This document shows positions 1 through 64,000 of a stretch of 64,000 nt of DNA, in pieces (positions within the stretch are counted from its first letter, which is position 1; each line of letters starts with the position of its first letter). The DNA comes from Legionella jamestowniensis. GTDB taxonomy: Bacteria; Pseudomonadota; Gammaproteobacteria; Legionellales; Legionellaceae. Made by a program: the position numbers and the translations under genes. Under the pieces are notes generated by a model. The model saw only the letters and a list, made by a program, of their open reading frames with translations, was not told where the DNA came from and searched no databases. The stretch is taken from the NCBI RefSeq assembly GCF_001467745.1, contig NZ_LNYG01000008.1, forward strand, positions 87,612 through 151,611, read 5' to 3'.

Positions 1-1111
1 GATCCTTAGCGGGGGTGAGATTTTCCCACGAAGAATCGTGTTGTGTCATTGACTTTGGAGTGTCAATTTTTGGGGTGCTTTGAGATTCTTTCAGTTGATG
101 TTTTTCTGACTGAGGCCTGGGTAGTGAGGAATTACTAGCCTGAAGTTGGGAATACTGGTTAGACGTTAGTGAAACTATTGTGATTGGATTGCCTTCCTTG
201 TCCTGGCCTGATTGCATGGAGAAGGGTTGTTGATTCAAATTTTTACTCAAATTGTTACTAAAATTCGTAGCGCGTGGTTGAGTAAAATAAAAATGATAAA
301 GATCGTTTTTTGAATCATAGAACATTTCCTTGAAAGGTATTTGAGTTGCTAAACGCCCCTCAGAGAAGAGGATGGCTCTGTGGAAGTCCTTAGCGGGGGT
401 GAGATTCTCCCACGAAGAATTGTATAGCGTCATTGACTTTTGTTGATCCAATTTAAACTTAGCGGCGAAGGCTTCACCCACAGCAATTTGCAAGCTAGGA
501 CTGGCATTGATGAGTGAGTTTGGATCAGTGACTCTCAAGCCACATCCATCAATGTTTGAATCATAAACATACGATCTCGTGGAATGCTTATTGTATACGG
601 ATAAGAATTTGGACACCTCTTGCCATTCATTGGGGTAGGTAAAGATGTCTTTAAGTCTCTCGTTAAATTGTTTCTGGGAAGAAGAAATGACATCCCCAGT
701 TATCACAGCCGAGCTAAACGCATCGAATTCAAAGGAGCTTTTCTCACCAGACATTTGAGGAAATATTTGAGGTAACACCTCATCTTTTAGAAGAGGAACT
801 AACGCATCTGCATTAAAAATTTTTTTGTTAATAATTTCATCGGGTATCACGATACGCAATTTTCCCCCTTCGCTTTGGCTTGCATGAAAGCTCATTCCCT
901 CTGTATTTTGGAGACCTAATTTTTCTTTTAGTTGATTCATTACACTAATTGCAGTTGTCACATCGAAAGTAGGAGAAAGCAGGCTATTATCCGTAACTCG
1001 CCAATTAGCGAGATTAATTTTTCCGCCATCTGCAAGCCTAGGCTCTAACGATGCCAATATGGGCATAGCTATGTGTCTTTTTGCAGACTGTGATAATTCA
1101 GGGTGAGGCAT
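1..1111 (-). CDS. Hypothetical protein, partial (C-terminus beyond left edge)
   Basis: An uninterrupted minus-strand frame runs from ATG at 1111 off the left edge, giving 370 codons with no stop. An in-frame stop lies about 10 codons upstream of that ATG, so this start or the internal ATG near 1066 is used; no strong ribosome binding site is seen. The product has no signal peptide or membrane segment and I recognise no family. Its later half is rich in Q, N and S. A motif reading SSWENLTPAKD occurs twice, encoded near 387-420 and 3-40, each copy preceded by KSMT, so a repeat array may continue past the edge. A cytoplasmic or type IV-secreted protein is possible, but this is only a guess from the genus and composition. 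Confidence 0.72.
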   Translation of the reverse strand, partial: MPHPELSQSAKRHIAMPILASLEPRLADGGKINLANWRVTDNSLLSPTFDVTTAISVMNQLKEKLGLQNTEGMSFHASQSEGGKLRIVIPDEIINKKIFNADALVPLLKDEVLPQIFPQMSGEKSSFEFDAFSSAVITGDVISSSQKQFNERLKDIFTYPNEWQEVSKFLSVYNKHSTRSYVYDSNIDGCGLRVTDPNSLINASPSLQIAVGEAFAAKFKLDQQKSMTLYNSSWENLTPAKDFHRAILFSEGRLATQIPFKEMFYDSKNDLYHFYFTQPRATNFSNNLSKNLNQQPFSMQSGQDKEGNPITIVSLTSNQYSQLQASNSSLPRPQSEKHQLKESQSTPKIDTPKSMTQHDSSWENLTPAKD

Positions 1112-1305
1112 ACTAATAGGCAGAAATAAAAGCGATAATTATAATTTAGCAGATATTTGTTATAACGTTTGAAAAATAATCAGTTCATTCCTTTAGCTGG
1201 ATGGTTTATCTCTGTGTAGGAGTGGCGGTTTTCTTAGAGGTCAATATCTCTTTTAAATTTGCGCCGCGACGAATGCAGCATAAGGAAAGATAATTTCAAT
1301 ATATA

Positions 1306-1333
1306 CCTGGTTGGCACAAACGCGCCAACCAGG
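1306..1333 (-). terminator. Hairpin downstream of the VWA gene
   Basis: A perfect 10-bp inverted repeat (CCTGGTTGGC at 1306-1315, GCCAACCAGG at 1324-1333) with an 8-base loop lies 8 bases beyond the stop codon of the minus-strand VWA gene. There is no clean U-run on the minus strand, so it is either a weak intrinsic terminator or an mRNA 3' end stabiliser. Confidence 0.6.
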
Positions 1334-1341
1334 GGGCCTAA

Positions 1342-2853
1342 TTAAAGCAGAGTAGGAGTGGTTGATGTGTGTGCAACCTGGGTAGGACTTAGAGGTGTAA
1401 ACATACCATGTTGCAGTGCTGCATCTACTGTACCAGGCAACAAAGTTGAGACGACTGTATTTTTGGTAAGTGACTTTTTATCGTCCAATAACGTTTGCCC
1501 ATGACCATCTGTGATGGTTAAATGCAGCGTTTCATTATTCTTACACTGTTTCGGTGCTAAAGGAGTAAATTGACCAGACATATCATACGAACAAACATAT
1601 TCTTCTGACTTAGTCTCTGCACTAGATTTGCCAGTAATATCGAGCCGACAAGTAAACAATTCTCTGGCTGCGGCCCATTCTTGCAATTTACCTTTTTCAG
1701 ACAAAGCCGCCGCAAAATCAGGCGTATCTGTCTCTATAATTGGAGAATTAAATGCTTTAGCCAGTTGCGCCAAAATCTCAGGTTGAGAGGTGTGGTAACT
1801 GATAATGAAAAATTTATTTCGGGCAGGAATTAAAGGGGAGCCTTGCTGCAAGGTTGCGATCATTTTTTCCAATGCTTCCAGGCTGTAATTTTGATTCAAT
1901 CCTTCATCTTGGCCATCAGTGAATAACAATACATTATTGTGTTGCGTTGATTGCATTATAAAAGACAATTGTTTGAGGGCGGTTGTAAAAAGTTCAGTCC
2001 CTCCGTAAGCTTTTAAACTATTCACCTCACTACTTAGCTGCTCAAAATTATCTTTTCGGTAACTGCCCAATTTTTTTGTATTGTTAGCAAATTGCGTAAC
2101 ATGAACGACAGCTTGGGGTTGAAATTGAAACAAGGCCTCAGCGAATTGAATGACGCTCTTTTGTACTTTAGGTAGTTCTCCCTCCATACTGCCACTAGTA
2201 TCCAGCACAAAATGATATGTAGGCGGAGTAAGCGCGTTAGGAACAAAAAAGTAAGGAGTAACTTCCACGGTCTCCTCGTCTAACTTCTTTTGTGCATAGA
2301 AAATTTTTTTATTTTCAAATAAGTTGGAGTGGGCTAATACTAATGGGTACTTTCCATCAATGAAAATAAGTTCTTGTTTATGCTCTTTGAGAAATTCTTT
2401 GATATTGAACCTTATTTTTCCCTCTTCAATGCTCATATATTTGTAAGTCAGGGAGCTAAATAAAGGCCCATAGGCGGGAGATGGAAGTTGAATTTCAAGG
2501 TATTCTTCTTCGATTGCATAATCAATGCCTGCCATTTGCAAAACATTAAACACCGCAAGACAGGATTTGCGATGTGTTTCGAGCATTGAACTGTCAGAAC
2601 AGGTTGCATTGGCAATATTATCGATAATTAATTCCGCAAGTGTTACACGATTTATTGCAGGTTGCACGGAATTATTTTCTAAAAGCGCTTGTAAATCTTT
2701 TATCAGATTGTCAGCCTCTTTTGAAGTTACTCCTTTAAAAATGACACGTTCATCTATACAGTTAACCTGGTTCATAACCAGGTTAAGTCCCATTGCTTGC
2801 AACAATTCAATCATATTCTTTGTACGTAAGGCATTATTGACCAGATGCTTCAT
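1342..2853 (-). CDS. von Willebrand factor A domain protein
   Basis: The 503-residue protein has an unassigned N-terminal region of about 210 residues, then a VWA domain. The MIDAS metal-binding motif DxSxS is D218, S220 and S222 in VLDTSGSME. Later VWA landmarks are YGGTELFT (the MIDAS threonine) and LLFTDGQDE. A C-terminal domain of about 150 residues follows, without a recognised family. VWA domains bind protein ligands through a Mg2+ or Mn2+ ion; no enzymatic motif is seen. There is no signal peptide, so it is cytosolic or secreted by a non-Sec route. Start: ATG with AAGAAGGGG just upstream. It is monocistronic and ends at a hairpin (1306-1333). Its ligand is unknown. Confidence 0.85.
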   Translation of the reverse strand: MKHLVNNALRTKNMIELLQAMGLNLVMNQVNCIDERVIFKGVTSKEADNLIKDLQALLENNSVQPAINRVTLAELIIDNIANATCSDSSMLETHRKSCLAVFNVLQMAGIDYAIEEEYLEIQLPSPAYGPLFSSLTYKYMSIEEGKIRFNIKEFLKEHKQELIFIDGKYPLVLAHSNLFENKKIFYAQKKLDEETVEVTPYFFVPNALTPPTYHFVLDTSGSMEGELPKVQKSVIQFAEALFQFQPQAVVHVTQFANNTKKLGSYRKDNFEQLSSEVNSLKAYGGTELFTTALKQLSFIMQSTQHNNVLLFTDGQDEGLNQNYSLEALEKMIATLQQGSPLIPARNKFFIISYHTSQPEILAQLAKAFNSPIIETDTPDFAAALSEKGKLQEWAAARELFTCRLDITGKSSAETKSEEYVCSYDMSGQFTPLAPKQCKNNETLHLTITDGHGQTLLDDKKSLTKNTVVSTLLPGTVDAALQHGMFTPLSPTQVAHTSTTPTLL

Positions 2854-3079
2854 AAAAACCCCTTCTTATTAAAATAACTGCAGATTAGCGCAGAATAATA
2901 CACATAAATGCAAGGAGAAAATATAGACTCGCAAACAATTGTGTAATCTTGACAGTGTTACTGTAAAAACCATTTACCCTCTCTCTATCTTATTAATTGT
3001 CTACAATTTTTTATTTGAGAATAAAGACTTAGCTTGATATAGTAACGGCGAGAAAAACACATTGGATGTGAGTACAATA

Positions 3080-5269
3080 ATGATACGGACGTTTATTACC
3101 GCTTTACTATTCTTAAGTTCTTCAGTACTACTTGCACAACCTGTTGTACAACTGATAAAAGAGGTAGATCCTTCCTCAATATCTATAAACAACCAGCGTC
3201 TTATTCAGGCCAAACATTATCGTATTGTTGAGATTGACATCAATCGCCTCTATTCAGAATTAGAGCAGGTTCCTCATCGAGACAGCTTAACCTCAGGCAC
3301 ACCTCTTTTCATCGAATTACCCCATCCAGATGGGACAATGCACCAATATGAGGTGTTAGAAAATAGCACCATGGCACCGGAATTGGCAGCCCAGTATCCA
3401 GAAATTAAAACCTTCGATGCTTATGGGGTAGGGGAAAAAGAGGAGTTTGTAAAATTTGATATTACTCCTCAGGGATTCCATGCCATGATTATGCTGCCTG
3501 ATGCTACTATTTTTATTGATCCCCTGGAAAAGGATAATACACAATATTATATGGTCTATTATCAAAAGCATTTTACTACGTCAAAAACATTTAAATGCGG
3601 CGTCTCTGGTCAAACTCCGCTGGTTAATAATTTTAGCCACGTCAAGCATTTCGTTAACTTTGCTTCCTGCGAACTAAGAAGATATCGTCTTGCCATGGCG
3701 GCTACAGCAGAATACACGGCTTTTCATGGAGGCACTGTCCCTATGGCGCTTGCGGCTATAGTGACGACAGTGAATCGTGTTAATGGCATTTATGAACGAG
3801 ACATTGCGATAACGATGCAACTGATTGCCAATGAAGTTGCTATTATTTATACAAATCCTTCCACGGATCCCTATACCCATGGGAATCCAGAGGCCTTAAC
3901 TGAAGAGAATCAAACCAATCTTGATAATGTAATTGGGACAGCAAATTATGATATTGGCCATGTCGTTGATTCGGCAGGTAGTGGTTTGGCCAGCGTTGGC
4001 AGCGTATGTGATGCGGCTGAAAAAGCCAAAGGCGCTACCGGACAACCGCGTCCTGTAGGGGATCCTTTTGATGTGGACTATGTAGCGCATGAAATAGGGC
4101 ATCAATTTGGAGCCAATCACGTCCAAAATAACGACTGTCAACGCAATGATGCGACAGCTGTGGAACCTGGTAGTGGTAGTACTATAATGGGGTATGCCGG
4201 TATTTGCCCCCCCAATGTGCAGGCTCATTCGGATGCCTACTTTAATGGCATTAGCCTGCAAGAAATAGGGACGTTTATTTCTGGGGCTTCACATTCCTGT
4301 CCGGTGAAAACGCCAGTTTCCTCCGCTCCCAAGATTACAGTGACAAATGAGGTCATCTATATCCCTATAAGTACCCCTTTTATTTTGACTGCTTCAGCGA
4401 ATAACGCGGCAGGAAGTGTATTGACCTATACTTGGGAGCAAATGAATAACGAAGTTTCTCCCCAGCCCCCTAAAAGTACCTCCAGAGGAGGGCCTAACTT
4501 TAGAAGTTTCAGCCCCACTGCGCAGGCTTCGCGCTTTTTACCTAATCTTAAGGCCTTGGCAAATAATGGTCCATTTACCTGGGAAGTATTGCCTTCAGTA
4601 TCGCGGAATTTAAAATTTAGAGTTACGGTAAGGGCAAATACGCCGGGTGGCTCATGTAATGCTTTTAAAAATGTTACAGTGGTAACCGTCAATCGAGCAG
4701 GTCCCTTTGTAGTGAGTTATCCTACCACCACCGGAATAACCTGGCCAGCAGGGGTTTTAAGAACTGTGAGATGGCAGGTGGCCAATACGAATCTGGCACC
4801 CATTAATGCCCATTCAGTAGATATTCTTTTATCAACAGATGGAGGTCTAACTTATCCTCATGTTCTTGTGCGTGGCGTGCCCAATGTTGGCTTTGCAAAT
4901 GTTATTGTCCCAAGTTTGTCTACCTCGAAGGCCCGTATTATGGTGCGTGCCTCAAGCGGTACCTTCTTTGCAATTTCTACAAAAAACTTCTCAATTGTCG
5001 CTCACTTATTCTTAACTCAGGCAGATCGTAATCCAATGAATCTAAAAGAGGCCTACCTTAGTTATACAGGATTGGATAAGCAATTTGTTACTCACTATAT
5101 CCTCAACGGTTTATCGGGTGCGTCATTGGTGTTAGATGAAGCGAATCAACGCTTTATAGTTAAAAATATTACTACTCCTCGTAAAGTTGATATCTCTGTC
5201 ACTTTAGTGAGGCAGGGTAACGGTGTCAATGAAACCTCCAACGTCATCACCATTCCCAGTATTTTATAA
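3080..5269 (+). CDS. Secreted reprolysin-like (M12B) zinc metalloprotease
   Basis: This is a predicted exported endopeptidase. The extended zinc motif HEIGHQFGANH (H337, E338, H341, H347 from ATG 3080) is the adamalysin/reprolysin form, and the Met-turn appears as TIMGYA shortly after. A signal peptide (MIRTFITALLFLSSSVLLAQ) starts at ATG 3080; a TTG at 3062 and a GTG at 3068 are in-frame alternatives that only add residues before it. Residues about 30-190 look like a propeptide. About 300 residues after the catalytic domain form beta-rich modules, including a segment ending FAISTKNFSI typical of large bacterial secreted metalloproteases. It is first of four same-strand genes for exported proteins and the next start is 13 bases away. 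The substrate is unknown; targets in host or competitor are inference. Confidence 0.88.
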   Translation: MIRTFITALLFLSSSVLLAQPVVQLIKEVDPSSISINNQRLIQAKHYRIVEIDINRLYSELEQVPHRDSLTSGTPLFIELPHPDGTMHQYEVLENSTMAPELAAQYPEIKTFDAYGVGEKEEFVKFDITPQGFHAMIMLPDATIFIDPLEKDNTQYYMVYYQKHFTTSKTFKCGVSGQTPLVNNFSHVKHFVNFASCELRRYRLAMAATAEYTAFHGGTVPMALAAIVTTVNRVNGIYERDIAITMQLIANEVAIIYTNPSTDPYTHGNPEALTEENQTNLDNVIGTANYDIGHVVDSAGSGLASVGSVCDAAEKAKGATGQPRPVGDPFDVDYVAHEIGHQFGANHVQNNDCQRNDATAVEPGSGSTIMGYAGICPPNVQAHSDAYFNGISLQEIGTFISGASHSCPVKTPVSSAPKITVTNEVIYIPISTPFILTASANNAAGSVLTYTWEQMNNEVSPQPPKSTSRGGPNFRSFSPTAQASRFLPNLKALANNGPFTWEVLPSVSRNLKFRVTVRANTPGGSCNAFKNVTVVTVNRAGPFVVSYPTTTGITWPAGVLRTVRWQVANTNLAPINAHSVDILLSTDGGLTYPHVLVRGVPNVGFANVIVPSLSTSKARIMVRASSGTFFAISTKNFSIVAHLFLTQADRNPMNLKEAYLSYTGLDKQFVTHYILNGLSGASLVLDEANQRFIVKNITTPRKVDISVTLVRQGNGVNETSNVITIPSIL

Positions 5270-5282
5270 AATGAGGTTAAAC

Positions 5283-5987
5283 ATGAATAATTATTGTGTA
5301 CTTGTTGTTGGCCTAAGTTTATTGTCATTTAATGCTAATGCAAGTTGGTATGGTGGTATTAACCTTGGGGTTAATACTGTAAATGTTGACAAGAAAATCA
5401 CCTATCCTCTTGGGGACCTCTTGATAACTTCCCAAGATTTCAATAGTGGATATACGGGTTTCCATGGTCAATTAATGGCAGGTTATACTTTCTTATTTAC
5501 TGAACAACTAGGCTTAAGTGTTGAAGGCAATGCGGATTTATTTACTGGGGAAGCTGACCATACAATTGATAATTGGTTTTTTTCCACTGCTGCACAAACT
5601 GAAGAAAAATTAAAGTATGGTTTTAGTCTATTCGCCTTGCCTGAATATTACTACAATGAAAAAGTGCATTTTTTTGTAGGTCCTGGCATTTCAAGCAGTA
5701 AGTTTGAAATTAATTCTGGTAATACTGCTGGCAATGTGGGGGTTACTGGTAATTATGATAAATGGCTTACTGGTTGGGGACTAAAAGCAGGGGTTGCTAC
5801 GGCACTTACTTCCAATGCTGAAATTTTGTTGACTTACCAGTTTACCCAGTACGAAGGAGTTAGTTGGACAAATGTTGAACCTCTATCGGGGGAGTTGGTG
5901 AGTGGACGATACAAGCCACAGGCTAATCTATTCATGGTCGGTTTAAAGATGAGTTTTCCTGAATTTCAAAAGGTTCAAGAAAAATAG
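5283..5987 (+). CDS. Outer membrane beta-barrel protein
   Basis: This 234-residue protein has a signal peptide (cleavage after NANA) followed by SWYGGINLG, the usual first strand of OmpA-like or porin-like small barrels, and alternating polar/aromatic strands throughout. The last strand (ANLFMVGLKMSF) is followed by a short tail FQKVQEK, so it does not end on the usual terminal aromatic. ATG 5283 is chosen because GAGG lies 6 bases upstream; an ATG at 5271 would add four residues. It sits 13 bases after the metalloprotease stop, which suggests cotranscription. No transport or enzyme function can be assigned. Confidence 0.8.
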   Translation: MNNYCVLVVGLSLLSFNANASWYGGINLGVNTVNVDKKITYPLGDLLITSQDFNSGYTGFHGQLMAGYTFLFTEQLGLSVEGNADLFTGEADHTIDNWFFSTAAQTEEKLKYGFSLFALPEYYYNEKVHFFVGPGISSSKFEINSGNTAGNVGVTGNYDKWLTGWGLKAGVATALTSNAEILLTYQFTQYEGVSWTNVEPLSGELVSGRYKPQANLFMVGLKMSFPEFQKVQEK

Positions 5988-6038
5988 CTCCTAGAACGTC
6001 TAAGGGTTACCCCGCTTTATCTCAAATCAAGGATGTAA

Positions 6039-6758
6039 ATGAACAAAAGGATTGGATTAGCATTAGCAATGTTAGTTTGCTGTCATGCACATGCGTTACA
6101 GGTCACTCTTTACGGAGGTATAAGCAGAACTGCGGTGGATTTAGGTACTTTACATATCTCAAATGAAGAGGCGGATAGTTTACATACTAAGAATGAAAAT
6201 GAAGGAACCATTGGGGCAGGGTTAAGTTGGCAGCTGGATTGTAATCAAAAAAACGGTTTCTGGCTCATAAGTAGCCTTCTTATCGGCCTTAATTATTTTC
6301 ACTTTGATACAGAGCCTGAAGGGGTAGTATGGCTTTATGGTCTGCCTCAATTTGCCAATTATCAGTACCAGTTGTCACTAAAAACAGATCGATTATTGTT
6401 AAATGGACAGGTAGAATTATTTCCCTTCTGGAAAACGATTCATCCTTATGTGGAAGCGGGTATTGGGGCCAGTGCTATTCGGAGCCAATATTGGGAGCAA
6501 CCTATGGTTGAAGCGGGTGTATTTGATGGAAATTTAATTTTTTCGAGTCGCACGAACCATCAGTTTGTTTATTCTTTGGGGGCTGGTATTAAAAAACAGT
6601 TGTCACCGAATTGGGTAGTGTCATTTTCCTATAATTTTACTGATTTTGGAACAATTCACGCTGGGCCTTATGACAATGATCTTGTCATTCAACAACCACT
6701 TCCTATTGATCTCAGACTACATACTGCACTATTTGGTATTGGGTATCAATGGATGTAA
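6039..6758 (+). CDS. Outer membrane beta-barrel protein, second copy type
   Basis: The 239-residue product has a signal peptide (MNKRIGLALAMLVCCHAHA) and a beta-barrel pattern (VTLYGGISRTAV near the start, VVSFSYNFTDFG and FGIGYQWM at the end). It ends in the hydrophobic-aromatic style of outer membrane proteins. It has the same general architecture as the preceding barrel but little obvious identity, so it is more likely a distant paralogue than a recent duplicate. AAGGA lies upstream of ATG 6039. It is 51 bases after one barrel gene and 15 bases before the thaumatin-like gene, so it is probably in one operon. Function beyond outer membrane location is unknown. Confidence 0.77.
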   Translation: MNKRIGLALAMLVCCHAHALQVTLYGGISRTAVDLGTLHISNEEADSLHTKNENEGTIGAGLSWQLDCNQKNGFWLISSLLIGLNYFHFDTEPEGVVWLYGLPQFANYQYQLSLKTDRLLLNGQVELFPFWKTIHPYVEAGIGASAIRSQYWEQPMVEAGVFDGNLIFSSRTNHQFVYSLGAGIKKQLSPNWVVSFSYNFTDFGTIHAGPYDNDLVIQQPLPIDLRLHTALFGIGYQWM

Positions 6759-6773
6759 CAGGGAAGAAATAGC

Positions 6774-8489
6774 ATGAAAGTTTTTACCGCAATAGGCAGC
6801 TTAATTGGTCTTTTTCTTACTAGCGCTTGGGCAATGGCGAATACGTCTCTATTCATTGCAACTTATCCACAAAAATACAAAATTAGTTATGGTGCCACCC
6901 ATCACTTATTACAATTGCAATATACAATCGTCAGTAATTTACCTGGTAAATCGCAAACCTTAAGTAAATTTGCTTTCAGTTCTGCCAAACCCAACAATCG
7001 TATCCTTCTTAAAAACCTCACTAATACGTGTCGTGGTGTCTTGCCGCCGCAAGGCCCAAGCGGTGTTTGTACCGTAAATGCACTTCTTGAAGTGACAGGA
7101 ATCCAATATCCGAGCCATGCAGCTTTGCCTGAGACTGCTTATCATTTATCCTTTACCTATGGGAATGGCCGTGGGACTGGCATGAACAGTGCACCAATGG
7201 TTTTTAGCTTTGCGACCGGAGCAAGTATTCCTACCGCTTTCAGGACGTTTACGTTTAAAAATTATTGCAATTACAATGTTTGGTTAGGAGTTTCGGGTGG
7301 AGCAACTGATAGTATTAAACCTGCCATTGCGAAAGATTTGCAAAGTTGCAAAGACACGATTCACTCTTCGGATTGTTACCCGGGCTCAATATGTGTCGCG
7401 GTTGGAGGAGGCGTTAACCATTGTTTTTGGAAGAACCCTGTACCCAATGGGGGTACCTATGAATTAGCCAAAAATAGTAGTGCGACAGTAATTTTCCCGG
7501 TCTATGATAATGGTATTGACGCCCAATGGAGTGGGGGGGTGGCTGGGCGTACCAATTGCACAAGTACTTCTTGTGATACTGGGGACTGCAATGGAGGTGC
7601 AACCAGTGGCCATAATGGTGTTTGTAAGGTTGCTACTGGTTTTAATGCCCCAGTTTCTACGGCTGAATTTACTTTGTTGGGTGCACTGCCACTCGTGTAC
7701 AGTAATACACCTCAAGGTAATTCAGATGCTGACACCTACGATGTTACTATCATTAATGGGATTTCTACCCCAATTAGTATGACCCCTGTGAATGGTGTTT
7801 GGGGAGGACGACAAAAACCCTACACTTGTGGAGTCCCTGGAGCTGCCACTAATACAAAATCTTCCGCAGCTTGTGATTGGAATAGTTTTAATCCCCCAGA
7901 CATTAAAGCCTACAGATGGGTGAAGTATACAAATGGGGCAATGGAGAATGAATGTCTTAACACCAATTGCCCTTCAAATAAGCAATGTGGGGCGGCTTTT
8001 AACCCTGGGAGTGGGGGGCATGTCATCAAAAACGTATGCGGAGCAGCGCTAGGTTATTGGACGGCAGATGCTTTTTGTGCCAAAGACGCTTCCTTTGAGG
8101 ATAGTAGGATAAGTATTGATTGTAGTGCGCATCTAGCCTCACCCGATGGTCAATATACACAAGCGCAGTTGTATGGTTGTTCCACAGGTATCTTTAAGAA
8201 TTCTTGTTATTCTGTAGGTGCTGTTTCCGGTGCTTGTTGTGGTTGTGTGGATTGGAACACACTGGGTATTAATGTTCCTGCACCACCCATAACCCAGTCC
8301 TGTAAAGGAATAAAAACAGACAACTGGGTAATCGTTTCACAACCTAAGTTAGAGTGGCTTAAAGAATCCTGTTCGAATACTTATGTTTATCCTTACGATG
8401 ATGCGAGCAGTACATTTACTTGTCAAAAACTGAATAGCCAAACTATTAATCAAGTCAATTATATGATTAGTTTTTGTCCGCAAGCGTAG
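6774..8489 (+). CDS. Secreted thaumatin-like protein with N-terminal beta domain
   Basis: The 571-residue protein has a signal peptide (cut near AWAMA), an unassigned beta-rich domain (about 25-150), then a thaumatin-like domain from RTFTFKNYCNYNVW (about 157) to the C-terminus. Thaumatin hallmarks are the FKNYC opening, CDTGDCNGG, the AEFTLLG and DTYDVTIINGIS strands and the closing YPYDDASSTFTC plus ISFCP. The many cysteines fit a disulfide-rich extracytoplasmic fold. Plant and fungal thaumatin-like proteins bind or cut beta-glucans, or act as antifungal and sweet-tasting proteins; which of these applies here cannot be told. GGAAG precedes ATG 6774. It is the last gene of the exported-protein cluster. 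A cysteine-rich insertion between the two halves makes it longer than typical family members of about 230 residues. Confidence 0.88.
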   Translation: MKVFTAIGSLIGLFLTSAWAMANTSLFIATYPQKYKISYGATHHLLQLQYTIVSNLPGKSQTLSKFAFSSAKPNNRILLKNLTNTCRGVLPPQGPSGVCTVNALLEVTGIQYPSHAALPETAYHLSFTYGNGRGTGMNSAPMVFSFATGASIPTAFRTFTFKNYCNYNVWLGVSGGATDSIKPAIAKDLQSCKDTIHSSDCYPGSICVAVGGGVNHCFWKNPVPNGGTYELAKNSSATVIFPVYDNGIDAQWSGGVAGRTNCTSTSCDTGDCNGGATSGHNGVCKVATGFNAPVSTAEFTLLGALPLVYSNTPQGNSDADTYDVTIINGISTPISMTPVNGVWGGRQKPYTCGVPGAATNTKSSAACDWNSFNPPDIKAYRWVKYTNGAMENECLNTNCPSNKQCGAAFNPGSGGHVIKNVCGAALGYWTADAFCAKDASFEDSRISIDCSAHLASPDGQYTQAQLYGCSTGIFKNSCYSVGAVSGACCGCVDWNTLGINVPAPPITQSCKGIKTDNWVIVSQPKLEWLKESCSNTYVYPYDDASSTFTCQKLNSQTINQVNYMISFCPQA

Positions 8490-8654
8490 TAAACGGGTTT
8501 AATTACAATTTAGAATTAAAAAGTATATGTTTTATTATGGTAAAAAAGGCAATGATGGTTTTGAAAAGGACAATAGCATTGACATGTAATATCGTTAAAT
8601 GTGATATATGAGGCAAGTTAAAGGAAAAGAGTAGGGTAAATAAGCTCTGAGTTG

Positions 8655-9170
8655 TTATTGAGAATTATTTAAGCCCTTCTTTTTGTTAACTAATTGTTTG
8701 TGCAGCGCTGGTATGCGGGTAAGTGCATACTGAGCAGCTTTAGCCAAAACTTGTGTACGGTTACCCTTAAAATGTTTTGTTTCAGTATAAACCACCAAGT
8801 GTTTTGACTGTTTAAATCCCCAGCCAAAACAAATGGTACCTTTAGGAATTCCGTCAATTGATTCTGGGCCCGCAATGCCTGTAGTGGCTACTACTACATT
8901 GGCCACACTATCTTTTAAAGCTCCCTCAACCATTTCTTTAGCCACTTCTTCGCTTGTTAAAGTAAAACGATCAATGGTTTGTTGTTTTACGCCAAGTAAT
9001 CTTTTTTTAGCCTCGACTGAATAAACCACATAGCCGGCATCAAGACATTCGCCGCTTCCTGAAATTTTAGCGAGCAAATGGATAATTCTTCCTGCGGTGC
9101 AAGACTCAGCAGTAGTTAAAATTAAATCCTGTTCCTTTAAGAAGGCCAAAATATTGCTTATTTTCTTCAT
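8655..9170 (-). CDS. pncC: Nicotinamide-nucleotide amidohydrolase (CinA C-terminal type)
   Basis: This 171-residue protein matches the stand-alone C-terminal CinA domain, which deamidates nicotinamide mononucleotide to nicotinic acid mononucleotide in pyridine nucleotide recycling. Family landmarks are TTAESCTAGRI near residue 19, SGSGECLDAGYVVYS and TTGIAGPESIDGIPKGTICFGW. The N-terminal CinA domain is absent, as usual for PncC. It is cytosolic and is transcribed alone, with an intergenic repeat region upstream. The symbol is assigned by family; activity is inferred. Confidence 0.88.
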   Translation of the reverse strand: MKKISNILAFLKEQDLILTTAESCTAGRIIHLLAKISGSGECLDAGYVVYSVEAKKRLLGVKQQTIDRFTLTSEEVAKEMVEGALKDSVANVVVATTGIAGPESIDGIPKGTICFGWGFKQSKHLVVYTETKHFKGNRTQVLAKAAQYALTRIPALHKQLVNKKKGLNNSQ

Positions 9171-9202
9171 TTAATTTCTTTGTGAGTAGGTTTGCTATTC
9201 CT

Positions 9203-9310
9203 GAGTATCCCAACCACACTGTGACAAATATCAAAAAACGACCGTCATTCCGGAACGTAATGAGGGATCCTTTGTATCAGGAGCTCACTACGTTCGACAT
9301 GACGTACGTC
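9203..9310. repeat. Palindromic intergenic repeat, copy A
   Basis: The stretch begins GAGTATCCCAACCACACTGT and ends near GACATGACGTACGTC. It matches, in reverse orientation, 15163-15279 over most of its length. Its two halves are imperfect inverted repeats (GACCGTCATTCCGGAACGTA against CTACGTTCGACATGACG), so transcripts could fold into a long hairpin. It is a REP/MITE-like dispersed element with no coding capacity. Confidence 0.8.
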
Positions 9311-9426
9311 TCTAGAGGATAATCGGCATTAACCCAGTAATAAGAGCAGAACTAAATTTTTATAAATTAATAACCCCTGTGTATTTTCTGTTTTTTAGGA
9401 AGAATCCCATAATTTTTTATTGTAAT

Positions 9427-10488
9427 TTAATGATTATTTTGTTTTTTTAACCAATATAGCAGCAATTCATCTTCATCTAAAGCGTTAATATGTGCTTGAT
9501 TTTTAATAACCCATGGGTGCAATAATCCCTGTTGCCACCAGTGTAATATTTGAGGATGGATATAGTTTTTTTGACAAACAGCGGGCGTATGCCCCAATAA
9601 GGTGGCCACTTTTTTAAGGACTTTATTGAGTAATTTTGCAGAGGGTTTGGCTTTCTTTTTAGTTAAATTGATTAAACGACAAAACGTTTCCCGGCAGGCA
9701 AACCATGTTCGAAAGTCTTTGGCGGTGAAAGGTTGCTTGGTTAAAGATTGTAAATAACCATTTATTTCTTGCGACGTTATCACTTTAAGACTTCCATTTT
9801 CATCGCGATATTTGAATATTTCATAACCAGGTATTTCTTCGCATTTTTTAAGCACCTTAACAATTTTTTTATCTTTTAAGTCAATATGCCACAACGTCGA
9901 ATTTTTGCCTTCAAAATCCAGCGATGCTTGATTTTTTGCAATGGATAGATGTTTTTTACGTAAAGTTGTTAAACCATAGGACTTATTTTTTTTAGCATAA
10001 ACAGTGTTTCCAATCCGCATGCAGGATTTATCCAGTAAGTAAATAATCGCACAAATAATTTGTGACTTGTCTAGCGATGCAGGTTTGTTAAGCACTTGAT
10101 TAATATGCGCTCTTATGACTGGAAGTGCTTTACCAAAAGCTAGCATCATGTAAAATTTCTGTTGCTGACGTATTTTTTGCCAAAGAGGATGGTAACGGTA
10201 TTGTTTTCGATTTTTATTGTCTCGAGCAGTCGCTTGGATGTGACCATTAGAAAAAGGACAAATCCATACATCATGGTAAGCGGGAGGAATCGCTAACGCG
10301 CGTATACGTTCCAGTTCGTTCTGCTCAATGATCCGTTTTCCATTTGGATAATAATAACTGAATCCTTTGCCAGAACGCTTGCGGGAAATTCCAGGTTGAG
10401 AATCATTTACGTAGCGTAAAGAAGCTTCCCTTGCAATTCTTTCACATTCTTCCGCAGAATATAAAGATACGTCCATTGAATAACTCAT
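9427..10488 (-). CDS. DNA topoisomerase IB
   Basis: This is a eukaryote/poxvirus-type topoisomerase IB that relaxes supercoils by a transient 3'-phosphotyrosine nick. The N-terminal domain shows YYYPNGKRI and IPPAYHDVWICPFSNGHIQA, the typical bacterial TopIB opening. The catalytic tyrosine is Tyr309 in KNYIHPQIL, close to the C-terminus as expected. At 353 residues it is full length. Its ATG overlaps by 4 bases the stop of the upstream membrane-protein gene, which implies translational coupling. Catalytic arginine and lysine residues were not individually confirmed. Confidence 0.92.
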   Translation of the reverse strand: MSYSMDVSLYSAEECERIAREASLRYVNDSQPGISRKRSGKGFSYYYPNGKRIIEQNELERIRALAIPPAYHDVWICPFSNGHIQATARDNKNRKQYRYHPLWQKIRQQQKFYMMLAFGKALPVIRAHINQVLNKPASLDKSQIICAIIYLLDKSCMRIGNTVYAKKNKSYGLTTLRKKHLSIAKNQASLDFEGKNSTLWHIDLKDKKIVKVLKKCEEIPGYEIFKYRDENGSLKVITSQEINGYLQSLTKQPFTAKDFRTWFACRETFCRLINLTKKKAKPSAKLLNKVLKKVATLLGHTPAVCQKNYIHPQILHWWQQGLLHPWVIKNQAHINALDEDELLLYWLKKQNNH

Positions 10489-11081
10489 TCATTCAATGTA
10501 CTGTTTTTTAGGCAACTCTTATAACCTAAAAAACCACCGATGCAACTGGATAAAGCGCCTAAAAAAAATAAAATAAAGGTTAACATTGCATTTAATGTCA
10601 ATACCTTTTGGGTTGTTTCAATGTTAAAACTCAACGGTGATTTTTTTGTAAGATGGGCTGTCGTTTCTGTTAACATAGGAGAACTGTGGGTGAGTTTAAT
10701 ACTCACCAGATTAGCCGTAAAATTGGAATGAAATGCCAGGAATTGAATCATGTTAGTTATAAGGATGACTGTAATTATCAGTAATAATGACCAGGCTAAA
10801 AAACCATAAAAAGCACCCCAAAGTTTTCCTTGAAGAAAGGGAGGAGAAAGCCTGCCAGCAAACCAGCCAGTAAAAAACATGGCAACAATGGATGAAATAC
10901 AAAAGCAAATAAATCCTGCAAAAGAAAGACTTGTTTTTCCTTGCATGTCAATAGAGAAGCTCGAGATGCCAAGGCCAAGTGATAATAAATTCAATAGAAA
11001 ATTTAATCCGACGCCGATGATTGCTGCTGAGAAGATAGCAGTCCATGAAAGAAATTGACATGGTGTTTTTTTATTTTCCAT
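10485..11081 (-). CDS. Hypothetical membrane protein (about four helices)
   Basis: The 198-residue inner membrane protein has hydrophobic segments at about 12-35, 48-72, 88-112 and 158-182, and a polar loop of about 45 residues between the third and fourth. A glycine/serine-rich segment ends the last helix. I recognise no family. Its stop overlaps the topoisomerase start (4 bases), and another small membrane protein gene lies 8 bases upstream, so the three are probably one transcript. A functional link to topoisomerase is not established. Confidence 0.7.
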   Translation of the reverse strand: MENKKTPCQFLSWTAIFSAAIIGVGLNFLLNLLSLGLGISSFSIDMQGKTSLSFAGFICFCISSIVAMFFTGWFAGRLSPPFLQGKLWGAFYGFLAWSLLLIITVILITNMIQFLAFHSNFTANLVSIKLTHSSPMLTETTAHLTKKSPLSFNIETTQKVLTLNAMLTFILFFLGALSSCIGGFLGYKSCLKNSTLNE

Positions 11082-11089
11082 CCTTTGAC

Positions 11090-11428
11090 CTAAAAGTAAA
11101 ACGCAAAGATAAGTAAAAGAATAAAGCCAATAACGGCAATAGAACCATGGCCGATGGCTAAAAATTTAGGAATTTCTTTTCCTGTGATATCCCGGTAAAA
11201 GAGATATAATCCACCTAACGCGGCTAAGATAAATACTAAAAGACTTGCTACTGGCGTTTGGTAAAGTAGGGAATAAATAATTAGCAATACCAAGCCCACA
11301 CTAGCGGCTGCGCCGTGAATAAGGGCGACCCCTTTGGGTGTGTTTTTCTCTGTTAATACATAACTTAATAGATAAATGCCTAAAATAGCAGCCAAACTGA
11401 AAAAAATGATAGCCAAGAGCAATAACAT
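11090..11428 (-). CDS. Hypothetical four-helix membrane protein with internal duplication
   Basis: The 112-residue protein is almost entirely membrane helices. It appears to be two repeats of a two-helix unit: KGVALIHGAAASVGLVLLII aligns with KFLAIGHGSIAVIGFILLLI, each with a conserved HG at the start of a helix. The paired histidines could ligate a cofactor, but nothing confirms this. Start ATG 11428 has AAGGAGA upstream. It lies 16 bases downstream of the FAD/Rieske oxidoreductase gene and 8 bases before the next membrane gene, in an apparent five-gene minus-strand run ending in topoisomerase IB. Confidence 0.7.
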   Translation of the reverse strand: MLLLLAIIFFSLAAILGIYLLSYVLTEKNTPKGVALIHGAAASVGLVLLIIYSLLYQTPVASLLVFILAALGGLYLFYRDITGKEIPKFLAIGHGSIAVIGFILLLIFAFYF

Positions 11429-11444
11429 GAAATCTCCTTAAATT

Positions 11445-12959
11445 TTACTTCCCTGGAAGCTCTTTTTTCTTCAAATTGCAAGTTGCAGGCCCTTCAAGTA
11501 CTTCACCGTTGGGTGCAAAACGGCTACCATGACATGGGCAATCCCAGGTTTGTTCGGCATTATTCCAGTTTACAATACATTTCATATGGGTACAAACTGC
11601 AGACACAGCTTGCAATTTGCTCGACTTATCTCTCGATACAGCCCATTTTTCACGATTAATTTCTACAATTTTACCTTCCCCGATTTGCAGGTTTTCAAAG
11701 TTATCTTTAATACCTAAAGGAAGGTCTTTGGCATATTGCGTTAACACATTTAAGTTTTCTTTAGTGATGAAAGCAATTGAAGAAAGTGGGGTAAAACGAT
11801 TTGCGTTATAGGTTGCTGAAAAAGGATTTGTTTTATTTAAAATGAGGTAAGCAACAAGCAGACCTGCCAGAGTCCCATAGGTTAAGCCGTCTGCAAAATA
11901 GCCGGTAGCCATATAAATATTTTTAGTCGAGCGATTTGCAAGCCCGATATACGGGAGTTTATCGGCGGATGGAAAATGTTGAGCAGACCAATGAAATGCT
12001 ATTTCTGACACCTTGAAATGATCACGCAAAAAACTTTCCAATTTAGAAAAATGCTTTTTCATATCTTTTCCTTGTCCGGTTTTATGATGATTGCCGGATA
12101 TAAGAAGAATTTCGGGGTGAGATTCTTTCAAGGCGTGTGTACTTAAAATAGGAGAAGGACTGTCCAATTTCCATAAATGCCCTTCGGGATAATGACCATT
12201 TTCCAGATAAGCTCCAACGACATAGCTACGATAAGGTGCAGTGAACATATGTGTGGGGTTAATATCCAATGGTGTGTGTGTTGCCATAAACACTTCCCCG
12301 GCAGATATTTCTGCCTGGTTTGTCAATACATGGCATTTGTCCGTTTCCTTTATTCCAATAACCTGGGTATTTTCGAAGATAAAACATCCTTTTTCAGCCA
12401 AAACTTTTGCCAATGCTTGGACATATTGCAGCGGATTAAAACGAGCTTGATTGGGTACTACAGCAGCTTTTTTAAATTTCAAATCAAAAGGTATGTTGGA
12501 TGTGTAATCTATTTCTACACCAATTTGCTTTAGTGTTTCGACCTCTTTCTGCAGTAGCGGTTGTTTTTCCTCAGAAGTGGTATATGCATACCAAGGCCGA
12601 CGATGAAATTGGCAATCGATAGTGTAGTGAAGTACATTTTTTTCTATATAATCAATGGCAAATTGACGTGAGTCAGCTACTTGTTTTGCTGTAGCTAAAT
12701 CAAAATTTGAAACAATCGTGTGATAATAAGGTTGAACTGGAATATACAGATTTCCTGTTGAATTACGCGTAGTCATTCCGCCAATTCGATGCGCTTCCAA
12801 AAGGGCAACTTTTTTCCCCGCCTGTAATAAAATGGCAGCAGCAGTGATACCCGTAATCCCCCCACCAATAATCGCAACATCTACTTCAGTATTTTTTGAA
12901 AGAGTAGGGTAATTGGTGTCCTGAGAGCTAATTTTTTCCCATAGCGAGCTTCCTTTCAT
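11445..12959 (-). CDS. FAD-dependent oxidoreductase with C-terminal Rieske [2Fe-2S] domain
   Basis: This 504-residue protein has a DAO-type FAD domain (dinucleotide motif VAIIGGGITGITAA at about 28, then GGMTTRNSTGN) and a C-terminal Rieske domain. The four cluster ligands are present: C456 and H458 in CTHMKC, C474 and H477 in CPCHGSRF. This fused architecture occurs in many bacteria; the electron donor, acceptor and amine-type substrate are generally unknown. There is no signal peptide, so the cytosol is likely. It heads a minus-strand group with two membrane proteins and topoisomerase IB. Electron transfer between FAD and the iron-sulfur cluster is inferred from the family. Confidence 0.9.
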   Translation of the reverse strand: MKGSSLWEKISSQDTNYPTLSKNTEVDVAIIGGGITGITAAAILLQAGKKVALLEAHRIGGMTTRNSTGNLYIPVQPYYHTIVSNFDLATAKQVADSRQFAIDYIEKNVLHYTIDCQFHRRPWYAYTTSEEKQPLLQKEVETLKQIGVEIDYTSNIPFDLKFKKAAVVPNQARFNPLQYVQALAKVLAEKGCFIFENTQVIGIKETDKCHVLTNQAEISAGEVFMATHTPLDINPTHMFTAPYRSYVVGAYLENGHYPEGHLWKLDSPSPILSTHALKESHPEILLISGNHHKTGQGKDMKKHFSKLESFLRDHFKVSEIAFHWSAQHFPSADKLPYIGLANRSTKNIYMATGYFADGLTYGTLAGLLVAYLILNKTNPFSATYNANRFTPLSSIAFITKENLNVLTQYAKDLPLGIKDNFENLQIGEGKIVEINREKWAVSRDKSSKLQAVSAVCTHMKCIVNWNNAEQTWDCPCHGSRFAPNGEVLEGPATCNLKKKELPGK

Positions 12960-13023
12960 ACATTATCCTTAAGGCTATTTACCGCGCAAAAGCTACAGGA
13001 GGTAACTTTTGCGCGCGAATGTG

Positions 13024-13176
13024 TTAACCGGCCCTTGTTAACATTAAGACAATGACAATGATTAATATCAAGCCTACTAATCCACTAGGGTAGTAACCCC
13101 AGCCACTACTATATGGCCATGTCGGCAAGACTGCTAATAGAATAATTATTAATAATATTAAACCTAGTGTGCTCAT
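13024..13176 (-). CDS. DUF3309 family small membrane peptide
   Basis: A 50-residue ORF starts at ATG 13176 with AAGGA 7 bases upstream. It reads as two hydrophobic helices joined by LPTWPYSSGWGYYPSGLVG, which is the diagnostic loop of the DUF3309 family found across Proteobacteria. Function is unknown; family members are often near stress genes. It is a separate short gene between PolX and the FAD/Rieske gene and is easy to miss because of its length. Confidence 0.85.
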   Translation of the reverse strand: MSTLGLILLIIILLAVLPTWPYSSGWGYYPSGLVGLILIIVIVLMLTRAG

Positions 13177-13338
13177 GATAATTCCTTTTTAACTGAGTTA
13201 GATTTTAATCGCCCATTCATTACTAGCAGCGAGTGTGTTTCATTGTTAATTATGGCATAAATGTTTAAAAAATGGCTAATCGCAAGAGAACAACCACATG
13301 TCTACGTTTATGCGCGGAAATCTAAGCGTGTTTATTGA

Positions 13339-15045
13339 TTAATGCCTTTTAATTAACTTTTTTAAATCATGCCAATGATAGGTATTAATTACGTTTTCTT
13401 TCTCAATCCAGCCTCTACGCGCTTGAAAGATGCCAAATTGCATATAACTTAATTCGCGTATACTGTGTGCATCGCTGGAAATGGCAATTTTTACTCCCAT
13501 ATCTTTCGCTAATTTGCAATAAATGTCATTAATATCAAGGCGATAAGGTTGAGCATTTAGTTCAACAATACAATTTCTATCCTTGGCTTCATTAAATATT
13601 TTTTTTATATCAACAGGATAAGGGGGTCTTGATTTGATTAGACGCCCTGTAGCATGCCCAAGAATATTAAAGTAGGGATTATCCATTGCCCTTAAAATAC
13701 GTTCTGTTTGTTTTTCTTTAGGTATTTTAAATTGGGAATGGATAGAACAAACCACAATATCCAATTCTTTTAACACCTCATTGGATAAATCAAGCGAGCC
13801 ATCTTCCAAGATATCCACCTCAATGGATTTTAAAACCCGGAAATCATCTAGTTTGGAATTTAAACGATCAATTTCTTTAATTTGTTTCAACAAGCGTTTC
13901 TCATCAAGCCCATTCGTTATTGCTAACCGTTTGGAGTGATCGGTAATAGCAAGATATTCATAGCCTTTGTCGATGGCCGCTTTAACCATAGTTTCCAGTC
14001 TTTCCTTTCCATCAGTCTCATTGGTATGAGAATGTAAGTCACCCTTAATGTCGTCTAAAGTAATCAGTTTTGGTAATGCATTATGGCTTGCTGCCTCGAT
14101 TTCTCCTTGCGCTTCCCGAAGCTCAGGGGCTATAAATGATAATTTTAATTGCTGATAGATTTCGTTTTCGCTTCTGCTAGCAATACATTCACTGTTTTTA
14201 TAAACTCCCTCTTTCGTTAAATGAAACTGATGCGAAGTAGCTCTTTCAGCCAAAGCTGTAAAATGTTCATTACTTCCAGTATGGTAGAGTAGTGCTGCAC
14301 CGAAATGGTTTTCTTCGACAATAAATAAGTTAACTTTAATCCCAGTCCATACGTTGACACTAATGTAATATTCATTGCGTGATATTACATCCACGACTTC
14401 ATTAAATTGAATAAATTGATGAATAATTTGCGAAGAATTTGTTGTTGCTGCGAGTATATCAATTTGGTCAAGAATTTCCCTTTTTCTGCGAAAGTCGCCA
14501 CTACATTCTACTCGAATAATTTCTGGAATTTGCTGTAATTTTTTAATTAAAACTTCTACTATTGGGTAAGCATGATGTAAACGAATAAATTTTCTTGATT
14601 TTGGCGCATTAATTTCTTTTTTTAAATGTTCTTCAAATTGAGGTGTTACCCATTTTAAAAGGTGGAGTTTTTTGGCATCAATTGCATTTAACAGCTCTTT
14701 TTTTGTAAAAATATTTAATTTTTCTAGTTGGGCTATTCTTTTTTTTCCAAGACCATGAATCTCGTTTAACTGATTAAAGACTTTATCATTCTTGTCTTTA
14801 ATTGGGGGGAGTTCGCCTGTTTTTATAATATATAAAATTGTAGAAGCAATACCCTTGCCTATCCAAGGAAGTGTCATCATATCAAAATCAGTTTGAAGGA
14901 GTGTTGTAACTTCCTTGTCTAAATTTGTAAGTGTTCGTGCAGCTCTTCGATATGCTCTTGCTCTATAAGGATTATGTCCGCCAGCTTCTAAAATGTCAGC
15001 AAGTTTATAAAGGCAATCAGCAATAAAAGTATTAGTTTTTTTCAT
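13339..15045 (-). CDS. polX: PolX-type protein with degenerate polymerase site and intact PHP domain
   Basis: This 568-residue protein has the bacterial PolX layout: an N-terminal helix-hairpin-helix/8-kDa region (LADILEAGGHNPYRARAYRRAART), a pol-beta-like palm, then a C-terminal PHP phosphoesterase domain. PHP metal motifs are intact: H338 and H340 in GDLHSHT, ITDHS, EVDIL, CSIHS, LGHAT and SSDAH. The polymerase metal site is not. The usual GDID is DQID (residues 193-196), putting Gln194 where the first Asp belongs, and the third Asp in VDLR is Asn239 (VNLF). Only Asp196 remains. Nucleotidyl transfer is therefore doubtful, while 3'-5' exonuclease or AP-endonuclease activity of the PHP domain may persist. 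It is monocistronic. Confidence 0.9.
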   Translation of the reverse strand: MKKTNTFIADCLYKLADILEAGGHNPYRARAYRRAARTLTNLDKEVTTLLQTDFDMMTLPWIGKGIASTILYIIKTGELPPIKDKNDKVFNQLNEIHGLGKKRIAQLEKLNIFTKKELLNAIDAKKLHLLKWVTPQFEEHLKKEINAPKSRKFIRLHHAYPIVEVLIKKLQQIPEIIRVECSGDFRRKREILDQIDILAATTNSSQIIHQFIQFNEVVDVISRNEYYISVNVWTGIKVNLFIVEENHFGAALLYHTGSNEHFTALAERATSHQFHLTKEGVYKNSECIASRSENEIYQQLKLSFIAPELREAQGEIEAASHNALPKLITLDDIKGDLHSHTNETDGKERLETMVKAAIDKGYEYLAITDHSKRLAITNGLDEKRLLKQIKEIDRLNSKLDDFRVLKSIEVDILEDGSLDLSNEVLKELDIVVCSIHSQFKIPKEKQTERILRAMDNPYFNILGHATGRLIKSRPPYPVDIKKIFNEAKDRNCIVELNAQPYRLDINDIYCKLAKDMGVKIAISSDAHSIRELSYMQFGIFQARRGWIEKENVINTYHWHDLKKLIKRH

Positions 15046-15162
15046 ACTGTTTTATAGATTATTTCCTTACTATTAGTATAAGAATTTTTGAGGTAAAAAT
15101 TTAATCTATTGAGTGTGGTATTAAGCACTACTTATATTCTATGAAGATTAGGATGCTCCCAA

Positions 15163-15279
15163 GACGCCCGTCATATCGAACGTAGTGAGACATCTGATAC
15201 AAAGGAGAGCAACTTACAATCCCTCACTATGTTTGGGATGGCGGTCGTCTTGATGTTTGCCACAATGTGGTTGGGATAC
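15163..15279. repeat. Palindromic intergenic repeat, copy B
   Basis: This copy is the reverse complement of 9203-9310, with differences in the middle (a few extra bases around GTTGCTC). Both copies share TATCCCAACCAC, TAGTGAGGGAT-like and CTCACTACGTTCGA cores, and both have self-complementary arms. It lies between PolX and the DUF4142 gene, outside coding sequence. Confidence 0.8.
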
Positions 15280-15296
15280 TAAGGAAGACAAGGATT

Positions 15297-15324
15297 AAAT
15301 GGGTTCTTTAAAGAACCCATTTTT
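15297..15324. terminator. Bidirectional intrinsic terminator
   Basis: A perfect palindrome, AAATGGGTTCTTT followed by its complement, ends in a short T-run on the + side (15318-15324). It lies 28 bases beyond the stop of the minus-strand DUF4142 gene and probably ends that transcript. Confidence 0.75.
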
Positions 15325-15351
15325 AACTGCTTAAAAGAGGAGAGAAGCCAA

Positions 15352-15930
15352 TTACCCGATTTGTCTTTGAATAAGCTGAGCTTGTTGTAGGTGATGAGCA
15401 ACATGGGTTCTGGTTATTTCAAGTTGTCTTCTCAACAGTGGGTTTGTAGCCTCATTAAGTAACTTGTGATCAATCAATTGTAATGCAGCTTTATGATCTT
15501 TAATCATTGCAGAGATATAGGCCCTTTCAAAAGCAACACCGTTTAAACGATTTAGCATCGCTAACTCTTGTCTGCCCTTTTGCTTAAGCATCATAGCAAC
15601 ATTTCCATTGACTGGAGCCACCCCAATTCTGCGGCTTAAGTTTTGAGTTTCCTGTAAATTTTGACTATGCGCTTTATTCATCCAGGAAGCATAATTTTTA
15701 ACAGCTGGATTGGCAGCTTTTCGTTGTGCTTCTGTCGCCGCTGCAATTTCATTTTGGTTCAGAACGATTAAACCACCTAAAATTTTAGCATCAACTTTTG
15801 CCTGTGCAGGTGTAACAACCACATTAGTAGGTGGATTGTTGAAATCATTCATTGAGTTAGAGTTCAATGAGCATCCGGAAGCTAGCAGGATAGCACTGCA
15901 GGTTACTGATAAAATAAATTTTGAGTTCAT
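15352..15930 (-). CDS. DUF4142 lipoprotein
   Basis: The 192-residue protein has a lipoprotein signal with lipobox LASGC (Cys20), so it is anchored to a periplasmic membrane face. The mature part is a helical DUF4142/ferritin-like domain: AKVDAKILGGLIVLNQNEIAAA, SWMNKAHSQNLQET and YISAMIKDHKAALQLID, with an H-rich end (THVAHHLQQA). DUF4142 proteins are widespread, abundant under stress and of unknown biochemistry; predicted metal-ligating histidines and glutamates resemble those of four-helix-bundle proteins. It is monocistronic with a palindromic terminator downstream. Confidence 0.88.
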   Translation of the reverse strand: MNSKFILSVTCSAILLASGCSLNSNSMNDFNNPPTNVVVTPAQAKVDAKILGGLIVLNQNEIAAATEAQRKAANPAVKNYASWMNKAHSQNLQETQNLSRRIGVAPVNGNVAMMLKQKGRQELAMLNRLNGVAFERAYISAMIKDHKAALQLIDHKLLNEATNPLLRRQLEITRTHVAHHLQQAQLIQRQIG

Positions 15931-16272
15931 AATATGTCCTTATTTAGTTGTCTCCGAGACAAATTAGAATACAACAGAAGTAAATAAAAAAATACTCTGT
16001 GACGATAATCTTTTAATTCATTTGGTTAGGGAAGAATGATGAAATTTATCATTTGATGAACAGCCAATATTGGCCTATTTATTAAAGTATAACGCCAATA
16101 AATGGTAGGAATAAGGAATCCAGGGAATCATCACAAACAATTAATTTCTTGCTGTTTGTGTTACTACAATCTACACCAATAAACCGTATTCCCAGCAAAA
16201 ATTATTTCTAGCAGTTAAACATTGGCGCAGATTAAAGAGTCTATTTGGTAATCATATAAGGAGGGTAGCACT
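15931..16272. other. Intergenic stretch without a gene
   Basis: No convincing ORF is seen. A short inverted repeat (CACAAACA and TGTTTGTG, within 16133-16161) lacks a T-run. The right end carries the AAGGAGGG ribosome binding site of the small gene at 16273. Confidence 0.5.
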
Positions 16273-16431
16273 ATGCCAAGAGGGGATAAGTCTGATTACA
16301 CTGATAAACAAAAACGTCAAGCTCATCACATAGAAGAAAAATACCGTAAAGAAGGTGTTTCAAAAGATGAAGCCGAAGAAAGAGCATGGCGGACCGTAAA
16401 CAAACAAGATAAGGGAGGGAAAAAAGAATAA
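16273..16431 (+). CDS. Small hydrophilic MPRGDKS-type protein (often called plasmid stabilization protein)
   Basis: The 52-residue product begins MPRGDKSDYTDKQKRQAHHI and contains GVSKDEAEERAWRTVNK, which I recognise as a small charged family common in Proteobacteria and usually annotated as plasmid stabilization protein. No activity is established for that family and the name should not be taken literally. A strong AAGGAGGG lies 7-8 bases before ATG 16273, which supports it as a real gene. It stands alone on the + strand. Confidence 0.85.
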   Translation: MPRGDKSDYTDKQKRQAHHIEEKYRKEGVSKDEAEERAWRTVNKQDKGGKKE

Positions 16432-16523
16432 CCTATAACGGTTAATTTGCTGTCTAATAATAATAAAAATTGACAGCATTACAAAAAAATGGGACGAAAG
16501 AAGACCCAGGGCGCATATACAGT

Positions 16524-18239
16524 TTAAACATTAAAATAAAGATAAAGATGTGTTGTTTTATTCGTAGTAAAATGTTCGTATTTATCAGGATATACCCCAA
16601 TTAAAAAATCACTAAGTCCGTACGAAAAAGCCTCTTCCTCTAAAAAAACTGTTTTTTTCTGATTAACAAAAGGTAACAGAAGCAGATCACCCTCGTAGAT
16701 GATTTTTACAGCAATATCTATTTGATCATAAGTAAGAAGTATTTGAATCTCTCTTTCTGCCAGTTGGCTGTTATAAAGATGTTGCAAGATTGAATGGGTT
16801 GTTTGAGCAATTCTTTCCATCAGGGCTGTATTAATTTGCCAGCGTTTTGCAGTCTTCATAATGAATTCGCTTAACTTTTCTCTGGAGAGTTTTTTTCCAT
16901 TAGACAAGGTAAGCGTGGCTTGTTTTTGAATCCCAATTCGAAATAACAAGTGTAGCAATAAAGCAATAATCACTGATAAAGAAAGGGATGTGCCAGTCAT
17001 TGTCTGTAAAAATTGCGGTAAGGTGGAATAAAATGTCGGATAAATTTCTTTACTTAACCCAAATAATAAGGCTAAGCCAACCACGTAAGTCATTCGAGTA
17101 TCAATATTACGTGAGGTCATGATACTAATTCCGCCCACAATCATAAAACTACCTGTAAACATTAAGGCGGGTCCTATAACAGCGATAGGCATAATGAGCA
17201 GCAGTGAAGCAAATTTTGGAAAAAAAGATAATAAAAACAAAAGAGTGGCGGTGGAAAATGCAATATAGCGACTTGTAGCGCCGGTAGCTTTTGAGACGCC
17301 AACAAGACTAGGTCCTGTACTAATACCAGGTATGCCACAAAGACCTGCTGTAATCGCTGCGAGACCATCGGCAAAAACCCCACCTTTTATGGACTTAAGA
17401 CTAGGGTTTTTCCATGAGGTATCATTGATTTTCTGGCAGGTTGTGACCACACCTACGGTTCGTAGCGCAGCTGCCACGCTTGCTACAAAAAATGGCAGGA
17501 TAAAAGAAAAAGAAAAATCATAGGAAATAAAATGGATGTGAGGTAGGGCAAAAAATGGGGTCGCTTCAAATTGAGCTACTTTGTCGGCATCGACACTTCC
17601 TAAAAAATAAGCTGCTGTAAAACCTACTACTAAGCCCAGAAAAGAACAAATAAGTTTAACGATACCACGCCACCAAATGCTGATAGTAATCATGGTTCCT
17701 AAGGTAAGCAGTCCAATGAAGATATGGCGTTCAAAATTGGCGACGTCCGAACGGGCAACCCCTAAAAATTGGCTAAGTCCCTCCAATCCTAATTCAATCC
17801 CAACGATTGCAATGATAAAACCCGAAATCCCAGGAGGAAAAATTACCCGTAATTGATAAACCAGACGTGAAAAAATTACTTCGACAAGTCCGGCAAAAAT
17901 CGTCATTCCTAATACAAGAGGGAGGCCGCCTGCATCAGCTGCTAACAAGGAAGCTTTTAAGTAGATAGCTGAAACCACGGGAGGCGCTAAATAGCCTGAA
18001 CCATAAGGTGGGTGTAGCGCTTGTAAAATTGTGGCGATCCCTAAGGCAATCATTCCCATTCTTACAGCGTCAAAGGCAACCTCATCGGAGAGGTGTGCCG
18101 CGCGAACTACGATAATAACCAGCACCAAATAGACAGACATTAGAACCACATACTGCAGACCTAATAGTACAAGCTTGATAAAGGGTGGCTTATCATTTAC
18201 CGCATAAATTAATTCATCATTATCGATTGAGTCAGCCAT
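16524..18239 (-). CDS. NCS2 (xanthine/uracil) family permease with C-terminal cytosolic domain
   Basis: Residues about 20-440 form the 12-14 helix core of the nucleobase:cation symporter-2 family (YVVLMSVYLVLVIIVVRA opening, PPYGSGYLAPPV, FPPGISGFIIAIVGIELG, GLCGIPGISTGPSLVGVSKATGA). The family moves purines or pyrimidines with H+ or Na+ across the inner membrane. The last 125 residues, after the final helix, are soluble, beginning SNGKKLSREKLSEFIMKTAKR; ordinary UraA/XanQ lack this. The segment recalls histidine-kinase-like ATPase folds, but I see no clear nucleotide-binding motif. Substrate cannot be fixed from sequence. It is monocistronic. Confidence 0.85.
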   Translation of the reverse strand: MADSIDNDELIYAVNDKPPFIKLVLLGLQYVVLMSVYLVLVIIVVRAAHLSDEVAFDAVRMGMIALGIATILQALHPPYGSGYLAPPVVSAIYLKASLLAADAGGLPLVLGMTIFAGLVEVIFSRLVYQLRVIFPPGISGFIIAIVGIELGLEGLSQFLGVARSDVANFERHIFIGLLTLGTMITISIWWRGIVKLICSFLGLVVGFTAAYFLGSVDADKVAQFEATPFFALPHIHFISYDFSFSFILPFFVASVAAALRTVGVVTTCQKINDTSWKNPSLKSIKGGVFADGLAAITAGLCGIPGISTGPSLVGVSKATGATSRYIAFSTATLLFLLSFFPKFASLLLIMPIAVIGPALMFTGSFMIVGGISIMTSRNIDTRMTYVVGLALLFGLSKEIYPTFYSTLPQFLQTMTGTSLSLSVIIALLLHLLFRIGIQKQATLTLSNGKKLSREKLSEFIMKTAKRWQINTALMERIAQTTHSILQHLYNSQLAEREIQILLTYDQIDIAVKIIYEGDLLLLPFVNQKKTVFLEEEAFSYGLSDFLIGVYPDKYEHFTTNKTTHLYLYFNV

Positions 18240-18687
18240 CTTTTTTTATTAATGAGAACTTCTTTTTAACTTACACTGATTTTAAAAATTCTAAAACCAT
18301 AATTTGGGAATGCCCTGAAGTTTTTATTTTTTAATCGCTAAATTAAATTTATATGGACAGAAAATTGATGTAAAGCATGTGTGTTGACTAGTAATGAAGA
18401 GAGTTCGCGAGCAATTGAAAGTTAGGATCTTGCAACGGTTCGTTGCTCAAGTGGACGTCACAAAAAATACTTTAGGCGTCTTAGTCTTGCTAAGCTGGCT
18501 CACCGTATTTTTATTAGACCTCAATAAATTATTTGTTAGCCGTGCAAGATTTCCTAACCACAATTTAATAATAACAATGTCAAAAAAATGAAACAATGCG
18601 AATCGTGGCATTTATTGTTAAGAAAATGCAAAAAATAAAATGCGTCAATTTTCTGGTGGTAAGCCCTTCATAAGGAAGGGCATTCAG
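18240..18687. other. Intergenic stretch without a convincing gene
   Basis: A 65-codon frame (18394-18591) lacks a ribosome binding site and family features, so I do not call it. A hairpin GCAACG-GTT-CGTTGC (18432-18446) and a GCCCTT/AAGGGC hairpin (18663-18681) just beyond the minus-strand ETF-QO stop are present; the second may end that gene. Confidence 0.45.
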
Positions 18688-20319
18688 TTACATCTCTATA
18701 TAATTTGGACCACCACTGCCTTCAGGCGCCTGCCAAACTATATTTTGACGAGGATCTTTAATGTCGCAGGTTTTACAATGAATGCAATTTTGGGCATTAA
18801 TTAGTAATTTAGGATCATTGTCCTCTTGAATGATTTCATAAACGGCCGCAGGACAATAGCGAGTCTCAGGGGAAGCGTAAAGTTTGTAGTTAACTTCGAT
18901 GGCTAATTTAGGATTACGTAATTTTAAATGACTTGGTTGATTTTCTTCATGGTAAGTATTTGCAAGATAAACGGATGATAATTTGTCAAACGTTAAAACC
19001 CCATCAGGCTTTGGATAGTCTATTTTTTTAGCTTTTCCCGCAGGAATTAATGTGGTGTGGTCTGCATGATGTTTCATAGTCCAGGGGGAGCGGCCAGAAG
19101 TAATATAGGTTTCAAAAGCGGCATTGATCAAACCAAACCAGAAGCCATAACGGAATCCAGGGCGAATATTTCTAACTTGGTATAGTTCCTTTTCAAGCCA
19201 TGATTGTTTTATTTTTTCAAGATAGGTTTTTAACTCAACTTGAACGTCACTTTTTTGTTCGCTTAATCCGTCAAAACATGCCTCAGCTGCAAGCATAGCT
19301 GACTTCATAGCTGTGTGGATACCTTTAATTTTGGGGACATTTAGAAAGCCTGCAGCATCGCCAATGAGGGCACCACCCGGGAAAGTGAGCTTAGGGATAG
19401 CTTGCCACCCGCCTTCATTAAGAGCCCGGGAGCCATAACTGATCCGCTCGCCTTTTTCCAACAACGCTCGAACCATCGGGTGGGTTTTAAAACGTTGTAA
19501 TTCGCCAAAGGGATTAAGCCATGGATTTTTATAATCCAAACCAATGACAAAACCAAGCGCAACTCGATTTTTGGACAAATGATAAATAAAAGAGCCGCCA
19601 TAGGTGGTATTATCAAGAGGCCAACCTACAGTATGAATTACTCTTCCTAATTGATGTTTTTCAGGAGCAATTTGCCATACTTCTTTAATACCAATTCCAT
19701 AGGTTTGAGGTTGAACATCATCGCGTAAGTGAAAACGCCGCATTAAATTTTGACTAAGTTGGCCGCGACATCCCTCTGCAAAAAGTGTTTGTTTGGCATG
19801 TAGATGCATTCCAGGTTGGTAATTAGCCGTTTTATTCCCCGCTTTATCGATGCCCACATCACCGGTAGCTACGCCGATGACTTGGCCATGGGTGTTGTAA
19901 AGGATTTCTGCAGCTGCAAAGCCTGGATAGATTTCACATCCCAAAATTTCAGCTTGCGTTGCCAAAAACTGACAAAGCTCACCTAAGCTAATGATGTAAT
20001 TGCCATGATTTTGCATCGGTTTTGGCGTAGGAAGGCGAAAGGATCTTTTATGGGTAAGAAAATAAAAATCATCTTGTGCCACAGGCGTGTCCAAAGGGGC
20101 TTCTTGCCAACTGTCAGGCAATAATTCTTTTAGGCTGCTTGGTTCTAATACCGCCCCAGAAAGAATATGGGCACCTACCTGGGCTCCTTTTTCAAGAATA
20201 CAAACGCTAATTTCTTTATTGTCTTTTGCGGCGAGTTGCTTAAGTTTTATAGCAGCAGACAAACCAGCAGGACCTGCACCAACAATGACTACATCATATT
20301 CCATTGTTTCGTGTTGCAC
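18688..20319 (-). CDS. Electron transfer flavoprotein-ubiquinone oxidoreductase
   Basis: This 543-residue membrane-associated enzyme passes electrons from ETF to ubiquinone, linking fatty- and amino-acid oxidation to respiration. The FAD-binding opening is YDVVIVGAGPAGLSAAIKL at about residue 8. The C-terminal [4Fe-4S] domain has its cysteines in RYCPAAVYE and NCIHCKTCDI. GDAAGFLNVPKIKGIHTAMKS matches the FAD/quinone segment of the family. Length agrees with bacterial and mitochondrial ETF-QO. No etfAB genes are seen in the window. The gene is monocistronic. Confidence 0.95.
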   Translation of the reverse strand: MQHETMEYDVVIVGAGPAGLSAAIKLKQLAAKDNKEISVCILEKGAQVGAHILSGAVLEPSSLKELLPDSWQEAPLDTPVAQDDFYFLTHKRSFRLPTPKPMQNHGNYIISLGELCQFLATQAEILGCEIYPGFAAAEILYNTHGQVIGVATGDVGIDKAGNKTANYQPGMHLHAKQTLFAEGCRGQLSQNLMRRFHLRDDVQPQTYGIGIKEVWQIAPEKHQLGRVIHTVGWPLDNTTYGGSFIYHLSKNRVALGFVIGLDYKNPWLNPFGELQRFKTHPMVRALLEKGERISYGSRALNEGGWQAIPKLTFPGGALIGDAAGFLNVPKIKGIHTAMKSAMLAAEACFDGLSEQKSDVQVELKTYLEKIKQSWLEKELYQVRNIRPGFRYGFWFGLINAAFETYITSGRSPWTMKHHADHTTLIPAGKAKKIDYPKPDGVLTFDKLSSVYLANTYHEENQPSHLKLRNPKLAIEVNYKLYASPETRYCPAAVYEIIQEDNDPKLLINAQNCIHCKTCDIKDPRQNIVWQAPEGSGGPNYIEM

Positions 20320-20582
20320 ACGGACTCCTTACACTCAAAAGGAAAAATGATCGCTTTAATTGCATTTAAGATCAAGTTGGTTTTTTACATTACCCCTACA
20401 GTGGTGGGTATTCTTACTCATGGGGAAGTAAAAGGAATTTAAAAGTTCTCCCTCTTTCAATCAGTGCAAGGAAGTCAAATAATTTAAAATATGGTGTCGT
20501 GTCATCATTTTAATGTAAAGGTGATGAAATTTGGCTTTCTTCTTGTATAATGTTCACCCTATTTGTCTTTGAAATTATCGAT

Positions 20583-20930
20583 ATGCCTCTACGAAAAATT
20601 CTTACTGCTGTTTTTTATCGTAAAGCGAATGGTATTGAACCTGTTCGTGAATGGCTAAAATTATTAACCAAGTCAGATAAAAAAATTATTGGCAAAGACA
20701 TCAGTGAGGTAGAGTGTAACTGGCCTGTAGGGTTGCCTAAAGTAAAGCATTTAGAAAAAAAACTCTGGGAAGTACGCTCCAATGTGACTGAGAATAAATC
20801 AGCTAGAATTTTTTTTACTACGGATAAAAGTAATATGATTTTATTGCACGGTTTTTTTAAAAAAAGCCGCAGAACTCCTCCGCACGAGTTGGGCATAGCC
20901 CATGAACGCAAGAATGATTTTTTTAAGTAA
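20583..20930 (+). CDS. HigB/RelE-like toxin (phage Gp49-like family), no adjacent antitoxin seen
   Basis: The 115-residue protein reads as a RelE-superfamily mRNA interferase of the Gp49/HigB type: TAVFYRKANGIEPVREWLKLL at the start, LPKVKHLEKKLWEVRSN in the middle, RIFFTTDKSNMILLHGFFKKSRRTP at the end. Such toxins cleave ribosome-bound mRNA and are normally paired with a following Xre antitoxin. ATG 20583 gives the standard family length; an upstream in-frame ATG at 20550 would add 11 atypical residues. Only a 34-codon frame follows before the next gene, so an antitoxin partner is missing or reduced. Confidence 0.85.
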   Translation: MPLRKILTAVFYRKANGIEPVREWLKLLTKSDKKIIGKDISEVECNWPVGLPKVKHLEKKLWEVRSNVTENKSARIFFTTDKSNMILLHGFFKKSRRTPPHELGIAHERKNDFFK

Positions 20931-20947
20931 TGGAGGAATTCAGGTTT

Positions 20948-21052
20948 ATGCCGGGCTTTCAGATTGATGCACCCAACCTTATCATGGATGGTTGGGAATC
21001 AAGAGATTTGTTTATATTACGTCATTTTGACGCAATATTAAACCAAGAGTAA
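20948..21052 (+). CDS. Possible 34-residue ORF after the HigB-like toxin
   Basis: A frame from ATG 20948 to TAA 21052 encodes MPGFQIDAPNLIMDGWESRD and 14 more residues. GGAGGAATTC lies about 10 bases upstream, a plausible ribosome binding site. It has no helix-turn-helix and is too short to be the usual Xre antitoxin. It could be a remnant, a small peptide, or chance. Confidence 0.25.
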   Translation: MPGFQIDAPNLIMDGWESRDLFILRHFDAILNQE

Positions 21053-21088
21053 ACTAATACATCTATCTTTTTTTTTTGATTATTAACA

Positions 21089-22684
21089 ATGCCTGCTACT
21101 AAAAAGCTAATTAGAGAACGTTCCTTAAAAAAGAAATCAAAAAATGATTCTCAAGAAGATATAACGTCTAGTCTTTTTATAAATTTCGCTGAGACATTGT
21201 TTAATGATGAACAAATGCAGGAATTTTTGTCCCCTAAACGCCGTCCAGATGGCCGTTATGTAACCAGTGAAGCGAATCTTGATAAATACATTGACCTTCG
21301 GATTTTTCGTGAAACACAAATAAAGCGTTTTTTGCGCTGGCTTACCACAACACCTCCCTTACTTAATAAATTGTTCACCTGGATTTTTGTTAGCCAATTA
21401 GGAATGAAGCTGGCTTATTTTGATCAACAAGAAAATAAGGACCCAAAGAAAATTTATAAAGAAGATGGGCAGCATACTATCAGTGGGGAAGTGGACGATG
21501 GATTCACTATTCACAATTTAGGCCATGCCACTCAATTAATTCAAACCTCAGGAATGAATATACTGACGGATCCTGTGTTTGGGAATTTAGCCCCTATTGT
21601 TTATCCAGCCATGACAAAGAGCTTAGCCCGGGATGTGACAGCAAATGAATTACCGCGCATCGATGTCATCCTTATCTCCCACAACCATCGGGATCACGTG
21701 GATGTTGATTCGCTAAAAAAATTACTAAAGGATCAACCGACATTACTCGTTCCAGTTGGTGATGACGTTTTTTTTAGATCATTAGGATTTACTAATGTAC
21801 ACAGTTTTGAATGGCATGAGCAAACTACACTCACTTCTGATAAAGGTAAGAAAGTAACTTTTTGCAGTGTTCCGGCTGATCATCGCTCTGGACGCCATGG
21901 TCATGATGCCCATCAATCGCTAGTGACTGGCTGGGCTGTCAGCCCCAAAGATCGTCAAGAAATTCTTTTGTTTGCAGGGGACACGGCAAGAATTAATAAT
22001 GTACGCATGAAAGGGTTAGCGCTCGATCTTTATCAACTTTATCAACATAAAAAGAATTTAAAGCCAGAAGAGCTTCCTCGCATTATTAATATGGAACCGG
22101 GAGGGCCTAATTATACCAGAAAGGATATGCTACCGACCCATCAATCTGCGGTAGACAGTATTATTTCCTCTTTCCGATTGGCCTTTGCACTGGCAGAAAT
22201 AAGTGTCCATGATGAGGATGCTGAAAAAAAAGTTTCAGCGTTAGAATGGTTACTTACCACTGCTACCATTTTTATGCATCAAAATAAATTTGAGTTGGGA
22301 CCTGATCGTTTTAACGAGAATTATTTTATCTTTAAACGTTTATGCAGTTATTTACAAATGACTGATCAACAACTTGCCCTCCATAAGCAAAAGCAAGAAA
22401 ACAAAAGCGCTTCATGGAGTTTATTCCATCGACGAAAAGATTTTATCATTGACGGTGTGAAAGAATTAAAAGAAATGGCAAAAAAATTGTGGCCCGAAGA
22501 AACAGAACAAAACCAGTGCCTTAAAATAATTGATTTTATTGAAGCTCGTACGCACTTTCCTTTAATCAGAGAAAAGTTGACTTCTGAGGATTCCTACAGT
22601 TGTCCTTTGGGGGAGAAATCAAGTATTGCCCCTAACACCTGGGATGAGGAAAAAGGAAAATACAAAGGACAGAAAATGAAATGA
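21089..22684 (+). CDS. Metallo-beta-lactamase fold hydrolase, NAPE-PLD-like
   Basis: The 531-residue protein contains the MBL-fold core of the NAPE-hydrolysing phospholipase D/UlaG-like group: GHATQLIQTSGMNILTDPVFG, the metal motif SHNHRDHVD (HxHxDH), the second-site histidine in PADHRSGRHGHD, and LFAGDTA. The mammalian relative releases N-acylethanolamines from membrane phospholipids; bacterial members are mostly uncharacterised. Both an N-terminal basic region of about 130 residues and a C-terminal helical extension of about 190 residues are longer than in the family core. There is no signal peptide, so a lipid-active cytosolic or translocated enzyme is possible. No clear ribosome binding site precedes ATG 21089. 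Confidence 0.82.
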   Translation: MPATKKLIRERSLKKKSKNDSQEDITSSLFINFAETLFNDEQMQEFLSPKRRPDGRYVTSEANLDKYIDLRIFRETQIKRFLRWLTTTPPLLNKLFTWIFVSQLGMKLAYFDQQENKDPKKIYKEDGQHTISGEVDDGFTIHNLGHATQLIQTSGMNILTDPVFGNLAPIVYPAMTKSLARDVTANELPRIDVILISHNHRDHVDVDSLKKLLKDQPTLLVPVGDDVFFRSLGFTNVHSFEWHEQTTLTSDKGKKVTFCSVPADHRSGRHGHDAHQSLVTGWAVSPKDRQEILLFAGDTARINNVRMKGLALDLYQLYQHKKNLKPEELPRIINMEPGGPNYTRKDMLPTHQSAVDSIISSFRLAFALAEISVHDEDAEKKVSALEWLLTTATIFMHQNKFELGPDRFNENYFIFKRLCSYLQMTDQQLALHKQKQENKSASWSLFHRRKDFIIDGVKELKEMAKKLWPEETEQNQCLKIIDFIEARTHFPLIREKLTSEDSYSCPLGEKSSIAPNTWDEEKGKYKGQKMK

Positions 22685-22690
22685 TAGATT

Positions 22691-22720
22691 TAGGCTCAGG
22701 TTCTTTGCCTACCCCTTTTT
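22691..22720 (+). terminator. Weak intrinsic terminator after the NAPE-PLD-like gene
   Basis: A 5-bp stem, TAGGC (22691-22695) with GCCTA (22707-22711), is followed by CCCCTTTTTT. It is 7 bases beyond the stop codon. The short stem makes it uncertain. The rest of the gap to 23033 shows no gene and no clear promoter. Confidence 0.4.
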
Positions 22721-23033
22721 TAAAATTAGGAAATACCACAGAGGTGCCTCTTCTACCCTAATCTTTCTTGCAGGGTCAGATGCTCTCGTGCAAGCACACA
22801 GTAAGTCAAAAATAAAGAATGAGCACTTAATATTCTAATAACGTCCAAATAGTATCTAACTTGCTATTATTAATTAATTTTTTGTACGATCTATAACTTA
22901 AAGTTAAAGGCAAGGATATATTGCTTATACCTTTTAGCACATATTTTGTACACGCGTGCTCTTTAAATAGTCTATATTTCATGAATTGAATAAAGAATTG
23001 TTATTCAAGATAATGAAAATAGGATCTCATGCT

Positions 23034-26000
23034 ATGAGAGTAGACGATGTTGATGTGACCTTAATAAATTTCCTGAAATATCGTGCCGAAACTGAACCCA
23101 ATCAAATTGTCTATACTTTCTTAAGTGATAAGGAGCAAAGTACATTAACCAATGCCGAGCTTTTGCAAAAAGTATCGCAAATCGCATCACAGTTATTATT
23201 AATAACCTCCAGCGGTTCAAGAGCCGTTTTATTATTACAACCTAGTCTTGATTATATCATTGCCTTTTTAGGTTGTTTAATGGCAGGAGTCGTTGCTGTC
23301 CCTGCCTATCCTCCATCCAACACCCGCCATAGCCATCGTTTGTTTTCCGTGATAAAGGATGCGCAGGCTGAGGCAATGATTACTACTTCGCAGATTTCTG
23401 AACAGTATTCCTTTGAAAACCTACGAATACTTCTAGTCGACCAATTAGAACTAATGGGTATAGATGAAACAAAATTTCCAAAAGTGACTCAAAACCAACT
23501 TGCCTTTTTACAGTATACGTCTGGTTCAACTGGTAATCCCAAAGGAGTAATGGTTAGTCATGGGAATATTCTTGCCAACACGAAAGTAATTAGCCAGCTT
23601 TTAAAAAGGGATATTAAAAAGGTGTGCTCCTGGTTGCCTCCATTTCATGACATGGGGTTAATTGGAGGTATTTTGTACCCGCTTACTGTTAAGGCGCATA
23701 CTATTTTAATGCCGCCTGCACGGTTTTTAAGAAAACCTTTTCTCTGGTTAAAAACAATTAGTGATTATGCCGTTGATATTTCACCTGCTCCTAATTTTGC
23801 CTATGAATTATGCATTAATACTGTCACAAATGAAGAAAAAACGCAGTTAGACTTAACCCACTGGCAGACAGCATTAAATGGTGCAGAACCTGTCAATGCC
23901 AAAACACTTGAAAAATTTGCCCAGGTTTTCGCAGACTGCGGTTTCAAACTGGAAAGCTGTTATCCTGCTTATGGTATGGCAGAAACCACGCTTATGGTTT
24001 CAGGTAAAAAATCAGGGGATAAAACAGTTATTTTACACGTTGACAAAAATGCCTTAAAGCTTCATCGAATTAAAAAGGTGCACTCTTCACATCCAGATAA
24101 AGCCAGTTTAGTCAGTTGTGGGCGTGCTGATTTAAATCATGAAGTTAAAATTGTTAACCCAGAAACAAATGAAATACTGGGTAATTATGAAGTGGGTGAG
24201 ATTATTATTGCGGGCCCTAGCGTTGCGCAGGGTTATTGGAATAAACCTGACGTAACAGAACAACAGTTTAGATTCACGCTGCATGGAGATGGGACGCACT
24301 TTTTAAAAACCGGTGATTTAGGTTTTATGGATGAAAACGGTGAGTTGTTTATTACTGGCCGATTAAAAGATTTAATTATTATTCGTGGTCAAAACATTTA
24401 TCCCCAAGATATTGAGGCGGTTGTTGCCGAAGCTCACCCACAATTAATTCCGGCCGGCACTGCCGCATTTGCATTAGAGGGTGAAAAGGATTATGAGTTA
24501 GTTATTGTACAAGAGGTTCACCGGCATGCCAAAAATTTTGAGGAGATTTTCTCTGCCATTTTAAAGTCTTGCTCTGAAGAGTTTTCAATCTTACCTACAC
24601 AAATTGTTTTGATCCAACAATCAACATTGTCCAAAACTTCCAGTGGTAAAGTCCAGCGAAATTTTTGTAAACAGGCTTTACAAAATCAGACGTTAAAAAC
24701 TGTTGCGCAATGGCTAAGAGGTAAAGAGAATGTTTCACAAAAGGACGTTTCTGAGCAAAGCGATGATTTACAATTATGGATGAAACATTGGCTTGCCTCG
24801 GAGTTAAAGATTAATGAATATCAGATTAAATCAGACGTTAATTTTGCACACTATGGGATTGATTCATTAAGGGCTGTGCGCTTCTGTGCTGCTCTTGAGG
24901 AAAAACTTAACCAAACAATCAATCCAAGCTTACTTTGGACTTATTCAACCGTAGAACAATTTGCCAATCATCTCATGGGAAATGTTTGTGAAACAAAGGC
25001 CACGCAGTTTCAAGAACATTTATTTGAACCGATTGCCATTGTTGGGATGAGCTGTCGTTTTCCAGGCCAGGCTGATAACCCTGAAGCGTTTTGGCAATTA
25101 TTGGAAAATGCCAAGGACGGTATTACCGAAGTTCCCCCTGACCGCTGGAACATTGATGATTACTATGATTCTCGCCCAACAACACCTGGAAAAATAATAA
25201 GTCGCAAGGGAGGGTTTGTTGCTAATATTGATCAATTCGATGCTGCCTTGTTTGACATTAGCCCAAGTGAGGCAGCAGCGATGGATCCCCAACATCGATT
25301 GCTTCTTGAGTTAACCTGGGAAGCATTGGAGTACGGTGGTATACCCCCTTTATCACTCCACAATACCAACAGTGGCGTGTTTATTGGTATTTCTTCTAAT
25401 GACTATAGCCATCTCAGTTCGCATCCTTCGCCGGATGAAGCAAATGGCTTTTATGGTTTAGGCAATGCCCATAGTGCAGCCGCAGGTAGAATTGCTTACT
25501 TTTTTGGTACTCGAGGTCAGACACTGGCTGTAGATACCGCATGTTCTTCTTCATTAGTGGCTGTTTTCAATGCCTGCCAGGATTTACAAACCAAAGATTG
25601 TGATTTAGCCATTGCTGGCGGGGTAAATCTTATTCTTGATCCCTCGTTAAGTATTAGTTTTTCCCAAGCGGGGATGCTTTCACCCGAGGGTCAATGCCGG
25701 GTATTTGATGAAAAGGCAAATGGTTACGTCCGTGGTGAAGGAGGGGGGATTATTATTCTCAAGCGCTTAAGTGATGCAGAGCAAGATGGGAATAGAATTC
25801 TGGCTGTCATCAAAAGTGCGGTGGTTAATAGCGATGGTCATAGTAATGGAATTACTGCCCCCAGTCCTTTTGCCCAAAAAGAATTACTAGCAAAAGCACT
25901 TCATTCGGCAGGATTAACTGCAGATGTAATTGGTTATGTTGAAGCCCATGGTACAGGTACCCGCTTAGGGGATCCCATTGAATTTAATGCGTTAAAAGAT

Positions 26001-29000
26001 GTTTTTGCTACCCGCTCACGGAAAGAACCCCTGTATATAGGTTCGGTCAAAACTAACCTTGGTCATCTTGAGGCTGCAGCCGGAATAGCCGGACTCATTA
26101 AAACCATTTTAATGCTGCAACATAAAAAAATTCCTGCCAATTTACATTTTAAGCAAGCAAATCCACTTATCCAGCTAAACGATATTCCTGCACAGGTCCC
26201 TATACGTTTAGAACCTTGGGAAACTTTTGACAATAACCTTGTACGTTATGCAGGGATTAGTTCTTTTGGATTCACAGGAACCAATGCACATGTAATACTG
26301 GCAGATGCACCCATGCCAGAAAAAGCATCTGCAGTTGAGACTATAGGGCGGCCAGTCCATATTTTAACGCTTTCCGCGCATACCCCTGAGGCTTTAAATG
26401 CCCAACGTCATAAATTATTAAGGTTTATTGAACAGGAGGAAACGCTTGATCTGGCAAGCTTTTGTCATAGCTTAAATACAGAAAGAAGTAAATTGGACTA
26501 TAAGCTGGCAGTATGCTGTAGAACAGTAGAAGAATTAAAAAATCAATTGGAAACAGCCTCCATTGAACCCATGAGGCCTTATGATTTTAAAAAAATTGTT
26601 TTCCTGTTCACAGGAATGGGATCGCAATATTCGCAAATGGGTAGTGAGCTTTACTACACTCATCCTCTGTTTAAAGCTGAAATTGATTATTGTTGTCAAA
26701 TGGTTAGCAAATTGTTACCAGAACCTTTACAAGAGGTCATGTTTAATCCAGAGAAAAAAGAATTGCTTAAGGAGACTCAATACGCCCAACCTGCATTATT
26801 TATTCTTGAATATGCTTTAGCGCAATTATGGATAAGTTGGGGAATTAAACCCACTGCAGTCATTGGCCATAGTTTAGGCGAGTATGTAGCTGCAACAGTT
26901 GCAGGCATGATGAGCCTGGAAGATGGGCTAAAATTAATCGTCTGGCGGGCAAAACTTATGCAAATGCAGGCCCACGGTTCAATGTTGGCTGTTGGAGTCA
27001 ATCATGGCAAAGCAAAAACTTTATTAGCCACAATTCAGGAAGAAATGCCAGACAAAATTTTAGCAATAGCAGCGATCAATAGTCCAACGCAAGTGGTTTT
27101 TTCCGGGGAAGCAAGCGCAATTGAGCATTTGGAAATCCTTTGTCTATCGCAGCAGATAAAGATAACCAAACTTGATGTGGCTCATGCGTTCCATTCAGAA
27201 CTCCTGCAACCGATGATTGAACAGTTTACCAACATGGCAGACTCAATCACCTACCACAAGCCAACGATGTTGGTGATTTCCAATGTAACGGGAAAAGCGC
27301 TTGCATCTGTCGATGCCACTTATTGGGCGAAGCATGTTTTTGCTACCGTGAATTTTAGTGCAGGGATTAATTACTTACTGAAAAAAGAGCATCACATTTT
27401 CTTTGAAATGGGGGCTCAACCTGTACTGCTAAGTTTTGCGATGGCCCATCATCCTCATCCCAATGAGGCACTTTGGTTTGCTTCTTTAAAAAGGCAACAG
27501 CATGACTGGATGGTTCTTACTGAAACCTTGATGTCGATTTATTTGTTAGGAGGCCCTATTGAGTGGAATTTCTTCGACAAGCCTTACGCGATTAAGTCTT
27601 ACCCCAAAGTTTTACCAAGTTATTCTTTCCAGCGGGAAAAATATTGGTTAGCCATAGAGGAGAAGCCTAAAGAAGAGGATTACCTGTTAGAACGTGCTAT
27701 TTACCAGATTGGTTGGGAAAAATTGCCACTCATGCCGATTAAAACCGGGATGGTATCAGGGAACTGGTTAATTTTTGCTAATGATCAAAGTATGGGCTTT
27801 GCCAATACACTTAGGCGTTGCTTCGAAAATGTAATAATAATTAAACCAGGTACAGTCTATGATCATACCCCCCAAATGGTTACTTTAAATCCTAAAGACC
27901 CCACACATCTCACACGTCTTTTTAGTAAGGTGGATTGTCCTGTAAACGTTATCTATTCATGGGGGGTTCAAAAAAAACCTTTCAATAGCGATAAAGAACT
28001 GTTTACGTTGATTCAACAGGCCTGCGCCGGTTTACTCTATTTGGTACAAGCAATAGGAAGTAAAAAAAATATCGATAAAATTCTGATAGTTACGAATTCT
28101 GCTCTTTCTCCGTTTAGCAAAGAGCGCAATCCTTTATCGGCACCGCTGGTTGGCATGTGCAAAACATTATGTGTTGAATACCCGGAATTTGCCTGTCAAT
28201 TAGTCGATTTCGAAACAGCTGCTCCAGATAATGAAGTCACCACGCATTTGCTGCAATTAATAGAAAGTTATGTCGAAGAGACAATAATTGCTGTTTCTCA
28301 GGGTAACTATTACGGCCAACGCCTTGAAACCTCTTCTCTCAAAAAGCATGCCCCCTGTGAAATCGAAGCCGATGCTACCTATCTCATTACGGGCGGGTTG
28401 GGGGGGATTGGGTTTATTTTAAGTCAATGGTTAATTAAACGTGGAGCACGTCATATTGCATTGCTGGGACGTCGAGAAATGGCCCAGGTTAAAGGACAAT
28501 TCGAAATTCTGGACCAGGAAGGGGCTACCATCGCTTATTTCCAAACAGATGTTAGTCAGTGTGACCAGTTAAAAAATACATTATTGACCATCCAGCAGAC
28601 AATGCCTCCCCTGAAGGGTATTTTTCATACGGCTGGAATATTGGCGGATGGTTTATGGATGAGTTTAACCTGGCAGCAGTTTACGGATGTTTTTCAGGCA
28701 AAAGTGCTTGGATCGTGGCATTTACATCGTTTAAGTATCGAGCTTGATCTTAAACTGCAGCATTTCATCTTATTTTCTTCAATCAGTTCTCTGTTGGGTT
28801 CGGCAGGACAAACTAATTATGCAGCCGCCAATGCCTTTCTTGATGGATTGGCACACTATCGCCACCAACTGAATCTGCCTGCATTGGCAATTAATTTTGG
28901 CCCCTGGGAACAAACAGGAATGACAGTGCATCAAACACAATGCTGGTTGGATGCTGGTATCCTAAATATTACCTCTCAAGCAGGTATGGCAGCCCTGGAG

Positions 29001-30833
29001 GTGATGATGATGTCTTCTTCAGCCGCACAGCTTTGTTTGTTACCGCATCGTATTTCCAGAGACAATATCGTCGCATTTCCTTTGATCCATAAAAAACTAT
29101 TGGCCCGAATCGTACAAGCTGATGTTCCAGAAAAAGAGGAAAAACAAAAGCATTGGCAAAAGTTAAAAGACTTAGGAAAAGAAGCGCAAAAACTTCATAT
29201 TCAAGAGATATTACAGAATACCGTAAAAAAAGTGTTGCGATTAGAAAGGCCAATACAGGATAAGGATACCTTGTTATCGTTGGGAATGGATTCGTTATTA
29301 GCTGTGGATTTATTACATCAGTTAAAACCCCACTTTCCACCAGAAATAACTCTAACGGCACAAGTCCTGCTGTTTGAAAATCATTCCTTCCAAGAATTAG
29401 TGACACTAATCCACCAACAGTTGATTAAGCTGAAAGATAGTGATAGGCAGCTAAAAGAGAGTGATGGGCAACTAGTAGAAAAGAATGTAATGCTGTCAGC
29501 CAATAATCAACCGATACCACTTTCTGTTCAGCAAGTACGTATTTGGCATCATCTACAACAACAACCGAATAATCCTGCTTATGTCGTCACGTGTTTCCTT
29601 GAGCTCCATGGTTCTGTTGATGCTGACAATTTAGAAAAAAGTATACAAGCCGTTATTAACCGTCATGATATGTTGCGTTGTAGTTTTCATACGTATTTGG
29701 GAAATGTTGTTCAATATTGTCATAAAGAAGTTCCCTTCAGCCTGATACGTTTAGATGTCAGCCGTTTATCTTCTACCCAAAGGGATGTGTTTATTGATGA
29801 GGAATTAAGACGTGCAAGTGAACAACAGTTTGATGTGGCACAAGCACCTTTACTTCAAAGCGCTTTGATTAAATGCACGGATGAACGAACCATTTGGACA
29901 ATGAGTATCAGTCATTTGCTTACTGACGGGATGAGTAGTCTTATCATCTTGCAAGACATATTGCATTTATACCAATTGAATAAAAAACAAAGCCATGAAG
30001 AAATTCCACCAGCGGTTTCCTATCAAGCCTTTATTAATTGGCAATTGGAAGGGCTTGTGAATGATAATTACTCTTGCAATGCTAATTTTTGGTCCAAGAA
30101 ATTGAAAAATTATGAAGCGCCTTGCTTACCTGTTGATAAGCCACGACTTAATATGGCGGCAAGAACAGGTAAAAGAGAAGTTATTCCTGTGACGATAGAG
30201 CAACTTCATGTTCTACAGGAAATAGCAAAACAAAATCAAACTACGATTGCCACCATATTATTGACTATTTATGCACTCTTACTCGCCAACATGGCAAAAA
30301 CTAATCATGCTTTTATTACCGTTTTAACCTCGGGTCGAGATTTAGAGGAATATAAAACAACTGTAGGTAATATTGCCAATGAAGTACCCATCATCCTTCA
30401 TTACAGTTCTGAATGTCGCTTTATTGAACTTCTACATCAATTACAAAATGATTTTACTCAATCCCTTCAATATCAATATTTTCAGCCTGAACAAATGGCT
30501 GAACTTGGTTTGCCGACACCCGATACGTCGTTCGATTTTCAGGTTTTAAAACTGCAACAGTTCGATGTTGGCTTTACTATAAAACCAATTTCTTTGAAAC
30601 AATCGGTCTTACCCCTTTGGGGGAGCAATCCACGTAAGTTATCCATGAAATGGACTTATGATGGCACTTTAAGCGGATATATAAAATACCGCAGTGATTT
30701 ATACAAGCCAGAGACTGTCATCGATTTTGTCCAACAGTTTCTAAGAGTACTTGACGAAGTCATTAAAAAACCAACGATAACTTGCAAAGAACTTATTACT
30801 CAAATGGAGGAAATAAGGGTATGGAAAAGTTAG
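23034..30833 (+). CDS. Hybrid FAAL-ACP-KS-AT-KR-ACP-condensation polyketide synthase
   Basis: From ATG 23034 (ATAGGA 9-10 bases upstream; TTG 22986 and ATG 23013 are alternatives) the product is 2599 residues. Domains: fatty-acyl-AMP ligase (YTSGSTGNPKG from Tyr161); ACP1, phosphopantetheine Ser611 in GIDSLRAV; ketosynthase, Cys837 in DTACSSSL with EAHGTGT and KTNLGH; acyltransferase, Ser1280 in GHSLGEY with HAFH at 1384-1387, the malonyl-CoA signature; ketoreductase from 1782 (TYLITGGLGGIG) with NYAAANAF; ACP2, Ser2087 in GMDSLLAV; condensation domain with SHLLTDG, His2294. DH, ER and thioesterase are absent. Predicted action: activate a fatty acid, extend it once, reduce to beta-hydroxyacyl and transfer it to an alcohol or amine acceptor. 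The 3' end overlaps the phosphohexomutase gene. Confidence 0.95.
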   Translation: MRVDDVDVTLINFLKYRAETEPNQIVYTFLSDKEQSTLTNAELLQKVSQIASQLLLITSSGSRAVLLLQPSLDYIIAFLGCLMAGVVAVPAYPPSNTRHSHRLFSVIKDAQAEAMITTSQISEQYSFENLRILLVDQLELMGIDETKFPKVTQNQLAFLQYTSGSTGNPKGVMVSHGNILANTKVISQLLKRDIKKVCSWLPPFHDMGLIGGILYPLTVKAHTILMPPARFLRKPFLWLKTISDYAVDISPAPNFAYELCINTVTNEEKTQLDLTHWQTALNGAEPVNAKTLEKFAQVFADCGFKLESCYPAYGMAETTLMVSGKKSGDKTVILHVDKNALKLHRIKKVHSSHPDKASLVSCGRADLNHEVKIVNPETNEILGNYEVGEIIIAGPSVAQGYWNKPDVTEQQFRFTLHGDGTHFLKTGDLGFMDENGELFITGRLKDLIIIRGQNIYPQDIEAVVAEAHPQLIPAGTAAFALEGEKDYELVIVQEVHRHAKNFEEIFSAILKSCSEEFSILPTQIVLIQQSTLSKTSSGKVQRNFCKQALQNQTLKTVAQWLRGKENVSQKDVSEQSDDLQLWMKHWLASELKINEYQIKSDVNFAHYGIDSLRAVRFCAALEEKLNQTINPSLLWTYSTVEQFANHLMGNVCETKATQFQEHLFEPIAIVGMSCRFPGQADNPEAFWQLLENAKDGITEVPPDRWNIDDYYDSRPTTPGKIISRKGGFVANIDQFDAALFDISPSEAAAMDPQHRLLLELTWEALEYGGIPPLSLHNTNSGVFIGISSNDYSHLSSHPSPDEANGFYGLGNAHSAAAGRIAYFFGTRGQTLAVDTACSSSLVAVFNACQDLQTKDCDLAIAGGVNLILDPSLSISFSQAGMLSPEGQCRVFDEKANGYVRGEGGGIIILKRLSDAEQDGNRILAVIKSAVVNSDGHSNGITAPSPFAQKELLAKALHSAGLTADVIGYVEAHGTGTRLGDPIEFNALKDVFATRSRKEPLYIGSVKTNLGHLEAAAGIAGLIKTILMLQHKKIPANLHFKQANPLIQLNDIPAQVPIRLEPWETFDNNLVRYAGISSFGFTGTNAHVILADAPMPEKASAVETIGRPVHILTLSAHTPEALNAQRHKLLRFIEQEETLDLASFCHSLNTERSKLDYKLAVCCRTVEELKNQLETASIEPMRPYDFKKIVFLFTGMGSQYSQMGSELYYTHPLFKAEIDYCCQMVSKLLPEPLQEVMFNPEKKELLKETQYAQPALFILEYALAQLWISWGIKPTAVIGHSLGEYVAATVAGMMSLEDGLKLIVWRAKLMQMQAHGSMLAVGVNHGKAKTLLATIQEEMPDKILAIAAINSPTQVVFSGEASAIEHLEILCLSQQIKITKLDVAHAFHSELLQPMIEQFTNMADSITYHKPTMLVISNVTGKALASVDATYWAKHVFATVNFSAGINYLLKKEHHIFFEMGAQPVLLSFAMAHHPHPNEALWFASLKRQQHDWMVLTETLMSIYLLGGPIEWNFFDKPYAIKSYPKVLPSYSFQREKYWLAIEEKPKEEDYLLERAIYQIGWEKLPLMPIKTGMVSGNWLIFANDQSMGFANTLRRCFENVIIIKPGTVYDHTPQMVTLNPKDPTHLTRLFSKVDCPVNVIYSWGVQKKPFNSDKELFTLIQQACAGLLYLVQAIGSKKNIDKILIVTNSALSPFSKERNPLSAPLVGMCKTLCVEYPEFACQLVDFETAAPDNEVTTHLLQLIESYVEETIIAVSQGNYYGQRLETSSLKKHAPCEIEADATYLITGGLGGIGFILSQWLIKRGARHIALLGRREMAQVKGQFEILDQEGATIAYFQTDVSQCDQLKNTLLTIQQTMPPLKGIFHTAGILADGLWMSLTWQQFTDVFQAKVLGSWHLHRLSIELDLKLQHFILFSSISSLLGSAGQTNYAAANAFLDGLAHYRHQLNLPALAINFGPWEQTGMTVHQTQCWLDAGILNITSQAGMAALEVMMMSSSAAQLCLLPHRISRDNIVAFPLIHKKLLARIVQADVPEKEEKQKHWQKLKDLGKEAQKLHIQEILQNTVKKVLRLERPIQDKDTLLSLGMDSLLAVDLLHQLKPHFPPEITLTAQVLLFENHSFQELVTLIHQQLIKLKDSDRQLKESDGQLVEKNVMLSANNQPIPLSVQQVRIWHHLQQQPNNPAYVVTCFLELHGSVDADNLEKSIQAVINRHDMLRCSFHTYLGNVVQYCHKEVPFSLIRLDVSRLSSTQRDVFIDEELRRASEQQFDVAQAPLLQSALIKCTDERTIWTMSISHLLTDGMSSLIILQDILHLYQLNKKQSHEEIPPAVSYQAFINWQLEGLVNDNYSCNANFWSKKLKNYEAPCLPVDKPRLNMAARTGKREVIPVTIEQLHVLQEIAKQNQTTIATILLTIYALLLANMAKTNHAFITVLTSGRDLEEYKTTVGNIANEVPIILHYSSECRFIELLHQLQNDFTQSLQYQYFQPEQMAELGLPTPDTSFDFQVLKLQQFDVGFTIKPISLKQSVLPLWGSNPRKLSMKWTYDGTLSGYIKYRSDLYKPETVIDFVQQFLRVLDEVIKKPTITCKELITQMEEIRVWKS

Positions 30834-32233
30834 AAGTGATTAAAACAGCTTCGCGGGATATTTTCAGGGATTATGATATTCGTGGTGTTATTGGTGCTCA
30901 TTTAAATAAAAACACTTATTTTACCTTAGGGTTGGTAATAGCTACGGAATTGCAGGAATTGTATAGGCAAAACTGTATTCTAGTTTGCCGGGATAGTCGA
31001 GAGAGTAGCGAAGGATTTTTACAAGCCTTATCCTATGGATTATCTTCAGCTGGAGTGCGCGTTATAAATATCGGTTGTTTACCTACTCCCTTACTGCATT
31101 TCGCAATGAACTTTCTTGGTTGTTCCTCGGGACTGATGGTCACGGCAAGTCATAATCCAATTGATTATAATGGATTAAAAATTGTTCTTTCAGGGACTAA
31201 TTACCACGGGGGGCTGCTTGAAAATTTATATCACCGAATCGTTCAAGAGCGCTATCTCATTCAAAGCAAACCTAATGAAATAACAAACTATCATTCTGAT
31301 GAAATGATTGTCCATTACATTGAAGCGGTGAAGAAAGACGTTCACTTATCAAAAAAATTGCGGGTAGTGGTTGATTGCGGCAATGCTGTAGCAGGTAAAG
31401 TGGTGCCGCAATTATTGGAGGCCTTAGGCTGTGAGGTGATTCCTTTGTATTGCGATGTAAAAACAACGTTTATTAACCATCACCCTGATCCTGCACTAGA
31501 GGAAAATTTACAAGATTTATCAAGTGTTGTCCAAGAAAGAAAGGCTGATTTGGGGGTTGCTTTTGATGGGGATGGTGATCGTTTAGGGATTGTTGATAAC
31601 CGAGGAAGAATGATTAATGCTGATAAAGTATTATTGGCATTTGCTGCAACGTTATTAAGTCAGCGCACCGATGTAGCTGTAGTATTTGATATTAAATGCA
31701 GCCAGCAGTTGTCTGATTATATTACAGCGCATCATGGTAAAGCTGTTATGACTAAAACTGGTATGGCACATATTATAGAAAGCATGGTCATGCATAAGGC
31801 AATGCTTGGGGGGGAGTTTTGCGGGCATTTTTATTTTTATGATCGTTGGTTTGAACACGATGATGGAATTTATGCAGCTGCGCGTACTTTGGAAATATTA
31901 AGTCAACAACTTGATGATGCATACACATTTTATAACCAATTTCCCTCTTTAGTTTCCACAGGGGAATTAAAAATAGCCATAGCCGAGCATAAAAAACATG
32001 CCTTTATGGAGCAGCTTCTAGAGCAGGCGCCGTTTGTCGGAGGAGAAGTTATTTATATTGATGGTTTACGGGTTAAATTTTCAAATGGCTGGGGACTAAT
32101 AAGGGCATCTAATACTACACCCTTCCTTACAGCCCGCTTTGAAGCAGATACTGAAAAGAATTTGCAGTTAATTCAATTACTATTTCGTGAGTTAATTTTA
32201 AGTATTGATCCTAGGCTTAAAGTCCCGTTTTAA
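30821..32233 (+). CDS. Phosphomannomutase/phosphoglucomutase
   Basis: This 470-residue alpha-D-phosphohexomutase interconverts 6- and 1-phosphates of mannose or glucose, feeding GDP-mannose or UDP-glucose synthesis. Catalytic phosphoserine is Ser110 in TASHNP; the metal loop is DGDGDR; the sugar loop is GGEFCGH, where many homologues have GGExSGH; the phosphate loop is RASNTTP. ATG 30821 follows GGAGG and lies inside the PKS reading frame, overlapping its last 13 bases in another frame. Coupled translation with the PKS is therefore likely, suggesting the sugar phosphate is used with the lipid product. Which hexose is preferred is not visible. Confidence 0.92.
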   Translation: MEKLEVIKTASRDIFRDYDIRGVIGAHLNKNTYFTLGLVIATELQELYRQNCILVCRDSRESSEGFLQALSYGLSSAGVRVINIGCLPTPLLHFAMNFLGCSSGLMVTASHNPIDYNGLKIVLSGTNYHGGLLENLYHRIVQERYLIQSKPNEITNYHSDEMIVHYIEAVKKDVHLSKKLRVVVDCGNAVAGKVVPQLLEALGCEVIPLYCDVKTTFINHHPDPALEENLQDLSSVVQERKADLGVAFDGDGDRLGIVDNRGRMINADKVLLAFAATLLSQRTDVAVVFDIKCSQQLSDYITAHHGKAVMTKTGMAHIIESMVMHKAMLGGEFCGHFYFYDRWFEHDDGIYAAARTLEILSQQLDDAYTFYNQFPSLVSTGELKIAIAEHKKHAFMEQLLEQAPFVGGEVIYIDGLRVKFSNGWGLIRASNTTPFLTARFEADTEKNLQLIQLLFRELILSIDPRLKVPF

Positions 32234-32334
32234 TAGAATTTTGAAATCTAGGCTATCTTGTATTATGTGAATAATATGGGATAAGGCTATAGTCTCAGGG
32301 CTTTTGCCCGAACCTAGGTATAGTTTGGGTTTGA

Positions 32335-32946
32335 ATGATGATAAAAAAAACCATTGCTATTTTTGATTTTGATGGCACATTAACTATCGGTAGGTCGAGC
32401 CGCTTATTGTTTTTTAAATATTTAGTTGGCTCTTCGAAGCTTTTAAGAGGACTTTTCCTGGAATATTGTCAACATGGTTTGAGTAAAATAAGGCTTTTGC
32501 AAAAAAATCCGCGAGGATTTTATCTAGATAATTTGTTGCTTACCGGATTTACCCAGGATGAATTACAAAGGCAGGCGGAAAATTTCATTGCTAAGACGTT
32601 AATAAATTACCTTCGTCAAGAAGCACTTGAACGTTTATTTTTTCATCAACAGGAAGGTCATAATTGCATGATCGTTAGCGGTGCCCTGGATGTTTACCTT
32701 AAACCCTGGGCCAAACAGTACAATATAAATGAAGTCATTTGTACAGAGCTAGAGTTTGATCCCCTCACAAAAAAATGTACCGGCCGTATGTTAAATCCCT
32801 ATTGTCTAGGCCAGGAAAAAGTCAAACAATTTAAAAAATTATATATGAATCGTAATGATTATATTATTTACGCCTATGGTGATAGTATTCATGATCTGGA
32901 ACTATTGCAGTATGCCGACCATGCATTTTACAAGCGATTCAGTTAA
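32335..32946 (+). CDS. HAD-IB family phosphatase
   Basis: The 203-residue protein is a haloacid dehalogenase-superfamily hydrolase of the SerB-like IB group. Motif I is IFDFDGTLT (nucleophile Asp12), motif II is IVSGA, and motif IV is YAYGDSIHDLELL. The cap lies between motifs I and II, as in subfamily IB, which contains phosphoserine and lipid-phosphate phosphatases. It starts 101 bases after the phosphohexomutase stop on the same strand and may act with the PKS and mutase genes. Substrate is unknown. Confidence 0.88.
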   Translation: MMIKKTIAIFDFDGTLTIGRSSRLLFFKYLVGSSKLLRGLFLEYCQHGLSKIRLLQKNPRGFYLDNLLLTGFTQDELQRQAENFIAKTLINYLRQEALERLFFHQQEGHNCMIVSGALDVYLKPWAKQYNINEVICTELEFDPLTKKCTGRMLNPYCLGQEKVKQFKKLYMNRNDYIIYAYGDSIHDLELLQYADHAFYKRFS

Positions 32947-33095
32947 GTTAATTTTACAGGTTGAATCAAGCATAATAGTCAAAATTTATAAAGTTAGTAA
33001 AACTGCTTGAGCCTCTGGAAAAAATTTTACAAATACCGTATAAAGAGGCTTATCTCGTAGCATCGATGGTTTTAATTCTTATAGAGGATGAGCGC

Positions 33096-33746
33096 ATGAC
33101 ACGTAGAATGCGAATAATCGCGCTGGGGTGTATTCTATCACTTAATGCCTCGGCAGGAGAAAGTTATTTACCAGCCATCTCCCTTGAGGAAACGCAAGGC
33201 AATCGCTGGTCTATTATGGCGAGCCTGGGCTACGGGCAGTATCAACACATCTATAGTGACGATGGTCAAACACCATTAGGACGCTTAGCTGTAGGAGCAG
33301 AGTTACTAACTACTTCACAAACTGCATTCGGATTGGAAGTAGGGGTTCAGAATGGCAATCGCATGCGTGTTGCTGTTCCTGTTAACACCCTGAATATTTT
33401 AGGTGGTGTCGTTAAAACGACAGTCAAACCGATGTTGGATTTGCTTTTGACAGCAAACACTACCCCTATTAGTGAGAGTTTACTTTTTACGCAAATTAAA
33501 GGGGGTATCGCTTATCGTCAATGGCAGATGGAAACCTATTCTGTTAGTAATAAGACAGAATTGGCAGGGGAGGTGCAAGCGGGATTTGGTTATCCATTGA
33601 CTGAAGTAACCAGCTTAAATCTTCTTTACCAAGGTGTTTTTGGCGGCAATCCAAAATTTCGCCAAGGTTCTTTAAATGATAACTGGCATTTTTCAAGTAT
33701 TCCTGTGCAGCATGGGATATTGTTTGGTTTTTCGGTGATCGCGTAA
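33096..33746 (+). CDS. Secreted outer-membrane beta-barrel-like protein
   Basis: This 216-residue protein has a signal peptide ending LNASA before GESYLPAI. The remaining sequence shows short alternating strands (WSIMASLGYGQYQHIY, GLEVGVQNGN, GEVQAGFGYPL, HGILFGFSVIA) consistent with an outer membrane barrel. ATG 33096 is chosen because AGAGGA lies about 9 bases upstream; an in-frame ATG at 33066 would place ten polar residues before the signal. A bidirectional terminator follows. I recognise no specific family. Confidence 0.75.
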   Translation: MTRRMRIIALGCILSLNASAGESYLPAISLEETQGNRWSIMASLGYGQYQHIYSDDGQTPLGRLAVGAELLTTSQTAFGLEVGVQNGNRMRVAVPVNTLNILGGVVKTTVKPMLDLLLTANTTPISESLLFTQIKGGIAYRQWQMETYSVSNKTELAGEVQAGFGYPLTEVTSLNLLYQGVFGGNPKFRQGSLNDNWHFSSIPVQHGILFGFSVIA

Positions 33747-33768
33747 TACCTAAAAGTTATGAGATTAA

Positions 33769-33806
33769 ATTATCCTGCGAGACTTTTAAAAATATCGCAG
33801 GATAAT
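33769..33806. terminator. Bidirectional terminator between convergent genes
   Basis: A 12-bp perfect stem (ATTATCCTGCGA, 33769-33780, with its complement at 33795-33806) and 14-base loop lies between convergent stops at 33746 and 33811. It probably ends both transcripts, although T-runs are short. Confidence 0.75.
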
Positions 33807-33810
33807 CAAG

Positions 33811-35280
33811 TTATGCTTTTTTCCAGATTACCACTTTTTGATCGTTAAGCGGCAGTGGTACATTTAAGAATGGAGGCGAAAAGAAGAGACGTAAAAACAG
33901 GACGGACACACTGCCGCCGCTACCACCAAAAATATAGCTACCTTTAACATCTAGTCCATTCGAAAATAGGTCAAAAGCTATGCCGGAGCTGGTAAATAGA
34001 TTAGTTACCTTATTCCAGTCTTGGGCTTGACGTTGATAAACCATAATTCCGCCTTGCGCAATCTGACCCTCAGGTCCGGTACGAACAGGATCAGCAACCA
34101 GGGCGGTCTTTTTATTTAGAGCAACAGTAATACCTGTTAATAAGGCTTCAGGAGCATCTGAAACAATTTTTTTCTTAAAGATCAATTGTTTTCCTTGGCC
34201 TGCAACATGTGCTAGTTTATAAAGATAGGCCGCCCCCTTGATAGAGCCTGAGCCTAAATGTTCAAAAGGTGATCCTATAATAGCCCAGTTACCATTAAAG
34301 GCGATGGCAGAACCAAAGTTGTCGGCTAATAAAATATTCCCACCAAAGGAATTGGAAAAAACAGGCAAAGCCGTGGTTTGATTGCCTTGAATTTTTTGTA
34401 TAAATTCCCACAGGCCATGTTTAAAACGATATAAGTAAACACTTGAATTTTGGTTTAAATGTGGAACGTTTAAAAAGGCATTGCTAATAAGCGCATATTT
34501 TCCAGAAATTTTTATAGTGCCGCCGAAAGTATCATTGGCTGATACTTCTTCAGGGTTATGGATGGTTTGAAATAATTTCCACTCACCATTTGTATATCTG
34601 AACGCATACACTACCCCAGAATTGATAAGTGGGGTATTTTCTGTACCAGTATTTTGTTGTGTGACAGCGCCAATCAAAAGAAGTTTGCCATTCTTTGTCA
34701 CATCAAAGCCAATTCCTAAACCCCCTCCTTGTTCAGCAGTATATACGACTGGAGGAGCAGGAGAGACTACTGCTGGATCTGCTATAGAAAGATTTTCCAA
34801 ACCAGGTGTATGTTTATCAATTGCTTGATGAAACTCATATATTCCTGAGGGATTTCTTTTATAAATTTGAAGCGATCCTGTAAAATCTTGGTTCTGTAGT
34901 ATGTCATCAGAGATAGGACCGATTGGAGTTCCTGACGCTGAGAAAAATAACCAGTCATCTATTGCTTTTATAGTATTAGCACCGAGATGATCACTCGTTC
35001 CTTCAGTGATAATAGTTTGGATATAATTCCAGTTATCCCCATCTTTTTTATAAATATAGATAGCGCCTGAAGCGGTTTTTCCAGCTGGCCGCGCGATTGG
35101 TGCCGCTACAAATAGGTAGTTGTTATTATAATGAATTACATTGCCATAATCATCTTTCAATGCTGGGCTGCCTGCAATTGTAGGATTTAATGTGGCTAGC
35201 TCTTGGAAGGTTTGCGAATAACCGGATAAGGGATTGCTGAGCAACAACATAATTGACAAAACTGTCAAAAATTTTTTCAT
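33811..35280 (-). CDS. Secreted FG-GAP-like beta-propeller protein
   Basis: The 489-residue protein has a signal peptide (cut near SGYSQ). The mature part consists of recurring blade-like units with phrases such as NNYLFVAAPIARP, GAIYIYKKDGDNWNYIQTI, GKLLLIGAVTQQN, GKYALISNAF and GNWAIIGSPFEHLGSG. These are typical of FG-GAP/integrin-alpha-type propellers that display surface interactions. No calcium-loop consensus could be confirmed. Start: ATG 35280 with AAGGAG upstream. It is a single gene; the likely location is the cell surface or outside the cell. Confidence 0.75.
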   Translation of the reverse strand: MKKFLTVLSIMLLLSNPLSGYSQTFQELATLNPTIAGSPALKDDYGNVIHYNNNYLFVAAPIARPAGKTASGAIYIYKKDGDNWNYIQTIITEGTSDHLGANTIKAIDDWLFFSASGTPIGPISDDILQNQDFTGSLQIYKRNPSGIYEFHQAIDKHTPGLENLSIADPAVVSPAPPVVYTAEQGGGLGIGFDVTKNGKLLLIGAVTQQNTGTENTPLINSGVVYAFRYTNGEWKLFQTIHNPEEVSANDTFGGTIKISGKYALISNAFLNVPHLNQNSSVYLYRFKHGLWEFIQKIQGNQTTALPVFSNSFGGNILLADNFGSAIAFNGNWAIIGSPFEHLGSGSIKGAAYLYKLAHVAGQGKQLIFKKKIVSDAPEALLTGITVALNKKTALVADPVRTGPEGQIAQGGIMVYQRQAQDWNKVTNLFTSSGIAFDLFSNGLDVKGSYIFGGSGGSVSVLFLRLFFSPPFLNVPLPLNDQKVVIWKKA

Positions 35281-35622
35281 TATTTTTCTCCTTTTGAAAT
35301 TTTTAAAGATCTGGTTCCTCCATGTTTACTTCAAATTTTTTTTTACACTACTTTTCTCACGATGAAAAGGAAAAATTAACGTTGGTTCCATTTTAAAAGA
35401 AAAAGAACAGACAGCAAGTGGGTTGACAGTCAATAATTTGATGTAGCAATGGGATTGAAAAATCAGCTCTTAGACTAGGCAATGTCCCTAAAGTTTTATT
35501 GAACATCATTTAATCTCGGATTGAGCGCAGCTTTTTAATTTCATCTCGATGTGCCCCCTCTCCCGCGCTAGGAGCTTTGATAGTATGATGATGTTTTTCG
35601 GGGGAGTGGGTTGGGGAGAGGG
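35281..35622. other. Intergenic stretch next to a transposase remnant
   Basis: No gene is seen. A CCCCTCTCCC (35552-35561) and a GGGGAGAGGG (35613-35622) face each other just before the transposase fragment. They could be a leftover IS terminal structure or a simple hairpin. Confidence 0.4.
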
Positions 35623-35800
35623 ATGTCACGGATAGTCACTGATGATGAGATGTGGTCTCGATTAGAACAATTGCTTCCCCAACCTAAAGGCTGCCATGGT
35701 AAAGATGATGGGTTATTTATGGAGGCAATATGTTGAGTGCTTCGCACTGGTGCTGCATGGAGAGACCTGCCGCTGGATTCTTCAGGGGACGCTGCCTAGG
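35623..35800 (+). pseudogene. Truncated IS5-family transposase remnant
   Basis: Translation from ATG 35623 gives SRIVTDDEMWSRLEQLLPQP, then GLFMEAIC, an in-frame TGA, and VLRTGAAWRDLPLDSSGD before a stop at about 35799. This is the N-terminal part of an IS5-type (DUF4096-like) transposase; LRTGAAWRDLP is diagnostic. The TGA stands where family members have Trp. The catalytic DDE domain is absent, so it cannot move itself. Confidence 0.85.
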
Positions 35801-36015
35801 TCGCCAGTAATTTTAATAGCAATTGTCATATTCAAGTTGTAGAGAAGTGAACCATTTGTATTAGAAACTTCAAGGTAATCGCTTCCATTGCCTTCTAAGA
35901 AACGAATGATATCTTCAGAAGCATTAAGATCTATTTTTAATCCATTATTTAACTCTAAGGAGACAATTTGATTTGCCGTAATTGCTTGTTTAATTCTATC
36001 AGATAATGCATTCAT
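35782..36015 (-). CDS. Hypothetical small protein, C-terminus possibly cut by the IS remnant
   Basis: The frame encodes 77 residues, beginning MNALSDRIKQAITANQIVSL, with GGGAG about 8 bases before ATG 36015. The last few codons (after ITGDL) lie in the transposase remnant on the other strand, so the natural C-terminus may have been replaced. The product is small, acidic and without signal or membrane segments. No family is recognised. Confidence 0.55.
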   Translation of the reverse strand: MNALSDRIKQAITANQIVSLELNNGLKIDLNASEDIIRFLEGNGSDYLEVSNTNGSLLYNLNMTIAIKITGDLGSVP

Positions 36016-36386
36016 GGTTACTCCCTGGAGATCTATCGAAATCCCTGTGTAGTTAAATTATAGATTAGGTAAATCCTGTGAAGTGCCAGGTAATAGGTAC
36101 AATTCAATAGGTCTCACTGCATTTAAGCATTGTAGACAGGTATTAAATTAAGCATCCAAAAACACAAATTTTGCTAATGTCTTGATAATAAAAGGGTTAT
36201 TTTTTTATTAAGAATAAACCTTTAAGGGTAAAACTAACGCAATAAGATCAGCATGAATACAATGCGATAGTTTGATATAATCTCTTTTTTACCATCCAAT
36301 AGTAGGTCGGTGTTTACAATTCATTCCACACACTACCTGCTTCGACTTGTTTGCTGGCAGGATGCTCATAAGATGGGGGCACTTTA
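36016..36386. other. Intergenic stretch upstream of the hydrolase gene
   Basis: No gene is seen. A one-mismatch inverted repeat (AAAGGGTTATT near 36191 and AATAAACCTTT near 36213) may form a hairpin. The region should contain the promoter for the gene at 36387, but I cannot point to convincing -35 and -10 boxes. Confidence 0.35.
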
Positions 36387-38144
36387 ATGAGGGAAAATGA
36401 GTTTTATGCAGGAGGGCTAGAACTGGATTTTTTTCATAGTCCTGAATTTGAAAACGTTGATGCTATAAGCGAGGATTCGGATAAAGCTGCAGCCATTGCC
36501 AGAAATGCGCTACGGATTTTAATGATGGGATGGCGCGATAATTGGCGTGAAATTCTGTCGGTTAAAGTTCTTAAAGCAATACTTATTCGTAGGGACAGGG
36601 AATTAATGCGCGGAATGCGTCTGGCGTTTCAAGAGGGTTTCTCCTATGTGTATGAACAATTAAACGCGAAAAATGAATTATCAATTGAGCAACACAGACA
36701 AGCGGAGCTCTATATTAGTAACTGCCTCACATTACTGCCCTTTAGCGATATCAATCCGTTTGAATCTATTGCTATCCCTCAGTGGATAGATAATAGATGG
36801 CATTTTGTTGATTATAAAGTTATCCCTATTGAATTGACTCCAACAAAGGGAATTAAAAAATTATTCATTCGGGATGAGGACCGAGTATTTGCCTACGCTT
36901 TAGAACCTATCACCAATAAAAAGGCGGAACCTCATCTGATATTTATGGGAACAACCTATCCGGCAGGACAGGGTTTTTCTGAGCAGATCAATACTGATTT
37001 AAAAGGATTTGATACGGTTGGCAATAAGCTATATCGGAGCGGTCGTGACCGTTTGCTGACCTGGCTTGCTACCCAAAACCAAAAGGTCCGAGTATGTGGG
37101 ACCAGTTTGGGAGGCTCCTTATCATTGCTTTTAGCCATCGATCAAGGGGATAAGTTGTCTCGCGTTTATCCTTTAAATCCTGCAGGACTGTATGATTCTT
37201 GGTTTAAGAAGCATTTTGATAATTGGGATCGACTCGTTAACAAGCCGCACGTGCTTATTCAAAAGCAGGGTAATGATCCTGTTTCTCGATTTGGTGTATG
37301 GAAATCTGATTGGGATGTGGTTCGTGTAATTCCTCCCCTAGATAAGCAAGGACCCAATGAATTAGTTGATCATGCCCTTAATTATGCGGGGTTTTCTGCA
37401 ACCCAATTTATCGGAGTGGATACAGAGAAAGATAATGAGGAGCATCAATATCGTAATTTTTGGCTTTATACCCTTGGCCGCGGAATTGTCTACTATTTAG
37501 GCTTACTACCTTATCATTATATTGTTCGTCCTTGCATGTATTATGCAGTGACGCATAAACTTGAGCTCTCTTTAGCCGCAGCATCAATTTTATTATTTAC
37601 TTTCTCAGCTATCTTTCTACCAAGTATTATACTCCCGGCAGCCTTTTTGCTGACAATTGGCCTTCTTCCTCTGGTAATTGATACAATATTCACGTTAGGT
37701 AAAATGATTGCCACTATCTTTGATACTAAAAAAATACCGCCGGCTGCTTGTCATGACCCCAAATTAGCTCGAAATCAGGCATTAGATATTTATAACAATC
37801 ACATTGAATCAACATTTACCTTGAAAGAGTTAGGAACTTATTACGATGCCAAACGTGTTCTGGTAAAAAATAAACCATTTATTCCCGAATTAGAGAAGGA
37901 AGATAAAAAAGACAAGTTTGGTGGCTTTTCTAAAAAAGAGTTACTTCAACAAAGTTTACAAAAAAATAATGAGCAAATGTTGATAACCGTCAAAAACACC
38001 AAGGCAAAAATTTACGACATGCGGCAAACTGTACGTCTAATGAATCACATTGGTTTTCGTTCCAAAGACATGTTAGTAGCTACTTTAAAAGAGAATCATG
38101 AACATTATCTGAGTGGTAAACCTAGTACCTTTCTTTTTAAATAA
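36387..38144 (+). CDS. Alpha/beta-hydrolase-like protein with membrane helices, effector candidate
   Basis: This 585-residue protein has no signal peptide. In the middle, RVCGTSLGGSLSLLLA has the nucleophile-elbow form GxSxGG of lipases, with LIFMGTTYPAGQG before it as a likely oxyanion-strand region; a conserved His is plausible in ELVDHALNYAG. Residues about 360-460 hold two or three hydrophobic segments (AASILLFTFSAIFLPSIILP is the clearest). The C-terminal 120 residues are charged. A lipase-like domain plus membrane segments and no export signal is common among Legionella type IV effectors, but translocation is only inferred. It is followed at 38262 by another unknown protein gene. Confidence 0.72.
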   Translation: MRENEFYAGGLELDFFHSPEFENVDAISEDSDKAAAIARNALRILMMGWRDNWREILSVKVLKAILIRRDRELMRGMRLAFQEGFSYVYEQLNAKNELSIEQHRQAELYISNCLTLLPFSDINPFESIAIPQWIDNRWHFVDYKVIPIELTPTKGIKKLFIRDEDRVFAYALEPITNKKAEPHLIFMGTTYPAGQGFSEQINTDLKGFDTVGNKLYRSGRDRLLTWLATQNQKVRVCGTSLGGSLSLLLAIDQGDKLSRVYPLNPAGLYDSWFKKHFDNWDRLVNKPHVLIQKQGNDPVSRFGVWKSDWDVVRVIPPLDKQGPNELVDHALNYAGFSATQFIGVDTEKDNEEHQYRNFWLYTLGRGIVYYLGLLPYHYIVRPCMYYAVTHKLELSLAAASILLFTFSAIFLPSIILPAAFLLTIGLLPLVIDTIFTLGKMIATIFDTKKIPPAACHDPKLARNQALDIYNNHIESTFTLKELGTYYDAKRVLVKNKPFIPELEKEDKKDKFGGFSKKELLQQSLQKNNEQMLITVKNTKAKIYDMRQTVRLMNHIGFRSKDMLVATLKENHEHYLSGKPSTFLFK

Positions 38145-38261
38145 TAACTAGTAAAACAAAACGATAAGTGACCTGTAATCGCATGCGCAATGACTACATG
38201 GATTGCTTTAAAATTTATTCATGTGTACAATATTTGAGTATTTATTCTTAATAACGTAATC

Positions 38262-39476
38262 ATGGTTCAATATACATCTTTTCGTGACTATCTTGATAAG
38301 TATCTGCCTGGCTTTTTTACTATTCAATTAAAACAGTTTTTTAGCTTTTTACCGTTCATAAAGCCTGTAAATCCTCAACTGATTGAGTTAAGAAGGTTGG
38401 TGGAGCGGGCTAAAAGCACGCCAAATTTCTATGATTATGTAAATTATTTTAATAAATCAATCACTCATTCAGGAATTTTTTCCGGATTTGACTCTTTTAT
38501 TTATTCACAAGAAGAGTTTGCTGCCTTGGAATCTGGAAAAGTTCCCTCAGCGGCTACGGTTGGCTCTAGTCTTAAAATTTTGCCTATAGTCTCAGTGAGT
38601 TCAGCCGAAAAAATAGATTATGTTAAACAAGTAGTAGACCTTTTAGAGAAACAACCTTGGCAGGTTACTCTTAATCACTTTCTTTCTTCAATTGAAGAAA
38701 AGGAAGTGATAACGCTTATTAAAAATTTTCTTTCACAATATCCTATGTTAGGACATGAACAGAAAGGGAGTTGTATTCTCTTTTTGGTTAATTATTTAAA
38801 CCTGGATAAAAAAAATCTAATAAGTCAAGTATTTAATGGATTAAATAAGGAAAAGGATATTCTGCACTACCGTCAGCTATTACAAATTAAGAGTACGGTA
38901 TATGTGGGTGAATTACTGGCGTCAATTGATTTATTGGGGCGACACCCTTTACATGAAAAACAAAAATATGCAGTTCAGCGTGATTTCTTGCAATTAAAGT
39001 ATAAATTGCGAGACCTACGTGACGGAAAGGCAATTTATGAAATACCAGAAATATTGGCCCATTTAGAAAAAGCGTTCCGTGAATGGGAAAAAGGACATTC
39101 CATCAATGATGAAAAAACTCAGAATGTAATCGATGAAATTTATAATGCTTTACAAAATTTGAAAGACATCATTGATGATTTTGAAACAATACCAGGTTTG
39201 AAAGAAAGCTTTTTCAAGGATGAAAAAAGTGCTAGAGCAAACCTTTTACTCATGGAAGAGCGGCAAGAGTTTGCCCAAAAAATGCGGCGTGGTGAAATTG
39301 CGGTTGTGTCTATACAAAGACTCAAAGAATTGTATCCTAATGAAGAAAGCTATCAACAAGTACTCAAACAATGTCACAAATTCGGTATATCGGTTTTTGA
39401 TGCGTTAGATTTAGAGCAAAAAAAACAGGCTTTACGAGAGCATAATGCCATGAAATATCTATCCTCTCAACTATGA
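38262..39476 (+). CDS. Hypothetical helical protein, effector candidate
   Basis: The 404-residue protein lacks a signal peptide or membrane segment and I recognise no family. It is mainly helical and charged, with [12 protein letters not shown] near the N-terminus and a lysine/glutamate-rich second half ([24 protein letters not shown]). It follows the alpha/beta-hydrolase-like gene by about 120 bases, in the same direction. Its stop overlaps by 10 bases the stop of the convergent YyaL-type gene. No clear ribosome binding site precedes ATG 38262. Confidence 0.65.
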
Positions 39477-41503
39477 GCTTTCCCAGGATTAGGTGAGGAA
39501 GAAAGGTTTGTAAATTGTTTTAACGTCGTAATATCTTGAATCACTTCAGTACATTGCTGTCCGCAACAAACGTAGGCACAGCATTCACCTTTTACTTCTT
39601 TTAAGGCTAAACCTTCGGGAAGTTTTCCTGCATTTTTGGGAATGGCATAGGTATGGTTATGAATATCTTGAACAATACCTTGCCAGGTTTTGATTGCTTC
39701 ATTTTTACCGCGGATTACAATAATTTCTGGTGGGTTTAAATAATCATTTAAGCCAAGTAACAAGGAACAATGTTCTGCCGGGTAGCGGATTAATAAATTC
39801 CATGCCGCTTTTAAAGTTTGTTCAGCTGCATTAATGTAGCGCTTCTCACCCAGTAAATGTCCGAGAGTAAGAAGGGCACGGACTAAAATTCCATTTCCAG
39901 CGGGGATGGCATCATCGGTCATTGTTTTGGGTCGATATAATAATTTTTCATGCTGTTCAGCTGTAAAAAAGAAGCCACCGGCTATTTCATCAGGAAAATC
40001 AGTTAAAACGGTTTCAGCCAGTTCAATGGCAAATAATAAATGTTCAGTATTCCATGCTATTTCTAATGAAGTCAGTAAAGCATCCAGTAGAAACGCATAG
40101 TCATCAAGGTAGGCCGACAGATAAGCTTTCCCATTTTTATAACTAGCAAATAACTGGCGATTATTCCATAGGGTTGTTTGGATGAAGTGAAGGGTTTTTT
40201 GTGCGGAGATAATATACTTTTCTTCATTTAAACAGTGTCCTGCTAATAACATACCCTTAATCATTAGAGCATTCCAGGAGACCAAAACTTTTTCATCACG
40301 AAAAGGATGTACACGTTTATTGCGTGCTAGTAATAATTTATTGGTAGCGGAATCAATTAGCGCATTAACCTTGGAAAGGGGAATTTTCAGTAGTTTACTG
40401 ATAGCCTGTGGGGATTCGTTTACATAAAAATGCCAATGGTTTTCAAAATTTGGAGCGTTGTTCAAACCATAATGTAACGAAATAACGGCATATTCGTCCT
40501 GAGTGAGTAACGATTGAACTTCTTTTTTATCCCATCGATAAAATTTACCTTCTTCTCCATCAGAGTCAGCATCGAGGCTTGCGTAATAACCTCCTTCGGG
40601 GGCTTGCATAGCCATTATTACCCAATCTGCAGTTTTTTTTACAATGGCTTTAAAAGTAGGGTCATCATACGTTTTTATGGCAAAAGAATAAATGCTTAAT
40701 AGCTGACCATTGTCATAGAGCATTTTTTCAAAATGGGGAATGCGCCATTTGCGATCTACCGCATAACGGTAAAAACCACCGTCAAGTTGATCATAAATGC
40801 CTCCAGATACGATGTTTTTCAAAGTGGGTAGCACGAAAGCTGCATTATTTCTTAGCAAAAACTCAAGCTTGCTTGCTTGTGGAAATTTAGGCGCGTCTCC
40901 AAAACCGCCATATTGCCTATCATAGTTTTGCTCCAGTTGCTCCAAAGCAAAACGTAGTGGGTGGTTATTCAATGAAAGAGAAAATGTCTTATTTTGTTGT
41001 TGCAAAATACGTTTTAATTCCATACTTTGTTTTTTAATATCTTCTTGTTGCGTGTGGTATAAGTTTGCAATGACCTTTAATACAGTTTTAAAACTGGGCA
41101 TTTGATAACGCTCTATAGGGGGGAAATAGGTTCCACTAAAAAATGGAATGAGATCAGGCGTTAAAAAAATAGTCAGTGGCCAACCGCCACTTTGTTGACT
41201 TAGATAATAATGTGAGGTTTGATAAATTTTATCTAAGTCAGGGCGTTCTTCTTTATCAACTTTGATATTTACAAACAGTTGATTCATCAAAGTAGCCGTT
41301 TCCTGATCCTCAAATGATTCATGGGCCATCACGTGGCACCAATGGCAAGCGGCATAACCAATAGAAAGCAAAATCGGTTTATTTTCTCGTTGAGCTTTTT
41401 TGATTGCTTTTTCCCCCCAAGGATACCATTCAACTGGATTATAGGCATGTTGTTGAAGGTAAGGACTCGGTTCTTGAAGTAAGTGATTTGCTGAAAGAGC
41501 CAT
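39467..41503 (-). CDS. YyaL-type thioredoxin-domain protein (DUF255/SSP411 family)
   Basis: This 678-residue protein matches the YyaL/SPATA20 family: an N-terminal thioredoxin-like domain ([36 protein letters not shown] with C53 and C56, [13 protein letters not shown]) followed by an (alpha/alpha)6 glycosidase-like domain ([61 protein letters not shown]). Family members are cytosolic; the biochemical role is unresolved, although the CxxC pair suggests redox chemistry. Length matches the family norm. Confidence 0.92.
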
Positions 41504-41567
41504 AATAATCGCTTTTTAGGAAGGCTATATTGTTTACTATAGCAAACGCATTACTTGAGCCGGGATA

Positions 41568-41605
41568 AACAAAGGTTAAAGCTTGATCAAGCTTTAACCT
41601 TTGTT
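41568..41605. terminator. Perfect 38-bp palindrome, likely terminator
   Basis: The sequence reads AACAAAGGTTAAAGCTTGA followed by its exact complement, centred at 41586/41587, with no loop bases beyond the centre. It begins 3 bases past the stop of the minus-strand repeat-protein gene (41609) and ends upstream of the YyaL-type gene. Minus-strand RNA would end in a U-rich arm. Confidence 0.75.
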
Positions 41606-41608
41606 ACA

Positions 41609-42391
41609 TTACTGGTTTGGTGTTGTTGAAACTGGAGCTGAAGTTCTGCTGGGAGATGTAGTTGTCGTAGCTGAAGTTGTGTCAGCAGAAGGAGCACTTA
41701 CTAAATATTTTTTTGCAAAATCGGTTCCAATGCATTCGCCAATCTTGCGCCCCCAAGTGTTGGCTGCTTCGCTGTCAATACTTGAAGGTAAGTTGGTATA
41801 ATATTCAGATTGGCATTTGTCAAAGCTCGGTGCAATTAAGGTGATGCACTTTGCATTATCTATATTACGATCATCAAGCTTTTTCTTAATGGATGCATCA
41901 TCGAAAAAACCCTGACAGATCATAGTAGGAGCCAACGATTTAAGCTGGGAAAACCAGGTCTCTTTAGACATATTTGCAGAGGAACTCGTTGTATTGCTGG
42001 CTGAAGAATCGGGGCTACCTGGAGGCGTCCCTACCAAATATTTTGTTGCAAAATCAGTTCCAATACATTCTCCAATTGTATGTCCCCATTTAGAGGCACT
42101 TTCTTTATTTATGGTTGCGGGCAAGCTTGAATAATATTGAGTTTGGCATTTATCGAAGCTTGCTGGAATCAAAGAGACGCACTTGGCATTATCGATTTTT
42201 AATTCTTCCATGCGGTTTTTTAAGGAAGCATCTTCAAAAAAACCTTGACAGATAACGGTAGGAGCGACTGATTTCAATTTTCCTAGCCAATCATCCTTGG
42301 TCATTTCAGTGGGGGATGCAGCTATGCTTTGTAAAGGTAATACTACTGCGCCAAAGCCTAGCGAAATAATGAGTTTGTATTTTGTTGACAT
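41609..42391 (-). CDS. Secreted protein with two tandem Cys-containing repeats
   Basis: From ATG 42391 (AAGGGA about 10 bases upstream; an earlier in-frame start at 42415 is weaker) the 260-residue product has a signal peptide ending near SIAAS. The mature part is two copies of a unit of about 85 residues, each with four cysteines at matching places: ICQGFF, NAKC, FDKC and GECIGTDFA.KYLV. The two units are linked by a Ser-rich spacer, and the tail is Thr/Ser-rich (TTTTSPSRTSAPVSTTP). The paired cysteines suggest disulfides in the periplasm or outside. I recognise no named family. Confidence 0.8.
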   Translation of the reverse strand: MSTKYKLIISLGFGAVVLPLQSIAASPTEMTKDDWLGKLKSVAPTVICQGFFEDASLKNRMEELKIDNAKCVSLIPASFDKCQTQYYSSLPATINKESASKWGHTIGECIGTDFATKYLVGTPPGSPDSSASNTTSSSANMSKETWFSQLKSLAPTMICQGFFDDASIKKKLDDRNIDNAKCITLIAPSFDKCQSEYYTNLPSSIDSEAANTWGRKIGECIGTDFAKKYLVSAPSADTTSATTTTSPSRTSAPVSTTPNQ

Positions 42392-42613
42392 TTTTATTAT
42401 TCCCTTAATCGTCATCTACCACTACAAGAATAGACAAAAAATGCTATTTTTACTAAATATAAATTTATTTATTTCTCAAGACACTAAACATTTTTTATGT
42501 TTTGTTCTAAAATTTTTCATTATGTCTGTTTTTTCTGACATAAATCGATTGAGTTAATTCTATTTAAAACCTAAGTTTACAAAACGTTATTATCAAGGAA
42601 ACACCATTCAAAC

Positions 42614-43165
42614 ATGCAAAAATTGCTGCGCAAATTTTATGATAGAGACACGGTTACTGTAGCTCAGGAGCTTTTGGGTAAATATTTGGTTCACCACATC
42701 GATGGTTTAAAACGCATTGGCAGAATTGTTGAGGTGGAAGCCTATTTGGGACAACAGGATCTTGCAGCACATTCCTCTAAAGGGATAACACCCCGTACAA
42801 AAACGATGTTTGGACCACCAGGGTATGCTTACGTTTATCTGATTTACGGTATCCATCACTGCGTTAATGCTGTTACTGAAAGAGAAGGCGAGGGTACAGC
42901 TGTTCTTTTACGTGCGTTAGAACCTGTTAGCAATATTACAGAGCGAACAAAAGGACCTGGCTTGCTTTGTAAGGCAATGCAAATTGATAAGCGTCTAAAT
43001 GGCCATGATTTATTAAGTGATAATTTTTATATTGCGCAACCGCAGGATGCACACTCTTTTGTTATTCAAAAAAAACCAAGAATCGGAGTGGATTATGCCA
43101 AGCATTGGGCAGATAAACTGCTAAGGTTTTACATTAAGGATAATCCCTTTGTTTCCAAACCTTAA
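42614..43165 (+). CDS. 3-methyladenine DNA glycosylase (AAG/Mpg type)
   Basis: The 183-residue protein is a monofunctional alkyladenine DNA glycosylase that removes alkylated and deaminated purines to start base excision repair. Landmarks are FYDRDTVTVAQELLGKYLVH, the catalytic Glu region RIVEVEAYLGQQDLAAHSS, and MFGPPGYAYVYLIYGIHHCVN. Length is typical of the bacterial form. It is convergent with the PRPP synthetase gene, with stops 3 bases apart. Confidence 0.95.
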   Translation: MQKLLRKFYDRDTVTVAQELLGKYLVHHIDGLKRIGRIVEVEAYLGQQDLAAHSSKGITPRTKTMFGPPGYAYVYLIYGIHHCVNAVTEREGEGTAVLLRALEPVSNITERTKGPGLLCKAMQIDKRLNGHDLLSDNFYIAQPQDAHSFVIQKKPRIGVDYAKHWADKLLRFYIKDNPFVSKP

Positions 43166-43168
43166 TTG

Positions 43169-44155
43169 TTAGGAGGTAAGATGCAGCAAAGCGTTAATGG
43201 AACCGTTTTCATGAATCGCTTTAATTGCCTGGGCAAATAAAGTTGTGGCGTCGAGCACCACCACTTTCTTGTTTAACAACTGCTGTTGCACCCTGAATGG
43301 AGGAATACTATTCGTGATGATTATTTTTTCAAGGTAGGGGAGGGACAGTATTTTATTGGCATCTTTGACGAAAATACCGTGGGTAGCACACACTATAATT
43401 CGCTGTGCTCCATTTTTATGCAAGATCTCAGCAGCGAGCTTGATAGTAGTGCCAGAACTAATCATATCATCAACAATTATAACTACTCCTTTTTTAAGTT
43501 CACCAATAATTTCCTGACTGCTTGTAACGACTTCCAAATCCCTTTTTTTATCGATAAATGCTTTCCCTATTTCCCTGTGTAGTAAATTAGACAGCGTTGA
43601 CCTTAATTGCTCTGCGCGCTTAAGCCCACCGGTGTCTGGAGAAACAATGGTAACTTCTTCATCTTTTATCAGGGTGGCAAGGTAGGGCGCAAAAAGGACA
43701 TGGGCCTCCAAGTGTTCGGTAGGAATGCGAAAAGCATTTTGAAGGGCAGCCAGGTTATGAATATCCAACGTAAGGATGCGATCGGTACCTATCGCTTCAA
43801 GTAATTGTGCAACATATCGTAGGGTGACTGGGTCACGTGCCTGGGTTTTCCTGTCTTTGCGGGCAAAAGCAAAATAAGGAATAACGGTTGTAACCTGCTG
43901 CGCAGAAGCATCCTTTAAACTACCAATAAAAAATAAAAGGCGGCATAGTTTGTCGTGTACGCTTTGTTGATCTTCATCAAATAAAGACTGGATTAAAAAA
44001 ACATCTCGCCCCCTTACATTTTCAAGAGAACGAATTTTATGTTCACCATCAGCAAATTCTATTTCTTCATGGGTAGAGAGAGGGAGTGCTAGATGCGCAG
44101 CTATTTTTTGACCCCAATCCAGTGAAGTGTTCAGTGCAAATAGTTTGATTTCCAT
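43169..44155 (-). CDS. prs: Ribose-phosphate pyrophosphokinase
   Basis: This 328-residue enzyme makes PRPP from ribose-5-phosphate and ATP for nucleotide, His and Trp synthesis. RDVFLIQSL and VIPYFAFARKDRKTQARDPVT match the ATP/ribose flanking segments; the PRPP-binding loop is VVIIVDDMISSGTT. Some positions differ from the classical E. coli type, so it may be a second, divergent PRPP synthetase; the symbol rests on family only. The gene starts 2 bases after the CysQ-like gene's stop, so the two are coupled. Confidence 0.85.
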   Translation of the reverse strand: MEIKLFALNTSLDWGQKIAAHLALPLSTHEEIEFADGEHKIRSLENVRGRDVFLIQSLFDEDQQSVHDKLCRLLFFIGSLKDASAQQVTTVIPYFAFARKDRKTQARDPVTLRYVAQLLEAIGTDRILTLDIHNLAALQNAFRIPTEHLEAHVLFAPYLATLIKDEEVTIVSPDTGGLKRAEQLRSTLSNLLHREIGKAFIDKKRDLEVVTSSQEIIGELKKGVVIIVDDMISSGTTIKLAAEILHKNGAQRIIVCATHGIFVKDANKILSLPYLEKIIITNSIPPFRVQQQLLNKKVVVLDATTLFAQAIKAIHENGSINALLHLTS

Positions 44156-44157
44156 AT

Positions 44158-44970
44158 TTATTTGTCCTTAATGAGCACAGAATAAACTTTATTGGCTAAT
44201 CCTCTTGCTGCGGCTAAAAATCTATATTTAACACGCGTTTCTCCTGCCTTATAATGCAATTTGTTTGTGCCTACGAATAAAAGTTTACCCCCCGCTTCTT
44301 GCAGGATAACTTCAGGGCCGCAAAGATCCCATAAGTGGCAATGGCCTGAAAAATTAAAATAAAGGTCAGCCTCTCCTTTAGCAATTTTTCCAAACTTTAA
44401 GCCTAGGGAACCATATTTGTAAATGTCGGTTATTCCCAATTGCTTGGCAATTTCATCGACCTTTGTACTCCAATGAGTCCTTGATTGTATCAAAGTGGCT
44501 TGCGAAGTATTTGAAATTGCCCTCACCCTAAGATTAAGTGTCTCATTTCTAGTAGTATAAAAAGCACCTTGATTCCTAATAGCATAGTAAAGTTCATCCG
44601 TATCGGGTTGATAAACAACCCCAAGCCAAGCCTCGTGGTGAATAGAAAGCCCAAGCATAATAGACCATTGAGCACTGCCGGCAACGAAATCTGCTGTGCC
44701 GTCAATTGGATCTACGAACCAGATACGATTTTTTGATTGTTGGTTTAAGGGGATAGGTTCCTCTTCAGAAATGACCAGATCAGCTGGGAAGGCGTTTCGC
44801 AAGTTGTTGAATAAAAATTGACTCGCCGCCTTATCGGCATCAGTTACTAACCCCAAATGCTTTCCTTTATCATAAACCGCATAACCTTGTGTTCGAATAG
44901 TCTGAACCAGCAAACCAGCCTCACGGACGAGAGTGATTGCAAATTCTAATTCTTTTTCTAATGAATTCAT
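44158..44970 (-). CDS. Inositol monophosphatase family protein, CysQ-like
   Basis: The 270-residue protein has the metal motifs of the IMPase/3'(2'),5'-bisphosphate phosphatase superfamily: VISEEEPI, WFVDPIDGTADFVAG and the C-terminal LWDLCGPEVILQEAGG. CysQ hydrolyses 3'-phosphoadenosine 5'-phosphate; IMPases and glycerol-phosphatases share these motifs, so substrate is uncertain. The divergent neighbour at 45050 resembles CysZ, a sulfate permease partner, which favours a sulfur-assimilation role. ATG 44970 is preferred over TTG 44982, which has no better ribosome binding site. Confidence 0.85.
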   Translation of the reverse strand: MNSLEKELEFAITLVREAGLLVQTIRTQGYAVYDKGKHLGLVTDADKAASQFLFNNLRNAFPADLVISEEEPIPLNQQSKNRIWFVDPIDGTADFVAGSAQWSIMLGLSIHHEAWLGVVYQPDTDELYYAIRNQGAFYTTRNETLNLRVRAISNTSQATLIQSRTHWSTKVDEIAKQLGITDIYKYGSLGLKFGKIAKGEADLYFNFSGHCHLWDLCGPEVILQEAGGKLLFVGTNKLHYKAGETRVKYRFLAAARGLANKVYSVLIKDK

Positions 44971-45049
44971 GGCTAAGCTCAATGCCGTTTTAGTATTATA
45001 GTTTTAACATAATTCATGCCATTTAAAATTTAAATGTTAAGGAATCTCA

Positions 45050-45763
45050 ATGAAGGATTTTTTTTCTGGAATTCATTATTTTATCCTGGGATTTAAAAGT
45101 CTGACGCAACAAGGATTAAGAACGCTTATAATTTTACCCATTGTTTTTAATTTATTAATTTATACCGCTATTGCTTACATAGGTTATCATTATTTATCGC
45201 CTTTAGTTCATCATTATGTGGACAAGCTCCCGGATTGGCTTGGCTTTTTGAGTAGTCTTTTTACTATACTTTTCTTTGTTTTATTCTTTCTGTTTTTTTT
45301 AACTACTTTTTCTGTTTTAGCGAATATCTGTGCAGCGCCTTTTAATGGTTTATTGGCTGAGCGCGCTCAAAAATTAATAAAAAATGAATCTTTACCTGAG
45401 CGGAGATGGTTAGATCTTATAATCCAATCTATCAAACGACAAGGACAGTTTATTCTTTTCTACTTGCCCCGTTTCATCTTGATGTGTCTATTATTTTTTA
45501 TTCCGCCCCTACATCCCTTATTACCTTTCTTATGGTTTTTGTTTAATTCCTGGGTTTTAAGTATCCAATATCAGGATTTTGTAATGGATAATAATTTAAT
45601 TGATTTTAAAAAAATGCGTGAAATGATTAATCATAAAAAAGCTTTATCATTAGGATTTGGTATGACGATTAGCAGTTTAAGTTTTATTCCATTTTTTAAT
45701 CTTATGGTATTGCCTGCGGCAGTAATAGGGGGTGTATATCTCTTTTCAAAAGAATATCGGTAA
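45050..45763 (+). CDS. cysZ: CysZ-like (EI24 family) membrane protein
   Basis: The 237-residue protein matches CysZ/EI24: GIHYFILGFKSLTQQGLRT at the start, helices across the middle and NICAAPFNGLLAERA. CysZ supports sulfate uptake in E. coli. Four to six membrane helices are visible. It is divergent from the CysQ-like gene, about 80 bases away, consistent with shared sulfur-metabolism regulation. Transport activity is inferred from the family. Confidence 0.88.
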   Translation: MKDFFSGIHYFILGFKSLTQQGLRTLIILPIVFNLLIYTAIAYIGYHYLSPLVHHYVDKLPDWLGFLSSLFTILFFVLFFLFFLTTFSVLANICAAPFNGLLAERAQKLIKNESLPERRWLDLIIQSIKRQGQFILFYLPRFILMCLLFFIPPLHPLLPFLWFLFNSWVLSIQYQDFVMDNNLIDFKKMREMINHKKALSLGFGMTISSLSFIPFFNLMVLPAAVIGGVYLFSKEYR

Positions 45764-45770
45764 TAATTTT

Positions 45771-45802
45771 TCTAAAATTAGACAAAATTCTAAAAATAGA
45801 AT
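45771..45802 (+). promoter_or_regulatory. Two palindromes upstream of the RES/Xre operon, candidate operators
   Basis: TCTAAAATTAGA (45771-45782) and ATTCTAAAAATAGAAT (45787-45802) are perfect or near-perfect palindromes with centres 18 bases apart, 36 bases before the antitoxin ATG. Xre/ParS-domain antitoxins usually repress their own operon at such paired sites. Confidence 0.6.
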
Positions 45803-45837
45803 ATAGTTAAAGATAGAATTGGCAAAAAGAGACTATC

Positions 45838-46224
45838 ATGAAGACTTCTGCTCAAGTATCGTTGGCGGTTCCTAATGAGGTAGCATGGAAAGCTCTGAAA
45901 AATTTGATCGAAAGGTTTAATTTTACGAAGGAAGAAGCACTTTGTTTAATGGGGGATATGCCTGCCTCTTCTTATTACAAAGGGATCAGTAAGTTCGATG
46001 GTAATTTAACCCGAGATGAAAAAGAGCGTATTTCTTTATTATTAGGAATTTATAAAAATTTGCGAATTTTATTTACGGATAGCAACCAGGCTATGTCCTG
46101 GATTAATCGGGAAAACGCCTTACCTCCTTTTAATGGCATTACTCCTAGAAGCTATTTGATGGAGGGAAGCCTTATGAGGCTAGCCGAAATACGACGATTT
46201 TTGGATTTTTGGAGGGGTTATTAA
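45838..46224 (+). CDS. Xre/MbcA/ParS-type antitoxin
   Basis: The 128-residue protein is the antitoxin partner of a RES toxin: an N-terminal helical DNA-binding-like region (WKALKNLIERFNFTKEEALCLMG, KFDGNLTRDEKERISLLLGIYKNLR) and the C-terminal MbcA/ParS toxin-binding domain (DSNQAMSWINRENALPPFNG). It neutralises the NAD-degrading toxin by direct binding and represses the operon. The toxin gene begins 4 bases after its stop. Two palindromes upstream are likely operators. Confidence 0.92.
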   Translation: MKTSAQVSLAVPNEVAWKALKNLIERFNFTKEEALCLMGDMPASSYYKGISKFDGNLTRDEKERISLLLGIYKNLRILFTDSNQAMSWINRENALPPFNGITPRSYLMEGSLMRLAEIRRFLDFWRGY

Positions 46225-46228
46225 AAGG

Positions 46229-46906
46229 ATGTTTAAGCATACTGATTTTAAGGAAAAAACACACCGCCTTATCCCTTCACGCTACCCTCCAATAACATTA
46301 TTTGATTGGGCTGAGTCACAAGAAGAGCTTGAGCAGATTGCCCATCTGGAAGGGTTAACCAATGACCGTTTGACGACGGAGTGTGGTCATATTTCCCTGG
46401 TAGCAAAAGAGGATTGGATAGGTGGGCCCGGCTCAACACCGTTAATGGCTGCTTTTACACACTTTGGTGTTTCACGATTTAGTGACGGGACGACCTATGG
46501 AATTTATTATGCAGGGGATTCAGTCAAAACAGCCATTGCAGAAACCAAGTTTCACCGCGAGCGCTTCTTGGCAGCATCAAAGGAGCCACCTTGCATTGTA
46601 CAAATGAGAGAATACACAGCTTATGCCACAAAAACGCTGATAAATCTTTGTGATGATCGGTATCAGGAATACCTAAGTCCGGATATTAACTCTTATTTTA
46701 AAAGCCAGGAGCTTGGACGGGAAATAAAACGACAAAATGAATGGGGTGTGATTTATCCTAGTGTTAGAAATACCGCCCTGCAAGCGCGCTGTTTGGCAGT
46801 TTTTAGACCCCCAGCATTAACTATTCCTAGGCAAGCTGGTCATTACGATTACATTTGGGATGGTAATGCCATTTCAGAAGTAAAAAAATCCATTAATGTT
46901 AGATGA
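46229..46906 (+). CDS. RES family NAD+ phosphorylase toxin
   Basis: The 225-residue protein belongs to the RES toxin family, which breaks down NAD+ (a phosphorylase or glycohydrolase reaction) when not bound by its antitoxin. Landmarks are the RES core SRFSDGTTYGIYYAGDSVKT followed by AIAETKFHRERF, and NEWGVIYPSVR near the C-terminus. Start ATG 46229 lies 4 bases after the antitoxin stop, with AAAAGG just ahead. The pair is apparently complete and intact. Confidence 0.93.
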   Translation: MFKHTDFKEKTHRLIPSRYPPITLFDWAESQEELEQIAHLEGLTNDRLTTECGHISLVAKEDWIGGPGSTPLMAAFTHFGVSRFSDGTTYGIYYAGDSVKTAIAETKFHRERFLAASKEPPCIVQMREYTAYATKTLINLCDDRYQEYLSPDINSYFKSQELGREIKRQNEWGVIYPSVRNTALQARCLAVFRPPALTIPRQAGHYDYIWDGNAISEVKKSINVR

Positions 46907-47051
46907 ATATTTGCAAAAGCCTGCTATTCTTAATAAAGCAGTTTGGAACATTAAAACTGCTAAACTTTAATTAACATTTAATAGGAGTTTTTTGTCACGG
47001 TAGACATTTTGTAGTTGTCTATTGCCAGAAAACCTCACTGGAGATACGACG

Positions 47052-47372
47052 ATGAAAGCGATAATGTTAAGTGTTTGTTCTTTCCTTCTTTTAATTCTTA
47101 GCATCCCTTCCTGGGCTGATAAAGTAGTCATTAGTGGTAGTCCCGTAGTCCTGGAACAACGCGGTGATGTTTATTACGTACCGGATACTTATTCTGCCAG
47201 TACAACTTACCACTATGTGACAGTAGGCGGGGTTAACAAAGTTTGCTATGCGGAAGCACAACCTAATTTGGCTTCATTAAATACCCAAATCATTGATGTT
47301 GAAGTAGGTGGTAGTAAAGTTCAATGGACTTGCTATCCTTATGATGAAACTTATTTTACTGTAAGCCCATAA
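47052..47372 (+). CDS. Small secreted protein
   Basis: From ATG 47052 (GGAG about 8 bases upstream) the 106-residue product has a signal peptide ending SIPSWA before DKVVISGSP. The mature part is beta-rich and contains two cysteines (KVCYAEA and WTCYPYD) that could form a disulfide. An in-frame ATG at 47022 would precede the signal and is less likely. A strong terminator follows. No family is recognised; related short secreted proteins are common in Legionella. Confidence 0.75.
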   Translation: MKAIMLSVCSFLLLILSIPSWADKVVISGSPVVLEQRGDVYYVPDTYSASTTYHYVTVGGVNKVCYAEAQPNLASLNTQIIDVEVGGSKVQWTCYPYDETYFTVSP

Positions 47373-47375
47373 TAT

Positions 47376-47414
47376 TAAACGAATAATAGCGGTTTTTCCG
47401 CTATTATTCGTTTA
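47376..47414 (+). terminator. Strong terminator hairpin
   Basis: A perfect 17-bp stem, beginning TAAACGAATAATAGCGG and closing with its complement, around a TTTTT loop begins 3 bases after the small secreted protein's stop. The closing arm is T-rich. Confidence 0.85.
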
Positions 47415-47554
47415 TCCTCCACATTAGCTGTTCGCCCTGTTATTCGTATTGAAATCTTTAAATTGTAAATTTAACTACTCCATTGATTAAAAAATAAGTA
47501 TATTAGTTTCAATAAGGAAGTATTTGTTAGTATTTGTAATCATGGAGAAAAAAA

Positions 47555-48148
47555 ATGGCATTTACTATACCCCTCTTGGATGTATTAATTCTGCAATCCC
47601 AAAATTTGGATACCGCCTACAAAGAAGAGCGTTTGGCGATGGACAAAAAACGCTTTTTTTCCTCTTTACGAGGGTCTACGTCAAATCCGATGCGTCTGGA
47701 TGATATTAAATTTATTACTACTTTCGGCGGAAATATTTCCAACAATCAATTTAATTATCAGATTCTTAGAAAAGCCCTAAAAAGTGAGAATCCTACTGTA
47801 CAAGAGTATGGAATGTTTTTAAGAAATGCTTTGTCGGGTGCTTTTTTGTTACATCTTAGCAAGATTAATGACGGCTATCTGTTTGAAGAGTCAGTTAAAG
47901 ATCGTTCTGCAATGGCTAAATTAACCTGCAATTTATTTAGTGTTGAAAAATTTAGTGACGTACCTAAAAAAGAATTGAGGATTTGTTTGGAAGCGTTGCA
48001 AACTTATCTCAGTACAGTAACGAATAGTAGCGGTTTAAGGCTAAAATGGCATCCCTCTAAAACAAACAGGGCTTTGTTAAGAGATATTGCTGAAGAAATG
48101 AATTTATTAGGATTAACAAAAGCTACACGCTCTGAATTAAGTGTATAA
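47555..48148 (+). CDS. Hypothetical protein
   Basis: The 197-residue protein has GGAG 8 bases before ATG 47555 and no signal or membrane segment. It is moderately basic and helical (YQILRKALKSENPTVQEYGM, LRICLEALQTYLST). No motif is recognised. It stands between a terminated secreted-protein gene and a repeat-rich intergenic region, so it is probably monocistronic. A type IV effector is possible but unsupported. Confidence 0.65.
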   Translation: MAFTIPLLDVLILQSQNLDTAYKEERLAMDKKRFFSSLRGSTSNPMRLDDIKFITTFGGNISNNQFNYQILRKALKSENPTVQEYGMFLRNALSGAFLLHLSKINDGYLFEESVKDRSAMAKLTCNLFSVEKFSDVPKKELRICLEALQTYLSTVTNSSGLRLKWHPSKTNRALLRDIAEEMNLLGLTKATRSELSV

Positions 48149-48220
48149 CACTTAAAGTAGCCTGGGTAAATTGGAACTGAATCGTCTACATCCTCTAAAA
48201 CACAGTCCGGTTCTACTTTC

Positions 48221-48279
48221 CGGCTTGTCCACGGGATCCAAAATGCTGCGCTAAAACACTGGATCTCGTTGACAAGCCG
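48221..48279. repeat. Imperfect 59-bp palindrome, possible dispersed element
   Basis: CGGCTTGTCCACGGGATCCA (48221-48240) and its near-complement TGGATCTCGTTGACAAGCCG (48260-48279) flank a 19-base loop. Three mismatches occur in the stem. This style of intergenic palindrome (cttgtc...gacaag) differs from the repeats at 9203 and 15163. The surrounding gap (48149-48446) has no gene. Confidence 0.7.
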
Positions 48280-48446
48280 CGGGGCGTAGGTAGAAATGTT
48301 ATCAAGAGAAAGGTGAACAGCAACCTGGGCTATATAGTCTTACAACTTTCAGTCTTGTGTCTCACCTGATAAGGAAAAGAGGGTGATATACTAATTGTAT
48401 GGATGTAATGTAGTCAACTATCCATGTTAAGACAAGGATTGGCAAC

Positions 48447-49844
48447 GTGAAAGGATTTGTCTCTGAAGAACTTACTGAATTTGCACAAATGATTTATCAG
48501 CAGGGCATTTCTGCAGATCTTAGCTCTCAAATTATCGAATTATTAATTGATAAAATTGGTCTCATTTTGGGGGGATCGTGTTTTTTCTCAAGTCAAGCCG
48601 TTTATAAGGCTACGACACAATTTGCTGCACCAGGTAATGCAAGGGTAGCTTATTATGGGGATAAACTTTCTCCTGAACAGGCGGCGTTTATAAATGCAAG
48701 TTTTGGCCATGCGCAAGATTTTGATGATACTCACCTTCAAGCCATTACTCATCCAGGCGGTGTCATTATTCCTGCTGCTTTTGCTATTGCTAACCAATCG
48801 GGTGCTACCCCACAACAAATTATTCGTGCTGTAGCCGTAGGCCTCGAAATTATGATTCGTATTGCGTGCTCTATACCAGCTTGTCATGCTAAAGGATTTC
48901 ACACGCCCACTGTAGCAGGACCTTTTGCAGCAGCTATTACTGCCAGTTTGTTACTCAGTTTAAATCATCAGCAATGTCTTAATGCATTAAGTATTGCAGG
49001 GAGTTATGCCGGTGGGTTATGGGAGTATACACAAACCGGCGGTACAGCAAAACGCATGCACTGTGCAATTGCGGCTACTGCTGGCATTAAGGCAGCTTAT
49101 CTGGCAGCCCAAGGAATTACGGGGCCTCATTCTATTTTGGATGGAAAATTTGGTGTATGTCATGTATTCGATAATGGATCGCATACTCAGCAGTTGAATA
49201 CTGAATTGGGTGAAGAATATTTATTAAAAACAATTGCTATAAAAAACTATAATTGTCCTTTTAGCATTCATGCTGCTCTAGAAGCTTTATTAGAAGTTTG
49301 CCAGCTCTACAAAATTGAAATTGGTGAAATTGAAAAAATAGAAGTGGGGACTAGTCGTTTTACCCTTAACCATGTAGGAAAGATCCGACATCCAAAGAAT
49401 GCAATGGAAGCTCAATTCAGTATGGTTTTTACATTAGCATTAGCTCTTGTAAAGCGTCCACCACAAATGCATGATTACAGCGAGGAAAATATAGACGATC
49501 CAGAAGTGCGTTTATTGTCCAGTAAAATCCATTTATATGAAGATGCGTTAGCAACCAGAGAACAAGGTGAGAATATGGGAAGTATTGTTAAAGTGATTGC
49601 TAAAGGTAAACAGCACTTTGAACGGCGTATCAAATATGCAAAAGGAACTCAGCAAAATCGATTATCAATAGCCGAAATCGAATCTAAATTTAAAAACTGC
49701 GTTTCACCGGTCATGGATGAGTCAAAATCTAATACTTTGTTGGAAAAAATAAAAAATTTCCCTCATTTAACAAATAGTGAAGAACTTACCGACTTATGGA
49801 ATTTGCAAGAAGAGACTGCAAGTGTCTCCAGGGGTAAACTATGA
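48447..49844 (+). CDS. MmgE/PrpD family protein
   Basis: The 465-residue protein belongs to the MmgE/PrpD family, which includes 2-methylcitrate dehydratase (PrpD), iminodisuccinate epimerase and cis-aconitate decarboxylase. Landmarks are AFINASFGHAQDFDDTH, the family's conserved active-site region, GFHTPTVAGPFAAAITASLLL and KNYNCPFSIHAALEA. No propionate-pathway genes lie nearby, so methylcitrate dehydration is not implied. The start is GTG 48447, with AAGGA 8 bases upstream. The next gene overlaps by 4 bases (ATGA), so the pair is translationally coupled. Confidence 0.9.
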   Translation: MKGFVSEELTEFAQMIYQQGISADLSSQIIELLIDKIGLILGGSCFFSSQAVYKATTQFAAPGNARVAYYGDKLSPEQAAFINASFGHAQDFDDTHLQAITHPGGVIIPAAFAIANQSGATPQQIIRAVAVGLEIMIRIACSIPACHAKGFHTPTVAGPFAAAITASLLLSLNHQQCLNALSIAGSYAGGLWEYTQTGGTAKRMHCAIAATAGIKAAYLAAQGITGPHSILDGKFGVCHVFDNGSHTQQLNTELGEEYLLKTIAIKNYNCPFSIHAALEALLEVCQLYKIEIGEIEKIEVGTSRFTLNHVGKIRHPKNAMEAQFSMVFTLALALVKRPPQMHDYSEENIDDPEVRLLSSKIHLYEDALATREQGENMGSIVKVIAKGKQHFERRIKYAKGTQQNRLSIAEIESKFKNCVSPVMDESKSNTLLEKIKNFPHLTNSEELTDLWNLQEETASVSRGKL

Positions 49845-50422
49845 ATACTGGATTAATTGTAATTGATTTTATCAATGATATCGCACACTCCGATGGTAAA
49901 ATAGCCACAGCGGCTCCCTTTATTAATAAAAATAAAACAATTCAACATGCAAATAAGCTCATTAATATCGCAAGGGAAAAGCAGTTTTTACTTTTATTTA
50001 TAAAAGTAGGGTTTTCTACAGACTATCGAGAGTGCCCGGAAAATTCCCCTGTATTCGGAAAAGTAAAAGATTCACAAGCTCTTAAGCTTGGCACCTGGGG
50101 GACTGCATTCCATGAAGAATTGGCCGTATTGCCTCATGATATTGTGATTACCAAACACCGGGTAAGTGCCTTTTATGGCACCTCGTTAGACGTTTTTTTG
50201 CGTACTAACCAGATTAATACAATATTGCTTAGTGGTGTGGCCACCAATATGACAATTACTTCTACGGCCAGAGAAGCACATGATCGAGATTATAACGTAT
50301 TGATTATTGAAGAGGCGTGTGCTGCTGCAACAGAGGAAATTCATAGAAATAGCCTCGAATTGCTCTCTCGCGTAGCAAACGTTATCCCCCTGAGTCAATT
50401 AGAAACAGAAATGTTGTATTAG
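49841..50422 (+). CDS. Isochorismatase-fold protein lacking the catalytic cysteine
   Basis: The 193-residue protein has the isochorismatase/nicotinamidase fold: VIDFINDIAH with Asp9, ITKHRVSAFYGT with Lys105, and GVATNMTITSTAREAHDRDY. In cysteine hydrolases the segment reads ATNVCVESTA; here Thr138 replaces the nucleophile Cys. True isochorismatases such as EntB also lack that Cys, so activity of that kind remains possible, as does a non-catalytic role. It overlaps the MmgE/PrpD stop by 4 bases. Substrate is unknown. Confidence 0.85.
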   Translation: MNTGLIVIDFINDIAHSDGKIATAAPFINKNKTIQHANKLINIAREKQFLLLFIKVGFSTDYRECPENSPVFGKVKDSQALKLGTWGTAFHEELAVLPHDIVITKHRVSAFYGTSLDVFLRTNQINTILLSGVATNMTITSTAREAHDRDYNVLIIEEACAAATEEIHRNSLELLSRVANVIPLSQLETEMLY

Positions 50423-50464
50423 ACTATTCTTTATATAGAAGGTAATTTTAGGAAGGGAAAATGG

Positions 50465-50908
50465 ATGGCTACAATGGTAGGAACCCAGGAAAAATTTGAA
50501 GATGCACTCTATGGGCTATGTGAGTTGGACTATGATGTGGTTGAAGCTTATAACACCGCTATCCATCGTCTTGACAATGCTACCTATAAAAATAGGTTTA
50601 GAGAGTTTAAAAAAAATCATCAACATCTCATCAACGAGATTACGGATTTATTTAAAGAACATCACATGGTTGCACCATCTGGACCGGATGCTAAAAAGTT
50701 ATTAATTCAGGGGAAAGTAATTTTTGCTAATCTTTTTGGCGATGAGGCTATTCTTCAAGTGATGCTTTTCAATGAGAAAGATCTTAATACAGCTTTTGAG
50801 CGTTTAAATTGCCATGAAGCTAAATGGAAAGACGCCACCAATGTTCTTGAACAAGGTTTGGGAAATGAAAGAAAACATAAACATTGGCTTGAGGCGATGT
50901 TGGAATAA
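50465..50908 (+). CDS. DUF2383 ferritin-like four-helix protein
   Basis: The 147-residue protein resembles the PA2169/DUF2383 family of ferritin-like four-helix bundles. Helices carry LYGLCELDYDVVEAYNTAIH, HQHLINEITDLFKEHH and FERLNCHEAKW. AGGAAGGG precedes ATG 50465; ATG 50461 in another frame is not used. Function is unknown, with stress or metal binding suggested for relatives. It follows the isochorismatase-fold gene by 42 bases. Confidence 0.82.
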   Translation: MATMVGTQEKFEDALYGLCELDYDVVEAYNTAIHRLDNATYKNRFREFKKNHQHLINEITDLFKEHHMVAPSGPDAKKLLIQGKVIFANLFGDEAILQVMLFNEKDLNTAFERLNCHEAKWKDATNVLEQGLGNERKHKHWLEAMLE

Positions 50909-50926
50909 AGTACTTCTTAGACGTAA

Positions 50927-51826
50927 TTATTTTTTGGCATAAATCACTATTGATAATAAAACTAACCCCATTCCTGTACACTGTAATGCGGTTAATTGCT
51001 CATTAAGAATAGCCCATGCCAGCAAAACAGTAGCTACAGGCATTATGGCGGTGGATAGGGAAGCCATAATACTGTCCACTAATTGATAGCCAAAATACCA
51101 AAAAACGTAAAATAAACCCGAGCTTAATCCTAGGATAAACAAAATTAACCAAGTGTTCAGGGTGGGTGTGGGGATGCCAACATAGTAATAAATCCCTACG
51201 GGTAATATTAAAAGAGCATTAATACCATTCATAACCGCAGAGGTAATAAAGACAGGCAAGCGATTGGGATGAATTTTACACAATACGTAATAAGTCGCTT
51301 CGGGTAAAAGGGAGAATAAAACAATAAAATCTCCTAAAAACGAATGAATTGCCTGATTCCCTTGCAATTTATCGTAAGCAATCACGACAAGCCCAAGGGT
51401 GGCAAAAACAATACAAAAACTTTGCTTGCCTGAAATTTTTTCCTTAAGAATAATCCAGGACATAATCGCAATAATGGCAGGTAGGGTGCTGGTGATAATA
51501 CCTGCTACATTGGCGTCCGTGTAATGTAATCCTAAAAGCATTAAACAATTAAACAATACTCCGGCAGAGAGTGCCTGAGCAACAATAAATACCCAATCAC
51601 GACGAGTAAGTAGTGAAAAATAATAACGCAATGATAATTTTTTTGCAGGACTTAACCAGTGTAAGGGAAATAGGATCAAGGTCGCTAAAGCAAAACGCAT
51701 AGCTAATAGAAAAAATAGAGGTGTAGAGGACAATATAATTTTTGAAGAGACAATATTAACTCCCACCATAACCTGAGCAAGGATTAAAAATAATAAACCA
51801 CTATGCCAATTGGCTCTTTTTTGCAT
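50927..51826 (-). CDS. EamA/DMT family transporter
   Basis: From ATG 51826 (AGAGG about 10 bases upstream; TTG 51868 is an in-frame alternative) this 299-residue inner membrane protein has ten predicted helices in two EamA repeats (FLILAQVMVGVNIVSSKIIL opens the first). Family members export amino acids or other metabolites. Downstream of, and same direction as, an AraC-type regulator, so it may be its target. Substrate is not visible. Confidence 0.88.
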   Translation of the reverse strand: MQKRANWHSGLLFLILAQVMVGVNIVSSKIILSSTPLFFLLAMRFALATLILFPLHWLSPAKKLSLRYYFSLLTRRDWVFIVAQALSAGVLFNCLMLLGLHYTDANVAGIITSTLPAIIAIMSWIILKEKISGKQSFCIVFATLGLVVIAYDKLQGNQAIHSFLGDFIVLFSLLPEATYYVLCKIHPNRLPVFITSAVMNGINALLILPVGIYYYVGIPTPTLNTWLILFILGLSSGLFYVFWYFGYQLVDSIMASLSTAIMPVATVLLAWAILNEQLTALQCTGMGLVLLSIVIYAKK

Positions 51827-51881
51827 CGTAAGCAAACCTCTGTGTTTCAAGTAAGAAGATTTTAACAAGTATTAATAAGAA

Positions 51882-52622
51882 TTAGTTATCTAAAACACGC
51901 ATCGATTTTGCTTTTATGTTCATCATTCGCCATTGAGTAGGCGAGATGCCATACATTTGGTGAAAGCGTCGGCTAAAGGCAGATAAATTTTCATATCCGA
52001 CTTGGTAAGCAATCTCTTCAATACACAGGTTGCTATTAATAAGCAATTGCTGCGCGTATTCTAATTTTTTTAGCCGCCAATACTCTGCCAGAGTAAAACC
52101 GGTATTCAGCTTAAAACGGCGTTGAAGCTGGCTTTTACTCAAATAACAGTGTCTGGCTAACCGGTCAATGTCAACCGGTGTTGCCAAGTGCTTATCCATC
52201 CAGCTTTTTGCAAGAACCACAGAACGATCAGTTGTCCAATCAACGGGAAGAAGACTCATCAAAAGTTGATAAAGCGACAAATCTGCCAAATGATTTGAAT
52301 AATTCTCCAAATAGCAATGGGCAAATTCAAGATACTTTTTTAAGGCGGGATTTAAATTTAAAAAAGAAGGTAGTTTGTGAGTCTTCCACTCTGTACAAGT
52401 GTCAGGAAGGTCAACAACCAGGAATAAATTATCTTCGCTGCTAGCAAAACAGTGCCTTGTGTCGGCTCGAACATAAGCAGCGGTCTCTTCATCAACAAGC
52501 CCAGCTTCTCCACCAGTTTCAAGTTCAAGCCGGCCTTTGAGAGGTAAAACTAATTGTGAAAAATCATGGGAATGGCTACACGTTTCTTTTGTATAAGATC
52601 GCAAGGAAAAAAGAACAGACAT
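51882..52622 (-). CDS. AraC family transcriptional regulator
   Basis: The 246-residue regulator has an N-terminal cupin-like sensing domain (HDFSQLVLPLKGRLELETGG) and a C-terminal AraC DNA-binding domain with two helix-turn-helix units (ARHCYLSKSQLQRRFKLNTG; IEEIAYQVGYENLSAFSRRF, then HQMYGISPTQWR). It precedes the EamA transporter in one minus-strand unit and lies about 100 bases from the divergent small-RNA promoter. It could act on either, which is inference. Confidence 0.93.
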   Translation of the reverse strand: MSVLFSLRSYTKETCSHSHDFSQLVLPLKGRLELETGGEAGLVDEETAAYVRADTRHCFASSEDNLFLVVDLPDTCTEWKTHKLPSFLNLNPALKKYLEFAHCYLENYSNHLADLSLYQLLMSLLPVDWTTDRSVVLAKSWMDKHLATPVDIDRLARHCYLSKSQLQRRFKLNTGFTLAEYWRLKKLEYAQQLLINSNLCIEEIAYQVGYENLSAFSRRFHQMYGISPTQWRMMNIKAKSMRVLDN

Positions 52623-52725
52623 ATTCTAGAATCACTTATTTAAGGACAGACAGTGTAACACAGGGTGTTTGCAAATAACTCAGGGGTTATTATACTTTTT
52701 GAATGGGATTTTTTCTGTTTTAAAT

Positions 52726-52753
52726 TTGACAGTTTCTGTATATTTTCTATACT
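52726..52753 (+). promoter_or_regulatory. Sigma-70-like promoter of the small RNA
   Basis: TTGACA (52726-52731) and TATACT (52748-52753) are separated by 16 bases. Transcription would begin about 52759-52762. It is one of the best sigma-70 matches in the window and points into the structured RNA, not into a protein gene. Confidence 0.75.
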
Positions 52754-52759
52754 TAAAGT

Positions 52760-52831
52760 GTAGGTTGAATATTAGAGCCCACGTTGTTGGGAGCTAAGTT
52801 TAACCTCTCCACCTTCGGGTGGATTTTTTTT
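52760..52831 (+). ncRNA. Candidate structured small RNA of about 72 nt
   Basis: An independent transcription unit: a consensus promoter at 52726-52753 and a textbook terminator (TCCACC, TTCG loop, GGTGGA, then eight T, 52808-52831). Between them, arms 52762-52769 and 52799-52806 pair completely (one G-U). Inside, TTAG (72-75) pairs with CTAA (94-97) and CCCA (78-81) with TGGG (88-91), separated by a symmetric AG/AG internal loop and closed by a CGTTGT loop. No ORF is seen. I do not recognise an Rfam family. A regulatory sRNA is the simplest reading. Confidence 0.75.
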
Positions 52832-52999
52832 ATCTGTTGTTATCTTTAAAAAGACAAAACTCCTTCCTTCTATCCTATTTCTTATCCCTTGGGTACTGTT
52901 ACTAAACACCCTTCAATTGTTCAAGAAATCGTGGCGAAAAATCAGAGCAATATCAAACCATTTTGAATTAGTTTAACAGCGTCATCTTGCATAAATTAC

Positions 53000-53079
53000 C
53001 GTGATTCTGAGCAAAGCGACCTTCTGAGGGACGAAAGGCAGTGTAAAATTTGGAATTCTTCACTATGTTCAGAATGACG
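53000..53079. repeat. Palindromic intergenic repeat, third type/copy
   Basis: CGTGATTCTGAGCAAAGCGA (53000-53019) and TTCACTATGTTCAGAATGACG (53059-53079) are near-complementary over 21 bases. The right arm resembles the CACTACGTTCGA-type arms at 9203-9310 and 15163-15279. It is non-coding. Confidence 0.65.
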
Positions 53080-53263
53080 TTTTTCTTACGTCCTGAAAGC
53101 AGCGCAGCTGCTTGACGAATCTCTAATAGATAAAATCCCGCTCTTAAACGAAGAGATCCTTGTTTCTAATTTAGAGAAAGTATGATTTTGCCTTAATTAA
53201 ATTGAAATCAGCGACTAGATGTGTAATTGTGTTACAAAGATTGTTCAGTCTCATGGAGGAAGT

Positions 53264-53659
53264 ATGGATTCCCATGATTTGCTAAAGGAAATAGATGCAC
53301 TTGTTAGGAGTTATGACTGGACTAAAGAGGTGCGTTTTAATTGGCTACGCAATGTTGGAAAAACACTGGTTTTTTTTAAAAACCCTGAGTATGCATTGGA
53401 GTTTAATGCTTTAAATCAAGAGGAATCTTTATCCCCCAGAGGCATTCTGGCAATTAATTGTTTGCTTAACCAAAACTGTGCAAATGAAATAAAAATTGCT
53501 GGTATTAAAAAAATTTTGCGAGATAAAGGGTATAATGGAGAGGATGAAGAGAAGAGTGGCCTAAGAACAGATATCACGCATACAGTTTATGGGCAGTTGG
53601 CAAGAATGATTGCTAACTATGAAAAAAATGAAAGTTGCTATATCCCAATAAAGTTTTAG
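53264..53659 (+). CDS. Hypothetical protein
   Basis: The ORF from ATG 53264 (GGAGG 4 bases upstream; an in-frame ATG at 53219 has none) encodes 131 residues starting MDSHDLLKEIDALVRSYDWT. It is soluble, mixed-charge and helical, with no family that I recognise. The neighbour gene at 53760 starts about 100 bases later on the same strand and is also unknown. A type IV effector cannot be excluded. Confidence 0.65.
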   Translation: MDSHDLLKEIDALVRSYDWTKEVRFNWLRNVGKTLVFFKNPEYALEFNALNQEESLSPRGILAINCLLNQNCANEIKIAGIKKILRDKGYNGEDEEKSGLRTDITHTVYGQLARMIANYEKNESCYIPIKF

Positions 53660-53759
53660 AACTATCTCAGCTCACAAGTGCCAGTGATGATACATTGCTT
53701 TAGTATGTATGGAATGGGAAAGGTATTAAAAGTCTCTAATTTTAGTACGGAGAATGTTT

Positions 53760-54530
53760 ATGCAATATATTGATGTGAATGACGTAAAAAAGTATGCCCG
53801 GAATGTTGAGGAAGCCTGCGGGCGCACTGGTGTACCCGCAAAGTTTCCCGAAGAAACATGGGAAGGAAATGTAGCCTATGTTGAAGCAATGTATAATGAT
53901 CTTCGCAAAACCACTTCGAAAAAAAATTTCGAAAAATATGCTCAAGCCATTTATTTGGCTGCCCACTGGCTAAATGGGGCTTCAACTGAAGAAAAGCAAG
54001 AAAAACAACCCTTTTTTACTCATCATATTGCAACGCTTAAACAAGGGGCTGAACACCTTCTTCACGTTCATATTCCTGCCCCACGTGTAGTTTATGAAGC
54101 AAGTGAAGCACGTACAACAGCAGCCACTATTTTTTTTCAGAGTCCAGTATTTAAAGAACTATTAGCTTATAGAGACTTTTTAAAGGACTATAGAGGTAAC
54201 CATTTTTTTGGTTTACTTCATAACCGCAATGATTACCACATTTTAAATGAACTTATTCAAACTTTAAGTGCTCAAAAGTCAATGGAAGGGATTCAGGCTG
54301 TGTTTGAAGATTTTTACCATGAGAATAGTCAAGATGGCCATAGTCGTTATGACGCTATAAATCGAAGGCAAGATATTTTAAGCTATATTCTTTCTCTATT
54401 TGGAGTTAAAGAAAAAACCAGTACTGCGTTGCTTGATGAGATAAGTAAGTACGCTAAAAACCTCTATGAATGCAACTCTGTAGATGAAACACCGGTTTGG
54501 CCTACCTCCTCCAGTTATAGTCCGGGCTAG
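53760..54530 (+). CDS. Hypothetical protein, effector candidate
   Basis: From ATG 53760 (GGAG 7 bases upstream) the 256-residue protein has no signal peptide or membrane segment. It is helical, with TTSKKNFEKYAQAIYLAAHW and YDAINRRQDILSYILSLFG. The tail (TPVWPTSSSYSPG) is Ser/Pro-rich and flexible. No family is recognised. It ends on a terminator hairpin convergent with the MDR oxidoreductase gene. Confidence 0.65.
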   Translation: MQYIDVNDVKKYARNVEEACGRTGVPAKFPEETWEGNVAYVEAMYNDLRKTTSKKNFEKYAQAIYLAAHWLNGASTEEKQEKQPFFTHHIATLKQGAEHLLHVHIPAPRVVYEASEARTTAATIFFQSPVFKELLAYRDFLKDYRGNHFFGLLHNRNDYHILNELIQTLSAQKSMEGIQAVFEDFYHENSQDGHSRYDAINRRQDILSYILSLFGVKEKTSTALLDEISKYAKNLYECNSVDETPVWPTSSSYSPG

Positions 54531-54545
54531 CAAAGCCCGAACTTT
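54523..54545. terminator. Terminator hairpin
   Basis: CGGGCT (54523-54528) pairs with AGCCCG (54534-54539); ACTTTATTTC follows. It overlaps the stop codon of the gene at 53760 and faces the convergent gene ending at 54557. Confidence 0.7.
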
Positions 54546-54556
54546 ATTTCAGCAAG

Positions 54557-55564
54557 TTATGCAAATCCAGAGAGTACAATTTTACCTCTGGATTGATTGC
54601 TTTCCAGAAGCTCATGGGCTTTACGCAAATTGGTGGAATTAATAACACCAAAGCTTTGGTTAAAAGTAGTTTTAATAACGTCTTTGTCTACCAGATGTGC
54701 AATTTCATTTAAAATATGATGCTGCTTAATCATATCGGGAGTTTTAAACATGGAGCGTGTATACATCATTTCCCAGTGGACCGAGATACTTTTAAGCTTG
54801 AAAAGAAGAATATTAAGATGCTTCGGATCATCAATTAAGGCAAATTTTGATTGTGGTTTTAAGCATTTTATCAACTCTTCGGTATGCTCATCGCTATGGG
54901 TAAGGCTGATGACATAATCCACTTCAGAAATCTCTAACTGCTTTAGTTGCTCTTGCATTGGTTTACTATGATCAATGACATGATGTGCCCCCTGATTTAA
55001 TATCCACTGTTTGGATTCTTCTCGTGATGCTGTCCCTATTATTGTTAAAGAGGTAAGTTGGCGAGCTAATTGCACTAAAATGGAGCCTACACCACCGGCA
55101 GCTCCCGTAACTAACACGCTGGATTTTTCACTGGCTGTAACACGCAAGCGATCAAAAAGGATTTCCCAAGCGGTAATTGCTGTTAGAGGCAGCGCGGCTG
55201 CTTTTTCAAAAGACAGGCTTTTAGGTTTTAAGCCAACAATGCGCTCATCTACCAAATGAAACTCACTATTACAACCTGGGCGAGTGATATCACCAGCGTA
55301 CCAAACTTCATCACCAGGTTTAAAAAGGGTTACTTGTTCACCAACTGCTTTGATAATTCCTGCTGCATCCCAACCTAATACGCGATATTCTCCGGGCTGC
55401 GGTTCTTCTCGAAGTCTTACTTTACAATCTACCGGGTTTACTGCCACCGCTTTTATTTCCACTAATACATCTCGTCCGCTTGCCCTAGGTGTCGGGAGCT
55501 CTACATCTATTAATGAATCAGGATTTTCAATGGGCAGTGACTTTGAGTATCCAATGGCTTTCAT
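54557..55564 (-). CDS. Zinc-type alcohol dehydrogenase family (MDR) oxidoreductase
   Basis: The 335-residue protein is a medium-chain dehydrogenase/reductase of the quinone-oxidoreductase-like, non-zinc group. Landmarks are AVAVNPVDCKVR, GWDAAGIIKAVGEQVTLFKPGDEVWYAGD, the NADPH loop VLVTGAAGGVGSILVQLA and FNQSFGVINSTNLRKAHELLE. It likely reduces quinones or enones with NADPH. The structural zinc cysteines of alcohol dehydrogenases are absent. The MarR regulator gene lies directly upstream in the same direction, about 50 bases away, so it probably responds to that regulator. Confidence 0.9.
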   Translation of the reverse strand: MKAIGYSKSLPIENPDSLIDVELPTPRASGRDVLVEIKAVAVNPVDCKVRLREEPQPGEYRVLGWDAAGIIKAVGEQVTLFKPGDEVWYAGDITRPGCNSEFHLVDERIVGLKPKSLSFEKAAALPLTAITAWEILFDRLRVTASEKSSVLVTGAAGGVGSILVQLARQLTSLTIIGTASREESKQWILNQGAHHVIDHSKPMQEQLKQLEISEVDYVISLTHSDEHTEELIKCLKPQSKFALIDDPKHLNILLFKLKSISVHWEMMYTRSMFKTPDMIKQHHILNEIAHLVDKDVIKTTFNQSFGVINSTNLRKAHELLESNQSRGKIVLSGFA

Positions 55565-55612
55565 AATTGTCCTTAATGTTTAGCCTGACTAGAGTTCATA
55601 TCATATAGGAAT

Positions 55613-56026
55613 TTATTCCTTTTCTAAATTGGTGTTCATTCGTTTAATAAACTGATTAAGTTGTTCCTTTTCTTCTTTACTAAAACCGGATAACGCAAGG
55701 TCATTTAAATCTGTTGCGCAGCGATTCATGGCTTTTTTAACATCGAGCGCTTTTTGAGTCAGATAGATTATAGAAATACGCCTGTCATTTTCAGCGGGTT
55801 TTCTGTAAATAAACCCATCACGTTCCATGCGATCCAGTGTCCTCACTGCAGTGGGTTGTTCAATACCTATCAATTTGCACATTTGAGCCTGCGTTAAGGC
55901 ATCCTGTTTAAAAAGTTCCAGTAAAAAGAAGGTATACGCGTGTGTAATAGCATAAGGTTTTAATAATTCATTGGCTTTTTTTATAAGCAAACGATTGGCT
56001 TTTTTAATCAAACTGGACGTTAACAT
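55613..56026 (-). CDS. MarR family transcriptional regulator
   Basis: The 137-residue protein has the MarR winged helix: LTQAQMCKLIGIEQPTAVRT (recognition helix), LDRMERDGFIYRKPAENDRR (wing). MarR proteins repress stress, efflux and redox genes until a ligand binds. It is divergent from the PhzF gene and upstream of the MDR oxidoreductase; the 86-base gap contains a candidate operator. Autoregulation and control of both neighbours is a reasonable inference. Confidence 0.93.
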   Translation of the reverse strand: MLTSSLIKKANRLLIKKANELLKPYAITHAYTFFLLELFKQDALTQAQMCKLIGIEQPTAVRTLDRMERDGFIYRKPAENDRRISIIYLTQKALDVKKAMNRCATDLNDLALSGFSKEEKEQLNQFIKRMNTNLEKE

Positions 56027-56065
56027 CGGTTCTTCCGGAGATATATCAATTGCTAATATATAGCA

Positions 56066-56080
56066 TACTATGGTATAGTA
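56066..56080. promoter_or_regulatory. Candidate MarR operator
   Basis: TACTAT-GGT-ATAGTA (56066-56080) is an inverted repeat in the 86-base divergent gap between the MarR and PhzF genes. MarR proteins bind 15-20 bp pseudopalindromes at such positions. Confidence 0.5.
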
Positions 56081-56112
56081 AGCAATAATTCGTTGTGTTA
56101 AGGAAGTTAACT

Positions 56113-56901
56113 ATGTCTAAACAACCTATGTACCAAGTTGATGCGTTTACTACGACATTGTTTGGAGGCAATCCTGCAGCAGTTTGTCCCTTGGAAGAAT
56201 GGTTGGATGAGCAATTAATGCAATCCATTGCCACTGAGAATAACTTATCTGAAACAGCCTTCATTACAAAAGAAGGAGACCATTTTCATATTCGTTGGTT
56301 TACGCCCAATTCTGAAGTTGCTTTGTGTGGACATGCCACTTTAGCAAGCGCCTATGTGATCTTTGAAAAATTAGGCTATCCGGGTAATAGTTTGGTTTTT
56401 CAGAGCTTAAGTGGTGAGTTAAGAGTGGCAAGACAAGGCGCTGCGTTGCAATTAGATTTCCCTGCACTTCCCTATACCGAGATTAAACCCTCACCGGCTT
56501 TATTAGCTGCAATGAATATAGTTCCAAAAGCCGTTTATGAAAGTACTTTTGATTTGTTAGTCATTTGTGATGACGAAAAGGATGTCCAAAAGGCACAACT
56601 GGATTTGAATGCCATCAGCCAGTTGCAAAATAGGGGAGTAATTTTGTCAGCCCCTTCAACCCAATTTGATGTGTATTCCCGCTGTTTTTATCCTGGTTGT
56701 GATGTACCAGAAGATCCTGTAACAGGTTCAGCGCATTGCGTCATTGCCCCTTTCTGGAGTGAACGTCTAGGCAAGAAAACAATTCATGCGTTACAAGGCT
56801 TAAAGCGTCAGGGTGAGCTCATCTGCGAGGTTAAAAACGACAGGGTGCTGTTAACAGGAGAGTGTTGTTTATACCTAGAAGGGGCAATTACTTTAGCTTA
56901 A
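56113..56901 (+). CDS. PhzF family protein
   Basis: The 262-residue protein is a PhzF-type isomerase-fold protein: YQVDAFTTTLFGGNPAAVCPL, the conserved Glu region ENNLSETAFI, WFTPNSEVALCGHATLA and CDVPEDPVTGSAHC. PhzF of phenazine producers isomerises DHHA, but most bacterial members have other, unknown substrates and no phz genes are nearby. ATG 56113 has AAGGAAG 7 bases upstream. Divergent from MarR, so probably MarR-controlled. Confidence 0.93.
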   Translation: MSKQPMYQVDAFTTTLFGGNPAAVCPLEEWLDEQLMQSIATENNLSETAFITKEGDHFHIRWFTPNSEVALCGHATLASAYVIFEKLGYPGNSLVFQSLSGELRVARQGAALQLDFPALPYTEIKPSPALLAAMNIVPKAVYESTFDLLVICDDEKDVQKAQLDLNAISQLQNRGVILSAPSTQFDVYSRCFYPGCDVPEDPVTGSAHCVIAPFWSERLGKKTIHALQGLKRQGELICEVKNDRVLLTGECCLYLEGAITLA

Positions 56902-57087
56902 GCTGAATGGCAGCCGTTATGAGAGGAATTTAGTTTCCTCTCCCCTTATGCAAAGGTGTAACTTACTTGTGCAAAAATCCATAACATTTACTGTCAAAAT
57001 CATTTAAAGGGTAAAACAATAAAGGAGCTTGTGGTATCTAAAAATTTAATTTGTCCTGCTAAATAATCTTTATCTTCAAGATTGCCT

Positions 57088-57384
57088 TTATAGATAGAAT
57101 TGTGGCCACCATCCTTTTACAAAAATTACAAAAATTACAAAAAATCCCGAGGTGTGTGCAAATTGAAAAAAAAAATCTGTTGAATTGGCATTCACTTTTT
57201 TATAGTCAAGAACCGAACCCGGATTACCAAAAAATGAATCAACAACGCTAGGGTCATGATTCCAGTTAGTATTGGCAGTATTATGCCAGTATCTTATTCC
57301 AAGGGTGATTTCCAGGCAGAGGGTTGAAATAAATAATGATTTTAGGAAGAGGTGTGGGCTGAAGTATTTAGAACCAAAGCTCAC
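57088..57384 (-). CDS. Possible hypothetical protein, low confidence
   Basis: A 98-codon frame from GTG 57384 encodes an aromatic-rich product with two hydrophobic stretches (HLFLKSLFISTLCLEITLG and SGFFVIFVIFVKG). No ribosome binding site precedes GTG, and the C-terminal stretch coincides with a tandem repeat of ACAAAAATT-type units (57118-57140). The rest of 56902-57477 has no other candidate gene. It could be a remnant. Confidence 0.25.
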   Translation of the reverse strand: MSFGSKYFSPHLFLKSLFISTLCLEITLGIRYWHNTANTNWNHDPSVVDSFFGNPGSVLDYKKVNANSTDFFFQFAHTSGFFVIFVIFVKGWWPQFYL

Positions 57385-57477
57385 AAATCTACGTAGTTAA
57401 TAACCTTAATCTCATCACACATTCCTTGTAGTAATAGTGTATACCATTTTTTGCATGAAGCTTGATAAGTTGCCCTG

Positions 57478-60222
57478 TTAATCGAGTAGAGACCTCCACT
57501 TTGTTTTATAACATAAATCAGCCGAATCAAGTCGTTGTTGGGTGGCATCGATGTATTGCTCCCGTTGAGTATGGGCAAAAAAACAGGTGTTATTAAATGT
57601 TAGCTGTCCACTGCAATAGCCGGTTACTGCTTTTATAAGCATGGCTAAAAATGCTATTCCGAACGTTCCTATCCCTAATAAAATGTTGGCTACAATAGGT
57701 TTCCATATCTTTCGATGTGCCTGCATCTCTGCATCTTTGCTATGCAATTTAATTTTAAAATCCCTTTTAAACTCAGAAAAAATTTGCTCTTTTTTCTCAT
57801 CGGAATCCGATGCCACAATATTATCATAAAATTCATTGATTGTTTGGTTTAACTCTTTGACGAGTTTAATGACTATCTCTCCTTTTTCGGTATCTTCCAG
57901 AGCAAGTTGTTTGCCATATTCCTTCAAAGGCTGAAGGAGGTTATGTAGGCTGGTATCTTCATCGATGATGTTCTTTATTAACATAATATCTGCATCAGGA
58001 AAAACAGTTATTCTTATCTCAAACAGCTTCGTAGAGTCTTGATTTGCACTCATACCTCTTAATGCAATAAGTCTATGAGACGGGGGTAATAACATAAAAA
58101 GTTTTGAAATTTTTCTTGTATGATACATTTCAAAAGCTCGTTGCAATATTTTTTGGTCATTTTCAACTTTTATTTGCATCATCTCGAGACGTTGTTCTTC
58201 AGGGCATGCCTCTAGCAGAATGACTAGTGATTCAGGATGCTTTAATAATGCTAGATTTACTATTTTTTGTGAGCTCACTATTTGTCTCAATTGTGGTGGT
58301 GACAAGAGACTAAGGACTACCTGTAGGGATTTTGGGTTCTTGATAAGGTTATCTAATACTGTTGGGCGATCGTTATTGTATTGCTTCAATAGGATGTCCA
58401 TACGTTGTTTTTCTGAATAAAGTGCCAGAAGGCATTCTATAGACGTAGGATTACAAGTTGCTGCATGAAACACAGTTTGGTGCCGGTTATCTAATATTAG
58501 TAAGTCGGTTTTAACAGTTTCAATGTCTGGATAAAATGCTAAAACAGTTTTTAATGCCTTCTCGTTTTTTACGAAACGATGCAAAACAGTTTGTCCTGTT
58601 TCATCAGGAATTCTCATAATCTCAAGGAATTGCTGTTTTGAACAAAGAGTTAATAGAATTTCTAATAGTTCCAGATTATTTACTGCTCCATCAAATATCG
58701 TTTCCCCTGATTGATTAGTTTCCTTTAGGGATTTTATTTTTTCATCATCTGACCAGGAGGTTATGGTTTCATTGATTAGAACGAGGTCTTCTGTTTGCAG
58801 CAACCAATGGAAAAAAGGTTCTTGTAAGTTAAAGCGCAAATAGTGACTCGAGATAGCCTTAATGGTTGCCTGCCTTTGTGGTAGCGTGAAAAAACCAAGT
58901 CCGATAGCAATTGCCAGTTCTGCTAAATCATTTTGAGGATCGGGTAGAACAAGGCTTTGCCAAAGCCTATCATAAAATGAAGGTGGGAAATTAATAATTA
59001 GCGTTACCAGGTTCTCAGGCGTTAGAGTAATACCTTCAAGAGCTTGCTTAATCAATTGAAGGGGCAATGGCATTTTTAAGTCCTCTTTTTGGACATTAAG
59101 AACCGGACGAGAGGAAGGTTTAAACATATATTTTTTTTCTAGCCGGTTTAATTCCTCTTCACTCATTTTAGGAGATAAGTGTAATAATTTATTTTTGTCA
59201 TTAACACGTAGGAAAGTTTGGAGGCAAAGAGCTGTCTCTTCCACACATTCGCCCTGTTTGATCTTGTTATTCAAAATGTAGTCTAATGTATGGTTAGCAT
59301 CATATCTTAAAGCCTTTAATTCCTCTTGTATTTCTTGTGGCAATGCTTCAAGGTAGTTGAAAAATCGACTTACTGCTTCTGTCGCTTCTTTAGTGGCAAT
59401 TTTACTGTCCGTAAATTTAGTACTTCCCAACCATAAACCTTGAATAAGTTGTTCAATGGCTTCTTTAGGTGTAATGCCTGCGCTGTTGAACAGAGAGAGA
59501 TCAGCCTCCAAAGAGGCAAAATCTGTATTGTGGTCATAAAGCATTCTGCCCAAAGCCGGATTAAGTTGCTTGATTTTGCTCTGCAACTTGGAATGAGTTC
59601 GTAAAGGGAGGTTGGCTATATCTTGTAAATCCAGAATAACATTATCAACAATGACATAGCTGTTTAATTCTTTCAGGGTGGGGAAAACTGAAAATTTATG
59701 CAGGGAATTCTCTGTTTGTAATTGTGGCTCCCAACTCTTATGGTATTGTCTAAGTTCCTTTTTTGACATAGCACGCGGAAGTTCGTCAGGGATGGTCACT
59801 TGCAGATGAGTATTAACAGAGGGCAACAAAATACTTAACATTTCCTGCATTGTTTGGGGAGTAAAAAGAAGTTGAGCAATTTTCCAATATAATTCATTAG
59901 CGGGGCTTTCAGGTAAAATCTTGAATGAAAATGTTTCTTGGGTGTGTATCTCACGGAGGCTGCAGCGCACTTTAAATGCCTGCTCAAATGACTCTGGTGA
60001 TTCAAGCATAGCATTTAATAATTTAATCTCCTTTTCTATTTCTATTTGGAGAGCAGCTTTTTTTAATCCGCTGTAGCTGTAAGGAAGGTCATTTTGAGCT
60101 ATAGTTGCTGTAGCTTCTGTTAGATAACCTTGAATGGTTTCTCCTATAATTTCATTCATTATTGTTAGATTAACTCTTTTAAAAAAAGCCTTGATGATAT
60201 CAAACCAAGTCGAAATATCCAA
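57478..60222 (-). CDS. Large ankyrin-like repeat protein with C-terminal membrane helix, effector candidate
   Basis: The 914-residue product has no signal peptide. Residues about 530-700 hold repeated helical units with ankyrin-like phrases: GETIFDGAVNNLELLEILLTL, GQTVLHRFVKNEKALKTVLA, HQTVFHAATCNPTSIECLLAL, RPTVLDNLIKNPKSLQVVLSL. The consensus (xTxxHxAxxNxxxLxxLL) is looser than classical ankyrin. A hydrophobic segment near residue 860 (ILLGIGTFGIAFLAMLI) suggests a C-terminal membrane anchor. Repeat and anchor are typical of Legionella effectors, but translocation is inferred. TTG 60222 has GAAGGA upstream inside a hairpin; ATG 60159 is an alternative start. Confidence 0.7.
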   Translation of the reverse strand: MDISTWFDIIKAFFKRVNLTIMNEIIGETIQGYLTEATATIAQNDLPYSYSGLKKAALQIEIEKEIKLLNAMLESPESFEQAFKVRCSLREIHTQETFSFKILPESPANELYWKIAQLLFTPQTMQEMLSILLPSVNTHLQVTIPDELPRAMSKKELRQYHKSWEPQLQTENSLHKFSVFPTLKELNSYVIVDNVILDLQDIANLPLRTHSKLQSKIKQLNPALGRMLYDHNTDFASLEADLSLFNSAGITPKEAIEQLIQGLWLGSTKFTDSKIATKEATEAVSRFFNYLEALPQEIQEELKALRYDANHTLDYILNNKIKQGECVEETALCLQTFLRVNDKNKLLHLSPKMSEEELNRLEKKYMFKPSSRPVLNVQKEDLKMPLPLQLIKQALEGITLTPENLVTLIINFPPSFYDRLWQSLVLPDPQNDLAELAIAIGLGFFTLPQRQATIKAISSHYLRFNLQEPFFHWLLQTEDLVLINETITSWSDDEKIKSLKETNQSGETIFDGAVNNLELLEILLTLCSKQQFLEIMRIPDETGQTVLHRFVKNEKALKTVLAFYPDIETVKTDLLILDNRHQTVFHAATCNPTSIECLLALYSEKQRMDILLKQYNNDRPTVLDNLIKNPKSLQVVLSLLSPPQLRQIVSSQKIVNLALLKHPESLVILLEACPEEQRLEMMQIKVENDQKILQRAFEMYHTRKISKLFMLLPPSHRLIALRGMSANQDSTKLFEIRITVFPDADIMLIKNIIDEDTSLHNLLQPLKEYGKQLALEDTEKGEIVIKLVKELNQTINEFYDNIVASDSDEKKEQIFSEFKRDFKIKLHSKDAEMQAHRKIWKPIVANILLGIGTFGIAFLAMLIKAVTGYCSGQLTFNNTCFFAHTQREQYIDATQQRLDSADLCYKTKWRSLLD

Positions 60223-60230
60223 AAGGTAGT

Positions 60231-60267
60231 TGAATCCTTCTAGTGAGGGACTTAAAAGAAGGATTCA
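60231..60267 (-). terminator. Hairpin after the MFS gene, overlapping a ribosome binding site
   Basis: TGAATCCTTCT (60231-60241) and AGAAGGATTCA (60257-60267) form an 11-bp stem. It lies 7 bases beyond the MFS stop (60274, minus). On the minus strand the 3' arm carries AGAAGGA, the ribosome binding site of the gene starting at TTG 60222. Confidence 0.7.
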
Positions 60268-60273
60268 GGGCTT

Positions 60274-61545
60274 TTAAAATAGCACGTTAGAAATACGACT
60301 ATGACGCAAACGAAACCCAATCATACTAACGAGGCAAGAACCTACTAAGGCACATGTAGGAATTAACATCAGGGAGTTATGATAAGAAGCTAGGGAGTAA
60401 AGGTGAAGTCCTTCATCATTTAAAGCCCCATTCCAGGAAACATCCATTATTCGACCTATAAGAGTATGAAAAAAAGACCCACCCAGCATATTAATGCAAT
60501 TAAGAAATGCAATGGCTACACCTAATAGTTTAGCGTCGACTAAATCCGCTCCTGCCGCAAAAACAATGACTTGATAACAACACATCAAACCGAGCATAAA
60601 AAATAGGAATGCTAATCCATACCAATTATAAGTTGAAATTGAAAGTAGTAGCTTAAAAAGCAATGCCATACCTAACCCGCATAGAGCAATCACTGTATAA
60701 TTACCCCAGTGCTTACTTAAAAAAGCCAGGCAAGGTCCTCCGAATAACATACCTACAAAAATAAATGAAATTAATTGCGCAGCGCTACTTTTATCCAGCG
60801 CGAACGCAGTGGCTAAATAAGAGACACCCCAAATATCAGCAAACCCTTCAAGAGAACCTACCATCAGAAGATTTGTTAGAGCTAGCAATAGTATTGTTGG
60901 GGAACTTAAAAGTGTCTTAAAGTAAGAAAATTTAAAGTGTTGTGCAGGTTCTGCGGTAGTTGCTTTTTCCTGAGGCGGTGAACGCAGAAAGCAATAACTC
61001 GCAAATCCTAATAGTATGGCTATCACTGCCAAAGTAAAGGCGATTTTTTGCCAGGGAAAGCTTGCGATTAGCAAGCTCACGGGTTTTCCGCCATAAATAG
61101 CCCCCAAAAGGCCGATAGAAAAGGAAAAACCAACCATTCTTGCGTATTTGGACTTAGGAAACCATTGAGAAATAACTTTTGATACTGAAAGAAAACCAAC
61201 GGCAGAACCTGCTCCTACTAAAAATCGGCTCAAACAGGCAAGATACCAATTTGAAGTATAACTAAAGAGCAGTGTGGCCAGGCCGCAAATTAATGCAAAA
61301 AATAAAACTACATTGCGGACATTAAAGCGCTCAAGCATCACGGCCACAGGTATTTGCATGCCAGCATACCCGTAATAATAAAGGGCAGCGAGAACCCCAA
61401 AGTGACTGGCATCGATAGAAAATTGCGTCATAATCTGATGCATCATCAAACCGGGCCAAAGACGCAAAATAAATTGATAAGTAAAAAAGGAAAGCGGCAA
61501 AAACCACATAAAGGTAGGTAAAAAAGTCAAGTTTTTCTTAAACAT
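60274..61545 (-). CDS. Major facilitator superfamily transporter
   Basis: The 423-residue protein has 12 predicted helices and MFS landmarks (GYAGMQIPVAVMLERFNVRN, the loop after helix 2; RFLVGAGSAVGFLSVSKVISQW). ATG 61545 follows GAGG by about 6 bases and is preferred to the in-frame ATG at 61587. Substrate is unknown; sugar-phosphate or organic anion permeases share this style. Monocistronic or leading into the ankyrin-like gene. The central loop (PPQEKATTAEPAQHFKFS) is cytosolic. Confidence 0.9.
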   Translation of the reverse strand: MFKKNLTFLPTFMWFLPLSFFTYQFILRLWPGLMMHQIMTQFSIDASHFGVLAALYYYGYAGMQIPVAVMLERFNVRNVVLFFALICGLATLLFSYTSNWYLACLSRFLVGAGSAVGFLSVSKVISQWFPKSKYARMVGFSFSIGLLGAIYGGKPVSLLIASFPWQKIAFTLAVIAILLGFASYCFLRSPPQEKATTAEPAQHFKFSYFKTLLSSPTILLLALTNLLMVGSLEGFADIWGVSYLATAFALDKSSAAQLISFIFVGMLFGGPCLAFLSKHWGNYTVIALCGLGMALLFKLLLSISTYNWYGLAFLFFMLGLMCCYQVIVFAAGADLVDAKLLGVAIAFLNCINMLGGSFFHTLIGRIMDVSWNGALNDEGLHLYSLASYHNSLMLIPTCALVGSCLVSMIGFRLRHSRISNVLF

Positions 61546-61845
61546 ATCAACCTCATTATTTAGGAGGGATGGGGACGTTATGGGCAAATTTTGGGCGTAA
61601 GTTATAATTCGGCTTTTCAGCCGATAATAATGTGAGCAATGATAGTGATGGTGTTGATGCGTTTAGACCACATTGGAGTATTGTTTAAAAAATATAGTGT
61701 TTATACAAAAAATCACTATATCAATATTTTATTGAAATAGCCAAGACCTATTAATAAAGTTTTCTGTACATGACAGGTTTTTTTGTAACTTACGGAGTAA
61801 AGGTTCTTGTTATTTGAAGCTTAGCTCTATTTGTCAAAGCGGGTC

Positions 61846-62307
61846 TCATAACATGGATACTCCTAATGTAATATGTAAATCAATCCAATGGTCTTTAAAT
61901 TTTAACTGAGGACCTAACTGATATTTTTTCCTCACTTCAATAAGTGTAGGGGCGCTAACAGTAAGCACATAATAGCGTTTATGGCCAAGATCTCCTGAAA
62001 CCACTTGTAACACTTTAAAGTGGTGCGTTTTCCCAAGCTCCTCTTGCATGTTTGCCGAGTTTTCTTCTGGATAGATAATGCTGATATGGGCTCCAGCAGA
62101 TTTTTGTCCAAAGTAATCAGGCTTAATAATGACTGAAGAATAGTTTTTTAAAAAAGGATAGAGATCATGTATATAACTATCTGCTATGTCCAGATAGAGT
62201 AAGCCATCTTTGCTTTGCTTGATATCTCCCGATGTGGGTAAATTTAAAGCTGCATCTAGAAGATCAGGAATATCCAAGCGCTTTAATTTTAAGTAATTAG
62301 TAGTCAT
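61846..62307 (-). CDS. 2H-phosphoesterase-like protein
   Basis: The 153-residue protein carries two HxS/TxØ motifs, AHISIIYP (middle) and LHITLGV (C-terminus), as in 2H phosphoesterases and RNA-repair 'swiss army knife' proteins. It lacks a signal or membrane segment. The two motifs are about 70 residues apart, as in the fold. 2H proteins cleave cyclic phosphodiesters, so RNA or nucleotide processing is possible. Family assignment rests on the two motifs only; no neighbour points to a pathway. Confidence 0.6.
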   Translation of the reverse strand: MTTNYLKLKRLDIPDLLDAALNLPTSGDIKQSKDGLLYLDIADSYIHDLYPFLKNYSSVIIKPDYFGQKSAGAHISIIYPEENSANMQEELGKTHHFKVLQVVSGDLGHKRYYVLTVSAPTLIEVRKKYQLGPQLKFKDHWIDLHITLGVSML

Positions 62308-62498
62308 CTGTGCTGCAAAATTATAGAAAAGAATTGTCTTGCTTAAGGTTAGTCAATAGAATGCGCAAAGTCTTTAACAAACTCAACTATCTCCGGAATT
62401 AAATACGATGAATTGTTTTCAGCGGATAGGCAAATCCAGAGGGTGTTAAATACTTGACTATAGTATAATTAGAAAAAATCAATAATTGGAAAAAGATA

Positions 62499-62879
62499 AT
62501 GAAAACATTATGGAGCAGTTTTTTATTAGCTTGTGCAACTTTCACACATGCCGACACTATGTCTTTAAATGTTAATCCGAGCCAAAATCAATTTGTAGTA
62601 ACATTACCAGCTAATCCAACTACAGGATATCAATGGACTGTGGAAAAATATGACAAATCTTTTTTAAAACTTTTGTCTAGCAATTACACGGCATCAAAAA
62701 CAAAATTAATAGGGGCTGGTGGTCAAATGCAGTTTACTTTTCAGTTAATAAAAGGGAAAACTTATCCTCAAAGTACCAGTATGCAATTCAAATATGCGAG
62801 ACCATGGGAGCCCGAGACAGGAACTATGAAGCAGGTGACTGTAAATTTCAGCACGGATAAACCCAAGACTTCACAATAA
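62499..62879 (+). CDS. Chagasin-like cysteine protease inhibitor (family I42)
   Basis: The 126-residue protein has a signal peptide (cut near FTHA) and the I42 motif NPTTGYQW with the later loop RPWEPE, the two inhibitory loops of chagasin-type inhibitors; GGQMQFTFQL forms the central strand. I42 inhibitors block papain-family proteases. As a periplasmic or secreted protein it could protect against host or self cysteine proteases. Monocistronic, with a terminator shared with the cold-shock gene. Confidence 0.92.
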   Translation: MKTLWSSFLLACATFTHADTMSLNVNPSQNQFVVTLPANPTTGYQWTVEKYDKSFLKLLSSNYTASKTKLIGAGGQMQFTFQLIKGKTYPQSTSMQFKYARPWEPETGTMKQVTVNFSTDKPKTSQ

Positions 62880-62895
62880 TTTTAAGAGCAATCAA

Positions 62896-62934
62896 AATTA
62901 CTGCACCCGATAACTAAATCCAGGTGCAGTAATT
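62896..62934. terminator. Bidirectional terminator
   Basis: AATTACTGCACC (62896-62907) and GGTGCAGTAATT (62923-62934) form a perfect 12-bp stem with a 15-base loop between the + strand inhibitor gene and the - strand cold-shock gene. Confidence 0.85.
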
Positions 62935-62942
62935 ATAATGAG

Positions 62943-63149
62943 TTAAGCAATTTCCACGTCTTCTGCTTGAGGACCTTTTTGTCCATGTCCTGCTTTGAAT
63001 AACACAGCAGCACCTTCAGCTAAGGTTTTAAAACCGCTGCTTTGAATTGCACTGAAATGGACGAAATAATCCTTACCGTCGCTTTCAATAAAACCAAAGC
63101 CTTTTTTATCATTAAACCATTTTACTTTACCGCGAATTTTCTCTGACAT
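62943..63149 (-). CDS. Cold-shock protein, CspA family
   Basis: From ATG 63149 (AAAGAG upstream) the 68-residue protein has the cold-shock fold with RNP1 KGFGFI and RNP2 VHFSAI. Such proteins bind single-stranded RNA/DNA and act as RNA chaperones. The in-frame ATG at 63188 would add 13 residues and is less likely. The tail is rich in G and E. Expression in the cold cannot be judged from the sequence. Confidence 0.95.
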
Positions 63150-63399
63150 AGTTACTCTTTTCCTATAATAAAAACCAGATTGTAGCATTCATTCTCAGAT
63201 CTTTCTAAAGATTTTACAAGAGCAAATAGAATTAAAAATCATTTATAGTTGATAAAAAATTTACACTAATGCCAAGTATGTGTTTTTTTAGTGCGTAATT
63301 TATTCAAATAAGCTTATTATATTACCCTGTCCCTGTTTTTTGTAAATTACAAAACATCAATTAGGAAGAAAGAAAATTAAAAAATGGCATCATTTCTAA

Positions 63400-64000
63400 T
63401 TAGCCAATAACTAATTTTTCTTTCAATATTTCTACAATTCTCTTGGCTGCACATTCTTCCGCTTCAGGGCAGTAACTGCGTGTCATTTTCAAATACAATT
63501 TGCCATCGGTTAATAGCTTACTGGTGACTTGAATGATATTGTTTGTTGAGGTCCCTACTAACCGTCCTATACCTTCTTTAATAAGTTGAGGTTTCTCATT
63601 ACCAAGGATTAAAACTGGTTTATGTAATACCGGAGCTTCCTCCTGCATGGTGATAGAGTCTGTCAATAATAAGATTGCGCGCTGCATTAAATGCACAAAC
63701 TCATCATATTTAACGGGAGGAAGAAGATATACTTGAGACTGATTGGAGAAAATATTTTTAAAATAGTGCTCTGACTCAGATGCCTCTGTTAAAGAAAATA
63801 TGAAGTTTATATCATCAAATCGAGCGGCTAACTCCCTGACTGCGGTACAGATGTTTCTTAAATTCTTGCCCTTTTGTTGAGTGCTAATAATAATAAAGTT
63901 ATAGAGGTGCCTGAATTCGTTTGTCTCGGGTCTGTTTTTTAGTATCCAATGTACAGCATCTGCTACAGTGCTTCCTGTGATGAATATTTTATCAGTATCA
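63400..64000 (-). CDS. Divergent UDP-N-acetylglucosamine 2-epimerase (WecB-like), partial
   Basis: An open minus-strand frame from the right edge to the stop at 63400 encodes about 200 residues of a WecB-type epimerase: the domain-linking region KIFITGSTVADAVHWI and the C-terminal TDSITMQEEAP, HKPVLILGNEKPQLIKEGIGRLVGT. Several hallmark positions are changed: the HRREN region reads STQQKGKN, DSGGIQEEAP reads DSITMQEEAP, and the RxxTERPE segment reads GNEKPQLI. The N-terminal half lies beyond the window. It may be an inactive or reassigned epimerase. A palindrome at 63338-63354 lies downstream. Confidence 0.8.
   Translation of the reverse strand, partial: DTDKIFITGSTVADAVHWILKNRPETNEFRHLYNFIIISTQQKGKNLRNICTAVRELAARFDDINFIFSLTEASESEHYFKNIFSNQSQVYLLPPVKYDEFVHLMQRAILLLTDSITMQEEAPVLHKPVLILGNEKPQLIKEGIGRLVGTSTNNIIQVTSKLLTDGKLYLKMTRSYCPEAEECAAKRIVEILKEKLVIG

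What the first reader, a model, noticed from the sequence alone, without database searches (positions are those of the whole stretch)
52726..52831. Candidate new small RNA with promoter, nested stem and UUCG terminator
A stretch of about 105 bases with no ORF combines a near-consensus sigma-70 promoter, an outer 8-bp helix, an inner stem with a symmetric AG/AG internal loop, and a terminator stem with a UUCG loop and eight T. Every element is visible in the sequence, and the outer arms flank the inner stem exactly. I do not recognise a known RNA family. The loop CGTTGT and the unpaired A/G positions could be contact sites.
Basis: partly seen in the sequence, partly recalled or inferred. Interest (0 to 1): 0.8.

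Follow-up and report, generated by a model that had tools for sequence, protein, structure and literature searches.

The report
Dispersed two-hairpin Legionella small RNA
The stretch is very probably a real small RNA gene, one of an apparently undescribed family of short two-hairpin RNAs in Legionella relatives whose fold is kept while its letters change; what it does is still unknown.

Summary
At 52726-52831 there is a promoter (TTGACA, 16 nt, TATACT), an RNA starting near 52760 with a hairpin on its first nucleotides, and a UUCG terminator with eight T. It folds far better than shuffles (z -4.56) and matches no Rfam family. It is one of a dispersed family: a model without the hairpin's pairs finds 52 places in 29 of 143 Legionellaceae genomes at E<=0.001. 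Of 30 examined members not used for the model, 28 have a 5' domain with z<-2. Five genomes keep it at the same place beside an AraC-type gene; in four aligned copies 3 of 8 outer pairs changed on both sides, all in one sequence. Five members, on four probable plasmids, lie directly before intact ligD genes; the window copy is free-standing. Best reading: a structured small RNA with a stationary-phase-type promoter, of the kind bound by ProQ/FinO chaperones (the genome has two). The gene is well supported; partner and targets are inferred.

The parts
52726..52731 (+). -35 hexamer TTGACA
   Evidence: A 5-of-6 or better -35 recurs in 37 of 46 members examined, at spacing 16-17 (29 of 46 exact), although it lies outside the model that found them
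52747..52759 (+). extended -10 and start region CTATACTTAAAGT (TATACT at 52748-52753), sigma-S-like by recall
   Evidence: C, T and A at the first three positions in 46 of 46 members examined (partly by construction, see full report)
52760..52831 (+). predicted small RNA, about 72 nt
   Evidence: fold z -4.56; R1 match 78 bits, the window being one of the 16 model sequences; 5' end inferred, not measured
52762..52806 (+). 5' hairpin: outer helix 52762-52770/52798-52806, inner helices, loop CGTTGT 52782-52787
   Evidence: compensatory changes in the outer helix
52808..52831 (+). intrinsic terminator: 6-bp stem, UUCG loop, eight U
51882..52622 (-). divergent AraC-type regulator, the syntenic neighbour in the 5 ortholog loci
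   Evidence: Pfam HTH_18/HTH_AraC; synteny
53202..53231 (+). promoter-like block TTGAAATCA...TGTGTAATTGTG before the downstream gene, similar in the 5 ortholog loci, suggesting that this gene has its own promoter
   Evidence: read by eye (L202-L205, L207); coordinates checked
53264..53659 (+). downstream gene of unknown function (131 aa from this ATG), followed by a 258-aa ORF; both are in the 5 ortholog loci
   Evidence: (no Pfam match for either)

Best explanation
52726-52831 is a free-standing small non-coding RNA gene of a dispersed Legionellaceae family. Shown by sequence: a promoter with consensus -35 and extended -10 CTATACTTAAAGTG, a hairpin closing on the first nucleotides of the RNA, and a terminator, kept in synteny in 5 genomes and with some compensatory changes. 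Inferred: transcription starts at about 52760 and is strongest in stationary phase, because the -10 resembles the sigma-S type. Inferred: the RNA is stabilised by its paired 5' end and by a ProQ/FinO-domain chaperone on the terminator and U tail. Inferred: it acts after transcription, the 5' hairpin being the variable working module and the terminator the constant chaperone handle, as in RocR. My estimates: small RNA gene about 0.9; chaperone-client mechanism about 0.4; the confidence given is for the whole.
For: Fold z -4.56, 0 of 200 shuffles as stable. Same place (AraC-type gene on one side, the same two ORFs on the other) in 5 genomes. Outer helix: 31 of 32 cells paired and 3 of 8 pairs changed on both sides; 3 of 500 shuffles as high, slid versions lower (4 sequences). 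30 members not used for the model: 28 with z<-2, 28 closing at nucleotide 1-3, median z -3.85. A -35 outside the model in 37 of 46. CTATACTTAAA occurs 11 times in the own genome against 2 for the reversed control, and 6 of the other 10 sites have an ORF of 79 aa or more starting 21-50 nt downstream. Two ProQ-family genes in the own genome. [quoted passage not shown]
Against: No expression or binding data. No conserved unpaired seed in the 5 orthologs. RocC prefers a 5-nt tail and binds RocR nearly exclusively (PMC9674577 and PMC9977716, passages), whereas the window has eight T. The 3 double changes all come from one sequence, one outer pair is broken in L071, and one of the 5 orthologs (L063) was left out of that count because its helix is in a shifted register. 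A sixth copy beside the AraC-type gene (G077, L218) has lost the fold (z -1.23). One genome (G043) has both neighbours and no R1 match between them. The AraC-type gene has matches in 51 of 143 genomes, so most genomes with it lack the element beside it.
Confidence: 0.5

Rival explanations
1. It is a cis-acting leader: the promoter drives the downstream gene and the terminator attenuates it.
For: In five members (L143, L150, L155, L156, L158) an intact ligD starts 34-40 nt after the terminator stem on the same strand, leaving little room for another promoter, so ligD would be reached by read-through there (Pfam LigD for L143). Two further copies stand 34-39 nt before the start of broken or truncated ligD genes (L134, L151).
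Against: No sign of an antiterminator: pairing of the 5' domain with the terminator's 5' arm is no better than for shuffled domains (mean z +0.45 over 46; for L160, L161 and L163 that script set the tail wrongly). In the window the next gene starts 432 nt after the terminator and has its own promoter-like block. Of the 30 ligD loci that handed out, 3 hold an R1 match and 27 none up to E 1.
Confidence: 0.15
2. It is a CsrA-type protein sponge (RsmY/RsmZ/CsrB-like).
For: GGA occurs in the first 45 nt of 21 of 46 members.
Against: GGA is open in the predicted fold in only 7 of 46 members, not in the window RNA.
Confidence: 0.05
3. It is a trans-acting base-pairing small RNA with a species-specific target that does not use a ProQ-type chaperone.
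For: Discrete gene with its own promoter and terminator; apical loops of the family vary as they would if targets differ.
Against: No conserved single-stranded seed in the orthologs, most nucleotides paired; 16 of 46 members have a GNRA tetraloop, which suggests a loop chosen for stability. No target search was made: the genome was not available as a file.
Confidence: 0.25
4. It is a small mobile or relic repeat (left behind by lost ligD copies) without function.
For: Copies lie at many unrelated loci and on probable plasmids; L145 carries the element plus a ligD-like start, read by eye, before a catalase gene; the G077 copy has decayed.
Against: Hairpins kept under sequence change; -35 kept outside the searched part.
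Confidence: 0.07

Closest known systems
RocR / RocRp (RocC-dependent small RNAs of Legionella)
   Same: Length class (66 nt against about 72), a 5' stem-loop and a 3' terminator with pyrimidine tail; related RNAs also on plasmids (passages of PMC7973641, PMC9674577, PMC9977716, PMC11472951).
   Different: RocR has one antisense loop for several com mRNAs; this family has no common loop. Identity of sequence could not be tested: the RocR sequence was not in the passages read.
lpr0001/lpr0069 ncRNA family of L. pneumophila (PMC3048289, abstract and sections 9, 10, 13 read)
   Same: Multi-copy Legionella RNA family with a stable consensus fold.
   Different: 20 sequences of high homology in one genome, against at most 5 matches per genome here and strongly diverged middles.
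FinP and other FinO/ProQ-bound terminator RNAs
   Same: Stem-loops ending in a terminator with U tail (FinP's plan recalled; FinO-family passages of PMC9977716).
   Different: FinP is a cis-antisense RNA of traJ on F plasmids (recalled); no gene of 60 aa or more lies opposite the window RNA.

Membership tests
RocR/RocRp | 5' stem-loop plus 3' terminator with U tail, about 66 nt | tested here: met
RocR/RocRp | 6-nt antisense sequence to RocR boxes of com mRNAs | not testable with these tools
   RocR sequence not in the passages read; members share no common apical loop
RocR/RocRp | bound by RocC, about 5-nt tail | tested here: inconclusive
   eight T in the window; two ProQ-family genes in the genome; no binding data
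lpr0001/lpr0069 | about 20 similar copies in one genome | tested here: not met
   one match at E<=0.001 in the own genome, at most 5 in any of 143
lpr0001/lpr0069 | sequence and structure of the published members | not tested
   sequences not held in the paper's text
Rfam 15 families | match at gathering score | tested here: not met
   window: none; 20 loci: none; 4 further loci: only group II intron matches away from the element; best sub-threshold match in the window stretch E 0.4
leader attenuator | terminator in the 5' UTR of the next gene with an alternative antiterminator | tested here: not met
   432-nt gap with own promoter-like block in the window; no antiterminator signal
CsrA sponge | exposed GGA motifs | tested here: not met
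   7 of 46 members, not the window

The most novel reading that the evidence does not exclude
A family of small RNA cassettes shared by chromosomes and plasmids in which selection keeps only the fold of the 5' hairpin, with constant promoter and terminator: RNAs that act by shape, as decoys that occupy and titrate a ProQ/FinO-type chaperone in stationary phase, with plasmid copies using the same lever on the host.
Probability: 0.12. Interest if true: 0.75.

Novelty: new variant of a known kind. Interest (0 to 1): 0.5.

Why it matters
An RNA family with about 50 places in one bacterial family, a defined promoter type and strong structure would give a ready set of candidates for the open question what the second, minimal ProQ protein of Legionella binds (its function is called unknown in PMC9977716, passages). 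It also links a small RNA element to DNA-repair ligase genes on probable plasmids. It shows how a plain sequence search can hide such families, since the middle has almost no conserved letters.

Tried and rejected
Rfam at gathering and permissive thresholds: nothing on the element. Viral contigs: 0 matches of the pattern. Plasmid collection: no match of the L143 element; for the window RNA only partial matches of 24-31 bases at E 0.2-0.7 in 5 records of other genera. CsrA sponge and antitermination: not supported. Two weak R1 matches elsewhere in the own genome (E 0.045 and 0.094) do not fold into the family's 5' hairpin and were not counted. The order-level search covered 143 genomes, the same number and handles as the family-level one, and added no lineage outside the family. 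In the one-per-species collection the only 5 matches are Legionella, but the tool says that records near the window's genome may be left out. Literature: searches listed no paper that I recognised as describing this family; only the held open-licence library was searched, and of most listed papers I saw the listing alone. For PMC3048289 I saw the abstract and sections 9, 10 and 13; for PMC9674577, PMC11472951, PMC9977716 and PMC7973641 passages only. The sigma-S likeness of CTATACTTAA, FinP's role and the CsrA-sponge class are recalled, not from a call.

Full report
Observation. The sequence at 52726-52831 was read directly and its coordinates rechecked. The promoter TTGACA-16-TATACT matches 11 of 12 consensus letters. 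No Rfam family matches. No listed ORF of 60 aa or more overlaps it.

Orthologs. A DNA search of 140 family genomes gave matches in 7 at E<=0.001, own genome included: close copies in two others (89% and 79%) and shorter matches that share the promoter or the terminator. In an alignment of four of them (L063 left out because its helix is in a shifted register) 31 of 32 outer-helix cells pair, and 3 of 8 outer pairs changed on both sides, 3 of 500 shuffles as high (not a probability, as the tool notes); all three changes are in L062, and one pair is broken in L071. A sixth place beside the AraC-type gene, in G077, scores weakly and no longer folds this way. G043 has both neighbours and no R1 match between them. 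The AraC-type gene has matches in 51 of 143 genomes at E<=1e-30 and the downstream gene in 14 of 143 at E<=1e-8, so the element is either young in this neighbourhood or often lost (inference).

Family. The pattern CTATAMTWWAARTG-N30-60-CCACCYTCGGGTGG has 16 places in 12 of 143 genomes, none for the reversed control, and in the one-per-species collection 5 contigs, all Legionella: L. brunensis, L. rubrilucens, L. gresilensis, L. erythra and a MAG. From these 16 places I built model R1 with only the terminator stem as structure. It matches 42 of 143 genomes at E<=0.1, and 52 places in 29 of 143 at E<=0.001. I examined 46 of those 52; six weaker ones were not fetched. In the 16, the promoter and terminator letters are conserved by construction; the 5' hairpin is not.

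Independent tests. Of the 16 training members 15 have a 5' domain with z<=-2.5 (the 16th, L057, has -0.51). Of the 30 others 28 have z<-2 and 28 close at nucleotide 1-3, median z -3.85. L147 (-1.31) and L168 (-1.11) fail the z test; L160 and L161 fail the closing test, where the script cut the domain short (in the longer fold L160 closes at nucleotide 1, L161 does not). L168 has no family promoter and is probably not a member. Some of the 30 are close relatives of training members (L139, L152, L153) and L156/L158 share the same element, so they are not 30 independent cases. The -35 lies outside R1, yet 29 of 46 have TTGACA and 37 of 46 at least 5 of 6 letters, at spacing 16 or 17. In the group L143-L156 (6 sequences) one pair alternates A-U and G-C, 3 and 3, with 54 of 54 cells paired (26 of 500 shuffles reach the covariation score, weak on its own).

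Context. Members lie at many unrelated loci. Besides the window's group, L137/L141/L152/L153 and L135/L139/L144 are syntenic among relatives, as are the pairs L160/L161 and L165/L171. Five lie just before intact ligD genes (L143, L150, L155, L156, L158), whose ATG comes 34-40 nt after the terminator stem (Pfam scan for the first). Their four contigs, of 79-204 kb, are probably plasmids because they are second or third contigs of genomes in 2 or 3 contigs (inference). Of the 30 ligD loci that handed out, from matches in 76 genomes, 3 hold an R1 match and 27 none up to E 1 (two of the 30 are cut by contig ends). L145 has the element and a ligD-like start, read by eye, before a catalase gene. In the window the downstream gene begins 432 nt after the terminator and has its own promoter-like block (by eye), so the copy is probably free-standing.

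Mechanism. The -10 CTATACTTAAA is a recurrent promoter-like motif in the own genome: 11 sites against 2 for the reversed control, 6 of the other 10 with an ORF of 79 aa or more starting 21-50 nt downstream. Its likeness to sigma-S promoters is recalled. No antiterminator signal (mean z +0.45) and few open GGA motifs (7 of 46) were found; apical loops differ, and 16 of 46 are GNRA (three rows there have the tail set wrongly). A nearly fully paired RNA with a terminator tail is what FinO-domain chaperones bind, RocR being the Legionella example (passages), and the own genome has two such proteins. Hence my choice of a chaperone-bound structured small RNA; binding, targets and timing are inferred.

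Verdict. A real small RNA gene (about 0.9), of a family not in Rfam and not found in the library searched. Its mode of action is open.

Noticed in passing
52930-53110: The intergenic stretch after the RNA holds pieces of a dispersed repeat: 10 further partial matches (78-100% identity) elsewhere in the own genome.
   Followed up: partly
L143, L150, L156, L158 near 6001; L155 near 1591: The element stands directly before intact ligD genes on probable plasmids, ATG 34-40 nt after the terminator stem; 27 of 30 ligD loci searched lack it.
   Followed up: partly
L145 5934-6097: The element followed by a ligD-like start stands before a catalase gene, as if a ligD leader had been copied or left behind.
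   Followed up: no
G083:C1:2037246 and 2042596: Two copies of the AraC-type gene about 5 kb apart.
   Followed up: no
L143 7733-7809 and 9728-9873: Group II intron matches near the ligD-linked member on a probable plasmid.
   Followed up: no
53202-53231: A promoter-like block TTGAAATCA...TGTGTAATTGTG is similar before the downstream gene in the five ortholog loci, with looser forms in some others (by eye).
   Followed up: partly
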